From Acetobacterium woodii DSM 1030 (GTDB taxonomy: Bacteria > Bacillota > Clostridia > Eubacteriales > Eubacteriaceae), in contig NC_016894.1 of the NCBI RefSeq assembly GCF_000247605.1, forward strand, positions 2,159,732 to 2,223,731: a DNA stretch of 64,000 nt, written 5' to 3'. The position numbers were made by a program, and so were the translations under genes. This document shows positions 1 through 64,000 of this stretch, one piece after another. Under the pieces are notes generated by a model, which saw only the letters and a program-made list of their open reading frames with translations, did no database searches and was not told the DNA's origin. Position 1 is the stretch's first letter. Every line of letters begins with the position of its first letter.

Positions 1-2
1 TA

Positions 3-2204
3 ATTGTCGTTGGAATCGCAATTCAGATATTACAACGCATAAATTTACCAGAAAAATACCGGGACTATATCATTGTTTGTTTACTTGCTCTTTTGATCCC
101 CATCGTAACGCTCCAATTCACAAAATACGGCGGAGTCACGGTTTGGGCATTTCCTTTTGTCATTATTATTGCCTTTTTAGTTTTTAGAGAAAGAATTTTA
201 TTGGGTATCATCTCAATATCAATTATATCAACACAGATTGTCGTTTGGATTGTGACACCCGAAACCTATGCAAGTGTAGATGGATCGGATTATATTTTGC
301 GGATTAGTTTTTTCTGTATTGCGATCTGTCTATGCTATTATATTAATAATTTATTTTTAATCCGCATGAATGAAACCAATAAAAAAATGAAACTTCAAAC
401 CCTTGTTACTCAAATTTCATCAGTTTGCGTGGGCATAAATCAACAGAATTTCCAGGAAAATATTGACTATCTCCTAAACGCAAGTGGCGAATTTTTTAGG
501 GTAGACCGTGCTTATATTTGCCTCTTTGACCTTGAAAATCAAACCAACTCATGTATTCAGGAGTATTGTCGTCCCGGGTGTTTGGCAATACAGGATTTCA
601 TTCAAAATATTCCCATCAATCCTCATAGCTGGAGAATGGAAAAAGTCCTGGCGAATGAACCATTTGTCGTTTCAGATATCACTATTCTACCCGAATTTAT
701 CAACGGCGAATTGCTTTTGGTAGAGAATTGTGTATTGAAATCTCAAATTATTGCCCCAATTACCAGTAAAGAAAGAGTGATTGGATTTTGGGGCCTGGAA
801 ACTGAAGTAAATATCATCGACTGGCAAGATGATCATTTAAATTTCATGAAACTGATCGCGAACATTTTAGGGGATACACTGACTCGCATTGACGCTGAAA
901 AAGAGTTAAATTTTATGGCTCATTATGATGATGTTACCAAACTTCCCAATCGCAACCTCTTTACAAATTATGTATATTTCAATATTGTCAAGCAGGAGTT
1001 TTCCGATAAGCTTTTAGGAGTTGTTTTTCTGGATTTGGATTCTTTTAAAACAGTTAATGATACCGTTGGTCACGGGATGGGGGACGAACTACTCTATCTG
1101 GTTGGTGAAAAACTAAAAAAAATGCTCAAAAAAAATGATCTGGTTTCTCGTTTTAGTGGTGATGAGTTTTTAATTATGATTACTGGTCTCACAAGCGAAG
1201 AAGACGTGATCCAGGTAGCCGAAAGACTGATGCATCTATTTTACGAACCTTTTATCCTCAAAGGACAGGAGTTTTTTATGACCGCAAGCGCCGGAATTGC
1301 CCTTTATCCAATGGATGGTAAGGATCCGGAAACGTTAATCATGAATGCCGATATAGCAAAATTCAAAGCCAAAGAAAATGGCCGAAATCAGTATCTTTTA
1401 TGCTCATCTGATTTAAAAGGTGAGGTTAATCGACAAAACCAATTAACAAATTTTCTCTATCGGGCGCTAGAAAAAGGCGAACTGTTTATTGAATATCAAC
1501 CACAGGTTCATTTAGTTTCCGGGAAAATTACTGGGGTCGAGTCACTTTTACGATGGAGACATCCCGAGTTAGGTCTTATCTCTCCGGGTATTATTATTCC
1601 ACTAGCCGAACAAACCAGCTTAATTAACCCGATTGGTGAATGGGTTCTGGAAACGGCTTGCCAACAAAATAAAAAATGGCAGGACATGGGTTTAAAACCC
1701 ATTTTGATGGCCGTTAATATTTCAGCCAGCCAATTTAAAAATCCTCATTTCATTAGTCAGGTCGAAGGTGTTTTGCAGAAAACCGGTCTCAAACCAGAAT
1801 ATCTAGAAGTAGAAATCACCGAAAGTATGGCCATATTAGAATTTTCAGAAATTATCCGAAAGCTAAATGGTCTCAAATCAATTGGCGTTTCAATTGCCAT
1901 TGATGACTTCGGAACTGAATACTCCTCATTGGGACGCCTAAAAATGTTACCGTTAGATCGCCTGAAAATGGACAAACAATTTATTGATGGAATTGGATGC
2001 AACCATAAAGACCAGGCGATTGCCAATGCGATCATTCAGCTGGGAAAAAGTCTGGGGCTTTCAGTTGTTGCTGAAGGCGTGGAAGATGAAGATCAAATTG
2101 CCTTTTTAAAAACTTCACAATGCGATTTGATCCAGGGTTATTATTATTATAAACCGCTGAGCGCATTGGCAATTGAAGAAATATTAAAAAAAGAAACCAA
2201 GTAA
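3..2204 (+). CDS. Membrane GAF-GGDEF-EAL c-di-GMP signalling protein (5' partial)
   Basis: The reading frame is open from base 3, so the gene starts before the window. The visible part is 733 codons. The first ~115 residues hold about four hydrophobic segments (sensor/anchor). A GAF-like region follows, then a GGDEF domain whose signature is SGDEF (about 1155-1169) with no clear RxxD inhibitory site, then a full EAL domain. The EAL domain keeps ESLLRW, NISASQF, EITES, DDFGTEYSSL, the KMDKQF lysine and AEGVED, so it probably hydrolyses c-di-GMP. The GGDEF may be a weak cyclase or a GTP-binding regulatory domain (inference). The gene ends about 120 bases before the next, separately promoted gene. 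Confidence 0.93.
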   Translation: MVVGIAIQILQRINLPEKYRDYIIVCLLALLIPIVTLQFTKYGGVTVWAFPFVIIIAFLVFRERILLGIISISIISTQIVVWIVTPETYASVDGSDYILRISFFCIAICLCYYINNLFLIRMNETNKKMKLQTLVTQISSVCVGINQQNFQENIDYLLNASGEFFRVDRAYICLFDLENQTNSCIQEYCRPGCLAIQDFIQNIPINPHSWRMEKVLANEPFVVSDITILPEFINGELLLVENCVLKSQIIAPITSKERVIGFWGLETEVNIIDWQDDHLNFMKLIANILGDTLTRIDAEKELNFMAHYDDVTKLPNRNLFTNYVYFNIVKQEFSDKLLGVVFLDLDSFKTVNDTVGHGMGDELLYLVGEKLKKMLKKNDLVSRFSGDEFLIMITGLTSEEDVIQVAERLMHLFYEPFILKGQEFFMTASAGIALYPMDGKDPETLIMNADIAKFKAKENGRNQYLLCSSDLKGEVNRQNQLTNFLYRALEKGELFIEYQPQVHLVSGKITGVESLLRWRHPELGLISPGIIIPLAEQTSLINPIGEWVLETACQQNKKWQDMGLKPILMAVNISASQFKNPHFISQVEGVLQKTGLKPEYLEVEITESMAILEFSEIIRKLNGLKSIGVSIAIDDFGTEYSSLGRLKMLPLDRLKMDKQFIDGIGCNHKDQAIANAIIQLGKSLGLSVVAEGVEDEDQIAFLKTSQCDLIQGYYYYKPLSALAIEEILKKETK

Positions 2205-2261
2205 AACTATTGCAGATAAAGCAATATCCAGTTTATCTTACGACCCGATTTGTTAAAAAAA

Positions 2262-2290
2262 TTTACAAAGTGTAAGGTTTAGTTTATAAT
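2262..2290 (+). promoter_or_regulatory. Sigma-A type promoter for the Fe-S protein gene
   Basis: TTTACA, a 17-base spacer and TATAAT, lying 38 bases before the start codon of the downstream Fe-S protein gene. Confidence 0.6.
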
Positions 2291-2327
2291 AAAATCAAAA
2301 TGAGATAATTCAATTGAGAGGCAAAAA

Positions 2328-3188
2328 ATGGACAAAAACGAAGTATTACAGTTGGCCGTAAGTTATATGGAAACTTCAACGGATAATCGGATCAAAATGG
2401 AAAAGCAACTTCCTGAACATTTAGTTGGAGAAAAAATATTTGAAGCGCCTATTTTGGGATTTTGTGATGCCAATGATAAATCTTTTGAAATTCTTAAAGA
2501 ACCTGAGGTTGTGGGATGCCATTTCCGGTACCCGCGCGAGTGGCTACCAACAGCGCGAACCGTGATTTCTATTTTTTTGCCATATTCCGAAGCGATAAAA
2601 TCCAGTAATCGAGAGCAAAAAATCTGGCCTTCAATGGGATGGGTGATCGGACGGGTTGAAGGACATCAGCTGTTTCAGAGTTTGCTGTTGTATTTACAGA
2701 CTAATTTAAGAGACGCAGGCTTTAAAACGGTGATCCCAACAATGGATCAGAAATTTTTTAGTATTGCTGAACCAACCGAAGAGCTTTGTGGTGATCCATT
2801 GTCCTTTACCAGCAATTGGTCCGAGCGACATATCGCTTATCTCTCAGGATTAGGGACATTTGGGCTGTCCAAAGGATTAATTACTGAAAAGGGCGTTGCC
2901 GGGAGATTCGGTAGTCTGGTAACGGAATTAAATTTGGAACCGAATAAACAGCATTATAAAATCTATAATGACTATTGTCTTGAATGTGGTGCTTGTATTA
3001 AACAATGTCCAGTTAATGCTATTTCTATTGAAAAAGGAAAAGATCATCGATTATGCAGTATTTTTCTAGACAAAACAGCAGAAAAGTTTAATCCGCGTTA
3101 TGGTTGTGGTAAATGTCAGGTAAATGTCCCTTGTGAAAGTGGGATGCCGACAATAAATGATAATGAGTCAATTAAAATAAAGATATAA
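2328..3188 (+). CDS. QueG-like 4Fe-4S protein (epoxyqueuosine reductase family relative)
   Basis: The 286-residue protein has an N-terminal region of the QueG/reductive-dehalogenase-like fold. A ferredoxin module follows with CLECGACIKQCP near residues 222-233. A second cysteine group (C..YGCGKCQ..VPC, near residues 245-275) completes two 4Fe-4S clusters. True QueG is longer (about 310-380 residues) and binds cobalamin, so this short form may not make queuosine. Its closeness to a corrinoid methyl-transfer cluster makes a corrinoid-linked electron-transfer role possible (inference). The ATG follows GAGAGG at suitable spacing. Confidence 0.75.
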   Translation: MDKNEVLQLAVSYMETSTDNRIKMEKQLPEHLVGEKIFEAPILGFCDANDKSFEILKEPEVVGCHFRYPREWLPTARTVISIFLPYSEAIKSSNREQKIWPSMGWVIGRVEGHQLFQSLLLYLQTNLRDAGFKTVIPTMDQKFFSIAEPTEELCGDPLSFTSNWSERHIAYLSGLGTFGLSKGLITEKGVAGRFGSLVTELNLEPNKQHYKIYNDYCLECGACIKQCPVNAISIEKGKDHRLCSIFLDKTAEKFNPRYGCGKCQVNVPCESGMPTINDNESIKIKI

Positions 3189-3283
3189 ATCAATGTAATA
3201 GAATCTAATTAAACGGCTAATTTATTATGATGCTAATTTTTCGTGTCAATTAATTGGATTAAAATATGTGATGGAGCAGTGTT

Positions 3284-3829
3284 ATGTTAATTGGAAAGTA
3301 TCAAAATCATGAAGAATTGGAAAAAGTTGTACAATTTACCTATCCTGGAATTACCCTGTTAATTCGCGATAGTAACCTTGGTAAGTTGGGGGCAAAATAC
3401 AAAGTTGGAATGATCTTAAAAGAACTTGGTTTTATCGACACCAGCCGTCGTCGTGGGGGACTGGCGACAACCCATCGTTTGGCAATTCTTTCGAATCATT
3501 ATGCCGATATGCAGGCCTATGAGCATGACACCCAATGGGGATTATGTGTCATTGATTCGGGATCGCATTTTAAGGTTTTAGATGTTTATACACAAAATGA
3601 TAAAACCCAAATTATCTTATTACATCTACCGGAAAAAGGCTGGGAAGTGTTCGACGAAGTAGCAACCGATATTGATCAGGAGGTAGTTGCAATTGTCCGG
3701 GAAAACTTTAAGCATTGTCTGGAACTACCGCCAATCCCTGAATTGACCACCCAAAGCTGGCAGAATCGCTGTCACTATCCCGTTGGGATGTCTGAATTTG
3801 GCGAGTATTTTCCGTTAGGTAAATATTAA
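3284..3829 (+). CDS. Hypothetical protein, 181 aa
   Basis: Not recognised. The product is soluble, with no signal peptide or membrane segment. It begins with a basic, mixed alpha/beta region containing an RRRGGLATTHRL stretch near residues 55-66. A later acidic part has a cluster of aromatic and proline residues near the C-terminus. The ATG is preceded by TGGAG. It stands alone, ending about 90 bases before a strong terminator. The regular codon use and ribosome site support a real gene. Confidence 0.7.
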   Translation: MLIGKYQNHEELEKVVQFTYPGITLLIRDSNLGKLGAKYKVGMILKELGFIDTSRRRGGLATTHRLAILSNHYADMQAYEHDTQWGLCVIDSGSHFKVLDVYTQNDKTQIILLHLPEKGWEVFDEVATDIDQEVVAIVRENFKHCLELPPIPELTTQSWQNRCHYPVGMSEFGEYFPLGKY

Positions 3830-3919
3830 ATTATTAATCAATCAAATTATAGAACAACCTAAATATTGTTAATTAGAATTTGAAAAAAATTAAAGCAATT
3901 TGATTACAATTTATAAAAG

Positions 3920-3956
3920 AGTAATGGCAACCATTCGGTGCGCCATTACTTTTTTT
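3920..3956 (+). terminator. Rho-independent terminator
   Basis: AGTAATGGC pairs perfectly with GCCATTACT (9 bp) and is followed at once by a run of seven T. It ends the transcript of the preceding 181-residue gene. Confidence 0.88.
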
Positions 3957-4031
3957 GTCTTTGTTTTCAAAAATTATTTATAAAAAATTCGTAAATAACT
4001 CAAAAATATAAAATATTTATATTTGCACCTC

Positions 4032-4060
4032 TTGACAAAACGTTTACATAGGTTTATATT
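4032..4060 (+). promoter_or_regulatory. Strong sigma-A promoter of the methyl-transfer cluster
   Basis: A perfect TTGACA, a 17-base spacer and TATATT. Transcription would start around 4067, just ahead of a near-palindrome and 40 bases before the GTPase start codon. Confidence 0.8.
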
Positions 4061-4072
4061 ATATCTATACTT

Positions 4073-4088
4073 ACTTGTACGTATAAGT
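4073..4088 (+). promoter_or_regulatory. Putative operator, near-palindrome (site 1)
   Basis: ACTTGTACGTATAAGT is a 16-base palindrome with one mismatched pair per arm. It begins just after the predicted transcription start of the CobW-type gene. A similar element (12 of 16 identical) lies at 8772-8787 before the second corrinoid-protein gene. Its position and symmetry fit a repressor site, most simply for the GntR-family gene that closes the cluster (inference). Confidence 0.5.
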
Positions 4089-4106
4089 TGGATAAGGAGA
4101 TATTTC

Positions 4107-4736
4107 ATGAATAAGCCAAAATTAATTTTATTTACTGGGTTTCTCGGCTCAGGCAAGACCTCGTTACTTTTAAAAGTAGCTAGATATCTGGCCGGACAAA
4201 AAAAACAATGTGCAATCATTGTCAATGAAATTGGTGAAATTGGCATCGATAATTTACAAATGAAAAAAATGGGTTACGACGTCTGGGAATTATTTGGTGG
4301 TTGTATTTGTTGTACCTTAGCAGCCAGTTTAGAAGATACTATTGAACAGCTGACAAAAAACTATGTGTTAGAATATATTCTCATGGAACCATCGGGTGCA
4401 GCAGATCCGGGAGCATTATATCAACCGCTGCACCATTGTCAGTTTACTGATGATCAAATAAATAATGTCTTTATTATGGACCCAACCCGGGTGGAGATGT
4501 TTGAAGCTGTTCTGCAGCCTTATCTTCAATCAGCAATTCCATTAGCAAATATCACCGTAATTAATAAAATTGATGTGGCAAGTGTTGAAGAAATAGAAAC
4601 TTCCAATCAGGTAATAAAAAAATATAATGATAAAGTGCCCATATTAAAAATTAATTTAAATAGGTTGGATGAAAATCAGATTCAACAGATTATTAAAAGG
4701 AAAGTGGAGAAAGAGCATGTATCAGAGTACCTTTGA
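4107..4736 (+). CDS. CobW/HypB-type P-loop GTPase (short form)
   Basis: A metal-trafficking G3E GTPase of 209 residues. Visible are the P-loop GFLGSGKTS (residues 9-17), the CobW/COG0523 metal motif GGCICC near residue 67, a PSGAADP segment and the guanine-specificity motif NKID. The ATG at 4107 is chosen because AGGAGA lies 8 bases upstream; the frame is open further up but that part covers the promoter. The usual CobW C-terminal domain is missing. The next gene, overlapping by 20 bases and rich in histidine, may supply metal binding in trans. In this cluster it probably serves cobalt/corrinoid or zinc loading of the methyltransferases (inference). Confidence 0.88.
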   Translation: MNKPKLILFTGFLGSGKTSLLLKVARYLAGQKKQCAIIVNEIGEIGIDNLQMKKMGYDVWELFGGCICCTLAASLEDTIEQLTKNYVLEYILMEPSGAADPGALYQPLHHCQFTDDQINNVFIMDPTRVEMFEAVLQPYLQSAIPLANITVINKIDVASVEEIETSNQVIKKYNDKVPILKINLNRLDENQIQQIIKRKVEKEHVSEYL

Positions 4737-5193
4737 AGCATTGGCAGTAGCGACAACATTAACATCGAGACAAGAAATAAATAATGAAGACTGGCAAAAA
4801 ATCGGCATCTTTTTTATTGAAAACTACATAAAACAACTGGGAAAAACTGAAAAATCTACGATTGGTCATGTCAAAGGGCTAATCGAATTGAAAGATGATA
4901 ATTTTATCAAATTGAGTTGTGTGAGTCAGAATCATCCGGTCAACAGTGAAATGGTTAATTCTGAAGGGGTCAGCAATGAAGGGCATTTGATCTTTAATGC
5001 GATTGTTGCCGGGATCACAAAAACTAAAAATATTCAGTATTTTCAAATGGCCTTGGTCAGAACTTGCAGTGTCTATGATTTAATAACGGATTACCACGAA
5101 GCTACCCACGGCAATCTGGATGAAGGTGAAAAAACATGTCCGGTTTGTCATGAACATCATCACCATGGTAACAGCTGTGCACATCACCACTAA
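4717..5193 (+). CDS. His/Cys-tailed putative metal-binding partner of the GTPase
   Basis: A 158-residue protein with no family I recognise. Its last 22 residues carry CPVCHEHHHHG and a terminal AHHH, an obvious metal-binding tail. The start ATG at 4717 lies inside the 3' end of the GTPase gene behind GGAGA, which indicates translational coupling. The body is mostly alpha/beta with NHPVNSE and GHLIFNAIV segments. Given the truncated CobW-type neighbour, it may replace the missing C-terminal domain or act as a metallochaperone (inference). An in-frame ATG-less extension upstream to 4669 is open but has no ribosome site. Confidence 0.8.
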   Translation: MYQSTFEALAVATTLTSRQEINNEDWQKIGIFFIENYIKQLGKTEKSTIGHVKGLIELKDDNFIKLSCVSQNHPVNSEMVNSEGVSNEGHLIFNAIVAGITKTKNIQYFQMALVRTCSVYDLITDYHEATHGNLDEGEKTCPVCHEHHHHGNSCAHHH

Positions 5194-5248
5194 ATGATAA
5201 TCACCGATAAATTGTCGGTATTATAAAAAAAGGCAGGAGGAATAATAA

Positions 5249-5347
5249 ATGCAGGAAACATAAAAAGAGACTCCTTTAATTCCGTACATATCGGCATTGC
5301 GGGCCATTAATAAGTACGATAGAAGTGAACAAGGAGATCTCATCTAA
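5249..5347 (+). pseudogene. Small gene or gene remnant with an in-frame TAA at codon 5
   Basis: A strong site (AGGAGG, 8 bases before ATG) starts a frame that reads MQET and then hits TAA at 5261-5263. The same frame then continues for 27 more sense codons, reading plausible protein (PYISALRAINKYDR), to TAA at 5345-5347. Removing the stop gives a 32-residue product. It may be the remains of a small or truncated gene, or a 4-codon leader peptide. There is no support for stop-codon read-through. Confidence 0.35.
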
Positions 5348-5492
5348 TTAATAATAACATAAATGGGCTTAAATATTAAAGATAATTTTTATCTTCGCTA
5401 AAAAATAGTTATTAATTTTGATGTGTTTCTCCTTCTGGAAATAGTTGATTCAAATTAAAAAGTAATTAATTATAATTATGGAGGATGAAAAA

Positions 5493-6110
5493 ATGGCGAA
5501 TATCAGTGAATTACTGGCAAATCTGGAAATGGATGAGCTAATGGAAGTGGTCCAAAAAGAATTGAATAATGGAGCAGACCCGGTTGAAATCCTTAAAGAA
5601 TGTGAATCTGGAATGGTCAAGGTCGGAGAAATGTTCAGCCAAGGCGACTATTTTGTTTCCGATTTAATGATGTCCGGCGAAATGTTTAAAGAAGTAGGTG
5701 AAATATTGGCTCCCTATTTGGAGGGGAAAACCGGGGATATTCTGGCAAAAGTCGTTTTAGGCACCGTTGAAGGGGATATCCACGATATTGGCAAAGATTT
5801 AGTTCATATCATGCTTAAATCGGGCGGATTTGATGTCATCGATGTTGGTGTTGATGCCAAACCGGAGGTATTTGTAGATGCATTAAAAGAATCCGGGGCA
5901 CCCATTCTGGCATTGTCATGTTTATTGACAACCGCTTACGATTCCATTTCAAACACGGTCAAAGCTGTGGAGGCGGCCGGGTTAAGAAACCAGGTGAAAA
6001 TTATCATCGGTGGCGGCCCAACCGATGAATCGGTTGTCAGATACACTGGTGCGGATGCATTTGGAGACGATGCTCAGTCGGCTGTCAGATTATGTAAGGA
6101 GATGATTTAA
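5493..6110 (+). CDS. Corrinoid protein of a methyltransferase system (MtaC/MtmC type)
   Basis: A 205-residue methyl carrier that holds a corrinoid cofactor and shuttles a methyl group between two methyltransferases. The first ~85 residues form the helical cap (B12-binding 2). The Rossmann domain carries GDIHDIGKD (the DxHxxG lower-ligand motif, histidine near residue 94), a serine-rich LSCLLTT strand and IIGGGPT. The ATG at 5493 follows GGAGGATG; an ATG at 5478 is too close upstream and would overlap that ribosome site. Two bases separate its stop from the UroD-fold methyltransferase, so the two are co-expressed. Confidence 0.93.
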   Translation: MANISELLANLEMDELMEVVQKELNNGADPVEILKECESGMVKVGEMFSQGDYFVSDLMMSGEMFKEVGEILAPYLEGKTGDILAKVVLGTVEGDIHDIGKDLVHIMLKSGGFDVIDVGVDAKPEVFVDALKESGAPILALSCLLTTAYDSISNTVKAVEAAGLRNQVKIIIGGGPTDESVVRYTGADAFGDDAQSAVRLCKEMI

Positions 6111-6112
6111 TC

Positions 6113-7237
6113 ATGACTAAGAGTTTATTTGATGAACGTGTAGAGCTTTATAGAAAAACAATAGCTTTCGAAAATAACAGAACTTCTACAGCCTATTCGG
6201 GGCCTGCAACACCAGCAGCTCATATGAATATGACAATTAAGGATTTTATGTTTGATACAAAAAAAGGGTTTAAAGCCTATGTGGATTATGTAAAAGAACT
6301 AGATTCGTTCGCATCCATTGATTGTATCAATGCACCATATCCCGGTAAATTCAACGTTCCACTTACATTAATGTGGTTATCACAAATAAAAGTTCCGGGA
6401 AGAGATCTCCCAGATAATTCTTTATGGCAGGTTCAAGAAAAAGCTTTAATCGAGGTAGAGGATTATGACTTTATCATCGAACATGGTTTCGCTGAATTCC
6501 AACAAAAATTCTTACCTAAAGTGATTGGCATAGATGAAATACAGGACTTTATGAATTATAGCATGACTGAAGGTCCCTTACAGGCCCAGATACTTGTAGA
6601 AAACGGCTTGCCCCAAGTAAATTCAATTGCATTTACGCCACCTTTTGAGGCCTTGTGTGGTGGACGTTCAATGACCAAGTTTTTTATGGATTGCTACAAA
6701 AGCATGGATAAAATTAAAGAAACTCAAGATGTTATGTTCCCAACATTAATAGAATCAGCCATGGAAACGCTAAAACAAACCAATGCTATTGGCGGATGGG
6801 TTGGTGGCTGGCGTGGAGCTTCTGGAATGGTTTCACCCAAAATATGGAATAATCTTGTGTGGCCATATATGAAAAAAACGGCAGAAATATTTATCGACAA
6901 TGGTTTTATTCCCATCATGCACCTTGATCAAAATTGGGACAGAGACATTGAACGATTCTTAGAATTACCAAAACAAAAATTTGTTTTAAATACTGATGGA
7001 ATGACCGATCTTAATCGAGCTAGAAAACTTCTGGGAGATCATGTAGCATTTATGGGCGATGTACCAGCTCCAATATTATCAATGGGTACGGTGGCTGAAA
7101 CTGAAAATTATGTCAAAAAACTCATCGATAATGTTGGTGCAAAAGGATTAATCGTTACATCTGGTTGTGATTCGCCGGCTAATGCAAAATTCGAAAATAT
7201 GGTCGCAATGTTCAAAACAGCAGTGGAATATAAGTAG
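6113..7237 (+). CDS. UroD-fold corrinoid methyltransferase (MtaA/MtbA/MtvB superfamily)
   Basis: A 374-residue uroporphyrinogen-decarboxylase-superfamily protein. In acetogens and methanogens such proteins move methyl groups between a substrate or cofactor and a corrinoid protein. Motifs include GPLQAQILVENG, PPFEALCGGRS, IPIMHLDQNWD near residue 265 and a late VTSGCDSP cysteine. The usual HxCG zinc motif is replaced by HLDQ, as in more divergent demethylase members, so the methyl donor cannot be named. It lies between the corrinoid protein and the MtrH/AcsE-type gene, as expected of a substrate:corrinoid methyltransferase. Confidence 0.88.
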   Translation: MTKSLFDERVELYRKTIAFENNRTSTAYSGPATPAAHMNMTIKDFMFDTKKGFKAYVDYVKELDSFASIDCINAPYPGKFNVPLTLMWLSQIKVPGRDLPDNSLWQVQEKALIEVEDYDFIIEHGFAEFQQKFLPKVIGIDEIQDFMNYSMTEGPLQAQILVENGLPQVNSIAFTPPFEALCGGRSMTKFFMDCYKSMDKIKETQDVMFPTLIESAMETLKQTNAIGGWVGGWRGASGMVSPKIWNNLVWPYMKKTAEIFIDNGFIPIMHLDQNWDRDIERFLELPKQKFVLNTDGMTDLNRARKLLGDHVAFMGDVPAPILSMGTVAETENYVKKLIDNVGAKGLIVTSGCDSPANAKFENMVAMFKTAVEYK

Positions 7238-7245
7238 GGATAACT

Positions 7246-8049
7246 ATGATATTTATTGGCGAAAAAATAAATGGCACCCGAAAAATCATCCAGGAAGCCA
7301 TCATTAACCGGGATGCCGAATTCATTAAAAAAACAGCCCTGGATCAGGCCAATGCCGGAGCCGATTATCTGGATGTCAATGCCGGTACCGATCCGTCCCG
7401 GGAAAAAGAAGATATGCTATGGTTAATTGAGATGGTACAATCGGTGACCGAGGCTCCTATCTGCATAGACAGCTCAACTCCGGAAGTGATCCAGGCGGCC
7501 ATCCATGTGGTTAAAGCAACGCCCCTGATTAATTCCATTAACGGTGATCCCAAACGATTAGAGCGCTTTTTACCTTTTATAAAAGAAAAAAACTGTAACG
7601 TCATTGCTTTAGCTTTGGATGAATCTCAATCCGGGATGCCAACAACCGTGGAAGAGCGAATGATGGTGTTGGCGCGAATCTTTATGGCCACCCGTGCAGC
7701 CGAGATTCCCGATGATAAAGTCTTTATTGATCCCCTGATCATGGCGGTCGCTACCGATCAAAAAGCAGGGCTCATCGCCTTTGAATCCATCAGGACTATC
7801 CGGGAAGCTTATCCGGAAGCCCATATCACCGGAGGGCTGAGTAATATTTCTTTTGGTTTACCAAACCGGGCCCTGGTCAATCGGACATTTTTGACTTTGG
7901 CAGTCGAAGCGGGTATGGATTCGGCGGTAGTAAATCCCGAAAATGTGGCATTAATTGAATCACTAAAAGCGACTGAGCTGCTACTGGGCCGAGATCGATT
8001 CTGTCGAAAGTATACCACGGCAGCAAAGATTGACTTTAGTAAAAAATAA
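7246..8049 (+). CDS. Methyltetrahydrofolate:corrinoid methyltransferase (MtrH/AcsE/MtgA type)
   Basis: The 267-residue TIM-barrel protein matches the pterin-binding methyltransferase family in length and motifs: GEKINGTR at the N-terminus, LDVNAGTDPS, ICIDSSTPEVI, NSINGDPKR, FIDPLIMAVATD and GGLSNISFGLPNR. It would move the methyl group from the corrinoid protein to tetrahydrofolate, feeding the Wood-Ljungdahl pathway (family knowledge plus inference from context). It starts 9 bases after the preceding gene. Confidence 0.92.
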   Translation: MIFIGEKINGTRKIIQEAIINRDAEFIKKTALDQANAGADYLDVNAGTDPSREKEDMLWLIEMVQSVTEAPICIDSSTPEVIQAAIHVVKATPLINSINGDPKRLERFLPFIKEKNCNVIALALDESQSGMPTTVEERMMVLARIFMATRAAEIPDDKVFIDPLIMAVATDQKAGLIAFESIRTIREAYPEAHITGGLSNISFGLPNRALVNRTFLTLAVEAGMDSAVVNPENVALIESLKATELLLGRDRFCRKYTTAAKIDFSKK

Positions 8050-8069
8050 ATTTTCAATCTTGAATTATC

Positions 8070-8106
8070 ATAGCTCTTTTCCCGAAATGTTTGGGAAAAG
8101 AGCTAT
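8070..8106. other. Perfect 14-bp hairpin between methyltransferase and DUF2284 genes
   Basis: ATAGCTCTTTTCCC and GGGAAAAGAGCTAT pair fully around a 9-base loop. No T-run follows on either strand, so it is more likely an mRNA-stabilising or processing hairpin than a terminator. Confidence 0.6.
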
Positions 8107-8134
8107 GAATCGATAAAAAGGAGTTGACCAATCC

Positions 8135-8665
8135 ATGAAAGCCTATCTTCAAAACGGGAATTTTTCCGAAATCAAAGCAATCGATGATGTCCACTGCATT
8201 CACATTACTCAGGAAGTCCGAGATCGCTGTGCTGACAATTATTGCGGTTTTTACGGAAAAAACTATATGTGTCCGCCGTCGGTCGGCGATTTGGAATATT
8301 ATCAAAAATTAATACTAACATACCAGAAAGGTTTGATTTTTTCTAAAATTTACGCTCTAAAAAACAAGTATGATCATCAGGGAATGGTTAATTCCGGGCT
8401 GGAGTTTAGAGACGCGATTCAGAAAATCAACAAAGCAGCGAAAGCTGAAAATCGTGATTGTCTCTTTTTCACGGCAGGAACCTGCTCGATCTGTGAAACC
8501 TGTGCGATCCTATCCCAGGAACCCTGTCGATTTCCCGATGAAACCATGCCATCATTGGAAGCGTCGGGTATTGATGTGGTGACGTTAAGCCGTGATTTGG
8601 GGATGAACTATAATAATGGGCCGAATAAAGTCACTTATTTTGGTTTGGTACTGTATCAGGATTAA
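8135..8665 (+). CDS. DUF2284 putative metal-binding (Fe-S) protein
   Basis: A 176-residue protein of the DUF2284 family, common beside corrinoid methyltransferase genes in acetogens. Cysteines fall in a CGFYGKNYMCPPSVG block (residues 28-45) and a TCSICETCAILSQEPCRFP block near residue 115-135, the spacing of a cluster-binding site. The function is unknown; a role in electron transfer or corrinoid activation is inference. AAAGGAG lies 11 bases before the ATG. Hairpins sit on both sides of the gene. Confidence 0.88.
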   Translation: MKAYLQNGNFSEIKAIDDVHCIHITQEVRDRCADNYCGFYGKNYMCPPSVGDLEYYQKLILTYQKGLIFSKIYALKNKYDHQGMVNSGLEFRDAIQKINKAAKAENRDCLFFTAGTCSICETCAILSQEPCRFPDETMPSLEASGIDVVTLSRDLGMNYNNGPNKVTYFGLVLYQD

Positions 8666-8671
8666 CCGTTA

Positions 8672-8714
8672 AATCTTTTCAATAATTCCGGTAGACACAA
8701 TCATTGAAAAGATT
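8672..8714. other. 12-bp inverted repeat after DUF2284 gene
   Basis: AATCTTTTCAAT and ATTGAAAAGATT are perfect complements around a 19-base loop. There is no downstream T-run on the plus strand. Possible 3' stabiliser or weak terminator. Confidence 0.45.
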
Positions 8715-8771
8715 GTTAACGAATAATATGGTATGCAAAAAAAAGCAATTATGATAGAATCAATGATACAG

Positions 8772-8787
8772 ATCTGTACGTAAGAGT
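8772..8787 (+). promoter_or_regulatory. Putative operator (site 2), similar to 4073-4088
   Basis: ATCTGTACGTAAGAGT shares 12 of 16 bases with the near-palindrome at the cluster promoter, including the whole TGTACGTA core. It lies 12 bases before the start codon of the second corrinoid-protein gene, downstream of a TATGATAGAAT-like -10 region. Confidence 0.42.
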
Positions 8788-8799
8788 CGAGGTAAAAAG

Positions 8800-9453
8800 A
8801 TGAAGGAAAAACTGGTCGAACTGATAGCTGACTTAAAATTGGAAGAAGCAGAGATTTTTGCTGATGAATTGATCCGACAGGGAATTAAAGCTCAAGATCT
8901 TTACGATATTGTTATGGAAGGATTAAGTGTCATCGGAAAAAAATACGAAAATAGCGAATGTTATATTGCCGACTTGATCGTATCGGGAATGATTGCCAAA
9001 AATATTTTTGCGGAAGCCAATCTTCATCAGGATAACAAGTCATGGATAAAATCTACTGGTAAAATACTTTTTGGGACAATTTATGATGATATTCATGATA
9101 TTGGCAAAGACTTAATGATTGATGCTCTGGAAAATAAGGGGATTCAGGTTATTGACCTGGGCGTGGATGTTAAAGTCGAAAAATTTATTAAAGCCGTCAA
9201 AGAACATAATCCGGATATTATTGCCGTGAGTTGCGTGATGACCAATTCAATTCCGTATCTACAGGAATTGGGAAGTACCTTGGAAAAAGAAAACCTCCTG
9301 GAAAACCGACGTTTTTTATTAGGGGGAGCGGTAGTCAATCACGATTATATTAAAATTCCACAAATTGATTTTATGACCAATAACTTTTACGAAGGGATCC
9401 GTTATTGTGAAGTTTACCTGGAAGAGAAAGCAAAAGGAGTTAAAAATGAATGA
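8800..9453 (+). CDS. Second corrinoid protein
   Basis: 217 residues with the same architecture as the corrinoid protein at 5493 but clearly diverged: helical cap to about residue 85, then the cobalamin Rossmann domain with DIHDIGKD, AVSCVMTNS and LLGGAVVN. The C-terminus is extended with a charged helix. The ATG follows GAGG. Its stop overlaps the start of the GntR gene, so regulator and carrier are translated together. It could be a paralogue tuned to another substrate, or a corrinoid sensor partner for the regulator (inference). Confidence 0.9.
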   Translation: MKEKLVELIADLKLEEAEIFADELIRQGIKAQDLYDIVMEGLSVIGKKYENSECYIADLIVSGMIAKNIFAEANLHQDNKSWIKSTGKILFGTIYDDIHDIGKDLMIDALENKGIQVIDLGVDVKVEKFIKAVKEHNPDIIAVSCVMTNSIPYLQELGSTLEKENLLENRRFLLGGAVVNHDYIKIPQIDFMTNNFYEGIRYCEVYLEEKAKGVKNE

Positions 9454-10175
9454 GTGATGTTTTATATTTAGCGATTGTTGCGAGTTTAAAAGATAAGATT
9501 TTAAAAAGTCAACTTAAACCGGGAGATATGCTGAATTCCGAAACTTCACTGATGAATGAATATTCAGCCAGTCGGATGACGATTCGAAAAAGTTTGTCTT
9601 TGTTATCAAATGAAGGGTATATCTACTCCGTTCCCGGCAAAGGAAATTTTGTCTGCAAACCAGAAGTGGATATTTTTCAATTTAAGTTCAATAAATATGA
9701 TGGTTTGAACACCCATATTGATGAGGTAAAACTGATTTCGGTTAAGGTGATGTATCCTTCTAAAAAAATTGACAAAATTTTAAATTTAGACGAAAATCAG
9801 AAAGCTGTCGAGGTTAAACGAATATTATATTCGGATCAAAAAGAAATTGCGATGGAAATAATTTATTTGCCTTATGTCCATCATCAACCGGTTATTGAAG
9901 ATATGTTAAAGTTTGCCAACTATCTTAAACCGGTCGAAGAAAAGTTGGCTTTTGTGCTTGATAAATCATTGGATATAACAATTACAATGCCTTCCGAGGA
10001 AATTTGCGAAAAAATAAACTTGGCTGAACACGAACCGATCTTTGAAATTACCGAAATCATTAAAAATGATGCAACTCAAAAAATTCTTGAATATGCATGG
10101 TTTTATGTCAGCCCCAAATATTTAACTATTAAAGCAGCAACACCAAAAGATAGTAGCGATAAAAGGATATTTTAA
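9450..10175 (+). CDS. GntR-family (HutC/UTRA) transcriptional regulator
   Basis: 241 residues: an N-terminal winged helix-turn-helix (LKPGDMLNSETSLMNEY, SRMTIRKSLSLLSNEGYIY, PGKGNFV) and a C-terminal UTRA ligand domain ending with ILEYAWFYVSPKY. It overlaps the preceding corrinoid-protein gene by 4 bases, so it is the last gene of that transcript and is followed by a terminator. It is the natural candidate to bind the two near-palindromes at 4073 and 8772 and sense a methyl substrate or pathway product (inference). Confidence 0.9.
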   Translation: MSDVLYLAIVASLKDKILKSQLKPGDMLNSETSLMNEYSASRMTIRKSLSLLSNEGYIYSVPGKGNFVCKPEVDIFQFKFNKYDGLNTHIDEVKLISVKVMYPSKKIDKILNLDENQKAVEVKRILYSDQKEIAMEIIYLPYVHHQPVIEDMLKFANYLKPVEEKLAFVLDKSLDITITMPSEEICEKINLAEHEPIFEITEIIKNDATQKILEYAWFYVSPKYLTIKAATPKDSSDKRIF

Positions 10176-10207
10176 CTAAATTCATTTAGTTAAAATATCC
10201 TTTTCTT
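10161..10207. terminator. Bidirectional-looking terminator of the methyl-transfer cluster
   Basis: A long hairpin, AAAAGGATATTTTAACTAAA against TTTAGTTAAAATATCCTTTT, followed by CTT. It overlaps the last codons of the GntR gene. Confidence 0.85.
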
Positions 10208-10291
10208 AAAAGTAGCACAAAATAATAATCCTTATCTGCAAAATTGCCACTCGTGAGTGCTTACTGTAATACAAAAATATTTAAAAAGATG

Positions 10292-10320
10292 TTGACACAA
10301 TCCTTCACATTGGATAATAT
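10292..10320 (+). promoter_or_regulatory. Promoter with a folded leader before the SGNH hydrolase gene
   Basis: TTGACA, a 17-base spacer and TAATAT. The ~130-base leader that follows contains a hairpin (AAAACG 10361-10366 with CGTTTT 10389-10394) and a second (GCGAT 10411-10415 with ATCGC 10433-10437) just ahead of the ribosome site. No known riboswitch class was recognised. Confidence 0.65.
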
Positions 10321-10455
10321 AGTTATAAAGACTAGCTAATGTAACATGACCAACTATATAAAAACGACTGACTTCGTCGATATATCTCCGTTTTGAGTTT
10401 TACAGTAACCGCGATGAATTAACACCAAAATGATCGCAGAAAGAGGATCAATACA

Positions 10456-11166
10456 ATGAGTTTTATAACTGAAAATGATGTCAAAATGTGTGTATTTGGC
10501 GATTCAATCGGCAAGGGCGTCATCCAGCAAAATGAATCAGGCCGTTATGGATTAGTTAAAATTGATTTACCTGATTTAGTTGGACAAACTAATATTATTC
10601 TGGATAACTTTTCAAAGATGGGCAGTACCGTTGCCAAAGGTTTGGCTATTGTTAAACGCCACGCTAATAAAATTGCATCCTATGATAACGTATTTTTAGA
10701 ATTTGGCGGAAATGATTGCAACTATGCTTGGGATGAAATTGCCGAAAGCCCTCAAGTGGAACATATTCCCAAAACACCGGCGGTCATCTTTGAAAAGATC
10801 TACACGCAAATCATTGAAGAAATTAAAACAAATGGGGGGAAACCGATTATGCTCTCATTGCCGCCACTCGTCCCAGAACGCTATTTTGAATGGTTTTCCC
10901 AAAACTTAAATAAAGAGAATCTTTTAAAATGGTTGGGAAGCGTTAATGCTATTTACCGATGGCAGGAAATGTACAATTTACAAGTTGTTTTGTTGGCCAA
11001 AAAGCTATCAACGCCACTCATTGACATCCGTAGCGAATTTCTCAAAAAACGTCGGTATGAGGATTATATCGGTGAAGATGGGATTCATCCCAATCGCCTG
11101 GGCTACGAATTAATTTACCAGACCATAACACAGGTGATGATGAAACAAACGCTCATAAATTTTTGA
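10456..11166 (+). CDS. SGNH/GDSL-type hydrolase
   Basis: A 236-residue esterase/acetylhydrolase-like protein. Block I is FGDSIGKGV (nucleophile Ser near residue 17), block III is GGNDCNY near residue 85, and the catalytic Asp/His pair is DGIHPNRLGYE near residue 205. There is no signal peptide, so it acts in the cytoplasm. AAGAGGA lies 9 bases before the ATG. The 3' end overlaps the convergent DUF1836 gene by 14 bases. Substrate unknown. Confidence 0.88.
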   Translation: MSFITENDVKMCVFGDSIGKGVIQQNESGRYGLVKIDLPDLVGQTNIILDNFSKMGSTVAKGLAIVKRHANKIASYDNVFLEFGGNDCNYAWDEIAESPQVEHIPKTPAVIFEKIYTQIIEEIKTNGGKPIMLSLPPLVPERYFEWFSQNLNKENLLKWLGSVNAIYRWQEMYNLQVVLLAKKLSTPLIDIRSEFLKKRRYEDYIGEDGIHPNRLGYELIYQTITQVMMKQTLINF

Positions 11167-11653
11167 TACTGACTTGAAAATATATTTTATTGGCAAAAGC
11201 AAGTGCTGCCGATCGCAAAATAACCAATCCATTTTGGGGTTGGTCGATTGGCTGATTGGTATTAAGAGTCGGTGAAAAAACTGCTTTGATAGCTGTTTCC
11301 AGTTCATCACAAAATAAATTGTAGGCTTGATCGATGGTGTAAATATTAATCAAATACGCAATCAAATCACATGTTTCAGAAATACTTAATACCCGTTTCA
11401 TAATCGAAACAACAAAAAAATAAGCAAGGTGGCCTCGATTATAACGTTTTTTAACTGGCGGGACGACTACTTTTTGTTTAACATAATTGTTAATCATCGT
11501 CGATGTAATAATTTTTTCACCCCATATTTGTTCAAAAACGATTAAATTCTTTTCTAGAATCGTTACTAATTGGTCCATATATAAATCAATGTCGGGGAGT
11601 TCATGCCACCGCGGACAATGAAAGTTTAAGATATCGGCTGATATATTTTCCAT
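11153..11653 (-). CDS. DUF1836 protein
   Basis: 166 residues matching the DUF1836 family of Firmicutes, thought to contain a MerR-like helix-turn-helix: TSTMINNYVKQKVVVPPVKKRYNRGHLAYF near residues 50-80. The N-terminus has FHCPRWHELPDIDLYMDQ. Probably a DNA-binding regulator; target unknown. The ATG follows AGGAGG. The 3' end overlaps the SGNH hydrolase gene on the opposite strand by 14 bases. Confidence 0.85.
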   Translation of the reverse strand: MENISADILNFHCPRWHELPDIDLYMDQLVTILEKNLIVFEQIWGEKIITSTMINNYVKQKVVVPPVKKRYNRGHLAYFFVVSIMKRVLSISETCDLIAYLINIYTIDQAYNLFCDELETAIKAVFSPTLNTNQPIDQPQNGLVILRSAALAFANKIYFQVSIKNL

Positions 11654-11684
11654 TTTTAAATACCTCCTTGATCGTTCTCATCTT

Positions 11685-11714
11685 ATTATAATGTAATACT
11701 CAAGATAATGTCAA
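11685..11714 (-). promoter_or_regulatory. Promoter of the DUF1836 gene
   Basis: On the minus strand TTGACA is followed by an 18-base spacer and TATAAT, about 30 bases before the start codon. Confidence 0.65.
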
Positions 11715-11820
11715 AAATTAAATATATATTTATCTGAGCAATCGGATCGGGACAACTGGTTTATAAAACGAGAATACCAGATAGAATATACCAATGAATT
11801 TGAGTGCTAGTTTAATAATT

Positions 11821-11854
11821 CCAAGGTTAACGGTTTAACAACCGTCAACCTTGG
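11821..11854 (-). terminator. Hairpin at the end of the Nramp gene
   Basis: CCAAGGTTAACGGTT pairs with AACCGTCAACCTTGG apart from one mismatch. It overlaps the stop codon of the transporter. The following minus-strand tract is only AATTATTAAA, so termination may be weak. Confidence 0.45.
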
Positions 11855-13107
11855 ATCATAAAGAATAACAACATTAAATTCAAAACTGTCAGGATAACCG
11901 CAAATGCGATCAATATGGTTCGCGTTAAAGCAGAATTTTTATAGGCACCCATGACTTTAGCGGATGATGTCAGATAAATTTGTAAGACAACCGTAATCGG
12001 CAGCTGAATACTCAGCAGAATCTGGCTATAAATCAGGCCTTGAAATGGGTCAGTGATCAGAAAAATCCCCAGTGTTGCGACAATTAGAATCATTGTGACA
12101 CCAAACCTGGTATGATTATCCTTAAGATCATACGGTTCGCCAAAGATCCCAGCGAAAATGCTGCCGCCAGCGATAGCTGCCGTAGTTGTTGATGAAATGC
12201 CCGAAAAAAGTAATGCAATGGCAAAAATAACCGAAGCCCAGTTGCCTAAAAGCGGAACTAACATCTGTTGCGCCTGGGTCAGGTCGGTCACCACAAAGCT
12301 GCGGCTAAAAAAAGTTGCGGCTGCCAGAATGATCATTGCACTATTTATGGCCCATCCGGCAATCATTGAAAATAGGGTATCAAAAAACTCGTATTTGAGT
12401 TGTTTTTTGATAACCACTTCATCCTCCAAATTCCATTGCCGGCTCTGAATAATTTCAGAATGAAGAAAAAGATTATGAGGCATCACAACTGCGCCCAAAA
12501 CAGACATAATAATCGGCATTGAACCATCGGGAAAACTAACGGTTGTCCATCCGGAAACTGCCGCCGGCCAATTGACATCAACTAAGGTCAGTTCATAAAG
12601 AAAAGATAACCCAATAATTGAAACAAAACCAATGATGACTTTTTCAAGCCGTCCGTAAGAGTTGCTAAAAACCAACCAGACCGTTAATCCCAACATTAAA
12701 ACGGCGCCAATTTTAATGGGAATGCGAAAGAGCATTTGCAGCGCGATGGCGCCCCCCAGAATTTCCGCCAGGGCTGTTGAAATGGCCGCCAGGACCGCCG
12801 TTAATAGCGTTGGCTGGGATAAATATTTAGGCAGATGTTTGGTTGCTGATTCAGCCAGACAATCGCCGGTTACAATTCCTAAATGCGCAACATTGTGTTG
12901 CAAAACAATCAGCATAATGGTCGAGAGGGTGACCATCCATAATAAGGCATAACCATAGGTTGAGCCGGCGGCAATATTGGAAGCCCAATTTCCGGGATCA
13001 ATGAATCCAACCGTAACAAGCAGACCGGGGCCAATGTATTTTAATAAATTTTTAAGTCCGAGTGATGGTCGATGATTTGTTCCCATCAGCTTTGAAAACC
13101 AATTCAT
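11845..13107 (-). CDS. Nramp-family divalent metal transporter (MntH-like)
   Basis: A 420-residue, ~11-helix inner-membrane carrier, normally a proton-coupled importer of Mn(II) or Fe(II). The TM1 metal-site motif DPGN (GFIDPGNWASN, residues ~37-47) and the TM6 motif MPHNLFLHSEI are intact, which supports metal rather than magnesium or aluminium specificity. The ATG at 13107 is chosen because AGGAGG sits 7 bases upstream. The frame is open further upstream, to 13194, but that part lies in a structured leader. Confidence 0.92.
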   Translation of the reverse strand: MNWFSKLMGTNHRPSLGLKNLLKYIGPGLLVTVGFIDPGNWASNIAAGSTYGYALLWMVTLSTIMLIVLQHNVAHLGIVTGDCLAESATKHLPKYLSQPTLLTAVLAAISTALAEILGGAIALQMLFRIPIKIGAVLMLGLTVWLVFSNSYGRLEKVIIGFVSIIGLSFLYELTLVDVNWPAAVSGWTTVSFPDGSMPIIMSVLGAVVMPHNLFLHSEIIQSRQWNLEDEVVIKKQLKYEFFDTLFSMIAGWAINSAMIILAAATFFSRSFVVTDLTQAQQMLVPLLGNWASVIFAIALLFSGISSTTTAAIAGGSIFAGIFGEPYDLKDNHTRFGVTMILIVATLGIFLITDPFQGLIYSQILLSIQLPITVVLQIYLTSSAKVMGAYKNSALTRTILIAFAVILTVLNLMLLFFMIQG

Positions 13108-13144
13108 TTCATTCCTCCTGTCGATTGATAAACAAAAACGTTCT

Positions 13145-13195
13145 GTTGCGTTAAAGCAATCCCAAGGGTTTTTCGTACTATTAAGGTGTCGCAAC
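13145..13195 (-). promoter_or_regulatory. Structured 5' leader of the Nramp gene
   Basis: The transcript from the promoter at 13246-13274 would have a leader of about 130 bases. Inside it GTTGCG (13190-13195 on the minus strand) and CGCAAC (13145-13150) close a 39-base loop. It does not match the manganese (yybP-ykoY) or M-box consensus that I know. Confidence 0.35.
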
Positions 13196-13245
13196 TAACG
13201 AAATTGGAAAACGGAAAATTTGTTATCAATATTAATTATGTTTTA

Positions 13246-13274
13246 AATATAGCCAATCAATATCGAGATGTCAA
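13246..13274 (-). promoter_or_regulatory. Promoter of the Nramp gene
   Basis: Minus strand: TTGACA, 17-base spacer, TATATT. It lies ~140 bases before the start codon, leaving a long leader. Confidence 0.75.
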
Positions 13275-13609
13275 GTAAGAAACCCTGCATATAAATATTC
13301 TGCTTGAATTATAATCATTTAAAGGCCAATCCATGATAAATCGATTGTAATCAAGTATTTGATGCAAAATACTTGATTATTTCAATGAAGTCCAGTAGAA
13401 TAAAAATAAAGTTTACATTGATTTTTATTCGTTTTGATTGGAACATGCCTGGACCTAAAAAAGCATGGCCAAAAAGTTTTCGTTTATTGCTAAAAAGCTT
13501 GACAGGAGGGAATATCGGGGCATAACAAAGGTTTTTAATTTTAGTTAGGTGGTTCATAAGAATTAAGAAAAACATCACATTATTACACTGCTATAATTAG
13601 GAGAATGAA
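13275..13609. other. Intergenic region between divergent genes
   Basis: About 335 bases without a convincing gene. A 75-codon minus-strand frame at 13351-13578 has no ribosome site and no recognisable product. TAGGAG at the right end is the ribosome site of the binding-protein gene. No clear promoter for that gene was identified. Confidence 0.4.
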
Positions 13610-15976
13610 ATGAAAAAATCGATAATCATTGTTATTATTTTATTTGTTTTGGCAATGGGACTCAGTTTGGTGTCAAGTCAAACGAGCGCAAGCAATTCAA
13701 ATTTAAAAACGGTCAAAGTAGGGGCATTGCTGCCAATGACCGGGACGTGGAAGGACTCGGGAACTGCTGCCGAGAAGTCGCTTAATACTGCACTTCCTTA
13801 TGTCAATAATTATTTGAAGGATAAAGGCCTTCAAATAACCTTAGATATTCGCGATACTCAAAGTGACCCAGCCACTGCTTTAACAGAACTGCAATCATTA
13901 AAACAAGATGGGATTAACACCGTCATTGGACCAATGATCAGTGATGAAGCAATGCAAGTATTGGCGTATGCCAATGACAACGCGATGTTGTTGTTGAGTC
14001 CTTCCGCAACGGCTTCCGAATTATCGCAACCCGATAATTTTTTCCGGATGGTTTCGACCGATGCTAGCCAAGTCGTCGGATTAACGCAGATTATTAAAGC
14101 AAATAATCGTATTAAAAACGTCATTTCGATCTATGTCGATGACACCTATGGTCGAGGTTACGATGATTTGATCAAACAAACGTCAAGTTCCGAAGGGATA
14201 AATGTTATTGGTAGTGTTCCAATTACTTCTGATAATCCTAATTATGAAACAATTGCGGCATCATTAAAAGAACTGGCGGCCACCGCCGATAGTAATACTG
14301 CGGTTATTATTGTTGCTCCCAGTCTGACAGCCTCGGAACTGATTAAACAAGTCGCTTCGGATCAAAAACTGGCCACGATGAAATGGTTTGCCAGTGCGGA
14401 TATTATCGGTAATCAGACAATTTTGGAAGATGCCCAGGTAGGCAACTTTTTAGTCAGTACCGAAATGGAAGGGCTTACTTTAGGAGACAAAGGTATTGCC
14501 CTTGATGCCTTGCCGTATATCAGCTCACTGTTAGATGGTGCAACCAATTATTCACCGTTTGCAATTACCACCTGGGATGCCTTATGGTTGCTGGCTGATA
14601 CCTATAGCCAAGCACCAGATGCTGATTTTGAGACCTTAAAAGATAATCTTGTCAGTTGTGCCGCTAATTATCGTAACGCTTTTGGCGCTTATAACATCAT
14701 GGATGGGAATGGCGATACTAAAGGCTCAACTTATCTGCGCTATATTTGTCTCAAGGAAGGCGATCATTATACTTGGAACTGTAAAGGCCATATTGTTAAT
14801 CTAGGGACCGGTAATCCCATTATCAAAACAGTTGAGTGGAAGATTGCGGCCGACGCCAAAGCTGTGCAGGTTGGCGTATTGTTGCCGTTGACTGGTTCGC
14901 ATTCGGAAACCGGAAAAGTCATTGAGCGTATCTTAAATTATGCCGTTATTCAATTTGACGAATATGCCAAGTCCTGTGGATCAAACCTGGAATTGTCTTT
15001 AGTCGTCGAAGATACCCAAAGCGATCCGGAGGTCGCAAAAAAAGCAGCTAAAAAACTGATTGGTATGGGAGTGCAGAGTATTATCGGACCGATCAACAGT
15101 ACCGAACTGGAAGCCGTCAAACCACTGCTTGATGAAACTGGAACGGTTGAAATCTCACCACTTTCAACCATCACCTCGCTAAGTCTTGAGGATCATTTAT
15201 ATCGGTTGATCTTAAATGATAAGGTTGAAGCCACGGCCTTATCGGCACTGTTAAAACATGACGGAATCGAAAAACTGGTTATTATCAATACCAATGACAG
15301 CTACGGAAACGATATCGCTTCATTAATGAAACAATCTTTTAGTGGGACCGTTAAATCCGTTTCTTACGATCCGGCTGAAACGGATTATTCAACCGTGTTA
15401 TCAGAGGCTGATACCGAAGTAAAAACGGGTGATTTATCCAAGACCGCTGTTTTAGCAGTTTCATATAATGAGATCGCCAAGCTTTTAGACAGTGTTGGAG
15501 AAACCAGCGACTTGAATCAGGTTCGCTGGTATGGCACCGATAGTATTGCTCGTTCCGAAACAATTCTTGCTGATAAAAAGGCAGTTGCCTTTGCTAATAA
15601 AGTCAATTTTACCAGCGTTGATTATTCACCTTATGGAAATACCTTTGATCCCCTTTATTATGTGATCAATGATGAAGTTCAAACTGAAGGGCTGCTAAAT
15701 GAGAGTACCATCAGTTCGTTTGACGCCATCTGGCTTTTGGGTTGTGCTTACCTGACCAATGGCACCGCCATCGATGTGGAGACGTTAAATAATTATGTTG
15801 CAACAAATCCTTTTCATGGCGTTGGTGGGGTTTTGAAATTAGATCAAAATGGTGATCGACAATTTGGTTATTATAAATTCTACCATTTAGTTGAAAATAA
15901 TGATGGTTATTCCTGGCAGAATGATGGCATTTATAGTCAGGATTTCATTAAAACCGGTGTCTTAGAAATGAATTAA
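13610..15976 (+). CDS. Tandem type-1 periplasmic-binding protein (two Leu/Ile/Val-BP domains)
   Basis: 788 residues: a signal peptide (residues 1-~28, no lipobox cysteine), then two complete branched-chain-amino-acid-type binding domains. The first starts with VKVGALLPMTGTW (~35), the second with VQVGVLLPLTGSHSE (~417). Each repeats IRDTQSDPATA / VEDTQSDPEVA, IIGP and the late FDAIW/TWDALW motif. Single-domain homologues are ~380 residues, so this is an internal duplication. No ABC permease or ATPase lies nearby, so it may sense or scavenge ligand rather than feed a local transporter (inference). Without a lipid anchor it would be released or retained in the wall. Confidence 0.88.
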   Translation: MKKSIIIVIILFVLAMGLSLVSSQTSASNSNLKTVKVGALLPMTGTWKDSGTAAEKSLNTALPYVNNYLKDKGLQITLDIRDTQSDPATALTELQSLKQDGINTVIGPMISDEAMQVLAYANDNAMLLLSPSATASELSQPDNFFRMVSTDASQVVGLTQIIKANNRIKNVISIYVDDTYGRGYDDLIKQTSSSEGINVIGSVPITSDNPNYETIAASLKELAATADSNTAVIIVAPSLTASELIKQVASDQKLATMKWFASADIIGNQTILEDAQVGNFLVSTEMEGLTLGDKGIALDALPYISSLLDGATNYSPFAITTWDALWLLADTYSQAPDADFETLKDNLVSCAANYRNAFGAYNIMDGNGDTKGSTYLRYICLKEGDHYTWNCKGHIVNLGTGNPIIKTVEWKIAADAKAVQVGVLLPLTGSHSETGKVIERILNYAVIQFDEYAKSCGSNLELSLVVEDTQSDPEVAKKAAKKLIGMGVQSIIGPINSTELEAVKPLLDETGTVEISPLSTITSLSLEDHLYRLILNDKVEATALSALLKHDGIEKLVIINTNDSYGNDIASLMKQSFSGTVKSVSYDPAETDYSTVLSEADTEVKTGDLSKTAVLAVSYNEIAKLLDSVGETSDLNQVRWYGTDSIARSETILADKKAVAFANKVNFTSVDYSPYGNTFDPLYYVINDEVQTEGLLNESTISSFDAIWLLGCAYLTNGTAIDVETLNNYVATNPFHGVGGVLKLDQNGDRQFGYYKFYHLVENNDGYSWQNDGIYSQDFIKTGVLEMN

Positions 15977-15980
15977 AAAT

Positions 15981-16020
15981 AAAATTAGCCCGCTTAGCTA
16001 AAGTTAAGCGGGCTAATTTT
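15981..16020. terminator. Rho-independent terminator
   Basis: AAAATTAGCCCGCTTA pairs perfectly with TAAGCGGGCTAATTTT (16 bp). T-rich ends on both strands; it closes the binding-protein gene. Confidence 0.9.
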
Positions 16021-16292
16021 AACAATTGCATTATAGTTGTAATTTGCAAGACACAAATAATCGCGATCATTAATTAGACAAGTCAGTTATTTAAGGAACA
16101 ATCGTTATAACCTCGGTGTGGTTACCATTTAACGTTGACAGTCTTAATAACATGTGCAAAAATAGAATGAAATCAGACATTTTATTTTACTTTGAGATTT
16201 ACAACCGTAATAGGTGCTAAAACACTTGAACGAAAGAACTTGAATTTTTGCAAAGAAACTACAATTTTTTTCTTCAGGAAAGGTAGTAACGA
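16021..16292. other. Intergenic region before the permease gene
   Basis: About 270 bases, AT-rich, no ORF or RNA recognised. It ends with AGGAAAGG, the ribosome site for the TTG start at 16293. Confidence 0.4.
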
Positions 16293-18416
16293 TTGAAAAA
16301 AGTTAAAGAAACGAAGAATAAAGGTCTTAACACCCTTGAAGGGGTTTATGTCCCGACCCTGCTGACTATTCTGGGCGTTATTATGTACCTACGACTGGGG
16401 TGGGTTGTCGGTAATGTTGGTTTGTGGGGAGCCTTGTTAATTATTGTCCTGGCCCATGTCATCACGGTGACTACGACCCTGGCGATGTCATCGATGTTAA
16501 CGAACATAAAAATTGGAGCTGGGGGAGCCTATGCTATTATTTCAAGATCTCTCGGCATGGAAATGGGCGGCGCAATCGGGATTCCGCTTTATTTTTCACA
16601 AGCTATTTCGGTCGCTTTTTATATTGCCGGTTTTAGTGAGCTTTGGGTTACCTTTTTTCCAAGCCATTCGATCATCCTGGTGGGTGTGATTGTCTGGGCC
16701 GTGTTAACCGCACTTTCGATTATCAGTACTCGGCTGGCTTTTCGGGTACAATATTTTATTCTGGCTGCAGTAATTCTTTCAATTATTTCTTTTTTAATCG
16801 GACCGAGTTTAAACGATGGTCCAATGGTCCTGAGTGGCACTATGTCAGAAGCCAGTTTCTGGGCAACATTTGCCATATTTTTTCCTGCCGTTACCGGTAT
16901 ATTAACCGGGGCAACCATGTCTGGGGATCTGGCAAATCCAGGGAAAAGCATTATCAAGGGGACCTTTGCCGCGGTAGTAACTGGTTTTGTCATTTATATT
17001 TTTCTGGCCGTCTGGTTTGCCCGTCAAGCGCCTCAAAACTTACTGTTATCCGATACGATGATTATTTTCAAACTCGCGCGATTTGATTTTTTAATTATTG
17101 CGGGCGTGATGGGAGCAGTCTTATCATCAGCTTTATCAACATTGGTCAGTGCTCCGCGAACGCTGGCCGCACTAGCTGAAGACCGGGTTATTCCATTCGG
17201 ACCATTTTTTTCAAAAAAAACTAAAAAAGGCGAACCGCTTCATGCTATTTTGTTATCATCTCTGATTTCCCTGATCGTGATCGTGTTGGGAAATTTGAAC
17301 AGCTTAGCAGTTCTTTTAACGATGTTTTTTCTGACCACCTATTTAATGATTAATCTGGTTGTGTTAATTGAACAAGGAACCGGTATTTCCAGTTTCAGAC
17401 CAACTATGGCGATGTCAATTTTTGTCCCACTGGTGGGAACAGTCGGATGTTTTTCAGTGATGCTGTTAATCAATCCCTTATTTACTGGTGTAACCATCAT
17501 TACAATCATTGTGATCTATTCGTTGTTAAAACAAAAAAATCTAGTCTCGCCTTTTGGCGATGTCCGAAGTAGTATTTTTGTTACCTTTACCGAATGGGCC
17601 GCCCAACGAATTATGCAAACGCCTTATCATCCGCGCCTCTGGAAACCGGCAGTGGCAATTCCGGTAGAATCACCCGAGGATTTCAGACGGATCTCACGAT
17701 TTGTCAGAAATATTATTTTCCCTTCGGGCAGACTTTATTATATGACTATCTTCCCGGAAACAACCATGGATGAAACCCAAAAAGAAGCAATAAATGATGT
17801 TTTACAACCAATGATAGCTGAACGACTTTTTGTTCAAAAAGTATTTGTTCAATCCGATCATTATGGTAAAATGCTGATTCAAGCACTTCAATGTTTTGAG
17901 AACAGTTTTCTTCCACCCAATATGGTATTGTTGACGATTAGTGATGACGCTGAAAAAAGAGATCGGTTAAAAACTCTGATTAATGATTTGCGGCACACTA
18001 AAATTTCCGTGATGTGTCTTTGGCTGCATCCGAAGTTTGGACTTGGTTCTGAGCGAAAAATTAATATCTGGTTACGTGAAAAAAGCCGAAATAATGACTT
18101 AGCGGTATTAAGCGCCTTAAAACTGGTGAATAATCTGCATTCGGAGATCACCTTATATCGAGCGGTTGGACATGAACACGCGAAAAATAAAGTCGAAAAA
18201 GAACTGCTTGGTTTTATTGAAGAAGCCCGACTTCCGGGAAATACGCAAATTAAAGTAGTCACCGGTAACTTTTATCAATTAATTCAGGAAGAAAGTGCCG
18301 ATTTGACCATTTTAGGCATGCCAGGAAAATATGAAGATATTATTAAATTACTTGACACATCACCTGGAAGTTTATTATTTGTTGCCTCTGGCGGGTTCGA
18401 AAATATTTTGGCATAA
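16293..18416 (+). CDS. Cation-chloride-cotransporter-like APC permease with a soluble C-terminal domain
   Basis: 707 residues with ~12 membrane helices to about residue 420. The first helices read GVYVPTLLTILGVIMYLRLGWVVG and GAGGAYAIISRSLGMEMGGAIG, strongly like the SLC12 (Na-K-Cl cotransporter) branch of the amino acid/polyamine/organocation superfamily. The last ~280 residues are cytoplasmic, and the end resembles a universal-stress-type fold (ADLTILGMPG, SPGSLLFVASGG). TTG start, chosen from AGGAAAGG 8-15 bases upstream and the canonical N-terminus. The substrate (ions or amino acids) cannot be fixed. Confidence 0.85.
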   Translation: MKKVKETKNKGLNTLEGVYVPTLLTILGVIMYLRLGWVVGNVGLWGALLIIVLAHVITVTTTLAMSSMLTNIKIGAGGAYAIISRSLGMEMGGAIGIPLYFSQAISVAFYIAGFSELWVTFFPSHSIILVGVIVWAVLTALSIISTRLAFRVQYFILAAVILSIISFLIGPSLNDGPMVLSGTMSEASFWATFAIFFPAVTGILTGATMSGDLANPGKSIIKGTFAAVVTGFVIYIFLAVWFARQAPQNLLLSDTMIIFKLARFDFLIIAGVMGAVLSSALSTLVSAPRTLAALAEDRVIPFGPFFSKKTKKGEPLHAILLSSLISLIVIVLGNLNSLAVLLTMFFLTTYLMINLVVLIEQGTGISSFRPTMAMSIFVPLVGTVGCFSVMLLINPLFTGVTIITIIVIYSLLKQKNLVSPFGDVRSSIFVTFTEWAAQRIMQTPYHPRLWKPAVAIPVESPEDFRRISRFVRNIIFPSGRLYYMTIFPETTMDETQKEAINDVLQPMIAERLFVQKVFVQSDHYGKMLIQALQCFENSFLPPNMVLLTISDDAEKRDRLKTLINDLRHTKISVMCLWLHPKFGLGSERKINIWLREKSRNNDLAVLSALKLVNNLHSEITLYRAVGHEHAKNKVEKELLGFIEEARLPGNTQIKVVTGNFYQLIQEESADLTILGMPGKYEDIIKLLDTSPGSLLFVASGGFENILA

Positions 18417-18792
18417 TTATAGTTGAGTTAAGACTGACAACTATAACAATTGCTCAAGCAACAATTTTTTCAGCCCAATCAAAAAAAAACCGTTTGGCCG
18501 ACAATCAGTTATTATCATGGTCGCTTCGACTAATCAAAAAAGTGATATTAATGCCATTTTTATTAAGATTTGCTGAAGATAACTGGATTCCAAGGTTTAA
18601 TAAAGATTGAATCGTTATTATTTCTATAAACACTAACAACAAACATTTTCTTTTTCCTTTTAAAAAAGGCAACGTTTTTCGTAACTAATTGTAACGCGTT
18701 GTCTTTTTTAATTGCCTTTAATCTAATTTTAAGGAAAGAAATGCTAAATAACTTTACAATCAGAAAAAAATCATGTAAAATTAATTTAATGT
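18417..18792. other. Intergenic region before the tRNA, with weak hairpins
   Basis: A 9-bp inverted repeat (18417-18425 with 18438-18446) and a short stem followed by six T (18448-18470) could end the permease transcript. The frame 18427-18555 stays open and reads a few plausible residues, but without a start or ribosome site. Nothing else was recognised. Confidence 0.35.
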
Positions 18793-18868
18793 GATCTCGT
18801 AGCTCAGCTGGGAGAGCATTACCTTCACACGGTAGGGGTCGCTGGTTCAAGTCCAGTCGGGATCACCA
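18793..18868 (+). tRNA. tRNA-Val (anticodon CAC)
   Basis: A complete 76-base cloverleaf. Acceptor GATCTCG pairs with CGGGATC. The D arm is GCTC/GAGC. The anticodon stem TTACC/GGTAG holds the loop TTCACAC with anticodon CAC (reads GUG). The T arm is GCTGG-TTCAAGT-CCAGT. The discriminator A and an encoded CCA end it. Confidence 0.95.
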
Positions 18869-18878
18869 TTATTGCATA

Positions 18879-18901
18879 GCGTCCTTAAGGGCGTTTTTTT
18901 T
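18879..18901 (+). terminator. Terminator after tRNA-Val
   Basis: A short GC stem, CGTCC against GGGCG (one G-T pair) with loop TTAA, followed by eight T. Confidence 0.65.
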
Positions 18902-18996
18902 ATGCCAAAAAGCATATTTTATTTAGCTTAGCTCCACCTTCTATGGCTACTAAAAGATGAACCGAAGCAAACCTTAACTTTTGGATTATATTTAAA

Positions 18997-19880
18997 TCAT
19001 TCGAGTAAGGCCCAAATTAATCCTTTAATAATTGAATTGTCCCGATTTTTATTCCAGGCAATCGCAATATCAACATTAAGTCCATCCAAATCCCGAGGAT
19101 TATGAAATACTAAGGAAGTATTACAGAAAGATTTACTATGTTCAGTAATAAGCATAATGGCATTACCAAGCGCAACCTCTATGATTGCATCATCCAGAGT
19201 GGTAGCATGAATCACTTTATTCGGCGAAAAACCTACCTTAGCCCAGATAGTACACATATATTGATGGATCAGCGGAGCTTTTTGGGGATGAACGACAGTA
19301 ACTGTCTGAGTGTTCAGCTCTTCAAGGCTGAGATTCAAAGATGCTGCAAGTGGATGATTCTGAGCCATTGCAACCAATAATTTATCTTTACGAAAAATAC
19401 GATATTGTAAAGCTGTATTTGACTCGAATTCATAGGGAAAACCAATTGCCGCATCAATTTCACGAGTATTGATTGCCTGCATGATCTTATGGGGAGGAAC
19501 AATCACAACTTTTAAATTTAACTGCGGATAGGCACTCTGAAAAATACGAAAAGCGGGTATCAAACTCATACCCATAATGCAATCGGGAACACCGAGACGG
19601 ATTTCTCCACTTTTTCCGGTTGCCGTTCTTAAACCATGTTCAACTGCTTCTTCATATTTATTTACAATGTAATCAATATGTTCATAGAAATCTCGGCCAG
19701 CCTCCGTTAACTGGACAGAACGGTTTTTTCTAGAAAAAAAGTTTAAATCCCAGCTCATCCTCCATTTTTCCGATACTCAGGCTGATTGCTGTCTGAGTGA
19801 CTTTTTGTTCAATTGCCGCTTTTGTAAAACTTAGATTCTCTGCAGCGCTGAGAAAATAACGCAGTCCTTTAATATCCATA
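18997..19880 (-). pseudogene. LysR-family regulator, frameshifted in a homopolymer
   Basis: Translation from ATG at 19880 gives the standard LysR DNA-binding start (MDIKGLRYFLSAAENLSF, AAIEQKVTQTAISLSI, MEDELGFKLFF). It then hits TAG right after a run of seven T (plus-strand A 19734-19740). With one T removed the frame runs straight into SRKNRSVQLTEAG and the whole effector domain to 18997, giving ~294 residues, the normal LysR length. It is therefore one gene broken by a single-base insertion, a phase-variable switch, or a sequencing error. It is divergent from the reductase genes, which it may control. Confidence 0.85.
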
Positions 19881-20109
19881 TTTCATTTTCATCCTTATAT
19901 TCTTGATTAAAAGTTGCATAGGCAGATTAATTCTTCCAAATTGTATCATTGGAACTGTAGATAAGATACACATATATACAATATAATAATCATATGTAAA
20001 ACTTATTATAATAGAGTGATTTTATGAAGTCAATTAATATTTTAGGTTAAATAAAATAGTGCACTTTAATATAATATTTAAAACACATATAAAAAATTTC
20101 ATTTTTTTC

Positions 20110-20138
20110 TTGACAAATAGATATTCAAAACATATCAT
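20110..20138 (+). promoter_or_regulatory. Promoter of the aldo/keto reductase gene
   Basis: TTGACA, 17-base spacer, TATCAT, about 128 bases before the start codon in the divergent LysR/reductase interval. Confidence 0.65.
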
Positions 20139-20171
20139 AAAAATAAGTAAATTAAATGTATATTGCAAACA

Positions 20172-20186
20172 AAATGATAATCATTT
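20172..20186. promoter_or_regulatory. Fur-box-like palindrome
   Basis: AAATGATAATCATTT is a perfect 7-1-7 palindrome close to the Fur 7-1-7 pattern. It is nested in a wider repeat TTGCAAA (20163-20169) ... TTTGCAA (20184-20190). It lies about 28 bases after the predicted transcription start of the reductase gene. It could also be a LysR site. Confidence 0.45.
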
Positions 20187-20265
20187 GCAAAATACAATCT
20201 AAAGCTCGTGAATGTAAACGATTATATTTTTAAAAGGCTATTAATCTTGAATGGAGGTTAAAACG

Positions 20266-21447
20266 ATGGCAATTGAATTTGGAAAAAGATTTGGATTTGG
20301 AGGATTACGGTTACCTATTTTTGATCCAACCAATCAAAAAGATATTGATTACGGAACGCTAATAAAGATGATTGATATTTTTATGGAGAATGGTTTTAGT
20401 TATTTTGATACTTCCTATATCTATCATGGCGGACTTTCAGAAGAAGCATTTGGCAACGCCCTGGTGGATCGATTTCCGAGAGATTCGTTCCTACTCTCTA
20501 CGAAGATGCCAATTAAGTTTATGAAAAACAAAGAAGACATGGAAACAATTTTTGAAGAACAATTAAAAAAATGTCACGTCGATTATTTTGATTTTTATCT
20601 AATTCATAGCATTGGTAAAGAAACGTATGAAAATTGCAAGGAATGGGATACCTTTGAATTTCTAAAACAAAAAAGAGCAGCAGGAAAATTTAGAGAATTT
20701 GGTGTTTCCCTGCACGATTCACCCGAGTTTCTTGATTTAATCTTGACTGAACATCCAGAAATTGACTTCGTTGTGGAACAGCTCAACTATATTGATTGGG
20801 TCAACCCGGCCATTCGCTCCAAAGAAATCTATGAGGTTGCCGTAAAGCATAATAAACCAATTGTTGTTATGGAAGCATGTAAAGGGGGAACCTTGGCAGA
20901 AATCCCTGATGAAGCAAAAAAACTCATGACGGACTATAACCCAAATGTTTCAATCGCCTCTTGGGCTTATCGATTTGTGGGAAGTCTTCCAGGTGTTCGA
21001 GTTGTCCTTGCGGGTATGCCAAAAATGGAATTCTTACTTGACAATATCAAGACATTCGAGAATTTTAAACCTCTGAATGATGATGAATATAAAATTATTG
21101 ATCAGGCTGTCGAAATCATCAATTCTAACTCTGCCATTCCTTGTACAGTATGCCGTTATTGTGAAAGTGAATGTCCTAATAACATCGCTATTGCCGACTA
21201 CTTTGCCTTATATAACGACTTAAAACGACTGGAAAAGAGTAGTAGTGAGAATGAAGTCATGACCCAAGCTTTCTATTACGGGAATTTTCTTGAGCAAGGT
21301 CGCGGCGCGGCTTCTGATTGTATCAACTGCAAGAAATGTGAGAAAGTATGTCCTCAGCACTTATCAATTACTGATTATTTGAGGGATAATATTGTGGCGG
21401 TAATCGAAAACTACAATCCCGAGGCACAAATTAAATCTCATTATTAA
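20266..21447 (+). CDS. Aldo/keto reductase with C-terminal 4Fe-4S domain
   Basis: 393 residues: an AKR barrel with the tetrad DTSYIYHGG (Asp, Tyr), STKMP (Lys) and FYLIHS (His), then a C-terminal ferredoxin module with CTVCRYCESECP near residue 290 and CINCKKCEKVCP near residue 355. This is the Fe-S-bearing AKR type common in anaerobes, often annotated as an oxidoreductase of unknown substrate. The ATG at 20266 follows GGAGG; an ATG at 20251 overlaps that ribosome site. The SDR gene follows 98 bases later. Confidence 0.9.
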   Translation: MAIEFGKRFGFGGLRLPIFDPTNQKDIDYGTLIKMIDIFMENGFSYFDTSYIYHGGLSEEAFGNALVDRFPRDSFLLSTKMPIKFMKNKEDMETIFEEQLKKCHVDYFDFYLIHSIGKETYENCKEWDTFEFLKQKRAAGKFREFGVSLHDSPEFLDLILTEHPEIDFVVEQLNYIDWVNPAIRSKEIYEVAVKHNKPIVVMEACKGGTLAEIPDEAKKLMTDYNPNVSIASWAYRFVGSLPGVRVVLAGMPKMEFLLDNIKTFENFKPLNDDEYKIIDQAVEIINSNSAIPCTVCRYCESECPNNIAIADYFALYNDLKRLEKSSSENEVMTQAFYYGNFLEQGRGAASDCINCKKCEKVCPQHLSITDYLRDNIVAVIENYNPEAQIKSHY

Positions 21448-21545
21448 GATCCCCTATTTGACTGAAAAAGTAGATCTATCTAAAGAATAGTGTTATTAAA
21501 AATAATCGTTAATATTTAAAATCAATAATTATAAGGAGTGAAAAC

Positions 21546-22391
21546 ATGGCAAATTTATTAACCGGAAAAATTGCATTAGTTACAGGTGGAACATCCGGAA
21601 TGGGTGCAGCTACGGTCAAAGCCTACTGCCAAGAAGGAGCGACTGTTATCATTGGAGGAACAAACATCACCAGAGGTGAGAATCTTGCCAAAGAGATGTG
21701 TGAGGCCGGTTATACAGCGCGTTTTTATGGTCCAATGGATATTACCAAAGATGAACAGATCAAAAATACTGTGGATTCACTGATCAAGGAATTTGGACGG
21801 ATCGATATTTTCTGTCAATTTGCGGGAAGAACATTTGGCGCTGAAGGAAATTTAGATAATATTAACATGGCTGATTGGGATAAAACTCTTAATGTTAATT
21901 TGACCGGTAATTTTAAAAGTGCACTTGCTGTCGTACCCTATATGAAGGAACAAAAAAGTGGCCGAATTATCTTCTGCTCATCAAATGGCGCGTTTAACCC
22001 AACAACGACAACCTATCATTATCATGCTGCTAAAGCTGCGATCGAATCGGTGACTGTTAATATGGCCTTTGAACTGGCAACTTTTGGAATCAATGTCAAT
22101 TGCATTGTTCCCGGGGCAATCATGACACCATTCTGGGATGCTTTGATGCCTCCTGGTAAAGAAAGAGATGCTTTTACAGAAGCAATTGCTAAAAAAGAAA
22201 TTCCTTTAGGTCGAATGGGGAATGGGGAAGATATCGCTGGGGTGGCCGTCTTCTTTGCTTCTGAACAAAGTCGCTATGTGACCGGTTTACGGATGTTTGT
22301 TGCTGGCGGTATGGGCTATATTCATTCAAAAGAAAGCACGTTTTTTGGCAGTTCCGAAAACACAATGGTCAATAGTCAATCACAAGCATAA
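21546..22391 (+). CDS. Short-chain dehydrogenase/reductase
   Basis: 281 residues, classical SDR: the nucleotide motif TGGTSGMG (~residues 14-21), the NVNLTGN asparagine, FCSSNGAF serine, the catalytic YHAAK (in TYHYHAAKAA), and IVPGAIMTPF after it. The ~25-residue tail beyond GGMGYIHS is longer than usual. AAGGAG lies 7 bases before the ATG. It follows the Fe-S aldo/keto reductase and probably acts on the same carbonyl compound or pathway (inference). Confidence 0.9.
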   Translation: MANLLTGKIALVTGGTSGMGAATVKAYCQEGATVIIGGTNITRGENLAKEMCEAGYTARFYGPMDITKDEQIKNTVDSLIKEFGRIDIFCQFAGRTFGAEGNLDNINMADWDKTLNVNLTGNFKSALAVVPYMKEQKSGRIIFCSSNGAFNPTTTTYHYHAAKAAIESVTVNMAFELATFGINVNCIVPGAIMTPFWDALMPPGKERDAFTEAIAKKEIPLGRMGNGEDIAGVAVFFASEQSRYVTGLRMFVAGGMGYIHSKESTFFGSSENTMVNSQSQA

Positions 22392-22423
22392 ACAAGGACA
22401 AATAGGTCAATTTTAAAATATAA

Positions 22424-22452
22424 TTGACAATTAATTGTTATTGCGATAAACT
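22424..22452 (+). promoter_or_regulatory. Promoter of the ECF S-component gene
   Basis: TTGACA, 17-base spacer, TAAACT. Transcription would begin near 22459 and run into the hairpin leader. Confidence 0.65.
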
Positions 22453-22477
22453 AAATTTAATAAAAAATAACAATAAG

Positions 22478-22528
22478 CCAATAAGGCGGTAACTCTTTGA
22501 AGGGAGTTCTGTTTTGTTGGTTTTTTTT
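22478..22528 (+). promoter_or_regulatory. Attenuator-like hairpin in the leader
   Basis: CCAATAA (22478-22484) pairs with TTGTTGG (22514-22520) with one G-T pair. Inside it AACTC (22491-22495) pairs with GAGTT (22504-22508). Eight T follow at once (22521-22528). It sits between the promoter and the start codon of a transporter gene, so it is a likely conditional terminator. No known riboswitch was recognised. Confidence 0.55.
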
Positions 22529-22551
22529 GTTAAAAAGTTGGAGGACTTGTT

Positions 22552-23082
22552 ATGAATCAAACAAAAAATCTTGTTGGGGCCGGATTGTGTATCGCGTTGG
22601 GTCTCATTCTGCCGCAACTGTTTCATGCCATCGGAGCCGGTTCCGTCTTTCTACCAATGCATATTCCGGTATTGCTTTGTGGTCTTTGTTTTGGCTGGCA
22701 ATATGGTCTGGCCGTCGGTATGCTCACGCCCTTACTATCATCACTCCTGACAGGGATGCCGCCAATTTTTCCAACCGGGGTGGGAATGGTCTTTGAATTA
22801 GGCGCCTATGGCGCGCTGGCCGGTCTTTTTTACCGTAAGTTGAATCTTAATTTATATCTTTCGCTGATCGGTGCGATGTTGGCTGGTCGGGTTGTATCCG
22901 GTGTTGCATCGACTATTTTATATAATGTTGCCGGAAAAGAATTTGGCTTTCAGATCTTTTTAACCGGCACCTTTGTGATGGCACTTCCTGGTATTATTTT
23001 GCAATTACTCGTGGTTCCGCTATTGGTAATGGCGATGGAAAAAGGAAATGTTATCAAGCATCCCATCCATATGGAGGCCTAG
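22552..23082 (+). CDS. ECF transporter S-component (substrate unknown)
   Basis: 176 residues, about six membrane helices, with the pattern of small S-components: AGLCIALGLILPQLFHAIG, HIPVLLCGLCFGWQYGL, and the closing small-residue helices. It would capture a vitamin or micronutrient for a shared EcfA/EcfT module, which is not in this window. The ATG follows GGAGG. Upstream are a promoter and an attenuator-like hairpin, consistent with ligand-controlled expression. The methyltransferase gene starts 9 bases after its stop. Confidence 0.85.
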   Translation: MNQTKNLVGAGLCIALGLILPQLFHAIGAGSVFLPMHIPVLLCGLCFGWQYGLAVGMLTPLLSSLLTGMPPIFPTGVGMVFELGAYGALAGLFYRKLNLNLYLSLIGAMLAGRVVSGVASTILYNVAGKEFGFQIFLTGTFVMALPGIILQLLVVPLLVMAMEKGNVIKHPIHMEA

Positions 23083-23090
23083 GTAATAAA

Positions 23091-23687
23091 ATGAATAATG
23101 CTGAAACAACACGAAACTATTTTAATACACTTGCCGATAAATGGGATACCATTTGTCACCATAATAGCGAAAAAATTAATGCCATTCTGACTCTGGCAGG
23201 GATTAAAGAAAACAGTCGAATCCTCGATATTGCCACCGGAACGGGAGTGCTGATTCCCTATTTGCTCAAATATCAACCGGCTTTAATCACTGCGATTGAT
23301 CTGTCCGAATTGATGATTGCCGAGGCCTGTAAAAAACATCCGGAACCACAAGTACATTTTAAAGTCGGTAATTTCTATGAATGGGGAGAAACAGGGTTTG
23401 ATTTAGCCATTGCTTACAGTTGCTATCCCCATTTCTCCGATAAAAAAGCTTTTGCATCACAACTATCAGCTTGTCTGAACGAAAATGGCCGTTTTGTTAT
23501 TGCCCATAGCGAATCCCGGGAGACGATCAACAGCCGCCATAGTGGGGATCAAGTGAAAAAAGTATCCTCACACCTTCAGGCCGTCAAAACCGAAGCTGAA
23601 ATATTTGATAGCGATTTTAAATTGGATATTCTTGTTGATACCACCGAAATTTATATCATTTCGGGAACAAAACGGCCGCTAAAATGA
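23091..23687 (+). CDS. SAM-dependent class I methyltransferase
   Basis: 198 residues with motif I ILDIATGTGVL (~residues 45-55), AIDLSELMI as motif II and DLAIAYSCYPHF as the post-motif strand, typical of the UbiE/Methyltransf_11 group. Nine bases after the ECF S-component gene, so in the same operon; it may modify the imported compound (inference). Substrate not known. Confidence 0.85.
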   Translation: MNNAETTRNYFNTLADKWDTICHHNSEKINAILTLAGIKENSRILDIATGTGVLIPYLLKYQPALITAIDLSELMIAEACKKHPEPQVHFKVGNFYEWGETGFDLAIAYSCYPHFSDKKAFASQLSACLNENGRFVIAHSESRETINSRHSGDQVKKVSSHLQAVKTEAEIFDSDFKLDILVDTTEIYIISGTKRPLK

Positions 23688-23750
23688 ATCGCGCTTTTTA
23701 TGAAGCCATGATAAAGATTTAACCTTAAATAAAAGCAATCAGATAAACTG

Positions 23751-23786
23751 AAAAACCGGATTTCGATTTTTTCGAAATCCGGTTTT
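23751..23786. terminator. Bidirectional terminator
   Basis: AAAAACCGGATTTCGA pairs perfectly with TCGAAATCCGGTTTTT around a TTTT loop. It lies between two convergent genes and has a T-run on each strand. Confidence 0.9.
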
Positions 23787-23865
23787 TGCTTTAATCCAAT
23801 AAAAAACTGTAATAGTCGCCTGATTAACGTTTAATAATTAAGTTTAGCAAGGCGAGTAGTTGCTA

Positions 23866-24411
23866 TTACATTTGCGGGGGTGCGACCAAAACTTTTTTGA
23901 CTGCTTCAACAATTGCCGCGACTCCGGGAAAAAGGCTGGGGTATTTAGTCTGCGCATCGGGATGAGCAACAAAAATAACGCCGTCTTCCTTAAGCTGGGC
24001 AACATTTCGCTGAACACTGGCTTTGCTGTACATCGTGGGATTGATATGAGTGGCCATCATAATCGGTGATTTAGTCGAAAGCACCCCGGTTGAAAGCAGG
24101 TTGTCGGCAATCCCGTTGGCAGCTTTACCGATGGTGTTCGCTGAAGCTGGGGCAATCAATAATAAATTGGATTTGATTGAAACCGCCTGATGATTAGTGT
24201 CGTAGGCTTTGGGCAGTTCAAATTGTTCAATTTGAATCGGCGTTCCGGACTCTCGTTGAACCAGCAGTGGGGTCACAAAACTGACTGAATTTGGAGTCAT
24301 GATAACGTGAACCACGGCACCTAATTGTTTAAGTTCCCGGATTAAATCAAGACATTTAATGGCCGGGCTGCACCCGGTAATACCCAAAGTAATTGTTTTT
24401 CCATTTAACAT
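23866..24411 (-). CDS. Flavoprotein (CoaC/UbiX/EpiD superfamily)
   Basis: 181 residues. The N-terminus ITLGITGCSPAIK is the flavin-phosphate loop. APASANTIGKAANGIADNLL is the HFCD-family motif, closest to the phosphopantothenoylcysteine decarboxylase type. The substrate-clamp motif PxMNxxM is altered to INPTMY, so the reaction may differ from CoaC. The start at 24411 is set by GGAGG; the frame stays open upstream only because it crosses a foldback element. Confidence 0.85.
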   Translation of the reverse strand: MLNGKTITLGITGCSPAIKCLDLIRELKQLGAVVHVIMTPNSVSFVTPLLVQRESGTPIQIEQFELPKAYDTNHQAVSIKSNLLLIAPASANTIGKAANGIADNLLSTGVLSTKSPIMMATHINPTMYSKASVQRNVAQLKEDGVIFVAHPDAQTKYPSLFPGVAAIVEAVKKVLVAPPQM

Positions 24412-24445
24412 AATAAATACCTCCAACGTATCTGATCTTATTGGA

Positions 24446-24618
24446 AATTGCGAAAGTGCCATGGGCTTTGAGCTTTGAGCTTTGAGCCCAGTTTCGCACG
24501 AAACAATTTCTACACTGTACGGCGGACAGTTCAATGAACTGTTCGCCTACACGTTACGAAATCGTTTGTGGAAACTGCACCCAAAGCAACCGTTGCTCGA
24601 TGTTTTTTAATTTCGCAA
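24446..24618. repeat. Extended foldback (imperfect palindrome) element
   Basis: A central near-perfect 13-bp stem GGCGGACAGTTCA (24521-24533) / TGAACTGTTCGCC (24535-24547) is flanked by less perfect complementary arms. GCACGAAAC...TTTC faces GAAATCGTTTGTG, GCCCAGTTTC faces GAAACTGCACCC, and TTGCGAAA faces TTTCGCAA at the outer ends. Inside the left arm CTTTGAG is repeated three times in tandem. GC and style differ from the flanks, suggesting a REP/MITE-like element. Confidence 0.55.
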
Positions 24619-24927
24619 ATACCTAATCTGACCTTGTCAAGTTATTTAATAATTATAACATATTATTCCGTGATCTGTTTAAAACGAACTGAAAAGTTAG
24701 GTGTTTACTAAAATCCCGATGCAACGCTAAAAGTATGAGTGAACGCAACAACATGTTCTGATAAAAACTGCGCAACGATGAATTACTTTCATATTTATAT
24801 ATAAAAATGAGTATTAAATCAAATAGAACCCCTATTCAACAAAAAAACATCGGACAGAGGTCTCGATTTATGCTATATTTTTAAAAAGACTAAAAATTGA
24901 GCTTGATAATTAGGGAGGTACCGACAA
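24619..24927. other. Intergenic region before the ATP-grasp gene
   Basis: About 310 AT-rich bases with no gene recognised. The right end contains GGGAGGT, the ribosome site of the next gene. Confidence 0.4.
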
Positions 24928-25917
24928 ATGCAAACACATGACTACACCGGATTGGAGTTATCGACGACGATCTTAATCAAGGCCGCGATCAAACGGGCGA
25001 TTGACGTTGAGATTCTGGATCGTGAAGATAATTTTATCCGACTCAAAAAAGGAAATAAAATTGAATATATAAAACAGGCAACCAAAACATCGGTTGATCC
25101 GTATATCGTTCCGTTAATTATGGAAAACAAAGAGGTAACCAAGTTGATTCTAAGGGAAAATGACATTAACGTACCAGCGGGGATCAAAATAAAAACCGTT
25201 GCGGAAGCCTTGGAAAATTGTCACCAGTTTCAAGGCAAAGATATCGTGGTCAAACCCAATTCCACCAATTTTGGGATGGGGATTGTGATTCTTAAGGAAA
25301 TGCAATGCGAAAAAAATTACCGCTCAGCACTGGAAACGGCCTTTAAACACGATTCCGCTGTCCTCATTGAAGAATTCATCTTTGGCAAAGAGTATCGTTT
25401 TCTGATTATCGGGGATCAGGTGGCCGCGATTTTGCATCGGGTTCCGGCCAATGTCATTGGTGATGGGGTGCGTTCGATTGCCGAACTGGTGGCTGAAAAA
25501 AATAAAAATCCGCTCCGCGGCAGCGGTTATGTGACGCCACTCGAAAAGTTAAAACTCAAACAACCGGAAATAGATTATCTTAAAGACCAGAAAAAAACCA
25601 TCGATACTGTCCCCAACAAAGGGGAAACCGTCTACCTGCGGGAAAACTCCAACATCAGCACCGGTGGCGACAGCATTGACTTTACCGACGATATTCGGGA
25701 TGAATATAAACAAATTGCGGTGCTGGCGGCCAAAGCTGTCGGAGCTAAAATATGTGGCGTCGATATGATTATTACCGACATCCATCACCAACCAAACACC
25801 AGCAATTATGGCATTATCGAACTTAACTTTAATCCAGCACTGCATATCCACAACTACCCGTATCAGGGCGAAAACCGCCATGTCGAGGAAAAAGTGCTGG
25901 ATTTATTAGGGTTTTAG
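24928..25917 (+). CDS. Stand-alone GshF-like ATP-grasp ligase domain
   Basis: 329 residues resembling the C-terminal glutathione-synthetase half of GshF and the ATP-grasp part of cyanophycin synthetase: KDIVVKPNSTNFGMGI, VLIEEFIFGKEYRFLIIGD, HRVPANVIGDG, TGGDSIDFTD, CGVDMIITDI and IELNFNPALHIHNYP, with the Mg-binding acidic residues. The glutamate-cysteine ligase half is absent here and no partner is near. It may ligate an amino acid to a peptide or thiol (inference). GGGAGG lies 8-13 bases before the ATG. Confidence 0.85.
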   Translation: MQTHDYTGLELSTTILIKAAIKRAIDVEILDREDNFIRLKKGNKIEYIKQATKTSVDPYIVPLIMENKEVTKLILRENDINVPAGIKIKTVAEALENCHQFQGKDIVVKPNSTNFGMGIVILKEMQCEKNYRSALETAFKHDSAVLIEEFIFGKEYRFLIIGDQVAAILHRVPANVIGDGVRSIAELVAEKNKNPLRGSGYVTPLEKLKLKQPEIDYLKDQKKTIDTVPNKGETVYLRENSNISTGGDSIDFTDDIRDEYKQIAVLAAKAVGAKICGVDMIITDIHHQPNTSNYGIIELNFNPALHIHNYPYQGENRHVEEKVLDLLGF

Positions 25918-25992
25918 TAAAAATAACGCCGCCTTTGCGATGGCACGCTGTCGCTAGCATGAACGCCCGGTGGCTAGACGGATCATGCCGAA

Positions 25993-26049
25993 ATGGTTGC
26001 CGTGCTGAGACTGGAAGGGATTCGGATTAAACTTGTGAAAAATAATTAA
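25993..26049 (+). other. Possible gene fragment (18 codons) in a GC-rich gap
   Basis: In the 148-base gap between convergent genes, which is GC-richer than its surroundings, one frame reads plausible protein (EMVAVLRLEGIRIKLVKNN) to a TAA. A stop lies 18 bases upstream of the ATG and there is no ribosome site. Probably the remains of a lost gene; very uncertain. Confidence 0.2.
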
Positions 26050-26065
26050 AATCGTCGGATTATGA

Positions 26066-28234
26066 TCAGTTCAGTTCCAGATAGGCTCCTTCTTCAGTGT
26101 TATTGGAATAACTACTAGCATAAGTGCCCTTCGGCACCACTTCAATCTGAATGGCTTCCAGGCGGTAGCCGTAGCCGGAGGTGCCGGCCATTTCGCCATT
26201 TTTTCCCCAGCCCATCCAGCCGAAATTCTGGGCGTGAACCCGGTAATAAACATCAAACATATCAGCATCGTTCCCGGTCAGTCCAATCTCGATGGCTTCC
26301 AATCGCAGGCCATAGCCGGAGGTGCCGCTGAGTTCGCCATCATAACACCAATACTGCCAGCCCACATTCTGAACATGGGTGCTGTAGGCGATCCCGAGGT
26401 CGTAACCCGGAGCATCCACCTTGATCTGGATGGCTTCCAGCCGATAACCCAGACCGGAAGTACCGCTGACTTCACCATTACTTTTGGTTTCCTGCCAACC
26501 GACATTTTGAACATGGGTACGGTAATAACAATTGACCGTCGGATCGACAGGGTCTTTGGCGTTTTTAATTTGCACCGTATAGCTGGTCGTCTTGCCGCCA
26601 ACAGTAATGGTTAACACCTGACTGCTATTAGCCTGGGAACTATTAAACCCGGTAATGTTGGCGGCGGTAACGGTTTCGACACGGGTACTGCCATCACTAT
26701 AGCTGCCGGTGACTTGCAATCCGGTCAGATCCAGAGCATCTCCGATCTGATAAATTAGTTTATCGGCGGGATGGGTAATCGCGATGCCTGAAAGGGTGAC
26801 ACTTTGAACCCCGGTGAAAGCTTTGATACAAACATTGGCATCATCATAATAGCCGACATCATACCAATAGTTGGTGCCGTCGGCACTGAGATAACTTTGC
26901 CCGGCATAGGCACTGGCATCACTACTGTATCCAGCGATGGGGCTTTCCACCGGGACCGGATAATCGGTCTGGGGAGTAGTATATTTGATCACCACCGCAA
27001 AATTTTCGGAAGCTGTCAGATTGATCGGAGTATTTAGATCGACTGTGTAGTATCCTTCATTGGCAAAGCTGGTACTTTGGGTTGACCGTAATTGACCACT
27101 ACTGGGATTGCCAGCGGAAACATTAGTATAAATTTGTATTTCGGCCGTCGTATTGGGACTCAGAGAGTAGGTACTGATGGCTGTCAGGTTTTCGCTGGCT
27201 GTCGCCGTAAAGATATTGGCTCCCCAAGAAGAATGGTCACCGGTGTCATAACCGCGAGCTGAGGTATTACCTAAAGGATCAAACTGATAGATCCGGTTGT
27301 AATTGCTGGTCGCTTCAGCATTATGGAAAGCAGCGACATTATTGGCAGCATAGGTGTCATAATAGGAGAGGTAAAAATAGCCGTTGTCACCCCAATCGGT
27401 ACCCCAACTATTTCTGATAATCCATGCTCCGTCACCTGGCGGGGTCGTACTGAATTGACTGCGGTTGTAATTGTCATCCCAACCGACAATCACCACATCA
27501 TGATTGGTAGTGGCAGAACCCGTATAGTAAAGGGCTGAAGTATTGGGATTATAGTAGCTGGGATAATCAAAAGCATCGGCATAGATACTGGTATAAAGGG
27601 CACCACCATCGATGATTGCAGCTTTGATAACAGTGGCGGATTTAGGTAGGTATTCAACCTCCTGAACGTGATAAATGGCGGACAGCCCCGTTTTTTTTGC
27701 GCTGCCATAGGGGTCGCTGATTTCGCTGACGGGGCCACTCCAACGGGCCAGATAGGCAAGAGCCATGGCACTGTTGCCGCCAGCATCGACGCCATAATCA
27801 AAGCCGTTATTCCAACGCAGATTATTTTCGGAAAGATCCACGGCAACTGACGGTCTCAGGGTTGACTCCAACGAACCCAAGCTGGCAAAGGTCCAACAGT
27901 TTCCTAAGCTGCCCTGATCGCGGATGGCATTGAGTCGGCCAGTAGTTCGCAGGTCATAGCTGGATGGAAGGGTAGTCGTAGTCGGCAAGCTGTTCGTTTC
28001 GACACTTTCGACCCGGGCCAGGGGTTCAGGAATATGTCCGAGACCATAACCAGCGGTGGTGGCGGTGGTTATTCCGCCGGAATCCAATTCGGACTGGTAC
28101 TCTAAAAAAGCTGGACTTAACGGAGCGGTTAGGGGTGGGGAATTATCATTCGCCCAGACGCCATAAGGAATGACCATCAGATAAACTAAACTAACGAGAA
28201 CCAGGGCGATTGTGTGTTTGAATCGCTTTTTCAT
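26066..28234 (-). CDS. Secreted papain-family (C1) protease with Ig-like domain and three ChW repeats
   Basis: 722 residues. Signal peptide 1-~29. A C1 peptidase domain from ~90: DQGSLGNCWTFAS (catalytic Cys ~113 with its Gln), NHDVVIVGWDDNY (His) and IIRNSWGTDWGDNGYFYLSYYD (Asn). A lectin-like beta domain follows, then a bacterial Ig-like domain (GLQVTGSYSDGSTRVET). It ends with three clostridial hydrophobic ChW repeats, each about 45 residues with VGW/FGW, GE.(S/A)GTSG and RLEAI. ChW repeats attach proteins to the cell surface, so this is a surface protease. The ATG at 28234 follows AAGGAT; the upstream open frame has no site. Confidence 0.9.
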   Translation of the reverse strand: MKKRFKHTIALVLVSLVYLMVIPYGVWANDNSPPLTAPLSPAFLEYQSELDSGGITTATTAGYGLGHIPEPLARVESVETNSLPTTTTLPSSYDLRTTGRLNAIRDQGSLGNCWTFASLGSLESTLRPSVAVDLSENNLRWNNGFDYGVDAGGNSAMALAYLARWSGPVSEISDPYGSAKKTGLSAIYHVQEVEYLPKSATVIKAAIIDGGALYTSIYADAFDYPSYYNPNTSALYYTGSATTNHDVVIVGWDDNYNRSQFSTTPPGDGAWIIRNSWGTDWGDNGYFYLSYYDTYAANNVAAFHNAEATSNYNRIYQFDPLGNTSARGYDTGDHSSWGANIFTATASENLTAISTYSLSPNTTAEIQIYTNVSAGNPSSGQLRSTQSTSFANEGYYTVDLNTPINLTASENFAVVIKYTTPQTDYPVPVESPIAGYSSDASAYAGQSYLSADGTNYWYDVGYYDDANVCIKAFTGVQSVTLSGIAITHPADKLIYQIGDALDLTGLQVTGSYSDGSTRVETVTAANITGFNSSQANSSQVLTITVGGKTTSYTVQIKNAKDPVDPTVNCYYRTHVQNVGWQETKSNGEVSGTSGLGYRLEAIQIKVDAPGYDLGIAYSTHVQNVGWQYWCYDGELSGTSGYGLRLEAIEIGLTGNDADMFDVYYRVHAQNFGWMGWGKNGEMAGTSGYGYRLEAIQIEVVPKGTYASSYSNNTEEGAYLELN

Positions 28235-28871
28235 TTCATTATCCTTTCGTATTCGGTTGCCAGTCAACAACCAAATGAGAAAACCTGACTTTACCGGAAA
28301 CGTTTGCAGGCAAAAAAATCAGACACTGCTATAAAAACGATATACCAATTAATCTCGCTTTTATTCAAAATGTTGCGTATCTGAATAAAAAAAACAACTT
28401 AAAGTTATGAGGTGTTGATTCGTTTTGAGCAGGTTGGTCAATCAGAAACAACTAAATAAGACGATAACGCAAATATTTTTAGGGAATCAATGGATTTAAT
28501 CTCTACGCTTCAGTGGGATCAAAATTGATGCCCTTAAAATAGTTATGTCATTAATAACATGTTGATATTTTACGAATATAATGTTAATATGAGTACAATT
28601 AAATATTGTAATTAATCTGCTCTTTATTAAATTGAATTTATTAGTAGTATTAGTATTCGTACAGTCGGCAAGGTTAAAAAGATCTGACAACTTTACTCAA
28701 AGCACTAAGATGTTTTAGACCTTGTTTTGTTTTGCCTAAAATGGGTATCCAAGAAAAAATAGCAAGTTAAAGCACTTATTTTGTAATCGCTTTAATTATT
28801 GATAAAATGCTAAAAAAAGTCACGTGACTATAATTTTTTAAAAAAGAAAGTGTTTTCAGGAGGTTCAGGGA
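28235..28871. other. Long intergenic region
   Basis: 637 bases, AT-rich, no convincing gene; a 64-codon minus-strand frame (28496-28690) has no ribosome site. The right end has a 12-bp palindrome next to TATAAT before the receptor gene. Confidence 0.4.
28818..28834 (+). promoter_or_regulatory. Palindrome AGTCACGTGACT overlapping a -10 box
   Basis: A perfect 12-bp palindrome (28818-28829) whose last T begins TATAAT (28829-28834). No good -35 box at 17 bases. It lies 38 bases before the receptor start codon, so it may be an activator or repressor site. Confidence 0.4.
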
Positions 28872-31739
28872 ATGAAATGGTTTTATAACATGAAAATTAC
28901 GGCAAAGCTTTTAGTTGGTTTTATTTTGGTTGCTGTCATTATCGGGATTGTGGGGTATATTGGGATAACAAAAATTAACAAGCTGGATGAATCCGATACC
29001 GAATTGTATGAACATCTAACGGTTCCACTCGCCGAGCTGAGCGACATATCGACAGCCTTTCAGCGAATGCGGGTGAATATCCGTGATATGATTGATGCAA
29101 ACGATGATCAAGCAATTAAAGATTATGCGGATAGAATTGTGACACGTCAGGCAGAAATTGCTAGTCTGGCAAATCAATTTGAACAAACAATTCTTTCCGA
29201 AGAGATGCACACTGCTTTTAAGACGTTTAAAAATACCCAGCAGGATTTTGATACTCAACTTGAGGTAGTTGTTAAGTTGGCCGATCAGAACCAGGATGCT
29301 GAAGCCAGTGCACTATTAGCTGAAACAGGTGCGTTCGGACAAGCTTCTCGGGCGGAACAAAATGCCATCGCCAAATTAGTCGAAATGAAAGTGGCCGATG
29401 CCGAAACGAAAAATAGTACCAATGGCGACCTAACCAAAAGTGCCAATACTGCCATGACTATTGCTATGGTCTGTGGATTTATTATTGCCATCATATTGGG
29501 TCTGTTCCTAAGCATCGTCATCAGTCGACCGCTTAAAAAAACAAAATACATGATCGCGGAGATGCGCCAGGGTCATTTGGGCGAACGCTTAAACATGAAT
29601 ACCCAAGACGAAATTGGCGAAATGGCCATGGCTATGGATGGCTTAGCCGATGATCTTCAAAAACTGGTCATTGGAACCATGAACCAGATCTCTAAGGGCG
29701 ATGTCTCAGCTAACATCGTAATCAGTGATGACCAGGATGAAATTACACCGGCGCTTAAAACAACGATTGAAACGATCCGGGCTTTAATTGACGAAACCGC
29801 TAAACTCTCCCAGGCTGCCGTAACCGGACAATTAACGACCAGAGGTCATGCTGATGCTTTTCAAGGCGGTTTTAGAGAAATCGTTGAAGGTGTCAATGCG
29901 ACCCTCGATGCTTTAGTTGGTTTTATCGATGTGATGCCTTGTCCGGTTATGATTATTGATAATGATTACCGCATTCTTTATTTAAATGATTCCGGAACCC
30001 GAGTTTCGGGACTGACCAAAAAGGAACTAACCGGCAAACCCTGTTACAGTGTATTTAAAACCGCGGATTGCCAGACCGAAAACTGTGCCTGCTCCAAAGC
30101 GATGCGTTTGGGGACTGAAGTCACCAGTGAAACCGATGCCCACCCAAATGGTTTAGATCTTGATATTTCATATACCGGCGTGCCCATTACCGACACTTCA
30201 GGGAATATTATTGGGGCATTGGAAATTATCAAAGACCTCACGGCGATTAAACAAGCAGAACGACGAATGATAAAAATTGCCAACTACCAGCAAAATGAAA
30301 CCCAAAAACTGGTGACCGGGCTAACCAAACTGGCTAATGGAGATACGGATGTCCACATGAAACTTAATAATTGTGATGAAGATACCCAATCAACCCATGA
30401 AACTTTCCAGATTATTGGCAATTCGGTCAACCAATGTGTCGAATCGATTACAGCGTTGGTCGCTGATACCAAAATGTTAGCACAGGCTGGTATTGACGGC
30501 AAACTCGATACCCGCGCCGACGCCAGTAGACATTTGGGCGATTTTGCCCAGATTATTAATGGCGTTAATGCAACCTTGGACGCCGTGGTTGCTCCAGTTC
30601 AAGAAGCATCAACAACCTTGAAAGAACTGGCTCAGGGTAACTTGAATGCACGTATGGTTGGTAATTATCTGGGCGATTATACGCTGATTAAAGATGATAT
30701 GAATCAGACCATTAGTTTTCTCAAACGCTACGTCAGTGAAATCACCCAAACCCTCGAAGAAATCGGCAACGGAAACCTTGACCAGGATATTACCGAAGAC
30801 TATCTGGGCGATTTCCAGGCCATTAAAACTGCCTTGAACGACATCACTAATCGTCTCAGCGATACCATGTCAGATATTAATATTGCTGCTGGTCAGGTAG
30901 AAGTCGGAGCGCAGCAAATCGCTGACGGCGGACAGGCGCTTTCTCAAGGCACAACTGAACAAGCCAGCTCGATTCAAGAACTCAATGCTTCAATTGAAGA
31001 AGTGGCTGGCGAAACCAAGAAAAACGCCATTAAAGCCAATGAAGTCAACGAACTGGCGATGCGGGTTCGTCACAATGCCGAAGTTGGCAATGACCAAATG
31101 AACAAAATGGTTGTAGCGATGGTTGATATTAATGATTCTTCAAAGAATATTTCGAAAATCATCAAGGTTATTGACGATATCGCCTTCCAAACTAACATAC
31201 TAGCCCTTAATGCCGCCGTTGAAGCGGCTCGAGCCGGCCAGCATGGCAAAGGTTTTGCCGTGGTAGCTGAAGAAGTAAGAACGTTGGCAGCCCGCAGTGC
31301 CGAAGCTGCCAAAGAAACAACCGGTCTCATTGAAGGCTCTATTGATAAAGTCGACATTGGCACAAAGATTGCCGATGAAACCGAAGAAAGCTTGAAAGAG
31401 ATCCTCCATGAAATTGAAAAAGTCACCGATCTGGTGGCCAGTATTGCCCGAGCCTCCAATGACCAGGCTTCGGAAATCGCCCAGATCAGCCAAGGAGTCG
31501 AACAGGTATCGGCCGTCGTTCAAACTAACTCGGCCACTGCTGAAGAAAGCGCGGCCGCCAGTGAAGAACTATCCGGTCAGGCGGAAATGCTCAAACAAAT
31601 GGTGAATACCTTTAAGCTCAAGCATGTTAAACCACAAACTAACCAAACCAGCCCGACCATTTTACAGTCCTCAAAAACCGTTCAACCATCGCCAGACGAA
31701 CCAATCATTCATCTAAATGACGACGATGATAAATACTAG
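28872..31739 (+). CDS. Methyl-accepting chemotaxis protein with Cys-rich PAS domain (paralogue 1)
   Basis: 955 residues: two membrane helices (~12-31 and ~194-214) enclose a ~160-residue four-helix-bundle sensor. HAMP and HAMP-like segments follow, then a PAS domain (~355-470) with the cysteine-rich stretch [19 protein letters not shown], further HAMP-like repeats and a full signalling domain with [23 protein letters not shown]. The C-terminus ends in DDDDKY. The ATG follows AGGAGG. The receptor at 33385 has the same length and architecture. The cysteine motif suggests redox, metal or Fe-S sensing (inference). Confidence 0.92.
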
Positions 31740-31803
31740 TCAATTAAAAAATATCGCTCATAATCTCCCATCTTAAAAAAAATGGTAACAAAGGCAATTC
31801 TAA

Positions 31804-31812
31804 TGCTATAAT
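31804..31812 (+). promoter_or_regulatory. Extended -10 promoter of the amidohydrolase gene
   Basis: TGCTATAAT, about 90 bases before the start codon; the -35 region is weak. Confidence 0.4.
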
Positions 31813-31902
31813 AGAATTAATCACACCTGATATCAACTCAATTAGATCGCAACTGCATGATAATATGACTTGTATCCGGGCATAAAAAAGGAGATTTTTT
31901 AA

Positions 31903-33138
31903 ATGACTATTTCAATTATTTCGGTAGGTAATTTTTGGGACGGGCTGACAGATACGCCCGTTGGTCCACGAGAAATTCTGATTCAAGACGGCGTGATTCA
32001 GGAAATCGGCAACACTATTCAAGCCCCTGTGGGAACCGAGCGGATCAATCTGTCAGACAAGCTGGTGCTGCCTGGACTGATTGACAGCCATGTTCATATC
32101 ACCTCACGGTTAGAATTAATCAGTGATTTTTGGAGTTGTTCTTCAGTAACAAAAGCTTTTTTTGGTGCCGATGCCCTGAAAATCCACCTGATGAACGGTT
32201 TTACCACCGTGCGGGATTGCGGCGATATGGATGTGACCGGCTACACCATTCAGGATGTAAAACATGCGGTTGATTCCGGCTTAATTGAAGGCGCCCGACT
32301 CATTACCTCGGGTCACATGATTTCACCCCACGGCGGACATATGGATCTGGCTGCCTTGCTTGCACCGTCCTACAGTATTACCCAGAATTGCTTAGCTGAC
32401 GGAGCTGACGAGATCCGTCGCACAGTCAGAGAAGAAATTAAATGGAAAGCCGACTGGATTAAATTTGCTGCCTCTGGTGGTTTTGCGAGTCCGTCAGATG
32501 ATCCGGGTTATGTGGCTTACACTCAGGAAGAAATGAATGCCTTAGTGGAAACTGCTGCTCAACAACACCGCTCGGTAGCGGTCCACGCTATGGGTGACGA
32601 AGCTGTAAAAATGGCGGTAACGGCCGGGGTAAGATCGATTGAGCATGGCAGCATGGCAGCTGCGGAAACCATCAACCTGATCGAGGAAAAAGGCGTTTAT
32701 GTAATCCCGACGCAGTATGCCGTAATCCGCGAAGCACGGTTTTCGGAAGATGATCAATACTGGGCTACCTCCGGTGCAACCCCTTATGCTAGAATAAAAG
32801 TACGTAAATACAAGGATAAACTCCTCGAAACCGCCGCCAACTTTGCTAAAAGTCAAGTCAAATTGGTGTTTGGAACCGATCTGGGACTCCACGACTACAA
32901 CGTCACAGGAGCCAAGGAATTCGGCGAAATGGTGATTAATGGTATTACCCCAGTGCGAGCCCTGAAAGCGGCCACCAGTGTTGCCGCTGAAATGTTAAAG
33001 CGAGACGATTTAGGCGTGCTTGCCCCTGGCAAAACAGCCGATATTATTGCTGTTTCCGGAAATCCTTTTGAAGATATCACTGTAATGGAGCAGGTTGATT
33101 TTGTAATGAAGGCGGGGAAGATTTACAAAATGCTATAA
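31903..33138 (+). CDS. Metal-dependent amidohydrolase (imidazolonepropionase-like)
   Basis: 411 residues, cytoplasmic. The barrel shows DSHVHI (HxH metal site, ~residues 65-70), WIKFAASGG (possible carbamylated-Lys region), AVHAMG and SIEHGS histidines, and FGTDLGLHD (catalytic Asp). The C-terminal strand set GVLAPGKTADIIAVSGNPFEDI is typical of the superfamily. Members cleave cyclic amides, dipeptides or related compounds; the substrate here is unknown. AAGGAG lies 11 bases before the ATG. It stands between the two receptor paralogues and has its own terminator. Confidence 0.9.
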   Translation: MTISIISVGNFWDGLTDTPVGPREILIQDGVIQEIGNTIQAPVGTERINLSDKLVLPGLIDSHVHITSRLELISDFWSCSSVTKAFFGADALKIHLMNGFTTVRDCGDMDVTGYTIQDVKHAVDSGLIEGARLITSGHMISPHGGHMDLAALLAPSYSITQNCLADGADEIRRTVREEIKWKADWIKFAASGGFASPSDDPGYVAYTQEEMNALVETAAQQHRSVAVHAMGDEAVKMAVTAGVRSIEHGSMAAAETINLIEEKGVYVIPTQYAVIREARFSEDDQYWATSGATPYARIKVRKYKDKLLETAANFAKSQVKLVFGTDLGLHDYNVTGAKEFGEMVINGITPVRALKAATSVAAEMLKRDDLGVLAPGKTADIIAVSGNPFEDITVMEQVDFVMKAGKIYKML

Positions 33139-33149
33139 TTCATTACCAT

Positions 33150-33180
33150 AAAGCAGTGAGCCATGAGCCACTGCTTTTTA
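33150..33180 (+). terminator. Terminator after the amidohydrolase gene
   Basis: AAGCAGTG pairs with CACTGCTT around a 10-base loop, followed by a T-rich tract. Confidence 0.78.
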
Positions 33181-33384
33181 TTTTAGAACCTAATTTTTAT
33201 CTCACACATAAGTGTAAACGGAAGAAATTAACTTGATTTTAAACATAATATAGAATAAAATAACAACAATTATCAAACCAAAAGTCGTTTCAATTCCGCA
33301 AAAATATTTAATTTATTAGCTAAGGAAAGAAAGACCACTGGATAATATAAACAAAATATTAATTCAAAGATAGGAGAATTTAGG

Positions 33385-36252
33385 GTGAATTGGTTTAATA
33401 ACATGAAAATCAAAACAAAACTTTTAGCCGGTTTTATACTTGTGACAGCCGTTGTTGCAATTGTTGGGTATCTGGGGATCACCAACATTAAAGAGTTAAA
33501 TGATTCCAGCACGAAACTATACGAAAATGTGACGTTACCGACCTCAGATATCGGAAATATGGGTATCGCTTTTGGGAAGATCAGTATTTACCTCCGGGAT
33601 ATGATTATTGCTAATGATCCTGAAAGTATTCAGGCTAACGCCGATAAAATTGATACCTATCGTGAAGAAATATCAAACACATCGAAGGTCTTTGAACAGC
33701 ATATTCTTGATGATGAAATGTCGCAACTCTATCAGAATTTTCTCAATTCTCATCAATCATATGACAAAGAGTTAGTCTCAGTGATGGCCTTGGCAAAACA
33801 GAATCGGGACGTCGAGGCGCTAGCCCTTATCGCGGATACCGGGTCCGCTGGAATCGCTTCACAAGCGGAACAAGATGCCCTCGAAAAAATTCTCAACATG
33901 ACAATTGAAGATGGACAAGAAGTGTCGACGGCCAATACGATCCAGACAAATAATGTTGTGACAACGATGACGATCATTATGGGGATCGGCGTTCTTTTTG
34001 CGCTGGCTCTCGGTTTTTTCCTCAGTATCGTCATCAGCAGACTACTAAAAAAAGCGGAATATATGATCAAAGAAATCCGTCGGGGACATTTAGGCGAGCG
34101 CCTAAATATGAATAGCCGGGATGAAATCGGCCAAATGGCCATGGCTATGGACAGTTTAGCCGATGATCTGCAGCATGTGGTAATCGCTACGATGAACCAG
34201 ATCTCAGAAGGCGATGTCTCGGCCCAAATTGAAGTCACGGATGACCAGGACGAAATTTCACCGGCGCTGAAAAAGACCATCGAAACCATTCGCGGCCTGA
34301 TTACTGAATCAACCATGTTGTCTCAGGCTGCGGTGGAAGGTCGATTAGACACCAGAGGCAATGCCGACGCTTTTCAGGGTGGTTTTAAAGAAATTGTTAA
34401 TGGTGTGAATCATATGTTAGATTCTTTAGTTGGTTATATTGATGTCATGCCTAATCCTGTTTTTATTACGAGTACCGACTATTCCATGCTCTATTTAAAT
34501 AATTCAGGAGCTGAGATGATCGGGCTTTCTAAAAGCGAAGCGCTGGGGCAACCTTGCTACAAACATTTTAAGACTGCTGATTGCAATACTGAAAACTGTG
34601 CCTGCGCCAAAGCAATGCGTACAAATGAAACAGTGACCAGAGAAACGGACGCTCATCCAAATGGTTTAGATCGGGATATTTCATATACCGGAATGCCCAT
34701 TATTGATTATTCGGGTCAAATCATTGGCGCCATAGAATTTATTACCGATCTTACTGCCATTACCCAAGAAAAACGAAGAATGATAAAGATTGCTGACTAT
34801 CAACAAAATGAAACTCAAAAACTGGTGACCGGGCTTACTAAATTGTCTAACGGGAATACCGATGTTTACATCGAGCTTGACGATTGTGATGAAGATACCA
34901 AATCAACACATGAAACGTTCCAGATTATCAGCGATTCAGTGAACAAATGTGTTGAATCGATTACTGCTTTGGTTGAAGATACCGGAATGCTGGCTCAGGC
35001 GGGGATTGATGGAAAACTGGATACCCGGGCTGATACCAGCAAACACCAGGGTGATTTTGCAAGAATAGTTGATGGCGTTAATGCCACTCTGGATGCCGTC
35101 GTCGCGCCGATTCAGGAAGCCTCAACGACATTGAAAGAACTGGCTCAAGGAAACCTGAACACCGGCATGATCGGGAATTATCAGGGCGATTATACCCTGA
35201 TCAAAGACGATATGAACCAAACCATTGATTTTCTCAAACGTTATGTCAATGAAATCACCTACACCCTCGAAGAAATCGGTCAGGGAAACCTCAATCAGCA
35301 CATCACCGACGACTATCTGGGTGACTTCCAGGCCATCAAAACAGCCCTGAACGATATCACCACGAACATCAGTGCCACGATGTCAGATATTAATATTGCC
35401 GCCGGGCAGGTGGAAATCGGTTCCCATCAAATTTCTGATGGCGGACAGGCGTTGTCTCAAGGTACCACTGAACAAGCCAGTGCCATTCAGGAGTTAACCG
35501 CCTCAATTGAAGAAATTGCTGGTGAAACCAATAAAAATGCTGTCAATGCCAACCAAGCCAACGAACTGGCGATGCGGGTCAGAACCAATGCTGAATTGGG
35601 GAATGCGCAAATGAACAAAATGGTCACTGCCATGATGAACATTAATGAGTCCTCAAAAAGCATTTCCAAGATCATTAAAGTTATTGACGACATCGCTTTC
35701 CAGACCAATATTCTGGCACTTAACGCCGCAGTTGAAGCGGCCCGGGCCGGCCAGCATGGCAAAGGTTTTGCCGTGGTTGCCGAAGAAGTTAGAACCCTTG
35801 CCGCTCGCAGTGCCGAAGCCGCGAAGGAAACAACTGGTCTGATTGAAGGTTCCATTGAAAAGGTGGATACCGGTACTAAAATCGCTGATGACACCGAAGC
35901 AAGCTTGAAAGAAATCTTGCATGAAATAGAGCAAGTTACCGATCTGGTGGGAAGTATTGCCCGAGCCTCCAACGACCAGGCCTCGGAAATCACCCAGATC
36001 ACCAAGGGGATCGAGCAGGTATCGCAGGTGGTTCAAACTAACTCCGCCACGGCTGAAGAAAGTGCTGCCGCCAGCGAAGAGCTGTCGGGACAAGCAGAAA
36101 TGCTCAAACAAATGGTTGATGCCTTTAAGATTAAAGACCTTAAAACACAACAAAGCACCCCTCAAGCAGCGATTTCCACTGTCAAACAATCCAGTAAAGC
36201 TTCACTACCTGAACCAATTATCAATTTAGATGATGAAGTGGATAAATACTAA
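33385..36252 (+). CDS. Methyl-accepting chemotaxis protein with Cys-rich PAS domain (paralogue 2)
   Basis: 955 residues, the same length as the protein at 28872 and alignable along its whole length, with the strongest divergence in the N-terminal sensor (residues ~30-190). The PAS domain again carries the cysteine-rich motif, [19 protein letters not shown], and the tail ends in DDEVDKY. GTG start, preceded by TAGGAG. A tandem duplication around an amidohydrolase gene explains the arrangement. The different outer domains and shared PAS suggest different ligands feeding the same internal redox or metal cue (inference). Confidence 0.92.
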
Positions 36253-36286
36253 CTTTAATGCTAACCAAAACTAATCAAGATCAAAT

Positions 36287-36333
36287 AAAAGCTTCTTGAA
36301 TTACTCTGACAATTCAAGAAGCTTTTAATTTTT
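36287..36333 (+). terminator. Rho-independent terminator
   Basis: AAAAGCTTCTTGAATT pairs perfectly with AATTCAAGAAGCTTTT (16 bp), followed by AATTTTTG. It ends the second receptor gene. Confidence 0.88.
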
Positions 36334-36495
36334 GTCCTTTATTATATAAAACCGTTGCCGGTTTTATTTCCGGCCCTAAATAAACAAACAATAGTGGGGT
36401 ATATAAAAAATATCACGTCCCCGAAAACAGCACGATAAATTTTATAACCGGATTCATTCTAGTAAATGTCATCATCAGAAGTGGAGGTCGAATAA

Positions 36496-37602
36496 ATGAA
36501 CCAATTTTTGCAACTGGAGGGAAAACCAAAGGACGATTTCTATCAAGCCAAATACGATTATTACAAATATTTTAATCTGGGAATTATGTTTGCTTCATCC
36601 CTGATGTTTTTTATTTTGTTTATCACCGACTGGCAGCTTTACGAACAGGGGGCCTGGCGATCCTTACTCTTAAGAAGTCTGATTGTCATTCCGCTGGCGG
36701 TGGTATTTATTGCCTATCGCAAAACAAACAATTATAAAATCATGTCCACCATTTCGCTGGTTATGGTGCATGCCATGATTTGGGGAAATATTTTGGTGGT
36801 CTCCTACATGTCAAATCTAACCTATCTAAATGAAGGTTTCCTGATCATGAGTTTTATCCTGCTTCTGGTTTCTTTTAGTGCCCCGCCTTTTTATGCTATG
36901 GTTGCTCAACTCGGTTTAATTGGGGATATTTTACTGGCTAACCATCTCTACCATTTTAGCAATTTAGATATCATGTTAGCAATCAATATTCAGGTAATCA
37001 TACTCTTGTGTATCGTGGATTTAATCGTCACCCGGTTTTATTATGATCATTACGTAACGCAAAAAAAATTAAACTTCGCCCTCTTTCACGACCCTTTAAC
37101 CCAGGTTTTCAACCGCCAGCAATTACATAAAATTATGGGTGAGGGGCATGATTTATCCTGTCTGAGCGATCATATCGCCATTTTGATTATGGATGTCGAT
37201 CTGTTTAAGCAGGTCAATGACAATTATGGTCACGATGAAGGCGACCGCATTCTGATGTTTGTTGCAGATTGTATCAGAAACTGCCTGCGCGGACCGGATC
37301 TGGTGATCCGCTGGGGTGGGGAAGAGTTCGTTGTCCTGCTTTTTGACTGCCCCCAAGAGCAGGCCAGCCAAGTCGCCGAACGGATTAGACGTTCGGTGGA
37401 AAGATCCGTTAATGGCGTCTGCCGAATCACTATTTCCGTGGGGGTTGCCATCTATCCCGGAGGCGACTGCTTCGCAGCCATTAAAAAAGCCGATCAGGCT
37501 TTATATGTGGCCAAACATAGCGGCCGCAATAAAGTTGTTCGTTATGAGGATCTCAGTCAGGAAGAGTTGAAGGAAGCCATCAAAGGACAAACCGATGCTT
37601 AA
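36496..37602 (+). CDS. Membrane diguanylate cyclase
   Basis: 368 residues: about six membrane helices in the first ~185 residues, then one GGDEF domain with the active-site signature GGEEF (RWGGEEFVVL) and the product-inhibition site RGPD exactly five residues upstream. It should make c-di-GMP and be feedback-inhibited. GGAGGT lies about 10 bases before the ATG. It is transcribed alone; its 3' end faces the minus-strand gene at 37631. Confidence 0.92.
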   Translation: MNQFLQLEGKPKDDFYQAKYDYYKYFNLGIMFASSLMFFILFITDWQLYEQGAWRSLLLRSLIVIPLAVVFIAYRKTNNYKIMSTISLVMVHAMIWGNILVVSYMSNLTYLNEGFLIMSFILLLVSFSAPPFYAMVAQLGLIGDILLANHLYHFSNLDIMLAINIQVIILLCIVDLIVTRFYYDHYVTQKKLNFALFHDPLTQVFNRQQLHKIMGEGHDLSCLSDHIAILIMDVDLFKQVNDNYGHDEGDRILMFVADCIRNCLRGPDLVIRWGGEEFVVLLFDCPQEQASQVAERIRRSVERSVNGVCRITISVGVAIYPGGDCFAAIKKADQALYVAKHSGRNKVVRYEDLSQEELKEAIKGQTDA

Positions 37603-37630
37603 ATAACTTAAAAAACAAACACTGGTAGCG

Positions 37631-38461
37631 TTACGTTATTGACGACCACTCAATCGGCATTAAATAATGTTCACTGGTTTCGTCAACTATTGTCTCATTT
37701 TTCCCGATCACAAAATAGATCACCGTGATTTGACGAGTTTCATCGTAACGCAAATAAAGTCGGCCAACCATCGGCACGACCGGAAAGTCAGGGCCGGAAT
37801 AATTTTCCGGCGGCTGGCCGTATTGGAGCGTACCCAATTCAAAATCATGCGCCTGATACTGAGGGGAATTGGTTTGAATCATTGCATCAATTTGAACCCA
37901 GTCATTAAAACCCGCCATCGCAGGACTCGGTTGAATGCCAATAACTTGGCTGTGAAACTGTTTCAGGGTTTTGGGACAGCCGAGAGAGGTCATTACCAGT
38001 TGCAGTTGATCAAAAGAAACCAGATCAGTGATCGCCTTGGTATCAACATTTCCGTCCTTAAAACCAAAGCTTCCACTGGTTTGATGAATCGCATAAACTC
38101 CGTAATGCGCATTGAAGGTGTCGGCATCGGGATTGTAAAAAGCCGAACGACCATTTTCAAAAGCACCAAAATTATAAAGAATACTCAGCTCGCCCGAACC
38201 TTTATGAGGAAAGTTCTCACCACAGTGAAACAACTTCATATGTTCACACCATCGGCCATTATCAGAATCAGTTAAAGTAGGAACCCTTAGTTTAAGGCCT
38301 GTCTGATGAAATACACTGGCTGACTCAAAGCTGGCCCCCTGAACCTGTAGCACCCAGTCACTCCGTAAACTTGCCATTGGCAGGGAAAAACAAAGCAGAT
38401 AAAATAAAGCGATTACCCCCAATCCACAAGAAATTCTAACCAGGTTCTTTTTTCGTTTCAT
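37631..38461 (-). CDS. Hypothetical exported or membrane-anchored protein
   Basis: 276 residues, family not recognised. An N-terminal basic stretch and one hydrophobic segment (RISCGLGVIALFYLLCFSLP) act as signal peptide or anchor. The rest is an extracellular beta-rich domain with cysteines (CEHMKLFHCGENF, LGCPKTL), which could form disulphides or a site. It begins 19 bases after the cupin gene, so the two form an operon. Confidence 0.7.
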   Translation of the reverse strand: MKRKKNLVRISCGLGVIALFYLLCFSLPMASLRSDWVLQVQGASFESASVFHQTGLKLRVPTLTDSDNGRWCEHMKLFHCGENFPHKGSGELSILYNFGAFENGRSAFYNPDADTFNAHYGVYAIHQTSGSFGFKDGNVDTKAITDLVSFDQLQLVMTSLGCPKTLKQFHSQVIGIQPSPAMAGFNDWVQIDAMIQTNSPQYQAHDFELGTLQYGQPPENYSGPDFPVVPMVGRLYLRYDETRQITVIYFVIGKNETIVDETSEHYLMPIEWSSIT

Positions 38462-38480
38462 ACAATTGCTTGATCATCGA

Positions 38481-38933
38481 TTAACGATATGAAGTGCCAT
38501 CATACTGTGGTTCTGTGACAACTGAAAAATGAAATATCGGCCGGTCTACCTTTAAAATCCGCAGCGGCATGTGTTTGGTGCCAGCCGGAATAAAGAGCAT
38601 CGTTGATTTGGTGATCTTGCGCCACTCGCCATCAATGGCTACTTCCAGCTCGCCGCCTAAATCATAGGGATGATTTGGATCACCGCTATAAAATCCGATG
38701 ATTTCATCCGAGTTATGACTGTGTTCTTCAAAAACCGGATCATTATCGGGAACCGCAAAATACCAGGCGGTATTCATCTGAAAAGCACCTTCCACGACAT
38801 TACTGTCCATCCATAAAATCCGGTTAGAAAAACGTTTGTACATTTCCTGGAATTCCTTGGAACCCATATTAGGGTCCTGTAATTCCTGAACCACATATTT
38901 ACTTGTTTTACCAGCTTCTGCATTGTCTAACAT
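38481..38933 (-). CDS. Cupin-domain protein
   Basis: 150 residues forming one cupin barrel. The metal-site motif is degenerate: EEHSHNSDEIIGFYSGD for motif 1 and FIPAGTKHMPLRI for motif 2, giving His and Glu ligands. It may be a binding or sugar/phosphonate-type cupin rather than a known enzyme. GAGAGG lies about 9 bases before the ATG. Upstream gene of the two-gene minus-strand unit. Confidence 0.8.
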   Translation of the reverse strand: MLDNAEAGKTSKYVVQELQDPNMGSKEFQEMYKRFSNRILWMDSNVVEGAFQMNTAWYFAVPDNDPVFEEHSHNSDEIIGFYSGDPNHPYDLGGELEVAIDGEWRKITKSTMLFIPAGTKHMPLRILKVDRPIFHFSVVTEPQYDGTSYR

Positions 38934-39131
38934 TGTTTAATTCCTCTCTTACATTCAATTTTGAGATTTGTTAATAAGCTTGACTTAGTTAATAATTAAA
39001 TAATTTATAACACACTTCACAGGGTTATGCAAACGATTTTCAGTAAAGCGTTACCAAATTTCGGTTTTTAAAAAAACCTTGGACATGTTTCTGAGTTTTT
39101 TGAAGTTTTGCTTAAAGACAGCGATATGCTC

Positions 39132-39159
39132 TTGATTTTTGAAAAAAAAAGACTATAAT
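39132..39159 (+). promoter_or_regulatory. Promoter of hsp20
   Basis: TTGATT, a 16-base spacer and TATAAT, directly upstream of the CIRCE element. Confidence 0.75.
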
Positions 39160-39170
39160 AAAACTAAAGA

Positions 39171-39197
39171 TTAGCACTCATACATTGAGAGTGCTAA
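39171..39197. promoter_or_regulatory. CIRCE element (HrcA operator)
   Basis: TTAGCACTC, nine bases, GAGTGCTAA: an exact match to the known CIRCE consensus, 24 bases before the start codon of the small heat-shock gene. It predicts repression by HrcA. Confidence 0.95.
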
Positions 39198-39220
39198 AAA
39201 ATTTAAAGGAGGCGTTTTTA

Positions 39221-39664
39221 ATGTTTGGTTTAACTCCGATTAAGAAAAATGATGTAATACGGACTGGCGATGTTGTAGATTTCTATGATATGGTTGATCG
39301 CTTTTTTAATGATCGACAATTTCCATTTGCTAACTTTAAAAATGAGACTTTTAAAGTTGATGTAAAAGAAAATGAAAATGAATATCTAATTGATGCTGAA
39401 ATGGCAGGTTATGACAAGAAAGATATCCACATTAACTATGACGACAGTAATCTTCTAATTTCAGTTGAAAAAAAAGAAGAGACTGAAGAAAAAAATGAAC
39501 AGTATATTCATAGAGAACGATCTTTCAGTTCCATGCGACGGGCGATTTACCTTCCTAATGTCGTTGAAAGTAAAATAAAAGCTAGTTTTGAAAATGGTAT
39601 TTTGAAAGTTTCGGCACCAAAAAAAGCAGTCGAAGCCACAAAAAAAGATATCGCAATTGATTAA
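39221..39664 (+). CDS. Small heat-shock protein Hsp20
   Basis: 147 residues. The alpha-crystallin domain covers ~40-145: FKVDVKENENEYLIDAEMAGYDKKDI, the SFSSMRRAIYLP turn and ENGILKVSAPKK (GILxV motif near residue 130). An ATP-independent holdase. The ATG at 39221 is chosen from AAAGGAGG 8 bases upstream; the frame is open to 39185 but that lies within CIRCE. Controlled by the CIRCE element and followed by its own terminator, so a single-gene HrcA regulon member. Confidence 0.95.
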   Translation: MFGLTPIKKNDVIRTGDVVDFYDMVDRFFNDRQFPFANFKNETFKVDVKENENEYLIDAEMAGYDKKDIHINYDDSNLLISVEKKEETEEKNEQYIHRERSFSSMRRAIYLPNVVESKIKASFENGILKVSAPKKAVEATKKDIAID

Positions 39665-39682
39665 TCAATAAGATGATTCGTA

Positions 39683-39716
39683 AAAAGGCAAACCTCAAAA
39701 GGGTTTGTCTTTTTTA
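39683..39716 (+). terminator. Terminator after hsp20
   Basis: AAAGGCAAACC pairs with GGGTTTGTCTTT (one wobble) around a short loop, followed by T-rich sequence. Confidence 0.8.
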
Positions 39717-39849
39717 TGGTCTATTTTTATCCTTATCGAAAGTTCTGGGTAATAAATGTAACCGAATAGGGTTAACCCAATATGATTAGAACTCCTCAAA
39801 GAGGGTAAGAAAAATTAAAAAGTTAACCTTAAAAAAGGAAGTGAAGCGG

Positions 39850-42291
39850 ATGAATTCTAAAGACGACAAACAAACAGAAGCATTGTCAAAAGTGAGCAAA
39901 ACGCCAGTTCACAATAAACTCATAGATATGACCGAACCCGAAATTGATTGGGGTGAATTGGAGCTTGCCGATATAATTGATACCTCGGCAATGCAGTCTC
40001 TGTTAGAGAACTTCCAGCGAATCACCGGCATGTTAAGTGCTATTGTCGATAAAAATGGAAAGATATTGGTAAGCGTCGGTTGGCAGGACATCTGTAAAAA
40101 TTTTCATCGTTGCCACCCTGAAACCGAAAAAAATTGCATTGAAAGTGATACCGTTTTAGCCCTCAGCACCGAGCCGGGGACTTTTCAATCATACCATTGC
40201 AAAAACGGGATGTGGGATATGTCATCACCCATTGTGGTCTCTGGCCAACACCTTGGCAATATCCATTTTGGTCAGTTTATTTATGCTGATGAGGAACTGG
40301 ATGTGGAAGGATTCCGCAGTCAGGCCCGACGTTATGGATTTGATGAGAAAGAATATCTTTCTGCCCTTAATCGAGTACCCCGTTATGACCGCAAAACGGT
40401 TATGGATGTCATGTCTTTTTATTCCCAACTGGGGGCCATGATCTCCGCTTTGAGTTTTAGTAACATCAGCCTGTCTCGAATGCTCGCAGAACGAAAGCGA
40501 GCTGAAGCAGAACTTAAAGAAAGTGAAAAAAAATTTCAACTACTCTTTACCCGAGCCCCGTTGGGGTATCAATCATTAGATTTTGATGGCAAATTTATTG
40601 AAGTAAACCCTAAATGGCTGGAAACTTTGGGATATCAAAGAGAAGAAGTGATCGGTAAATGGTTTGGTGATTTCCTTTGCCCGGAGTATGTCGAAGGGTT
40701 TCGCAAGCGGTTTCCGCTATTTAAATCCCAGGGGTTTATTCATAGTGAGTTTGAGATGCTCAGTAAAAGCGGACAACGATTAATGATCGCTTTTGAAGGT
40801 AAGATCGGTTATGACAGCAACGGTGAGTTTAAACAGACCCATTGCATCTTGCAAGATATCACCGCACGTAAAAAAATGGAATATCAACTTTATAATGAAA
40901 AAGAACAGTTTAAAACCACTTTGATATCTATTGGCGACGGCGTCATTTCGACCGACACTCAAGGCGTGATATTAATCATGAACAAAGTGGCTGAACAGCT
41001 GACCGGCTGGACGCAGGCCGAAGCAATTGGTCAACCCATCGAAGCTGTATTTCAAATTATCAACGAATTCACCCGGGTAAAATGCAACAACCCAGTCGCA
41101 AAAGTATTGGCACAAAAACAGGTCATTGAACTGGCCAATCATACCTTGCTGATATCAAAATATGGTATCGAACGACCAATTGAAGACAGTGCCGCGCCGA
41201 TCATTGATGAACACGGCAATTTAACCGGCGTTGTTTTGGTGTTTCGCGATTTTACGGAAAAGAAAAAAAACCATGACGAAATCAAATATTTAAGCTTTCA
41301 CGATCATTTAACGGGACTTTATAATCGCCGCTTTTATGAAGAAGAATTAATCCGACTGAATACCCGCAGAAGATGGCCCTTGACCATTGTGATGGGCGAT
41401 GTCAATGGCCTGAAACTAATCAATGACTCTTTTGGCCATGCGGTTGGTGATCAATTGTTGATCAAAACCGCCGCGGCAATTACCAGCAGTTGCCGCGGCG
41501 ATGACATCATTGCCAGAATGGGTGGTGATGAATTTGTGATCCTGCTTCCCGAAACGGATGCTTTTGAGGCGACTCAAATAATCAAACGAATCAAAAGTCT
41601 TTTAACAAAAGAAAGCGTCGAAGGGGTGGAGATCTCTATTTCATTTGGTTATGAAACAAAAATCAGTGAAGATGATAATATTGAAGAAATTATTCGAAAA
41701 GCTGAAGATCAAATGTACCACAATAAATTATTTGAAGGACCCAGTTTAAAAGGACGGGTTATTGATAATATTGTTGCTGCCCTTAATCATAAAAGTAGTC
41801 GCGAGGAAGTTCATTCCAGGCATGTGTCAAATTTATGTGAAAAGATGGGCAAAGCGCTTGGTTTGGAAGAATATAAAATTAAGGAGCTGAAAATTTTCGG
41901 ACTCCTTCACGATATTGGAAAGATCGCTATTTCCGACAAAATTCTGAATAAACCTGACAAACTTAACGAAAATGAATGGATTGAAATGAAGAACCATGCC
42001 GAAATCGGTTATCGCATTCTTAGCACCAATAACGATATGATCGAAATTGCTGAATACGTGCTGGCCCATCACGAAAGATGGGATGGTAAAGGTTATCCCA
42101 AAGGGTTAAAAGGTCGGGAAATCCCATTTCCAGCCCGGATTTGTGCGGTTGCAGATGCTTATGATGCCATGATCAGTATCCGAAGCTACAAGTCTTCGCT
42201 ATCAGAAGATGTGGCTTTAGCTGAATTAAAAAATAATGCCGGAGCCCAGTTTGACCCTGAATTGGTGCAGTTGTTTCTTGAATTAATTTGA
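39850..42291 (+). CDS. PocR-PAS-PAS-GGDEF-HD-GYP sensor protein
   Basis: 813 residues. Domains in order: a PocR ligand-sensor domain (~40-200, with CHPETEKNC and the YHCKNGMWD region), PAS (~215-345), PAS (~350-460), GGDEF (~470-620) with ARMGGDEFVILLP and the RGDD inhibition site, then HD-GYP (~630-813) with LLHDIGKIA and HHERWDGKGYP. It should both make and degrade c-di-GMP. No transmembrane segment. PocR-type domains bind small hydrocarbon derivatives in some proteins, so a metabolic cue is likely (inference). The ATG at 39850 is used; a GTG at 39841 overlaps the likely ribosome site. Confidence 0.88.
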   Translation: MNSKDDKQTEALSKVSKTPVHNKLIDMTEPEIDWGELELADIIDTSAMQSLLENFQRITGMLSAIVDKNGKILVSVGWQDICKNFHRCHPETEKNCIESDTVLALSTEPGTFQSYHCKNGMWDMSSPIVVSGQHLGNIHFGQFIYADEELDVEGFRSQARRYGFDEKEYLSALNRVPRYDRKTVMDVMSFYSQLGAMISALSFSNISLSRMLAERKRAEAELKESEKKFQLLFTRAPLGYQSLDFDGKFIEVNPKWLETLGYQREEVIGKWFGDFLCPEYVEGFRKRFPLFKSQGFIHSEFEMLSKSGQRLMIAFEGKIGYDSNGEFKQTHCILQDITARKKMEYQLYNEKEQFKTTLISIGDGVISTDTQGVILIMNKVAEQLTGWTQAEAIGQPIEAVFQIINEFTRVKCNNPVAKVLAQKQVIELANHTLLISKYGIERPIEDSAAPIIDEHGNLTGVVLVFRDFTEKKKNHDEIKYLSFHDHLTGLYNRRFYEEELIRLNTRRRWPLTIVMGDVNGLKLINDSFGHAVGDQLLIKTAAAITSSCRGDDIIARMGGDEFVILLPETDAFEATQIIKRIKSLLTKESVEGVEISISFGYETKISEDDNIEEIIRKAEDQMYHNKLFEGPSLKGRVIDNIVAALNHKSSREEVHSRHVSNLCEKMGKALGLEEYKIKELKIFGLLHDIGKIAISDKILNKPDKLNENEWIEMKNHAEIGYRILSTNNDMIEIAEYVLAHHERWDGKGYPKGLKGREIPFPARICAVADAYDAMISIRSYKSSLSEDVALAELKNNAGAQFDPELVQLFLELI

Positions 42292-42312
42292 TATTTTATT
42301 AATATCTGACTT

Positions 42313-42346
42313 AACAAAGCAGCCCCGTAAGGGGTTGTTGTTTTTT
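42313..42346 (+). terminator. Rho-independent terminator
   Basis: AAGCAGCCCC pairs with GGGGTTGTTG with wobbles around GTAA, followed by six T. Confidence 0.75.
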
Positions 42347-42504
42347 AGTAAAAAACATTTCGTCCAGAGCATGGAGAGATACGCAATTTAGATGAAATGT
42401 TAAAGGATATAATCGATTTCATTTGCATGATTACTAATAAAGATGTAAAATTATTTTATTAACGTGAATTTTAAAAGTCTAATTTAAAAAACATGAGGGT
42501 GAGT

Positions 42505-43182
42505 ATGGAGAAAAATCCGCACAAGGGACATCGACAACGACTTAAACACCGAGTTATCAAAGAAGGGATCGACAATTTTGAAGATCATCAGATTCTGGAA
42601 CTACTGCTTTTTTATAGTATCCCGATGAAGGATACCAACCAACTGGCGCACCAGTTAATCCAAACTTATGGCTCTTTGTCGGCGGTCTTTGATGCTGATC
42701 CTAAAGATCTTTGCGAACAGGTTGGCGTTACCGAAAACACCGCCATTCTGCTGACCCTGATCCCGTCGCTGGCGCGCCGCTACCAGCAAAGCAAATTTTG
42801 TGAAAAAGCCATCTTAAACAGTACCACCAAAGCCGGCAAATATGTCATGTCGCTATTTACCGGCCGACTCAATGAAGCCTTTTATGTGATCTGTCTGGAC
42901 AGCCAGAACAAGGTCAACCAGGCCACCTTGCTCCACGAAGGCACCATAAACGAAGCTCCGGTTTACCCCCGGCTGATTGTCGAAACCGCCCTGCGCCATC
43001 AGGCGGTCAGCATTATCCTGGCCCACAATCACCCCGGCGGCAGCCTTAAGCCCTCTCAACCAGATCTCGACGTGACCCGCAAGATTAAAGCGGCCACCGA
43101 AGCGATTTCAATCACGGTGGTCGATCATATTATTGTGGCCGGGGACGGGTATTATAGCTTTGCCGAGAATCGGGTGTTGTGA
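42505..43182 (+). CDS. radC: RadC-family JAMM protein
   Basis: 225 residues. N-terminal helix-hairpin-helix region beginning MEKNPHKGHRQRLKHR (the usual RadC start), and a C-terminal JAB/JAMM metalloprotease-like domain with HNHPGGSLKPSQPD (HxHx7D zinc motif). Its true role is debated; such genes often sit beside mobile or defence islands, as here. The ATG at 42505 is favoured over 42493 because GAGG sits 5 bases upstream and the family starts there. Confidence 0.92.
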   Translation: MEKNPHKGHRQRLKHRVIKEGIDNFEDHQILELLLFYSIPMKDTNQLAHQLIQTYGSLSAVFDADPKDLCEQVGVTENTAILLTLIPSLARRYQQSKFCEKAILNSTTKAGKYVMSLFTGRLNEAFYVICLDSQNKVNQATLLHEGTINEAPVYPRLIVETALRHQAVSIILAHNHPGGSLKPSQPDLDVTRKIKAATEAISITVVDHIIVAGDGYYSFAENRVL

Positions 43183-43257
43183 AATAGATAACCCCTATCA
43201 ATGGCCGTTCAAGATAAACAATGGGTACAGTAGCAACTAAGACAGAAAGAGGAAGCC

Positions 43258-44022
43258 ATGGGAACCTATCAGATAATTGGCGCCAATGCCAGCAATTCAA
43301 ATTGTATCACCGGGGAGACGGATCATCTTTATTCGCACCTTAAGGAAGCTATCTCCCGGGCCAAACAAATTGATGTCAACGTGTCTTTTTTAATGGTGTC
43401 GGGGATCAAAATGATTCTGGACGATCTCAAAACTGCCGCTGCCAAAGGCGCAACAATCCGGATTCTCTGCGGCAATTATCTCAATATTACCCAGCCGGTC
43501 GCCCTCTATCTGCTTAAAGATGCCCTGGGGGAGCGGCTGGATCTCCGTTTTTACAATGTACCCAACCAATCCTTTCACGCCAAAGCCTATTTTTTCAGCT
43601 ATCCGGATTATCAAGAAGTTTTTGTGGGCTCATCCAACCTATCCAAATCAGCCCTGACGACCGGGATCGAGTGGAATTATCGGATCGATTCCAAAGCCCA
43701 ACAAGCAGATTGCGATTTTTTCCGGCAGACCTTTGAAGATCTACTGGCCAATCACTCTCTGATCATTGATGATGCCGAACTGAAACGATACGCCAAACAA
43801 TGGATTCGCCCCAAAATTATTCAGCAAATCGAAGAAATTGAGGAGGAGTGCCCAGCGATTGCCGATCTTGCCGAAACCCCTGATCGAGTGACCCAGGGTC
43901 AGGCGGTATTTATTGTTGATCCGGTTATCCTGGACCCAGCGGCACTGATTGTACTGCTAGGTGGGGTTGTGTTATGGAGACCTTTATTACCGAGGATGTA
44001 CGAGACAGACAAGATGGGGTGA
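43258..44022 (+). CDS. PLD-like nuclease-fold protein (single HKD site)
   Basis: 254 residues. One phospholipase-D-type domain with HAKAYFF and, about 15 residues on, VGSSNLSKSAL, the arrangement seen in helicase-associated PLD nucleases. Full PLD helicase proteins are ~1000 residues, so this is a stand-alone or C-terminally cut form. The last ~35 residues look unrelated to the family and overlap another short frame (43974-44063). It marks the left edge of the defence island, and codon use is still like the chromosome. Confidence 0.8.
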   Translation: MGTYQIIGANASNSNCITGETDHLYSHLKEAISRAKQIDVNVSFLMVSGIKMILDDLKTAAAKGATIRILCGNYLNITQPVALYLLKDALGERLDLRFYNVPNQSFHAKAYFFSYPDYQEVFVGSSNLSKSALTTGIEWNYRIDSKAQQADCDFFRQTFEDLLANHSLIIDDAELKRYAKQWIRPKIIQQIEEIEEECPAIADLAETPDRVTQGQAVFIVDPVILDPAALIVLLGGVVLWRPLLPRMYETDKMG

Positions 44023-44063
44023 AGTTGTTGAATGTGATTTGGGTGAAGAAAACGTCAAAATAG
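43974..44063 (+). CDS. Short overlapping ORF, 29 codons
   Basis: An ATG behind AGGTGGGG starts a 29-codon frame ending VIWVKKTSK, overlapping the 3' end of the PLD-like gene in another frame. It could be a small protein or the end of a gene joined to the PLD fragment at a recombination boundary. Not recognised. Confidence 0.3.
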   Translation: METFITEDVRDRQDGVKLLNVIWVKKTSK

Positions 44064-44131
44064 ACTAAAATTACTTATAACAACGAAATAAATAAAGCAT
44101 CAAATGTAATGCTGGATTGGAATAATAGAAT

Positions 44132-45946
44132 ATGAATATTGTAACTGAACTAATTGAGAAAATTGAAGGTACACTTTGTGGTGATTTTAAGCTTTATGAA
44201 CCTTACATAAGATATATAAGATTTCCTCATTACAAATCAATCGTTGATGGCACAAAAATTGAATTTGATTTTCCGTTAACTATTTTTGTTGGTGCAAACG
44301 GTACAAACAAAACTTCGATTTTACAGGCTTTATATGGTTGCCCTAAAGGTAAAAATGTTGGTATTTACTGGTTTTCAACTGATGTTGATAAAGTCGATGA
44401 AAAAGAGAAACATTGCTTAATTTATGGTTATAATCATTTAGGTGCGAATAAAATAGTTGAGGTTTTAAAATCTCGAATCGATAAGGAAGAGAATAAAGAC
44501 TATTGGGAGCCATCCAGACCGATTATTGGTTATGATATGGTAAAATCCAATATAGAAGAATATGAAAAATCAGGTAATAGTAATACAACGAGATGGGATA
44601 CTATAATCAAAAATGTTATATATATGGATTGTAAAGAATATCTACCAGCATTTGATTTAATGTTTTATCATTCATTATTTAATAAAACTGTTAGATTTAA
44701 GACTAAACAAGAATTTATCAGAAGTCGTTCAAAAATGCTCAACACAGTTGTGACAGATAATCTCACTAAATATGATTTTTACAGTATACAGAGAATTAGA
44801 ATAAACCGACTATTAAGTGATGAGACATGTAGAATTGTTTCAGAGATAATGGGTAAAAATTATAAAAAAATCAGAATTATTGATCATTCCCTTTATACTC
44901 AAAATCATGCAAAAACTATTTTAATAAAAGAAGGAGAGTTGGAATATACTGAAGCATTTGCTGGTAGTGGTGAATCACGAATTATTATGCTGGTCGATAG
45001 TATTCTTAACGCCAAAGATAAATCTCTGATACTCATCGATGAACCGGAGATATCCCTGCACCCCGCTGCACAAAAGAGATTCAGAGATTTTGTTTTAGAA
45101 CAGATCGTTAAAAAGAAACATCAGGTTTTTATTACAACACATTCACCAACAATGATAGCGGATCTTCCCAAAACGGCAATCAAATTGTTGCGTGTCAGAA
45201 AAACTGATAAAAAGATCGAGGTTCTATCAGATATTCACTGGAAATCTGCTTTTATTGAAATAGGTCATGAAGAAGGCGAAAGTACTGTAATTTATGTTGA
45301 GGATAAACTTTCGCAGAAAATTATTGAAAAATACATAAAGTGCAAATACAACAACAGTATAGTACCAGTAATATATCTACCAGGTGGTGCTGAGGCAATA
45401 ATAAAACAACATGTGTCAATAGCGGCGGCAGAAAAACGCAATACCTATTTTATACTCGATGGTGATAAAAACTACTATCCTTTCGAGGAACTGAATAGCC
45501 ATTTTGATATAGAAAACATAACAAATTCATGGAAGAAAATTCAGGAAAATCAAATAGCAGTAGGGTATAATAGTAAATTAGAATATATTATTCAAAAAAT
45601 GACTAAGGTCAATAAAATTCAATTTTCTTATGACGGTAATCAGGGAAATCCTGATCAGGAACAAAAGATAAAAGTATTACGTAATTTTATAAAATTCTGG
45701 GAGAAAAATGTCTGGTTTTTACCAGAAAAAACACCTGAAGAGGCTCTTTTGAAGAGTATGGGCGTTAAGCTTGGAAGTGAAACAGATTTTAAAAGATACT
45801 TTGAAGAAAAAGCTTGTGAAGATTTGGGAGAAGAAGTTGATTCAGAAGATATTTATAACTTTCAAAGAAAATGCATTAATAAACTTGGAGATGACTGTGA
45901 ATTATTCAAACAACTGGATGATGTATTTAAAAATATTTTGGGATAG
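44132..45946 (+). CDS. OLD-family ATPase with C-terminal TOPRIM nuclease domain
   Basis: 604 residues. SMC/ABC-type ATPase: Walker A-like GANGTNKTS (residues ~54-62, with Asn-Lys in place of the common Gly-Lys), signature AGSGESR, Walker B LILIDEPEISLHP and H-loop ITTHSPTM. The C-terminal ~200 residues carry a TOPRIM-like pattern: VIYVEDKLSQKII (catalytic Glu) and FILDGDKN (DxD). This architecture is that of OLD/GajA-type DNA nucleases used in phage defence. The C5 methyltransferase starts 11 bases after its stop. AT-rich codon use unlike the genes to the left, a sign of transfer. Confidence 0.87.
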   Translation: MNIVTELIEKIEGTLCGDFKLYEPYIRYIRFPHYKSIVDGTKIEFDFPLTIFVGANGTNKTSILQALYGCPKGKNVGIYWFSTDVDKVDEKEKHCLIYGYNHLGANKIVEVLKSRIDKEENKDYWEPSRPIIGYDMVKSNIEEYEKSGNSNTTRWDTIIKNVIYMDCKEYLPAFDLMFYHSLFNKTVRFKTKQEFIRSRSKMLNTVVTDNLTKYDFYSIQRIRINRLLSDETCRIVSEIMGKNYKKIRIIDHSLYTQNHAKTILIKEGELEYTEAFAGSGESRIIMLVDSILNAKDKSLILIDEPEISLHPAAQKRFRDFVLEQIVKKKHQVFITTHSPTMIADLPKTAIKLLRVRKTDKKIEVLSDIHWKSAFIEIGHEEGESTVIYVEDKLSQKIIEKYIKCKYNNSIVPVIYLPGGAEAIIKQHVSIAAAEKRNTYFILDGDKNYYPFEELNSHFDIENITNSWKKIQENQIAVGYNSKLEYIIQKMTKVNKIQFSYDGNQGNPDQEQKIKVLRNFIKFWEKNVWFLPEKTPEEALLKSMGVKLGSETDFKRYFEEKACEDLGEEVDSEDIYNFQRKCINKLGDDCELFKQLDDVFKNILG

Positions 45947-45957
45947 AGGTGATTTGT

Positions 45958-46992
45958 TTGATAAAAGTGTATGATTTCTTTTCTGGTTGTGGTGGCGCAA
46001 GTTCGGGTTTTCGAAAAGCTGGTTTTGAAATTGCATTAGGTATTGATATTGATAATGATGCATCTGAAACGTTCAGACAGAATTTTCCTGAAGCAGAATT
46101 TATAAATGAAGATATTCGTAACTTAATGCCAGAAGATATCAGCGAATATGTTGATACAGAATCAAAAAAACTATTCTGTGGTTGTGCACCTTGTCAGCCG
46201 TTTTCAAAACAGAATCGAAATAAGACAGGCGAGGATATGAGGATAAATTTACTTGACGAATTTTATCGTTTCATTGACTTTTACTTGCCGGATTACTTAT
46301 TTATTGAAAATGTTCCTGGTATCCAGAATTTTAAAATGGGCGGAAGCCCATTGGAGAGTTTTGTACATAAATTAAAGGAGTGTGGTTATAAAATAAAGAC
46401 CCAAGTGATTGCTGCGTCTGATTTTGGTGTGCCGCAAATCAGAAAAAGGCTTATATTGATTGGTGCTTTGAATAAGGAAGTTGAATTTCCATCACCGACA
46501 CACGGCGAAAACAGGAGTCTACCAGAAACAGTATTCAGCGACTGGGTTTACGATTTACCCTTATTAGAAGCTGGTGAAACTGATCCAGAAGATCCTGATC
46601 ACTGTGCAGCAGCATTGACAGAGAAAAATTTAATGCGAATAAGAGCAACACCTGAAGGTGGTGGCAGGGAAGATTGGATCGACGATTTAAAACTTGACTG
46701 TCATAAAAATCACATCGGTCATACGGATGTTTACGGACGGCTGTCATATGACAAAAAATGCAGTACATTAACAACAAAGTGTATCAGTTATTCAAATGGT
46801 CGATATGGTCATCCAGTGGAGGACAGAGCTTTAAGTGTGAGGGAAGCTGCCTGTCTTCAGACGTTTGATCGTACGTTTGCTTTTGCTGGTAAACTTGGTT
46901 CAAAAGCAAAACAAGTTGGAAATGCAGTTCCCCCACTGCTTGCTTATAATTTTGGCATCGTTTTCAATGAGATGGAAAGGTCCTCAGATTGA
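45958..46992 (+). CDS. C5-cytosine DNA methyltransferase (partner of the OLD-type ATPase)
   Basis: 344 residues with all the standard motifs: I FFSGCGGASSGF, IV CAPCQPFSKQ (catalytic Cys), VI ENVPG, VIII QIRKRLI, and X AKQVGNAVPP. The target-recognition region lies between ~185 and ~290 and resembles no group I can name, so the recognised base string is unknown. TTG start at 45958, chosen from AGAGGTGAT and the conserved N-terminus. It forms an operon with the ATPase. It could mark self DNA for that nuclease, or be an orphan methylase (inference). Confidence 0.9.
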   Translation: MIKVYDFFSGCGGASSGFRKAGFEIALGIDIDNDASETFRQNFPEAEFINEDIRNLMPEDISEYVDTESKKLFCGCAPCQPFSKQNRNKTGEDMRINLLDEFYRFIDFYLPDYLFIENVPGIQNFKMGGSPLESFVHKLKECGYKIKTQVIAASDFGVPQIRKRLILIGALNKEVEFPSPTHGENRSLPETVFSDWVYDLPLLEAGETDPEDPDHCAAALTEKNLMRIRATPEGGGREDWIDDLKLDCHKNHIGHTDVYGRLSYDKKCSTLTTKCISYSNGRYGHPVEDRALSVREAACLQTFDRTFAFAGKLGSKAKQVGNAVPPLLAYNFGIVFNEMERSSD

Positions 46993-47071
46993 GAATCTTT
47001 TTTGAAATTTCGTTTTGCCATGGTAAAAAAGGTGATCACATAAGTGAAGAACAGATCTATAAAGAGGGTGC

Positions 47072-47962
47072 ATGAAAAAAACAATTAATAAGCAAGAGAG
47101 AATAAAAAACGAAATAAAGGCAAATGAGCTTCCAGATTATCTAGCAAAAATTAACTCTAAGAGTTTAAAGGAAGTAATAGAGCTCATCGTCTTAATTACC
47201 GGTATTTTTGGTACAGTTTATTTTATTTACGGCTTCGTTTATGTGGAAAAGTATAAAAATGACTGTGCCAATTTTTATGAAATTCCCCGGGAATATTTTT
47301 CTGCTGATGTGAATTATTATTTTTTATACCTTGTATTAATCATTTTATTTGCTATCACAATTATAACGCCCAAATATATAAAAAATTATCTTAAAAAAAA
47401 AGATACATCTAAAATTACAGACCGTATAATAATGAGCTTTTTTATCGGTTTATTTGGTATTTCTTTAGGTCAGTTAATTATTTTGAATTTTGAAGTAATT
47501 CTCATGCATTACCAGTATCTTTATTTTGTAAATAGGTTCTGTGAAATTATAAATTCGAATATGAATAGTATACTAATAATTATGATTGGTTTTTCAATAG
47601 TATTTCAAATCGGAATTACATATGATGAAGAATTAAACCGTACTTCAAATAAAATAGTAAGATCTATTGTCCTTGGAATGCTCCTGCTTGTTATGATTAT
47701 CATACCAGTTATATATGTATGGGGTACTGCAATCAGAGTTTCAAGCACAATTGAGGACAAGACATTGTATGAAACTACACGTTTGAATGAAAAAAATATG
47801 GCAATCCTTACTACGGTTAGCAATCAGTTTCTGGTTTCAGAATATAATGTGGATGAAAAAGAGAGGGTGATTCATATTTATACTGACCAGTATATGTTTG
47901 TGAATAGAGAAAACCTGGTGATCACTTTAAAAAAATTCAACCTACCTATCAAAATAAATTAA
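47072..47962 (+). CDS. Membrane protein of unknown function
   Basis: 296 residues, not recognised. Five hydrophobic helices (about 38-58, 88-108, 120-140, 165-185 and 208-228), then a soluble C-terminal region of ~65 residues (ISNQFLVSEYN, DEKERVIHIYTDQYMFVNREN). AT-rich like its neighbours. AAAGAGGGTG lies a few bases before the ATG. It follows the methyltransferase by 79 bases and may be the membrane arm of the same system (inference). Confidence 0.75.
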   Translation: MKKTINKQERIKNEIKANELPDYLAKINSKSLKEVIELIVLITGIFGTVYFIYGFVYVEKYKNDCANFYEIPREYFSADVNYYFLYLVLIILFAITIITPKYIKNYLKKKDTSKITDRIIMSFFIGLFGISLGQLIILNFEVILMHYQYLYFVNRFCEIINSNMNSILIIMIGFSIVFQIGITYDEELNRTSNKIVRSIVLGMLLLVMIIIPVIYVWGTAIRVSSTIEDKTLYETTRLNEKNMAILTTVSNQFLVSEYNVDEKERVIHIYTDQYMFVNRENLVITLKKFNLPIKIN

Positions 47963-48011
47963 TTAAAAATTATATTTACCTGCCGTACCTATCGATGTTT
48001 AGTTATATTTC

Positions 48012-48040
48012 TTGTCTTTTCACTTGCAAAAAGCTATAAT
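48012..48040 (+). promoter_or_regulatory. Promoter of the EcoRII-like methyltransferase
   Basis: TTGTCT, 17-base spacer, TATAAT, about 40 bases before the start codon. Confidence 0.7.
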
Positions 48041-48068
48041 GGGAATAAATAACTACGAAATCATTCCC
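48041..48068. promoter_or_regulatory. Inverted repeat at +1, possible methyltransferase autoregulatory operator
   Basis: GGGAAT (48041-48046) and ATTCCC (48063-48068) bracket the predicted transcription start and touch the GGAGG ribosome site. The methyltransferase carries an N-terminal ribbon-helix-helix, so self-repression is plausible (inference). Confidence 0.45.
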
Positions 48069-48079
48069 GGAGGTGAAAC

Positions 48080-49282
48080 ATGTCTAAACAGGTAAATTTG
48101 CATTTTGAAGAAGAAATATATGGCTTGTTGAAAGAATGCTCAGAAAAATATGATATCAGTGTGCAGGGGGTTGTGCGGGAGGCCGTGCTGCACATGCTCA
48201 GTAACAGAAAAAATGTCACCGGAAACGGGTTTAAATTCATCGATCTCTTTGCTGGTATTGGCGGAATGCGCCTAGCCTTTGAGGCCAATGGTGGTGAATG
48301 TGTTTTTTCAAGCGAATGGGACAAATACTGCCAGAAAACCTACTTCGAAAACTTCGGTGATCTACCAGTGGGGGATATCCGCCAGGTGGATGAAAAAGAA
48401 ATTCCGGATCATGATATTCTGGTAGCTGGTTTTCCATGCCAGCCTTTTTCAATTGCCGGGGTATCCAAGAAAAACAGCATGGGTCGGGATCATGGCTTCA
48501 AAGATAAAACCCAGGGCACCCTGTTTTTTGATGTAGTCCGGATACTGGATGAAAAAAGACCTGGGGCTTTTCTGCTTGAAAACGTGAAGAACCTTAAAAG
48601 CCACGACAAGGGTCGAACCTGGGAAATCATCATGAAAACGCTGGAAGAGCTGGACTATGAGGTTTTTCCCTTCGTGCTGGATGGACAAGGATTTGTTCCC
48701 CAGCACCGTGAACGTGTATACATTGTCGGTTTTGACCGACAGAAGTTTGGGAGTGAAATCGCCTTTGACTGTTTACTGAACAAACCTGAGAAAAAGCCGG
48801 TACTCAATGATATTTTAGAGCGGGAAGTGGAACTCAAGTATACATTGTCTGACAAGTTATGGAATTATCTACAGGAATACTCACGTAAACACAAACAAAA
48901 AGGCAACGGTTTTGGTTTTGGCATGCCGGATCGATATGGTATTACCAGAACACTGAGTGCCCGATATTACAAGGACGGATCGGAAATACTGATTTATCAG
49001 GAAGGAAAAAATCCCCGTCGGCTAACACCGAGGGAATGTGCCAGACTGCAGGGGTATCCGGAAGATTTCAAAATTGTGGTGTCAGATACTCAGGCCTATA
49101 AACAATTCGGTAATTCGATCGTGGTGCCGCTGGTTGCTGAAATTGCCAGTAACATGATCGACTTCATTGAAAACCCTGAAGGCCGAGATGGGAATATCCA
49201 GCTGAAGTTTGACTACTTTGGCGAAAGTCTGAAAAGAAGACAGCCAATACAGACTGGTCAAACGGCTCATACTTCCAGATAA
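48080..49282 (+). CDS. EcoRII/Dcm-like C5-cytosine methyltransferase with N-terminal ribbon-helix-helix
   Basis: 400 residues. The first ~48 residues form a predicted CopG-type ribbon-helix-helix (KQVNLHFEEEIYGLLKECS...VREAVLHML). Then come C5 motifs FIDLFAGIGGMRLAF, FPCQPFSIAG (catalytic Cys), LLENVKNL, QHRERVYIVG and QFGNSIVVP. The target-recognition region GNGFGFGMPDRYGITRTLSARYYKDGSEILI is that of the M.EcoRII/Dcm/SsoII group, which modify CCWGG or CCNGG sites. Vsr and an EcoRII-type endonuclease follow, so it is the protective methylase of a type II system. Confidence 0.92.
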   Translation: MSKQVNLHFEEEIYGLLKECSEKYDISVQGVVREAVLHMLSNRKNVTGNGFKFIDLFAGIGGMRLAFEANGGECVFSSEWDKYCQKTYFENFGDLPVGDIRQVDEKEIPDHDILVAGFPCQPFSIAGVSKKNSMGRDHGFKDKTQGTLFFDVVRILDEKRPGAFLLENVKNLKSHDKGRTWEIIMKTLEELDYEVFPFVLDGQGFVPQHRERVYIVGFDRQKFGSEIAFDCLLNKPEKKPVLNDILEREVELKYTLSDKLWNYLQEYSRKHKQKGNGFGFGMPDRYGITRTLSARYYKDGSEILIYQEGKNPRRLTPRECARLQGYPEDFKIVVSDTQAYKQFGNSIVVPLVAEIASNMIDFIENPEGRDGNIQLKFDYFGESLKRRQPIQTGQTAHTSR

Positions 49283-49719
49283 TCAAAATCACTGCTTTTA
49301 ATAAATTGAATGATGACTTCCAGCATTTCGTCGCAGAAGGGCTGGCTTTTCATCATTTTTTTTATTGTGCATTCCCAGATAATCAGGATGCGGATACCAG
49401 ATGACCTCAGGGTAGCAATAGTTCTGGCATCTCTCTGGGTGTTATCAGAAAACTTCTTCTGCCAGAATTCGGTATTGGTTTTAGGAGTCGTGGCATCGCG
49501 ACAGTTTGGATGACGATGCCAGAAACAGCCGTTTATAAATACTGCGATAGAATACCTAGTAAAGTAGAGATCTGGGGTTCCAATAATTGATTTGTAATTA
49601 ACCCGGTAACGTAGATTACTCTTATACAGGGCTCGGCGGATAAACAACTCCGGGGCGGTTTCTTTTGATCTGATTTTTGACATGTTTGCGCTACGTCGAG
49701 CGGTGGATATTTTATCCAT
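49267..49719 (-). CDS. vsr: Very-short-patch repair endonuclease Vsr
   Basis: 150 residues: MSKIRSKETAPELFIRRALY, GTPDLYFTRYSIAVFINGCFWHRHPNC (active-site Asp and zinc ligands) and IRILIIWEC identify Vsr. It nicks T:G mismatches made when 5-methylcytosine in CCWGG-type sites deaminates, thus serving the overlapping EcoRII-like methyltransferase (16 bp tail-to-tail overlap on the opposite strand). The ATG at 49719 follows GGAGG by 10 bases. Confidence 0.93.
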   Translation of the reverse strand: MDKISTARRSANMSKIRSKETAPELFIRRALYKSNLRYRVNYKSIIGTPDLYFTRYSIAVFINGCFWHRHPNCRDATTPKTNTEFWQKKFSDNTQRDARTIATLRSSGIRILIIWECTIKKMMKSQPFCDEMLEVIIQFIKSSDFDYLEV

Positions 49720-49810
49720 TGATGAAGTCACCTCCAAGTATTATCAAAAAATATTGAATTATTCTAAATGAATTGTCTTTATTGATAATACCATAATAAA
49801 TCTGTTAAAC

Positions 49811-49825
49811 ATCTGAAAATCAGAT
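49811..49825. promoter_or_regulatory. Inverted repeat between vsr and the endonuclease gene
   Basis: ATCTGA-AAA-TCAGAT, a perfect 6-3-6 repeat in the 250-base divergent interval. Another pair, TTATCAA (49741) and TTGATAA (49782), lies near vsr. Possible operators of the restriction set. Confidence 0.35.
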
Positions 49826-49854
49826 AATAATAAACGATTTTTTATGAAATAATG

Positions 49855-49883
49855 TTGCGTACCAGTTATCATGATGCTATTAT
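49855..49883 (+). promoter_or_regulatory. Promoter of the EcoRII-type endonuclease
   Basis: TTGCGT, 17-base spacer, TATTAT; ~85 bases before the start codon. Confidence 0.5.
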
Positions 49884-49967
49884 TAAATCAATATATAATT
49901 ATTTGGTTCACTAATTGACACTATGAATAGATCTGGGTAAGAACAGATTGATGATTGGAGAATATGG

Positions 49968-51170
49968 ATGAAAAAAGGTTATCTATCACAATATTTCGAG
50001 GCAGTGGCTCAAAAAGAATTGAGCTCAGTGGAAGTGGACAAGGCGATCAGTAATCAGCATGAATTCAATGGGGCGATGACTCTGAAAAAAATATTTGGCG
50101 TAACACGAAAGAGTTATTCTGCCCACTTCATCTACTTAAATGATGCCGATGAATGGTCGATTGGGGAGGAAGGAACACTGACCTGGTACGATGCCCGGGA
50201 AAATCATCCGAAACGTTCCGAATACCGGATGTATTATTCATCAACTGTAGCCTTTTCTCGCGCTTCGGTTGGGGATACTCTATTTTTGGCGTTAAGACCG
50301 GATAAACAGATTCTGGCAATTTTCACTGAAAAAGATTCGACTATAGAAAATCAGATCCGTTGGCTGTTTGGGCTGGAAGAAAGAGCAGGTACGGATTATT
50401 CTGTCAGAGCTGATTTTGATACAGAGGATAACCGTCTCGATTTCGCGTCAACCTATATTCTTGAACAGATGGGTATCACCATCGAAGAAGATGGTGAGCA
50501 GTATTTGGATCTGATTATTGAGAAGTTTGATGGTATCTTTCCGAAAACAAAAGAATTTTCAGAATTTGCTAGGTCGACTGTAAAAATGGAACTGGAGGAT
50601 AACCCGGATGAGCTCATATTGAGATGGATGGAGCAGGAGGAATTGTTGTTCCGCACTCTCGAAAAGCATTTAATCAGAGAGCGTCTTAAAACCGGATTTG
50701 AGGATGATGTGGATGCATTTATCAGTTTTTCGCTGTCAGTACAAAATCGGAGAAAGAGCAGGGTAGGTCAGGCTCTGGAAAACCATGTAGAATGTCTTTT
50801 GCAGAACAGAGGGATACAATATGACCGGACAAAAATAACAGAAAATAAATCCAAACCAGATTTTATTTTTCCATCAATCAGTGACTATCATAATCGGGAT
50901 TTTAGTGTAGAACGTCTTACCATGCTTGGGGCAAAAACAACCTGTAAAGACCGATGGCGACAGGTTCTGCCGGAAGCAGAACGGATTAAACATAAACATC
51001 TGCTCACTTTGGAAGCCGCTATCAGTGAAAACCAGACTGAAGAGATGATTGCACACAACCTCCAACTTGTAGTCCCAAAACGGTTGCATCAGACCTACAG
51101 TGCTAAACAACAGGCTTGGCTGATAGATGTCAATGAATTTTTCGAATTGGTGGAAGAACGGCAAAGTTAG
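49968..51170 (+). CDS. EcoRII-type restriction endonuclease
   Basis: 400 residues, close to the EcoRII length (404). The N-terminal part (to ~170) fits the EcoRII effector DNA-binding domain that needs a second site. The C-terminal part has the PD-(D/E)xK-type catalytic region: KSKPDFIFP...KTTCKDRWRQVLPEAERIKHKHLLTLE, highly characteristic of EcoRII. It should cut CCWGG-like sites, with strict target set by this and the methylase. Together with the methyltransferase and Vsr it makes a complete restriction-modification-repair set. Confidence 0.93.
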   Translation: MKKGYLSQYFEAVAQKELSSVEVDKAISNQHEFNGAMTLKKIFGVTRKSYSAHFIYLNDADEWSIGEEGTLTWYDARENHPKRSEYRMYYSSTVAFSRASVGDTLFLALRPDKQILAIFTEKDSTIENQIRWLFGLEERAGTDYSVRADFDTEDNRLDFASTYILEQMGITIEEDGEQYLDLIIEKFDGIFPKTKEFSEFARSTVKMELEDNPDELILRWMEQEELLFRTLEKHLIRERLKTGFEDDVDAFISFSLSVQNRRKSRVGQALENHVECLLQNRGIQYDRTKITENKSKPDFIFPSISDYHNRDFSVERLTMLGAKTTCKDRWRQVLPEAERIKHKHLLTLEAAISENQTEEMIAHNLQLVVPKRLHQTYSAKQQAWLIDVNEFFELVEERQS

Positions 51171-51257
51171 ATGAAAAACGTTGATGATCAGACATATACA
51201 ATAGAAGTTGATTTTGAAAAAGAAATATTTACCGTCTATCCATGGTGGCAAGCATAA
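51171..51257 (+). CDS. Small ORF directly after the endonuclease gene, 28 codons
   Basis: The ATG is the base right after the endonuclease stop codon. The frame reads an acidic 28-residue peptide ending VYPWWQA. No ribosome site of its own is evident, so it would need coupled translation. It may be a real micro-protein or the 3' remnant of a lost gene. Confidence 0.3.
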   Translation: MKNVDDQTYTIEVDFEKEIFTVYPWWQA

Positions 51258-51303
51258 CAACAAGTTATCAAAAATTTTCACTTATTAAAGGAGGGCCTTG
51301 CCC

Positions 51304-52389
51304 ATGTCCCTATTCAACACTCAATCCACCCCGATCTTCTTAAAAGAAGAGTCCACCACCGCCGAGCAAATCGCTCGCCTCAAAGAACTCCAGGAAAAAG
51401 CCACCGGCAAAGTCAAAGATGATATCGCCCGGGAGATCAATCTGGCCAGCTACGGCGAAATCGGTGAAAAGAACATTGCCTTTGAGCTAAAAAACGCCGG
51501 CATGCCGATGTATATCATCCATGATCTCCATCTCCAATTTGAAGACCTGACGGCGCAAATTGATTATGTGGTGGTTACTCGGAAGCTGATTTTTTTCATC
51601 GAATGCAAAAACCTCTATGGTAATATCGAGATTGATAATCAGGGTAACTTCGTCCGGAGTTATCCCTGGAACGGCCGCACCATTAAAGAAGGGATTTATT
51701 CGCCAATTACCCAGAACCAACGGCATCTAGAAGTATATAAACAGCTAAACCGTTCAAACAAGAAAAGTTTGGTTATGCGAATTGGTTTTGACAAATGCTT
51801 TGATAAATTTCACAAGTCCATTGTTGTTCTTGCCAATCCTAAAACGATACTGAATGCCAAATATGCCAAAAAAGAAGTCAAAGATCAGGTAATCCGGGCC
51901 GATCAGTTAATTGCCTTCATTAAAAATGCGGAAAAACAAAGCAAAGAATTAGCGAGCAGTGAGAAAGGTATGAAAGAATTAGCTAACGGAATTTTGGGCT
52001 ACCACACGCCTATTCCAACCGACTATACCCAAAAATACGAAGAACGCATCGCCAATCAAGCCGAAACCTCAGTCAAACAAGCGCCAGCAGCACCAATCAT
52101 CGTCGAAAAGCCGCCGGCGCCTGTCCCAGTGCTTGAAACAGCAGTGCCACCATTACCCCAGAACGATGAACTGGTCAGCAAACTCAAAGACTTTCGGCTA
52201 AAACAAAGCCGGGCTGAAAATACCAAAGCTTATTGTGTGTTCACTGACAAACAAATGCAGGATTTACTCAGCAAGATGCCAAAGACTACGGATGAGCTGT
52301 TGGGAGTAACCGGTTTTGGTCCGGTAAAGGTCGAAAAATACGGGGTCGCGATTATTGATTTATTAAACGCGGGGATGCGTTTATCCTAA
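51304..52389 (+). CDS. NERD nuclease-related protein with C-terminal HRDC domain
   Basis: 361 residues. An N-terminal helix, then a NERD domain (~45-180; GEIGEKNIAFEL, AQIDYVVVTRKLIFFIECKNLYGNIEI, the acidic ECK being the PD-(D/E)xK-like site). A proline-rich linker and a C-terminal HRDC domain (~285-361; AYCVFTDKQMQDLLSKMPKTTDELLGVTGFGPVKVEKYG) follow. HRDC normally binds DNA in RecQ-type helicases, so it targets the nuclease fold to DNA. GC-richer codon use than the R-M genes. The ATG at 51304 follows AAGGAGG. Confidence 0.88.
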   Translation: MSLFNTQSTPIFLKEESTTAEQIARLKELQEKATGKVKDDIAREINLASYGEIGEKNIAFELKNAGMPMYIIHDLHLQFEDLTAQIDYVVVTRKLIFFIECKNLYGNIEIDNQGNFVRSYPWNGRTIKEGIYSPITQNQRHLEVYKQLNRSNKKSLVMRIGFDKCFDKFHKSIVVLANPKTILNAKYAKKEVKDQVIRADQLIAFIKNAEKQSKELASSEKGMKELANGILGYHTPIPTDYTQKYEERIANQAETSVKQAPAAPIIVEKPPAPVPVLETAVPPLPQNDELVSKLKDFRLKQSRAENTKAYCVFTDKQMQDLLSKMPKTTDELLGVTGFGPVKVEKYGVAIIDLLNAGMRLS

Positions 52390-52411
52390 ACGGCAACTTT
52401 GGGGAGGGGTT

Positions 52412-53155
52412 ATGTTTTTTATATTACTCGAGCTGTTATTAATCGGCGGCTCAATCGCATTATTAATTCACCAAGTCAAGCTGAAGGGTTATCTGGGGGA
52501 AAAGGCTGTCGAAAAAATCCTGACAACTTTACCAAAAGATCAGTATGTAGTTTACAATAATATTTTGCTTAAAACCGATTATGGGACGACTCAAATTGAT
52601 CATATCATTCTTTCCGTATTTGGGGTATTTGTGATTGAAACCAAAAATTATCAAGGCTGGATTTTCGGAAATGAAAGAGATGACTATTGGACACAGAATA
52701 TCTATGGAAAAAAGGCCCGGTTTAAGAATCCGCTTCTGCAGAATTATGGCCACGTCAAAGCCATCGAGCACGTTTTTACGAATTTTGAGGCATTAAAAAT
52801 CATTCCGATCGTAACTTTTTCAGGAAGAAGTGAGCTGAAGGTGAATGTGAATTCGAAAAACGTGATCAAATTTTCGCAATTAAAAGATCAAATCGGATCA
52901 TATACATTAAAGATGATGAATTTTGAAACAGTGCTGAAGATGGGTGAAATCTTAACTCATAACAATATTGACAGTAAAGAAAACCGGATTGAACACAATA
53001 CAAAAATCAAAAGCAATATAAAAAACAACAATATAAAAATAGCCAATAAGATTTGTCCCCGATGTGGGGGAAACTTAGTCAATCGAAATGGTAAATATGG
53101 TCATTTTATCGGTTGCAGTAATTATCCGAAATGCCGATTTACAAAAAAAATCTAA
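52412..53155 (+). CDS. Membrane-anchored NERD protein with topoisomerase-type zinc finger
   Basis: 247 residues: one N-terminal membrane helix (~3-24), a NERD domain (GYLGEKAVEKIL, TQIDHIILSVFGVFVIETKNYQGWIFG) and a C-terminal C4 zinc finger like that at the end of bacterial topoisomerase I (CPRCGGNLV...GCSNYPKCRFTKKI). It follows the NERD-HRDC gene by 22 bases and is probably co-transcribed. Together they suggest a membrane-linked DNA-processing function. Confidence 0.88.
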   Translation: MFFILLELLLIGGSIALLIHQVKLKGYLGEKAVEKILTTLPKDQYVVYNNILLKTDYGTTQIDHIILSVFGVFVIETKNYQGWIFGNERDDYWTQNIYGKKARFKNPLLQNYGHVKAIEHVFTNFEALKIIPIVTFSGRSELKVNVNSKNVIKFSQLKDQIGSYTLKMMNFETVLKMGEILTHNNIDSKENRIEHNTKIKSNIKNNNIKIANKICPRCGGNLVNRNGKYGHFIGCSNYPKCRFTKKI

Positions 53156-53177
53156 ACATGTTTGTTTTGTAATTTAA

Positions 53178-53342
53178 AATCGAAAAATAAAGAATTGCGG
53201 GGAGTGCGGGGTTTACCCCTGTGAAAAAATAAAGCAGGCATTTAAAAACATGGCGCGCTTTGTTCCAGATTACCGGGAATACTGTACCGAAGCAAAGTTT
53301 GCAGTGATGGAAAAAGTGCAAAACGATAAGGGACAGCGATGA
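53178..53342 (+). pseudogene. 5'-truncated DUF3795 gene remnant
   Basis: A frame with a stop (53175-53177) just upstream and no start codon before the conserved part encodes CGECGVYPCEKIKQAFKNM and VPDYREYCTEAKF, the C-terminal part of DUF3795 proteins, with their cysteines, ending at TGA 53340-53342. The N-terminal half is missing. It is a decayed gene at the right edge of the island. Confidence 0.7.
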
Positions 53343-53378
53343 ATTGATCAACCTTGCTTGCAATGATGAGGAGAGACG

Positions 53379-54182
53379 ATGAAATATACAACCTTTTATT
53401 TTAGTGGCACCGGCAACACTCGCTGGGCCGTGTCGGAATTGGCTAAATTTATTCAGCAAAAGGGCCATCAGGCTGAGCTGGTTTCCATCGATAAAGGAGC
53501 GCAGCTCAAAGATGAGCAAATCCGGACGATTGTTACGGATTCTGATGCCATTGGTTTTGCCAACCCCATTTATGGCGGCGATATTCCGCCAATCATGCGG
53601 GCATTTTTAAACCGCGTAATGGACCTGATCGGGCCGCTGCCAAGCCAAAAAAACACCTACGTCATCAATACCTATGGTTATGCCAATGCCTTTGGCCCCC
53701 AAGAAACGCAAAAACTACTGGCCGGTTCAGGCCTGACGCTAACGGCTTACGTCAACATTCAGCTCTGCAATAATGTTACCAGCAACAAACCGTTAGACCG
53801 AGCCAAGCTGGCTAAACGGATGGAACGAGGCTGTCATGAACTGAACCACCTGGCCGATTGCCTGATCGCCGGCCGTAAACGAATCAAAGGTCACGGACCG
53901 CAGCTGCTAATCGGTGCGATGATCCGCAAAAAAGTGCCGGAGGCGATTGCCAAATTTTATCAGACCCTCGGTGTCGACGGTGCTACGTGCACCCGTTGCA
54001 TGGTCTGTATTAAAAACTGCCCCACTGGCAGTATTCGGCAGCAGGGCGATCAGTTTATTTTTTCATCCGGTTGCACCGCCTGCATGCGTTGCTACAATTT
54101 TTGCCCCACCGGCGCCATCACTATCGACGGCGTGGTCGCCAATCCGGATAAGTTTCCCCGTTATCAGGGACCAAACTCTTAA
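53379..54182 (+). CDS. EFR1-type flavodoxin/ferredoxin
   Basis: 267 residues. Flavodoxin fold at the N-terminus (FYFSGTGNTRWA phosphate loop, ANPIYGGDIPP), then two 4Fe-4S motifs at the C-terminus: CTRCMVCIKNCP and CTACMRCYNFCP. It transfers electrons between low-potential partners in anaerobes; the physiological partner is unknown. GGAGAG lies a few bases before the ATG. GC-richer than the R-M genes, so it belongs to the chromosome rather than the island. Confidence 0.92.
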   Translation: MKYTTFYFSGTGNTRWAVSELAKFIQQKGHQAELVSIDKGAQLKDEQIRTIVTDSDAIGFANPIYGGDIPPIMRAFLNRVMDLIGPLPSQKNTYVINTYGYANAFGPQETQKLLAGSGLTLTAYVNIQLCNNVTSNKPLDRAKLAKRMERGCHELNHLADCLIAGRKRIKGHGPQLLIGAMIRKKVPEAIAKFYQTLGVDGATCTRCMVCIKNCPTGSIRQQGDQFIFSSGCTACMRCYNFCPTGAITIDGVVANPDKFPRYQGPNS

Positions 54183-54335
54183 TGGACAACGTTAAACCCA
54201 TTTCATCTCATTGGAAGCGCTGTCCCTGTCACGCCGGGTATTACTAATATCCTCATAATTAAAGTTATTATCCAGTAACTATAGCCTACTAATCAAACAT
54301 AGTTTATAGCCGCTGTAAAAAAATCGTGTTACGCG
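54183..54335. other. Intergenic region before the chemotaxis promoter
   Basis: About 150 bases without gene, terminator or RNA recognised. Confidence 0.4.
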
Positions 54336-54364
54336 TTGTCGAGCAACGAAAAGTTTGTTATAAT
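54336..54364 (+). promoter_or_regulatory. Promoter of the chemotaxis operon
   Basis: TTGTCG, 17-base spacer, TATAAT. It lies ~175 bases before the chosen cheA start, leaving a long leader, and excludes any start codon in its own bases. Confidence 0.75.
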
Positions 54365-54377
54365 AACAATAGTGGTT

Positions 54378-54428
54378 AACCCCGCGGAGCGCTGGTCTTT
54401 CAAAGATAGGTTCCTTGGGGTTTTTGTT
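54378..54428 (+). promoter_or_regulatory. Attenuator-like hairpin in the cheA leader
   Basis: AACCCC (54378-54383) pairs with GGGGTT (54417-54422), then GGAGC with GGTTCC and TCTTT with AAAGA inside, followed by TTTTTGTTT. A terminator-shaped stem right after the transcription start of a chemotaxis operon. It does not match the c-di-GMP-I or -II consensus. Confidence 0.55.
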
Positions 54429-54539
54429 TATGCTGTGACAATGACCAATCCGGAACCGGAAACAGATCGGCAATCCGATTTAACTAAGTTGATGCTAACC
54501 ATTTTTACGGAAACAAACTGCTGGAAGGGGGGGATTTAT

Positions 54540-57473
54540 TTGCTTAAAAACGAAGACTTTATTCAGGAATTTGTTGAAGAAGCCCGCGAACATCTCGATA
54601 ATTTCGAACGAATATTATTGACGGATCTGGCCGATATCAGTGCTGAACAGATTAATGATGCATTTCGCGCGGTCCATAGCATTAAAGGCACCGCCGGTTT
54701 TTTTGGTTTAACCAAGATTGTTGCGATTGCCCATTCAATGGAAACAATGCTGGACTTCGTTAATCGAAAAAAAATCGCCTTAAGTGACGCTGAAATTGAC
54801 TTACTGCTGGAAGCGAAAGATCGCTTAAAAGTTTTAGTTCATGATGTCAAGAACAGTGAAGTCTATCCCATTGATGATATCCTTGCGAAATTACAACTCA
54901 CCGAAGCCAATTTTTTGCATCAGGATGTAAAAAAAAGTTATGTGATTAATGACCAATTGCCTCAAGAAGCCAGTCAATTTTTCGCTATTTTTGATTTTGA
55001 TCAGGACATACTGGCAAAAATAACATCATTTCGAAAATTCGGACATCATATTTACGGGATCGAAATGGCGCTTACCGAACAATATCTGGAGAGCGGCGGG
55101 GGGCTTGAGGCAATCGTCGATAATTTCATTTCGGTCGTCAATGCGATTGTGATGATCAGCCTGGAAGGTGATCTGATTACTGTCGCTGACCTAAAAAGCG
55201 GTAACTGCAACAACCGTAATATCCTAATATTGGCTTCAAGTATTTTAGATGAAAGTCTTTTGCTCCAAGTGATCGGACTCCCGGCGAATTGCGTTCATGT
55301 CTTAACCGAAAATGACGAAAAAATGGTGACCGATCAGCCCTTGGTCCCGAGTGATCTCGATGCAACTGAAAAAAAGCAAACTGAGTTGCGTCCGACGGAT
55401 ATCAATGAAGGCTCAGAAAGTCTTAGGGTCAATATTAAGTTGCTTGATGATTTAATGAACCTGGCCAGTGAACTGGTATTAGGACGAAATCGCCTACTGA
55501 CCCTGCTGGAACCTGAAAAAAAAGTAATTGCGGGGCTCCCGCAAGTGCTCCAAAATGTTGATCGCTTAACGAGTAGTATTCAGGAAAAAATTATGCTGAC
55601 CCGGATGCAACCGGTGGGAACTCTGTTTAATCGCTATCCGCGGTTAATCAGAGATCTGTCTAAAAAACTCAATAAAAAACTTGAGTTGCACATTGAAGGT
55701 GGTGAAGTTGAACTTGATAAGTCCATTCTGGAAGGGCTAAGTGATCCGCTGGTGCATTTACTAAGAAATGCGGCGGATCATGGCATTGAAAGTGCGACAA
55801 TCCGCAAGCAAAAAGGCAAAAATGAAATCGCTACGATCACTCTTAAAGCGAGTTATGAAGGCAGTGTTGTCAATATTGAAATTAGTGATGATGGCAGTGG
55901 GATTGATTTTGAAAAAATTTCAAAAATAGCTCTCGAAAAAAAGCTTTATAGCGAAAATGAACTCAACGCCATGTCAGAAAAAGAGCTGGCAAAGATTTTA
56001 TTTAATCCCGGTTTTACGACAGCGGATCACCTCAGTGAGGTATCCGGCCGCGGGGTCGGTATGGATGTGGTTCGGAATAATCTCGAAAAAATGGGCGGCA
56101 GTATAGAAATTACGACGAAATCTGGTCAGGGTACTAACATTAAACTGACAATGCCGTTAACAGTTTCGATTATCCAGTCATTAGTAGTATCTTCAAATCA
56201 GATAAAGATGGTGATTCCGCAAGCAGATGTCCAAGAGACAATTAAGTTAAAAAAAGAGTCCTTAAATGAAAAAATCGAAGCAATCAATGGCAAATATTTC
56301 TATCGACTCCGGGATGAACTCCTCCCGGTTGTCTACCTTTATGATTTATGGAATCCGGAGCAGTCCGCCCGGGCCGAGCAAGATCATAAAATTGTCGTGC
56401 TCAAGCTCGGGCATCATCGCTTTGGCTTATTGGTCGAAGTGTTAATGGGAAACGAAGAAACGTTGATTAAGCCGCTGCCGGGAATTCTCAAAGAATGCGG
56501 CATTTATTCCGGATTGACAATTATGGGAGATGGGAAAGTCGCACCGATTCTTGATATTGCCGGAATTGCCAAAAAAATGGCGCTCGTGCACGAAACAAAA
56601 ACTAAGCCGCAAACGCAAAGCGAGCAAAATGAATTAAAAGCCGTGATCAGTAACGACAATGAGGATTTTATCTTATTTAGAGGCTCTGGAAATGAAATTT
56701 TGGCTTTAAATATTGCCCTGATTAAACGCATTGATAAAATCAAAAAAACAGAAATAGAGCAAATCGGCGACCATTATTATATCACCCGAGACAACCAACC
56801 CTTAAGAGTGATCAAACCAGAAGATTATCTGGCAATTAATCGTCGCGACAACGACAGCGACGACTATTATGTCATCACACCCAAACTAGTACCTCGGCCG
56901 ATTGGCATTTTAGCACACGAAATTATTGAAAATGTTAGCTTTGAACCAATTCTGGATTCGCAGCGATTGATAATGAACGGAATCTTTGGGGCGGCTGTTT
57001 TTCAAGAAAAGATGATCTTAATCGTTAATCTTTACGCTTTATTAGAATGTGTTGAGCCAGAATCTTTTACCTTTGTGCCATCACCGCACTCCGTCGGCCG
57101 AAAAATTCTTTTAGTCGAAGATTCACCGTTTTTTCAAAAAGTTGAGCAAAATTATCTTGAAAGCGGCGGTTATCAGGTGACCCTTGCTGCCAATGGTTTG
57201 GAAGCACTGGCGATCCTGGCAAATGAAAAAATTGATGTGGTTTTGACCGATATTCAAATGCCGCTGCTTAATGGCTATGAGCTGCTCCAAAAAATCAGGC
57301 AAAAACCGGCCTATGACGGCATCCCGATTGTGGCGATCAGCGCCTTGACGGGAGCACTCAATCGGGATAAGGGTTTGGCCAGCGGCTTTGACCGATATGA
57401 ATACAAATTAGATCGGGAAAGCTTGTTGCAGACACTTGATGACGTTATAACGGTTACCAATAGAGGTGAATAA
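54540..57473 (+). CDS. cheA: CheA histidine kinase with two CheW domains and C-terminal receiver
   Basis: 977 residues. HPt at the N-terminus (FRAVHSIKGTAGFFG, phospho-His 46), an atypical P2-like middle, dimerisation, then the ATPase with the N-box HLLRNAADHGIE, DDGSGID and GRGVGMDVVRNN. Two CheW-like domains follow (~610-730 and ~745-850), then a REC domain with VEDSPFF, the phospho-acceptor Asp in VVLTDIQMP and Lys in YEYKLDR. The REC makes a FrzE-like phosphate sink. TTG at 54540 is preferred because AGGGGGGG precedes it and the upstream open frame covers promoter and leader. Confidence 0.92.
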   Translation: MLKNEDFIQEFVEEAREHLDNFERILLTDLADISAEQINDAFRAVHSIKGTAGFFGLTKIVAIAHSMETMLDFVNRKKIALSDAEIDLLLEAKDRLKVLVHDVKNSEVYPIDDILAKLQLTEANFLHQDVKKSYVINDQLPQEASQFFAIFDFDQDILAKITSFRKFGHHIYGIEMALTEQYLESGGGLEAIVDNFISVVNAIVMISLEGDLITVADLKSGNCNNRNILILASSILDESLLLQVIGLPANCVHVLTENDEKMVTDQPLVPSDLDATEKKQTELRPTDINEGSESLRVNIKLLDDLMNLASELVLGRNRLLTLLEPEKKVIAGLPQVLQNVDRLTSSIQEKIMLTRMQPVGTLFNRYPRLIRDLSKKLNKKLELHIEGGEVELDKSILEGLSDPLVHLLRNAADHGIESATIRKQKGKNEIATITLKASYEGSVVNIEISDDGSGIDFEKISKIALEKKLYSENELNAMSEKELAKILFNPGFTTADHLSEVSGRGVGMDVVRNNLEKMGGSIEITTKSGQGTNIKLTMPLTVSIIQSLVVSSNQIKMVIPQADVQETIKLKKESLNEKIEAINGKYFYRLRDELLPVVYLYDLWNPEQSARAEQDHKIVVLKLGHHRFGLLVEVLMGNEETLIKPLPGILKECGIYSGLTIMGDGKVAPILDIAGIAKKMALVHETKTKPQTQSEQNELKAVISNDNEDFILFRGSGNEILALNIALIKRIDKIKKTEIEQIGDHYYITRDNQPLRVIKPEDYLAINRRDNDSDDYYVITPKLVPRPIGILAHEIIENVSFEPILDSQRLIMNGIFGAAVFQEKMILIVNLYALLECVEPESFTFVPSPHSVGRKILLVEDSPFFQKVEQNYLESGGYQVTLAANGLEALAILANEKIDVVLTDIQMPLLNGYELLQKIRQKPAYDGIPIVAISALTGALNRDKGLASGFDRYEYKLDRESLLQTLDDVITVTNRGE

Positions 57474-57474
57474 G

Positions 57475-57888
57475 ATGTTAAAAATTCTCTGTTTTAAGTC
57501 AGGAAATAATCTGTATGGCATTGAAACGAAATATGTCAAAGAAATCAATCGCAATCCCGAAATAACGGTTATTCCGTTAGCGCCACCAACAGTAGCCGGA
57601 ATGATTAATTTACGTGGTCAAATCGTTAGTTTGCTGGATTTTGAGATGCTTTTCGGTTGCCCGACAACACATCTCAAAAGGCATTCGATTGTCCTCAAAA
57701 AGGAACCGGGCGAAACGGATATGATGGCTTTACTGGTTGAACAAGCAGCAGATGTGATTGACGTTGACGAAGCAGTCTGTGAGCCACCAACGCCAGCTTT
57801 AGTCAATGTCTATGGCTCAACGATTAAATTCATTGCCAAACTAAAACACGAATTACTGATTATTATTGATAAAGAGAACTTATTATAA
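57475..57888 (+). CDS. cheW: CheW adaptor
   Basis: 137 residues, one CheW/SH3-like domain (ILCFKSGNNLYGIETKYVKEI, TVAGMINLRGQIVSLLDFEMLFG). It links receptors to CheA. Starts one base after the cheA stop; the ATG at 57475 follows AGAGGTG. Confidence 0.93.
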   Translation: MLKILCFKSGNNLYGIETKYVKEINRNPEITVIPLAPPTVAGMINLRGQIVSLLDFEMLFGCPTTHLKRHSIVLKKEPGETDMMALLVEQAADVIDVDEAVCEPPTPALVNVYGSTIKFIAKLKHELLIIIDKENLL

Positions 57889-57905
57889 ATTAAGCGAGGT
57901 TTTAA

Positions 57906-60284
57906 ATGTTAAGATATTTTGATAATGTAAAAATGCGGACCAAGTTAGCCGTAATTTTTATCCTGACGGGGTTAATCCCGATTGTGATTATTTCCGCGCT
58001 TTCCTTTACCCAGGCCCAGAATAGTTTAGCCAAAATGAAACTTCAAGAATTGGAGCTTTATTCGAAAATAACTCAAAACCGCTTCATGACGGAGTTTTCT
58101 GACAAAGAGTTTTATACCAGCGATATTTTATCAAATTTAGCGATTGTCGAAAATCTCATTACCACATATCAACCCACCGGCGGTAAAGGGGAATTATGGC
58201 AAACATCTTATTCCCGAGTTGAATCCGTTCTGACGCTCCAGCAAGATGCCAATCAAATCGAAAGTATTTATATTACCGATGCAGCTGGCAATTGTATTTA
58301 TGCGTCGGGTCAATTTAAATCAACTTTAGAAGGGACTAATTTAGCGTCAAGAGAATATTTCAAGTCGTCAATGCGAGGACAAAGCAGCACGACCACGATC
58401 GAATATTCGGATATCCTCAAAAAATATTATGTGACCCTTTCGGCGCCATTTTATAGTTCCCAAAATGGCAACATTATCGGAACCGTTAATTCCCTTATTT
58501 TAATGGACAGTATTGAAGCAATCTTAAATGAAGGAATTAGTGATATCGGAACAACTGCTAATATTTATCTGGTCGATCAGGCCGGGTTGCTAAATACAAA
58601 TCCGGGTTCAAACAATGATACTGAAACGACAGCCTTTTCGACGACAATCACTACAAAAGCGTTTGAGCAACTCAAACCGGATTTTGGCAACAACAATAGC
58701 GATTTTAGGTTCGCCGGGATGTACCAGGATTTTCGGGGCGAACAAGTCTTAGGGACGGCTTCCTTTGTCAACATTGGTGCAACTAAATTGGGAATGATCA
58801 TTGAGGTCGATGAGGCTGAAGCGTTAGCCCCGGTTAAGGATTTATTGCTGATGGTTGCGTTGGTGTTCATCCTGGCCATCGGCGCAAGTATCGTCATTGT
58901 TTCTGTTTTATCCAGACGGATTACTAAACCGCTACGGATCGTCTCAAACCTGATGGATGAAGCCGGGCAAGGAAACCTCGCTGTTCGTGGGGAGTTTGAC
59001 AGCCACGATGAAATCGGCAAGCTCTGTGAGAATTTTAACCAGTTGGTTGAAAAAATCGGCAGTTCATTAAAAGATATCGTCGAGGCAACAGAAGTATTAA
59101 ACGAATCTGCCGATGCGATGGATCGGGTCGCCAACAGTATCGCCGTCGGTTCCGAGGAAACAAGCACCAAAATCAATGTGGTTAGTGCCGCCGTTGAAGA
59201 AATCACGGCGAGTATGACACAATCAAATGCCACCCTCTTTGCAACAGCCGATAATACCACTCAAATTGCCTCGGCCATCGAAGAAATCAGCAGTACCACC
59301 AGAAATCTGGCGGCAGCTTCTGAAGAAACCGCATTAAGCGTTAATCAGACCATTTTATTGATGGGACAAATTTTTGAAAGCATCCGTGAGGTGTCAACAT
59401 CATCGGAAAATGTCAGCTTAGAAGTCAATACGGTGGTCGAAGCCGTCAAAGAAGTCAATCTATCCGTTAATGAAATTAATAAAAGCTGTGAACAATCATT
59501 AAAAATTACGCAAGTTGCTGACAGTGAAGCTAAAAACACCGAGAAAATCATTCGTACTCTGAATCTATCATCAAAAAAAATCAATAAAATCATTAAAATC
59601 ATCGATGACATTGCCGACCAAACTAACATGTTAGCCTTAAATGCCGCCATTGAAGCCGCAGGGGCTGGCGAAGCGGGCAAGGGGTTTGCCGTTGTTGCCA
59701 ACGAGGTTAAAGAACTTGCCAAGCAAACATCAGAAGCGACTGATGAAATAGCAGACCAAATTGAAGGAATGCAGGAAAATATGGAACAGGCAGTTTCGGC
59801 TGTTTCCCGAATTAATCATGTCGTTGACGAAGTGACGACGATCACCACGTTAATTGCTACGGCGGTCACCGAACAGAGTGCTTCAACCCAAGGGATTTCC
59901 GAAGCGGCGATCCGAGCTTCCACACGACTAGATAGAATTACTGAGGAAATCAAAGAAATCGATCTAAAAGCCGGCGAAGTCAACCGCGGTGCTGAAGAAT
60001 CCGGACTGGCCGTCAGTGAAATTGCCAAAAGCACCGCCGAACTGGCGCGAGCAGCCGATGACGCTGCGGTGAACACCGAAAGAACGTCCGTCAGTATGAC
60101 GCAATTAAGTCGTGCCACCGAAGAAACTTCAAAAGGTGCCGTCGAAATCTCCCGGAGTATTCAGGAGATTAATCAGGCCTCGGAAGAAATCTCTGAAGGG
60201 GCTTCGAAGACTTCAATTGCTGCGAATCGGTTGGTCGATTTATCGCTAAAACTTAACGACTCCGTCCAGCCGTTTAAATTCTAA
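57906..60284 (+). CDS. Methyl-accepting chemotaxis protein with dCache sensor
   Basis: 792 residues: membrane helix ~15-35, a large extracellular dCache-like domain (~40-310), second helix ~318-340, HAMP (~342-395) and the signalling domain with [29 protein letters not shown]. The tip has Gly in place of the usual Arg in AAIEAARAGE, a minor variation. It is the receptor dedicated to this operon. AGCGAGG precedes the ATG. Confidence 0.92.
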
Positions 60285-60297
60285 GTGAGATGAGCAC

Positions 60298-60906
60298 ATG
60301 ATCAAAAATAAACCCAAACCTGATTTCACGCCGGAACTACTGGTCTTGGCGGCATCCACGGGGGGACCGGTGGCATTGGAAGTGATTATCGGGGCCTTAA
60401 AAAAAGATTTTGCGATCCCGATTGTGGTCGTCCAACACATGCCAAAACATTTTACCGCCGCCTTTGCTAAAGCCTTAAACCGAAAAAGCGAACTGCTGGT
60501 CAAAGAAGCTCAGGATGGCGATGAGTTAACGGCAGGAATTGTCTATCTTGCCCCAGGCGGATGTCATCTGAAGCTGTCCCATAAACGAAAATTAACCTTG
60601 ACCCTTTCGGACGATGCCCTAATTAATGGCGTTCGACCAGCCGTCGATGTGTTACTTTGGTCGATTGCTCAGAGTCGCTTTATCAATGGCATTTTAGTGG
60701 TCATCTTAACAGGTATGGGAGCAGATGGTTTAGTCGGTCTGCAACAGTTACATAAAAATAAGCAGGCTTACTGTATTGTTCAAGATGAAGTAAGCAGTAT
60801 TGTCTATGGGATGCCCCAACGCATCGTGGAAGCGGAATTGGCAGATGAAATACTGCCATTATCAATGATTGCCGCAAGGCTTTCAGTTCTCGTCAGAAAG
60901 GAGTAA
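60298..60906 (+). CDS. CheB methylesterase domain protein (no receiver)
   Basis: 202 residues, only the methylesterase domain: LAASTGGPVALE (nucleophile Ser), QHMPKHF (His) and LTGMGADG (Asp). Ordinary CheB has an N-terminal receiver; it is absent here, so activity may be set by other means, perhaps by CheY or the receiver of CheA (inference). Removes methyl groups added by CheR to the receptor. Confidence 0.9.
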   Translation: MIKNKPKPDFTPELLVLAASTGGPVALEVIIGALKKDFAIPIVVVQHMPKHFTAAFAKALNRKSELLVKEAQDGDELTAGIVYLAPGGCHLKLSHKRKLTLTLSDDALINGVRPAVDVLLWSIAQSRFINGILVVILTGMGADGLVGLQQLHKNKQAYCIVQDEVSSIVYGMPQRIVEAELADEILPLSMIAARLSVLVRKE

Positions 60907-60910
60907 TAAG

Positions 60911-61765
60911 ATGGTTGCTTTGTCAGAACAGGAGTATCAGCTGTTTCAGCGCTATATCGCTGAAAAATGTGGGATCGCATTGGATGATAGTAAAGCTTAT
61001 CTGGTCGAATCACGGCTGGCGAAGTTACTGATTGACTCCCAGTGTGATACTTTTTCAGAACTATTTTGGCTGCTGCAAAACCATTCCGATGCTAATATTG
61101 AAACCCGAGTCATCGACGCCATTACCACCAATGAAACCTATTGGTTTCGGGACTCAGGCTCATGGCAGATGATTACCCAAATATGGTTACCGCAAAAAAT
61201 TGCCGAAATTAAAGCTGGTCGGCATGACAAAATTCGGATTTGGAGTGCCGCAGCATCAACCGGTCAGGAAATTTATTCGCTGATCATCATCATTAGTGAA
61301 TATCTCAAAAACAATCAAATTACAACCGTTTCGATTGATGATTTTGAGTTTTTGGCGACTGATATTTCAACCAATGTCCTGACGATTGCCAGACGGGGAT
61401 ATTATGACCCCATTACCATCATGAGGGGCTTAAAACCAGAACTGCGCGAGGCGTATTTTAATCGCGAGGGTACTTTATGGGTGTTAAAAGAAGACTATCG
61501 AAAACGGGTTCGCTTTGAGCAATTTAATCTTCAAAACAGTTTTTTACTGTTGGGAAAATTTGATTTGGTTTTTTGTCGGAATGTGCTGATTTATTTTACC
61601 GAAGCACTCAGAAACGATGTTTTTAAAAAGACCGCACAGGTGTTAAAACCAAAAGGATTGCTGTTAATCGGTGCCGCCGAAATTTATTATTCGATGGATA
61701 ATTATTTTCAAAAAAACATCACCGGTGATGGTACTTATTTTACAGTTAAGGAGGCAGCAAAATGA
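60911..61765 (+). CDS. cheR: CheR methyltransferase
   Basis: 284 residues with the N-terminal helical cap (SEQEYQLFQRYIAEKCGIALDDSK) and the SAM fold (IRIWSAAASTGQEIYSL, ATDISTNVLTIARRG, FDLVFCRNVLIYF). It methylates receptor glutamates. ATG 60911 follows AAAGGAG; an upstream frame to 60869 lies in cheB. Confidence 0.93.
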   Translation: MVALSEQEYQLFQRYIAEKCGIALDDSKAYLVESRLAKLLIDSQCDTFSELFWLLQNHSDANIETRVIDAITTNETYWFRDSGSWQMITQIWLPQKIAEIKAGRHDKIRIWSAAASTGQEIYSLIIIISEYLKNNQITTVSIDDFEFLATDISTNVLTIARRGYYDPITIMRGLKPELREAYFNREGTLWVLKEDYRKRVRFEQFNLQNSFLLLGKFDLVFCRNVLIYFTEALRNDVFKKTAQVLKPKGLLLIGAAEIYYSMDNYFQKNITGDGTYFTVKEAAK

Positions 61766-62136
61766 AGATGTTGACGATTGATGATTCAGCCGTTGTCAGA
61801 AAGATTATTTCGGCAGCGGTAGTGGTGCTTGGTCACGAATGTCTGGAGGCAGAGTCCGCCCAGGATGCGCTAGACTTGCTAAAAGGGCCAGAAAAAATTG
61901 AATTGATCTTTCTGGATTGGAATATGCCTGGCATGAATGGCCTGGAATTTCTAAAGACTATTAAAAAAAGTGATCAATTCAAACATATTCCCGTGGTGAT
62001 GGTGACCACCGAAAATATGCCGGAAAGTGTCATTGAAGCGGTTAAAGCAGGGGTGACTCAATACATCACCAAGCCCTTTTCAATTGAAGAACTGATGAAA
62101 AAAATCATCGACAGTTTGGGCGGGGAGGTAAATTAA
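61762..62136 (+). CDS. cheY: CheY single-domain response regulator
   Basis: 124 residues, one receiver: IDDSAVVRKI (acidic pocket), LIFLDWNMPGMNG (phospho-Asp), VVMVTTEN and YITKPFS (Lys). Overlaps cheR by 4 bases (ATGA). No output domain, so a motility or switch-protein binder. Confidence 0.93.
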   Translation: MKMLTIDDSAVVRKIISAAVVVLGHECLEAESAQDALDLLKGPEKIELIFLDWNMPGMNGLEFLKTIKKSDQFKHIPVVMVTTENMPESVIEAVKAGVTQYITKPFSIEELMKKIIDSLGGEVN

Positions 62137-62618
62137 TGAAAACTGAACAGGATATTAAAAAATATGACGTGCTTCCCGGGCATGTTTTTGTTGCCGCATT
62201 ATTAGATAGTGTTGAACAGATGAGTGGCTTTGTTTTGAATGAAGTTCAAAACGATCCGGAATCGATGCCGGATCACGAAATTATTGGTGCGATGGTGTTG
62301 CAAGGAGAAAATGCCATGCTCCTGACTCTGGAGACCAATAAAAATAGTGCCGCCCCACTGGTGTCCTTTATGACCGGAATTGAAACCGAAGCGTTAGATG
62401 CGGAACTGTTAAATGACGGAATTACAGAACTGATTAATATGGTGGGCGGTTCGGCCCGGGCCCGTTTGGAAGCGACAAATTATAAATTCTTTTTATCGGT
62501 CCCCTTCACTCTGGTTGGTGAAGGGGTCAAAATTGTTGTCAAAAAGCGAACCGACTGCTTTATATCCAGACTGGTTTGTGACGAGATTGATGTGATGTTA
62601 AGGGTTTATAAATTATAA
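62136..62618 (+). CDS. CheX-type chemotaxis phosphatase
   Basis: 160 residues. The CheC/CheX/FliY signature ExxN appears as TELINMVGGSARARLEA (~residues 98-114). CheX dephosphorylates CheY-P. It overlaps the cheY stop by one base, so expression is tightly coupled. Confidence 0.88.
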   Translation: MKTEQDIKKYDVLPGHVFVAALLDSVEQMSGFVLNEVQNDPESMPDHEIIGAMVLQGENAMLLTLETNKNSAAPLVSFMTGIETEALDAELLNDGITELINMVGGSARARLEATNYKFFLSVPFTLVGEGVKIVVKKRTDCFISRLVCDEIDVMLRVYKL

Positions 62619-62633
62619 CAAGTGCGGAGCTAT

Positions 62634-64000
62634 ATGATGAATAATAATGAACAAAGTAAATTAGCAGTATTGAACCAAATAAAAAATCAGCTCAATCAAG
62701 CCCTGCAAGATTTAGTCGTGTTAAGTATTGAACCTAAAAGTAGCAGGCGACAGTTAATGCTCGCTTTTTTTGCGGAAATCAAGGGCCTGGCGCTCCAGTA
62801 TAATTTCCGTGAATTGGGATACCTTTGTATGAAAAATGAAGAATTTTTAAAACAAACCGATATCAATTTAGCAGTTGATCATACTGCCTTTATCAAGTTG
62901 GCACAAAGATTTGGTGAGCTAACACTATGCGTAGAAAATCTTTTGGCAGTTGCGACGCGTCAGGAAGGTAGCCTCGAAAATTTAGTCTGTAATCCCCATA
63001 CCCGTGAGGTGATTAAACTTACGGATCATAACTATGAAATCAGCAGCCAGGTATTGGGACGCGTTTTGGTGCTTGATGATGAAATGCTGGTCTTAAATAT
63101 TATCGAAAGTGTTTTACGTAATCGCGGTTACGATGTCCGGATTACGAATAATTCAAGTCAGGCCATGGAGATATTAAGAGCACATGAAGTGGATATTCTG
63201 ATTCTTGATTTAATCATGCCGGACAAAAGCGGGATCGAATTTTACCGCGAGTTAAAACAGAACAAAATTGTGATTCCAACCATTATTTTAACGGCATCCA
63301 CAAACAAAGAGGATCATATATTGGCCCTTCAGGAAGGGATTGATGATTTTCTACGCAAGCCTTTTGAAGCCGACGTGTTAGTTGCAAATGTTGAAAAGCT
63401 GATCAAAAAAGAGAAGAAACACAAAAATGCCTATATGAGAGATCCCTTAACCTCCGCCTATAGCAGATGTTATTTTGCCGAGCGATTTGCCCAGGAAAAA
63501 GCAAAGTTTCAACGCGACGGTATCGTTTTTTCAGTCGTATTTATCGACTTGGACCATTTCAAAGAGATCAATGATACCTATGGGCATTTGTTTGGCGACA
63601 TAGTGCTAAAAAGTTTTGTGGATGAATTTAAGAAAAGTCTAAGGCCATATGATCAAATTTCCCGCTATGGCGGTGATGAGTTCTTATTGCTTTTACCTGA
63701 AACAGATGCGGTCGAAGCGTATCGAGTTGTCGAAAGAATTCGCCAAAAATTTCAACGCAAAGCATTTAATACGCCAGTTAATTTGCGCCGAATTTATGTC
63801 ACGTTTAGTGCCGGCATTACCGAGTACAATAGCAGTGACAAAACTCTTGAAGATGTCCTGGAAAACGCCGACTGCCAGTTATATCGGGCGAAAGAACGGG
63901 GCCGGGCCTGTACCAGCTTTTTGACAGATACGATTGATACCGGCACTGAAAAGTACCGCATCTTAATTTGCGATGACTCCTCAACCGTCAGCCAGTTAAT
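62634..64000 (+). CDS. REC-GGDEF-REC response regulator (3' partial)
   Basis: The frame is open from ATG 62634 (or 62637) to the window end, 455 codons seen. An N-terminal helical, HPt-like region (~1-140) precedes a receiver (VLVLDDEMLV, LILDLIMPDKSG with phospho-Asp, LRKPFE), a GGDEF domain with RYGGDEFLLLLP and inhibition site RPYD five residues before it, then the start of a second receiver (ILICDDSSTVSQ). It turns chemotaxis phosphorylation into c-di-GMP output, and is the last visible gene of the operon. Confidence 0.9.
   Translation, partial: MMNNNEQSKLAVLNQIKNQLNQALQDLVVLSIEPKSSRRQLMLAFFAEIKGLALQYNFRELGYLCMKNEEFLKQTDINLAVDHTAFIKLAQRFGELTLCVENLLAVATRQEGSLENLVCNPHTREVIKLTDHNYEISSQVLGRVLVLDDEMLVLNIIESVLRNRGYDVRITNNSSQAMEILRAHEVDILILDLIMPDKSGIEFYRELKQNKIVIPTIILTASTNKEDHILALQEGIDDFLRKPFEADVLVANVEKLIKKEKKHKNAYMRDPLTSAYSRCYFAERFAQEKAKFQRDGIVFSVVFIDLDHFKEINDTYGHLFGDIVLKSFVDEFKKSLRPYDQISRYGGDEFLLLLPETDAVEAYRVVERIRQKFQRKAFNTPVNLRRIYVTFSAGITEYNSSDKTLEDVLENADCQLYRAKERGRACTSFLTDTIDTGTEKYRILICDDSSTVSQL

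What the first reader, a model, noticed from the sequence alone, without database searches (positions are those of the whole stretch)
44132..47962. OLD-type ATPase/TOPRIM protein coupled to a C5 methyltransferase and a membrane protein
The ATPase-TOPRIM gene, a C5-cytosine methyltransferase (11 bases later) and a five-helix membrane protein share AT-rich codon use and one direction. The sequence shows intact nuclease-type and methylase motifs. OLD/GajA proteins are known phage-defence nucleases, but pairing with a self-marking C5 methylase plus a membrane arm is not an arrangement I know. It could be a modification-guided defence system: the methylase protects host sites and the nuclease acts on unmodified DNA.
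Basis: partly seen in the sequence, partly recalled or inferred. Interest (0 to 1): 0.7.

Follow-up and report, generated by a model that had tools for sequence, protein, structure and literature searches.

The report
Methylase paired with OLD-family nuclease
A DNA-methylating enzyme and an ATP-driven nuclease of the OLD family are neighbours here and across many bacterial phyla, so they are probably a restriction-modification-like phage-defence pair built on an unusual nuclease; the membrane protein beside them is not a general part of it.

Summary
The first two form a real, widespread pair; the third does not belong to its conserved core. Of 93 non-redundant relatives of the ATPase/TOPRIM protein, 91 have a C5-cytosine methylase in the fetched neighbourhood (15 named phyla); the other two are cut at contig ends. 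In 61 the methylase is same-strand within 200 bp, in either order (13 named phyla). The two genes diverge together (Mantel r 0.70, 80 pairs). The pair also rides in prophages, including 18 of 5426 E. coli genomes. ATPase residues (K60, D303, E304) and TOPRIM residues (E390, D443, D445) are invariant in 85 aligned sequences. AlphaFold models resemble OLD, PtuA and GajA proteins, and the C-terminal domain AriB and OLD nuclease domains. The five-helix membrane protein was found only in two Acetobacterium genomes. Best reading: a restriction-modification-like module with an OLD ATPase-nuclease as effector and the methylase as self-mark. Main rival: a PARIS-like guard or abortive effector tied to cytosine methylation. 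DNA target, methylation sensing and defence are all unshown. The OLD classes in a 2023 review (passages read) include no methylase-linked class; one likely prior source could not be read. New variant of a known kind.

The parts
44132..45946 (+). OLD-family ABC ATPase + C-terminal TOPRIM nuclease, 604 aa: Walker A GANGTNKT (K60), signature GSGE (278-281), Walker B D303/E304, H337; TOPRIM E390 D391, D443-G-D445, E536, K554
45949..46992 (+). C5-cytosine DNA methylase, 347 aa (likely start TTG at 45958); PCQ, ENV, QIRKR and GNAVPP motifs present (motif meanings recalled)
47072..47962 (+). five-helix membrane protein, 296 aa; found full-length only in two Acetobacterium genomes, both with the pair; not a conserved part elsewhere
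43258..44022 (+). N-terminal remnant (254 aa) of a PLD-domain/ResIII-helicase gene; a same-genus relative has an 887-aa version, 81% identical over 233 residues; the AT-rich segment begins about where the similarity ends
48080..49282 (+). second, Dcm-like C5 methylase of the neighbouring EcoRII-like system; follows the pair in A. wieringae too
49267..49737 (-). Vsr mismatch endonuclease of the neighbouring system
49968..51170 (+). EcoRII-C restriction endonuclease of the neighbouring system
   Evidence: 2.8e-71

Best explanation
A two-gene, mobile, restriction-modification-like defence module. The C5 methylase marks a cytosine-containing site in host DNA. The OLD-family protein is the effector: its SMC/Rad50-like ABC head dimerises with ATP, engages DNA and gates the TOPRIM two-metal nuclease, which acts when incoming DNA lacks the mark. 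Shown here: linkage across phyla, joint divergence of the two genes, repeated change of gene order, invariant ATPase and nuclease residues, an OLD-type predicted fold, carriage in prophages and islands. Inferred: dimerisation, substrate (DNA), methylation sensing, defence.
For: 91 of 93 non-redundant OLD relatives have a C5 methylase in the fetched stretch; the other two are truncated at contig ends. 15 named phyla, 13 for directly adjacent pairs. OLD and methylase distances correlate: Mantel r 0.70 over the 80 loci with a full-length OLD and a same-family methylase, 0 of 2000 permutations as high. Seven arrangement classes need 23 changes on the OLD tree (least possible 6; shuffled mean 46.8), both gene orders recurring, so linkage outlives gene order. 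In a methylase-first scan of viral contigs (best 80 of 521 kept), 11 of the 13 best-scoring methylases have OLD adjacent, 0 of the other 67; 9 of the 11 are contigs already seen. Where the usual methylase is absent, a distant C5 methylase is there instead (L051, L065, L066, L074, L079), pointing to the cytosine mark rather than one protein contact. In 32 of 68 tested loci the pair has no co-directional third ORF within 150 bp. Catalytic residues are invariant in 85 sequences and in the three left out of that alignment, matching the metal-A residues of characterised OLD nucleases. Broken OLD with intact methylase in 5 of 99 judged loci, the reverse in none, the asymmetry expected of restriction-modification.
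Against: No methylation motif, cleavage or phage assay. Some members sit with another nuclease (HpaII family, BsaWI-like, Mrr, EcoRII type), and 13 of 109 loci, the window included, hold a second C5 methylase, so the OLD protein need not be the restriction enzyme. The pseudogene asymmetry is weak once gene length is allowed for (my estimate 0.63^5, about 0.10) and may include assembly errors. The TOPRIM domain matches the tRNA-cutting AriB as well as DNA-cutting OLD proteins, at modest scores. Many loci place the nuclease first, awkward for a classical system without a control gene. The window's own pair has neighbours on both sides within 150 bp.
Confidence: 0.5

Rival explanations
1. Guard or abortive effector. 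The OLD protein is a PARIS-like backup: its ABC head senses anti-restriction proteins, DNA ends or loss of methylation, and the TOPRIM domain cuts tRNA or DNA indiscriminately to stop the infected cell. The methylase belongs to the process being guarded.
For: Highest VIA row for the C-terminal domain is a PARIS chain taken to be AriB (8ux9_A, Z 9.5, 3.4 A, 139 residues), tied with Bp OLD (Z 8.9). Best PADLOC model is HEC-04 in all 11 proteins scanned (E 7.6e-30 to 3.5e-38), to which IbfA, an ATPase-TOPRIM protein acting by abortive infection, is said to be homologous (PMC12111858, passages). Five of 93 loci combine OLD with HpaII- or BsaWI-like endonucleases; EcoRII-type genes lie near the pair in the window, L028 and L120; one locus has DrmA-DrmB.
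Against: 1 of 8 more distant OLD-like plasmid genes opened has a C5 methylase in the stretch, so the coupling is not general to such ATPases. In 32 of 68 loci there is no adjacent co-directional third ORF to guard.
Confidence: 0.3
2. Part of a larger modular system with GHKL/MORC ATPases, response-regulator-like proteins and Vsr, in which OLD is one optional effector and the two-gene form is a reduced version.
For: 12 of 93 loci have methylase-HEF_HK-Response_reg_2-OLD and 8 a GHKL ATPase within 3 kb. Methylases of this kind are followed by HEF_HK instead of OLD in L139 and in the same-genus locus L229. 20 of 93 loci have a Vsr gene in the stretch. The HEF_HK/RR/C5-methylase/Vsr cluster is in print (PMC8011034, passages).
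Against: 61 of 93 loci fall in the two classes without HEF_HK, response regulator, GHKL, HpaII or BsaWI clusters within 3 kb, though some end at contig edges and divergent homologues could be missed.
Confidence: 0.15
3. Coincidental neighbours in a defence island; the methylase is an orphan or part of the EcoRII-like system next door.
For: An EcoRII-like system with its own methylase and Vsr lies directly downstream; its methylase and Vsr also follow the pair in A. wieringae.
Against: 91 of 93 linkage, correlated divergence; the EcoRII-type gene cluster is in only 3 of 111 mapped loci.
Confidence: 0.05

Closest known systems
OLD-family nucleases (class 1 P2 Old/TsOLD; class 2 GajA; class 3 retron; class 4 PARIS proposed)
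   Same: ABC ATPase plus C-terminal TOPRIM with E, DxD, distal E and K; Foldseek first hit TsOLD 6p74 (E 9.5e-15)
   Different: Near-constant C5-methylase partner; no GajB, AriB or reverse transcriptase among the nine window genes first scanned. Review PMC10568477 names no methylase class in the passages read
Type II restriction-modification
   Same: C5 methylase beside a nuclease gene, mobile, both orders
   Different: Nuclease is an ABC ATPase-TOPRIM protein rather than a PD-(D/E)XK, HNH or PLD enzyme (usual folds recalled); target site untested
HEC-04 / IbfA
   Same: Single ATPase-TOPRIM protein, best PADLOC model in 11 of 11 scanned
   Different: Best stretch covers only the middle of the protein (roughly residues 210-470); HEC-04 is described as one protein among Hma genes (PMC12111858, passages)
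PARIS (AriA-AriB)
   Same: OLD-type ATPase and a TOPRIM nuclease; C-terminal fold resembles the AriB chain
   Different: One polypeptide, no DUF4435 hit, C5 methylase attached
HEF_HK/Response_reg_2/C5-methylase/Vsr clusters (Bellieny-Rabelo 2021) and MORC R-M operons (Iyer 2008)
   Same: C5 methylases and Vsr; in many Bacteroidota loci the OLD gene lies in the same row
   Different: AAA and TOPRIM do not occur in the main text of PMC8011034; in PMC2292703 TOPRIM occurs only for topoisomerases and in a reference

Membership tests
OLD-family nuclease | ABC ATPase head with Walker A/B, signature, H-loop | tested here: met
   K60, G278/G280/E281, D303/E304, H337 in 85 of 85; head aligns to SMC/Rad50/PtuA chains, Z 15.7-19.1 in the 50 rows shown
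OLD-family nuclease | C-terminal TOPRIM with E and DxD plus metal-B acid and K | tested here: met
   E390, D443, D445 85 of 85; E536 84 of 85 (one D); K554 84 of 85 (one gap). Bp OLD E400, D455, D457, E508, K562; pairing of E536 and K554 with E508 and K562 is by order, no geometry measured. Fold:
Gabija | GajB UvrD-like helicase beside GajA | tested here: not met
   No UvrD hit among the nine genes at 42.5-52.4 kb; a UvrD-PDDEXK gene does adjoin in L053 and L081
PARIS | AriB/DUF4435 TOPRIM effector (the detection rule of PMC9122126) | tested here: not met
   No DUF4435 hit at E 0.1; fold similarity only
Retron effector | reverse transcriptase and ncRNA beside it | tested here: inconclusive
   No reverse transcriptase among the nine genes scanned; ncRNA not searched
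Type II restriction-modification | methylase adjacent to a nuclease gene | tested here: met
Type II restriction-modification | nuclease cuts the methylase's own site when unmethylated | not testable with these tools
   needs enzyme assay and methylome
DISARM | DrmA and DrmB | tested here: not met
   No DrmA or DrmB hit shown for the nine window genes (PADLOC tables of three of them are cut at 25 rows); both present upstream in L042
HEC-04/IbfA | full-length match to the HEC-04 model | tested here: not met
   E 3.1e-33, best stretch only profile positions 161-382 of 494

The most novel reading that the evidence does not exclude
A methylation-licensed restriction or suicide system: an SMC-like ABC clamp reads the absence of 5-methylcytosine at a site and switches on a TOPRIM nuclease that cuts DNA or tRNA, a restriction chemistry outside the usual restriction-enzyme folds and a methylase-linked class of OLD proteins spread over 15 named phyla.
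Probability: 0.3. Interest if true: 0.8.

Novelty: new variant of a known kind. Interest (0 to 1): 0.6.

Why it matters
If the OLD protein is licensed by cytosine methylation, the OLD family, whose triggers are largely unclear, gains a defined self/non-self signal that can be tested with two genes and one methylation site. It would also add an ATPase-gated TOPRIM enzyme to the nuclease types used in restriction-modification. PADLOC scores the two genes under separate models, and E. coli annotation calls them 'ATP-dependent nuclease' and 'DNA cytosine methyltransferase', so the pair is easily overlooked.

Tried and rejected
Membrane protein as a general third arm: rejected; in the genus it does go with the pair, 2 of 2, so a local accessory role is open. 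Apparent OLD-methylase fusion in L099 (1879 aa): an artefact of a run of N read through by my ORF script; the locus fell out at dereplication. First E. coli count: one search gives 85 of 5426 genomes with any match, but only 18 hold the pair (8 of one subtype, 10 of another); the other 67 were not examined. Degenerate Walker A: the window has N59 where G is usual; N in 26 of 85, S in 2, so a family variant. Single-sequence viral scan found no relative; the profile scan did. Phage records: none for the window protein, three partial weak matches for the E. coli prophage protein. Plasmids: no place covering 80%.

Rows dropped: L018-L020 (copies of L092, L094, L101), L021 and L128 (distant, no methylase found) were left out of the 109; counting those two would give 91 of 95. 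Dereplication was at 85% identity. L061, L112 and L125 were left out of alignment A5 and checked later. The Mantel test uses 80 of 93. judges 99 of 109; ten lacked a same-family methylase call. Linked methylases in the genome set often score as low as unlinked viral ones, so the score boundary holds only in the viral set; the tree separates them with 3 changes. Trees are quick searches without mixture model, with long-branch warnings. Cut-offs (methylase E 1e-8; over 200 bits for same family) are mine. The 86-residue match in G086 was not examined.

Literature: full-text searches, several lists capped; no listed title or abstract beginning names the pair. Only passages and one abstract were read. 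Not held: 10.1093/nar/gkaa726 (Krishnan 2020, title recalled) and 10.1111/mmi.15074 (Dot 2023). PMC12839542 (passages) says TOPRIM-linked OLD neighbourhoods were described earlier by Aravind and colleagues (its reference 52; that this is Krishnan 2020 is recalled), so part of this may be in print.
Full report
OBSERVATION. The three ORFs are present as described. The window is 2159732-2223731 of a single 4,044,777-base contig; that size, and a 75%-identical relative in Acetobacterium wieringae, suggest Acetobacterium woodii, a name recalled from genome size and given by no call. The ATPase matches AAA_15/AAA_21, the second gene DNA_methylase, the third no Pfam or PADLOC family (NCBIfam 0.05 only). 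The methylase start is probably the TTG at 45958, eleven bases after the ATPase stop.

SURROUNDINGS. Upstream are radC and a 254-aa PLD-domain gene; downstream a Dcm-like methylase, Vsr, an EcoRII-type endonuclease and two NERD-domain genes. In a same-genus genome (G682) the PLD gene is an 887-aa PLD-ResIII helicase, 81% identical over 233 residues, so the window copy is a remnant, cut about where the AT-rich segment begins. In that relative a nearby methylase, 40% identical to the window's, is followed by a HEF_HK GHKL gene and preceded by Vsr, with no OLD gene seen in the ORFs listed. In A. wieringae the block OLD-methylase-membrane protein-second methylase-Vsr is kept at 75, 89, 71, 90 and 83% identity, without matches to the window's upstream genes tested; the contig ends there. 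3 of 19 genus genomes, the window's included, have a methylase of this kind at E 1e-60; the third is the HEF_HK-associated one. The membrane protein is in 2 of 19, the two with the pair.

SURVEY. A class sample gave two hits besides the window's genome among 291 genomes and a phylum sample five among 398. The four with a long OLD match all have the methylase next downstream. Of the others, one OLD gene is cut near a contig end by a group II intron-type reverse transcriptase, one is distant (25%), one was not examined. A five-row alignment was used to scan contigs of 84,980 species (88 relatives, best 80 kept) and viral contigs (27). Across 109 loci, dereplicated to 93 at 85% identity, 91 have a C5 methylase in the fetched stretch: 61 on the same strand within 200 bp; 2 on the opposite strand within 200 bp; 28 farther, of which 22 have HEF_HK/response-regulator, GHKL or restriction-enzyme genes in the row, 3 have a split OLD ORF and 3 are other; 2 have none, both cut at contig ends. 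Arrangement classes: OLD>MT 40, MT>OLD 21, HEF-RR 12, GHKL 8, REase+mt 5, other 5, none 2. Named phyla: 15 with any methylase, 13 for adjacent pairs; 19 of the loci have no named phylum. The weakest case is L062 (Actinomycetota), with only distant methylases, the nearer one 1.9 kb away. The scan was seeded with five OLD proteins that all had a methylase, but it selected on the OLD protein alone.

CONTROLS. Eight more distant OLD-like ATPases on plasmids were opened (8 of the hits): 1 of 8 has a C5 methylase in the stretch (L237, with Vsr and Z1); others have a Type I system, BREX genes or nothing of the kind. Plasmid gene tables are incomplete and some stretches are short. Methylase-first scan of viral contigs (best 80 of 521): 11 of the 13 best have OLD adjacent, 0 of 67 below; L139 has HEF_HK instead and L140 runs off its contig. 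Nine of the 11 are contigs already seen, so this is mainly a check of exclusiveness.

EVOLUTION. Distances of OLD and methylase correlate (Mantel r 0.70, Spearman 0.41, 80 pairs, 0 of 2000 permutations); shared descent of hosts is not separated out. On the methylase tree linked and unlinked rows need 3 changes against 36.5 in shuffles. Incongruences such as L022/L023/L068, whose OLD is nearest the window's among non-Acetobacterium rows while their methylases group elsewhere, suggest partner exchange. Distant C5 methylases stand in at L051, L065, L066, L074, L079.

MOBILITY. In the two E. coli genomes opened the pair is prophage cargo on the strand opposite its neighbours, next to an antiterminator Q gene, with lysis genes within about 2 kb on the other side. 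The pair is in 18 of 5426 E. coli genomes. In L029, L115 and L126 an S24-peptidase repressor-type gene lies directly upstream.

STRUCTURE. AlphaFold on 85 sequences: mean pLDDT 92.1, pTM 0.74. Foldseek: TsOLD 6p74 first (E 9.5e-15), then PtuA-type and GajA chains, with TM-scores only 0.2-0.5, perhaps because domain placement differs. VIA: residues 18-382 match SMC, Rad50 and PtuA heads, Z up to 19.1. C-terminal domain alone (residues 378-604, 62 sequences, pLDDT 91.8): Foldseek best E 4.4e-3, XccOLD; VIA Z 9.5 for PARIS chain 8ux9_A (taken as AriB, since names chain B AriA), 8.9 BpOLD, 8.3 XccOLD and GajA, 7.8 TsOLD; one unrelated row scores 8.1 (2p62), the other unrelated rows under 6. The tool warns that Z near 8 is common, so the weight lies on 17 of the 18 best rows being OLD, GajA or PARIS chains and on the residues. 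The acids match the metal-A residues described for Bp and Ts OLD (passages of PMC6755086 and PMC7049728).

MECHANISM. The steady partner is a C5 methylase, not a helicase, reverse transcriptase or membrane protein. With catalytic residues kept, the simplest account is mark-and-attack with the ABC head as ATP-dependent gate. That is inference: an AriB-like tRNase or guard would leave the same footprint. Members beside HpaII-type, BsaWI-like (below Pfam's cut-off), Mrr, EcoRII-type, DrmA-DrmB or UvrD-PDDEXK genes, and a second C5 methylase in 13 of 109 loci, show that the OLD protein can sit with systems that have another nuclease.

KNOWN OR NEW. The review of OLD classes names stand-alone, Gabija, retron and PARIS contexts and no methylase class in the passages seen (PMC10568477). 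GHKL/RR/C5-methylase/Vsr clusters are in print (PMC8011034, PMC2292703). A 2026 paper credits earlier work with TOPRIM-linked OLD neighbourhoods (PMC12839542), which I could not read. I therefore claim a new variant, not a new kind.

Noticed in passing
window 48080-51170: A second, separate system next door: Dcm-like C5 methylase, Vsr on the opposite strand and an EcoRII-C endonuclease. EcoRII-type genes also lie near the pair in L028 and L120.
   Followed up: partly
window 43258-44022; L229 10686-13349: PLD-helicase gene cut to a 254-aa remnant in the window, 887 aa in a same-genus relative that carries a methylase-HEF_HK system nearby: a possible exchange spot for defence cassettes.
   Followed up: partly
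L042 451-8791: DrmA-DrmB followed by C5 methylase and OLD, with Vsr on the opposite strand: a DISARM-like set with OLD in the row.
   Followed up: partly
L066, L079, L051: Vsr, two C5 methylases, a BsaWI-like protein, an HpaII-family endonuclease and OLD in one row; Pfam was run on L066 only, the others by clustering.
   Followed up: partly
L049 2182-5907: A 1241-aa kinase/ORC-CDC6-like AAA protein (PADLOC CARF_STK_AAA) directly upstream of the pair.
   Followed up: no
L101 (same place as L020): OLD gene broken off after about 219 matched residues, followed on the other strand by a group II intron reverse transcriptase near a contig end.
   Followed up: partly
window 51298-53155: Two NERD-domain genes in a row, the first with a C-terminal HRDC domain, the second with a topoisomerase-type zinc ribbon.
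   Followed up: no
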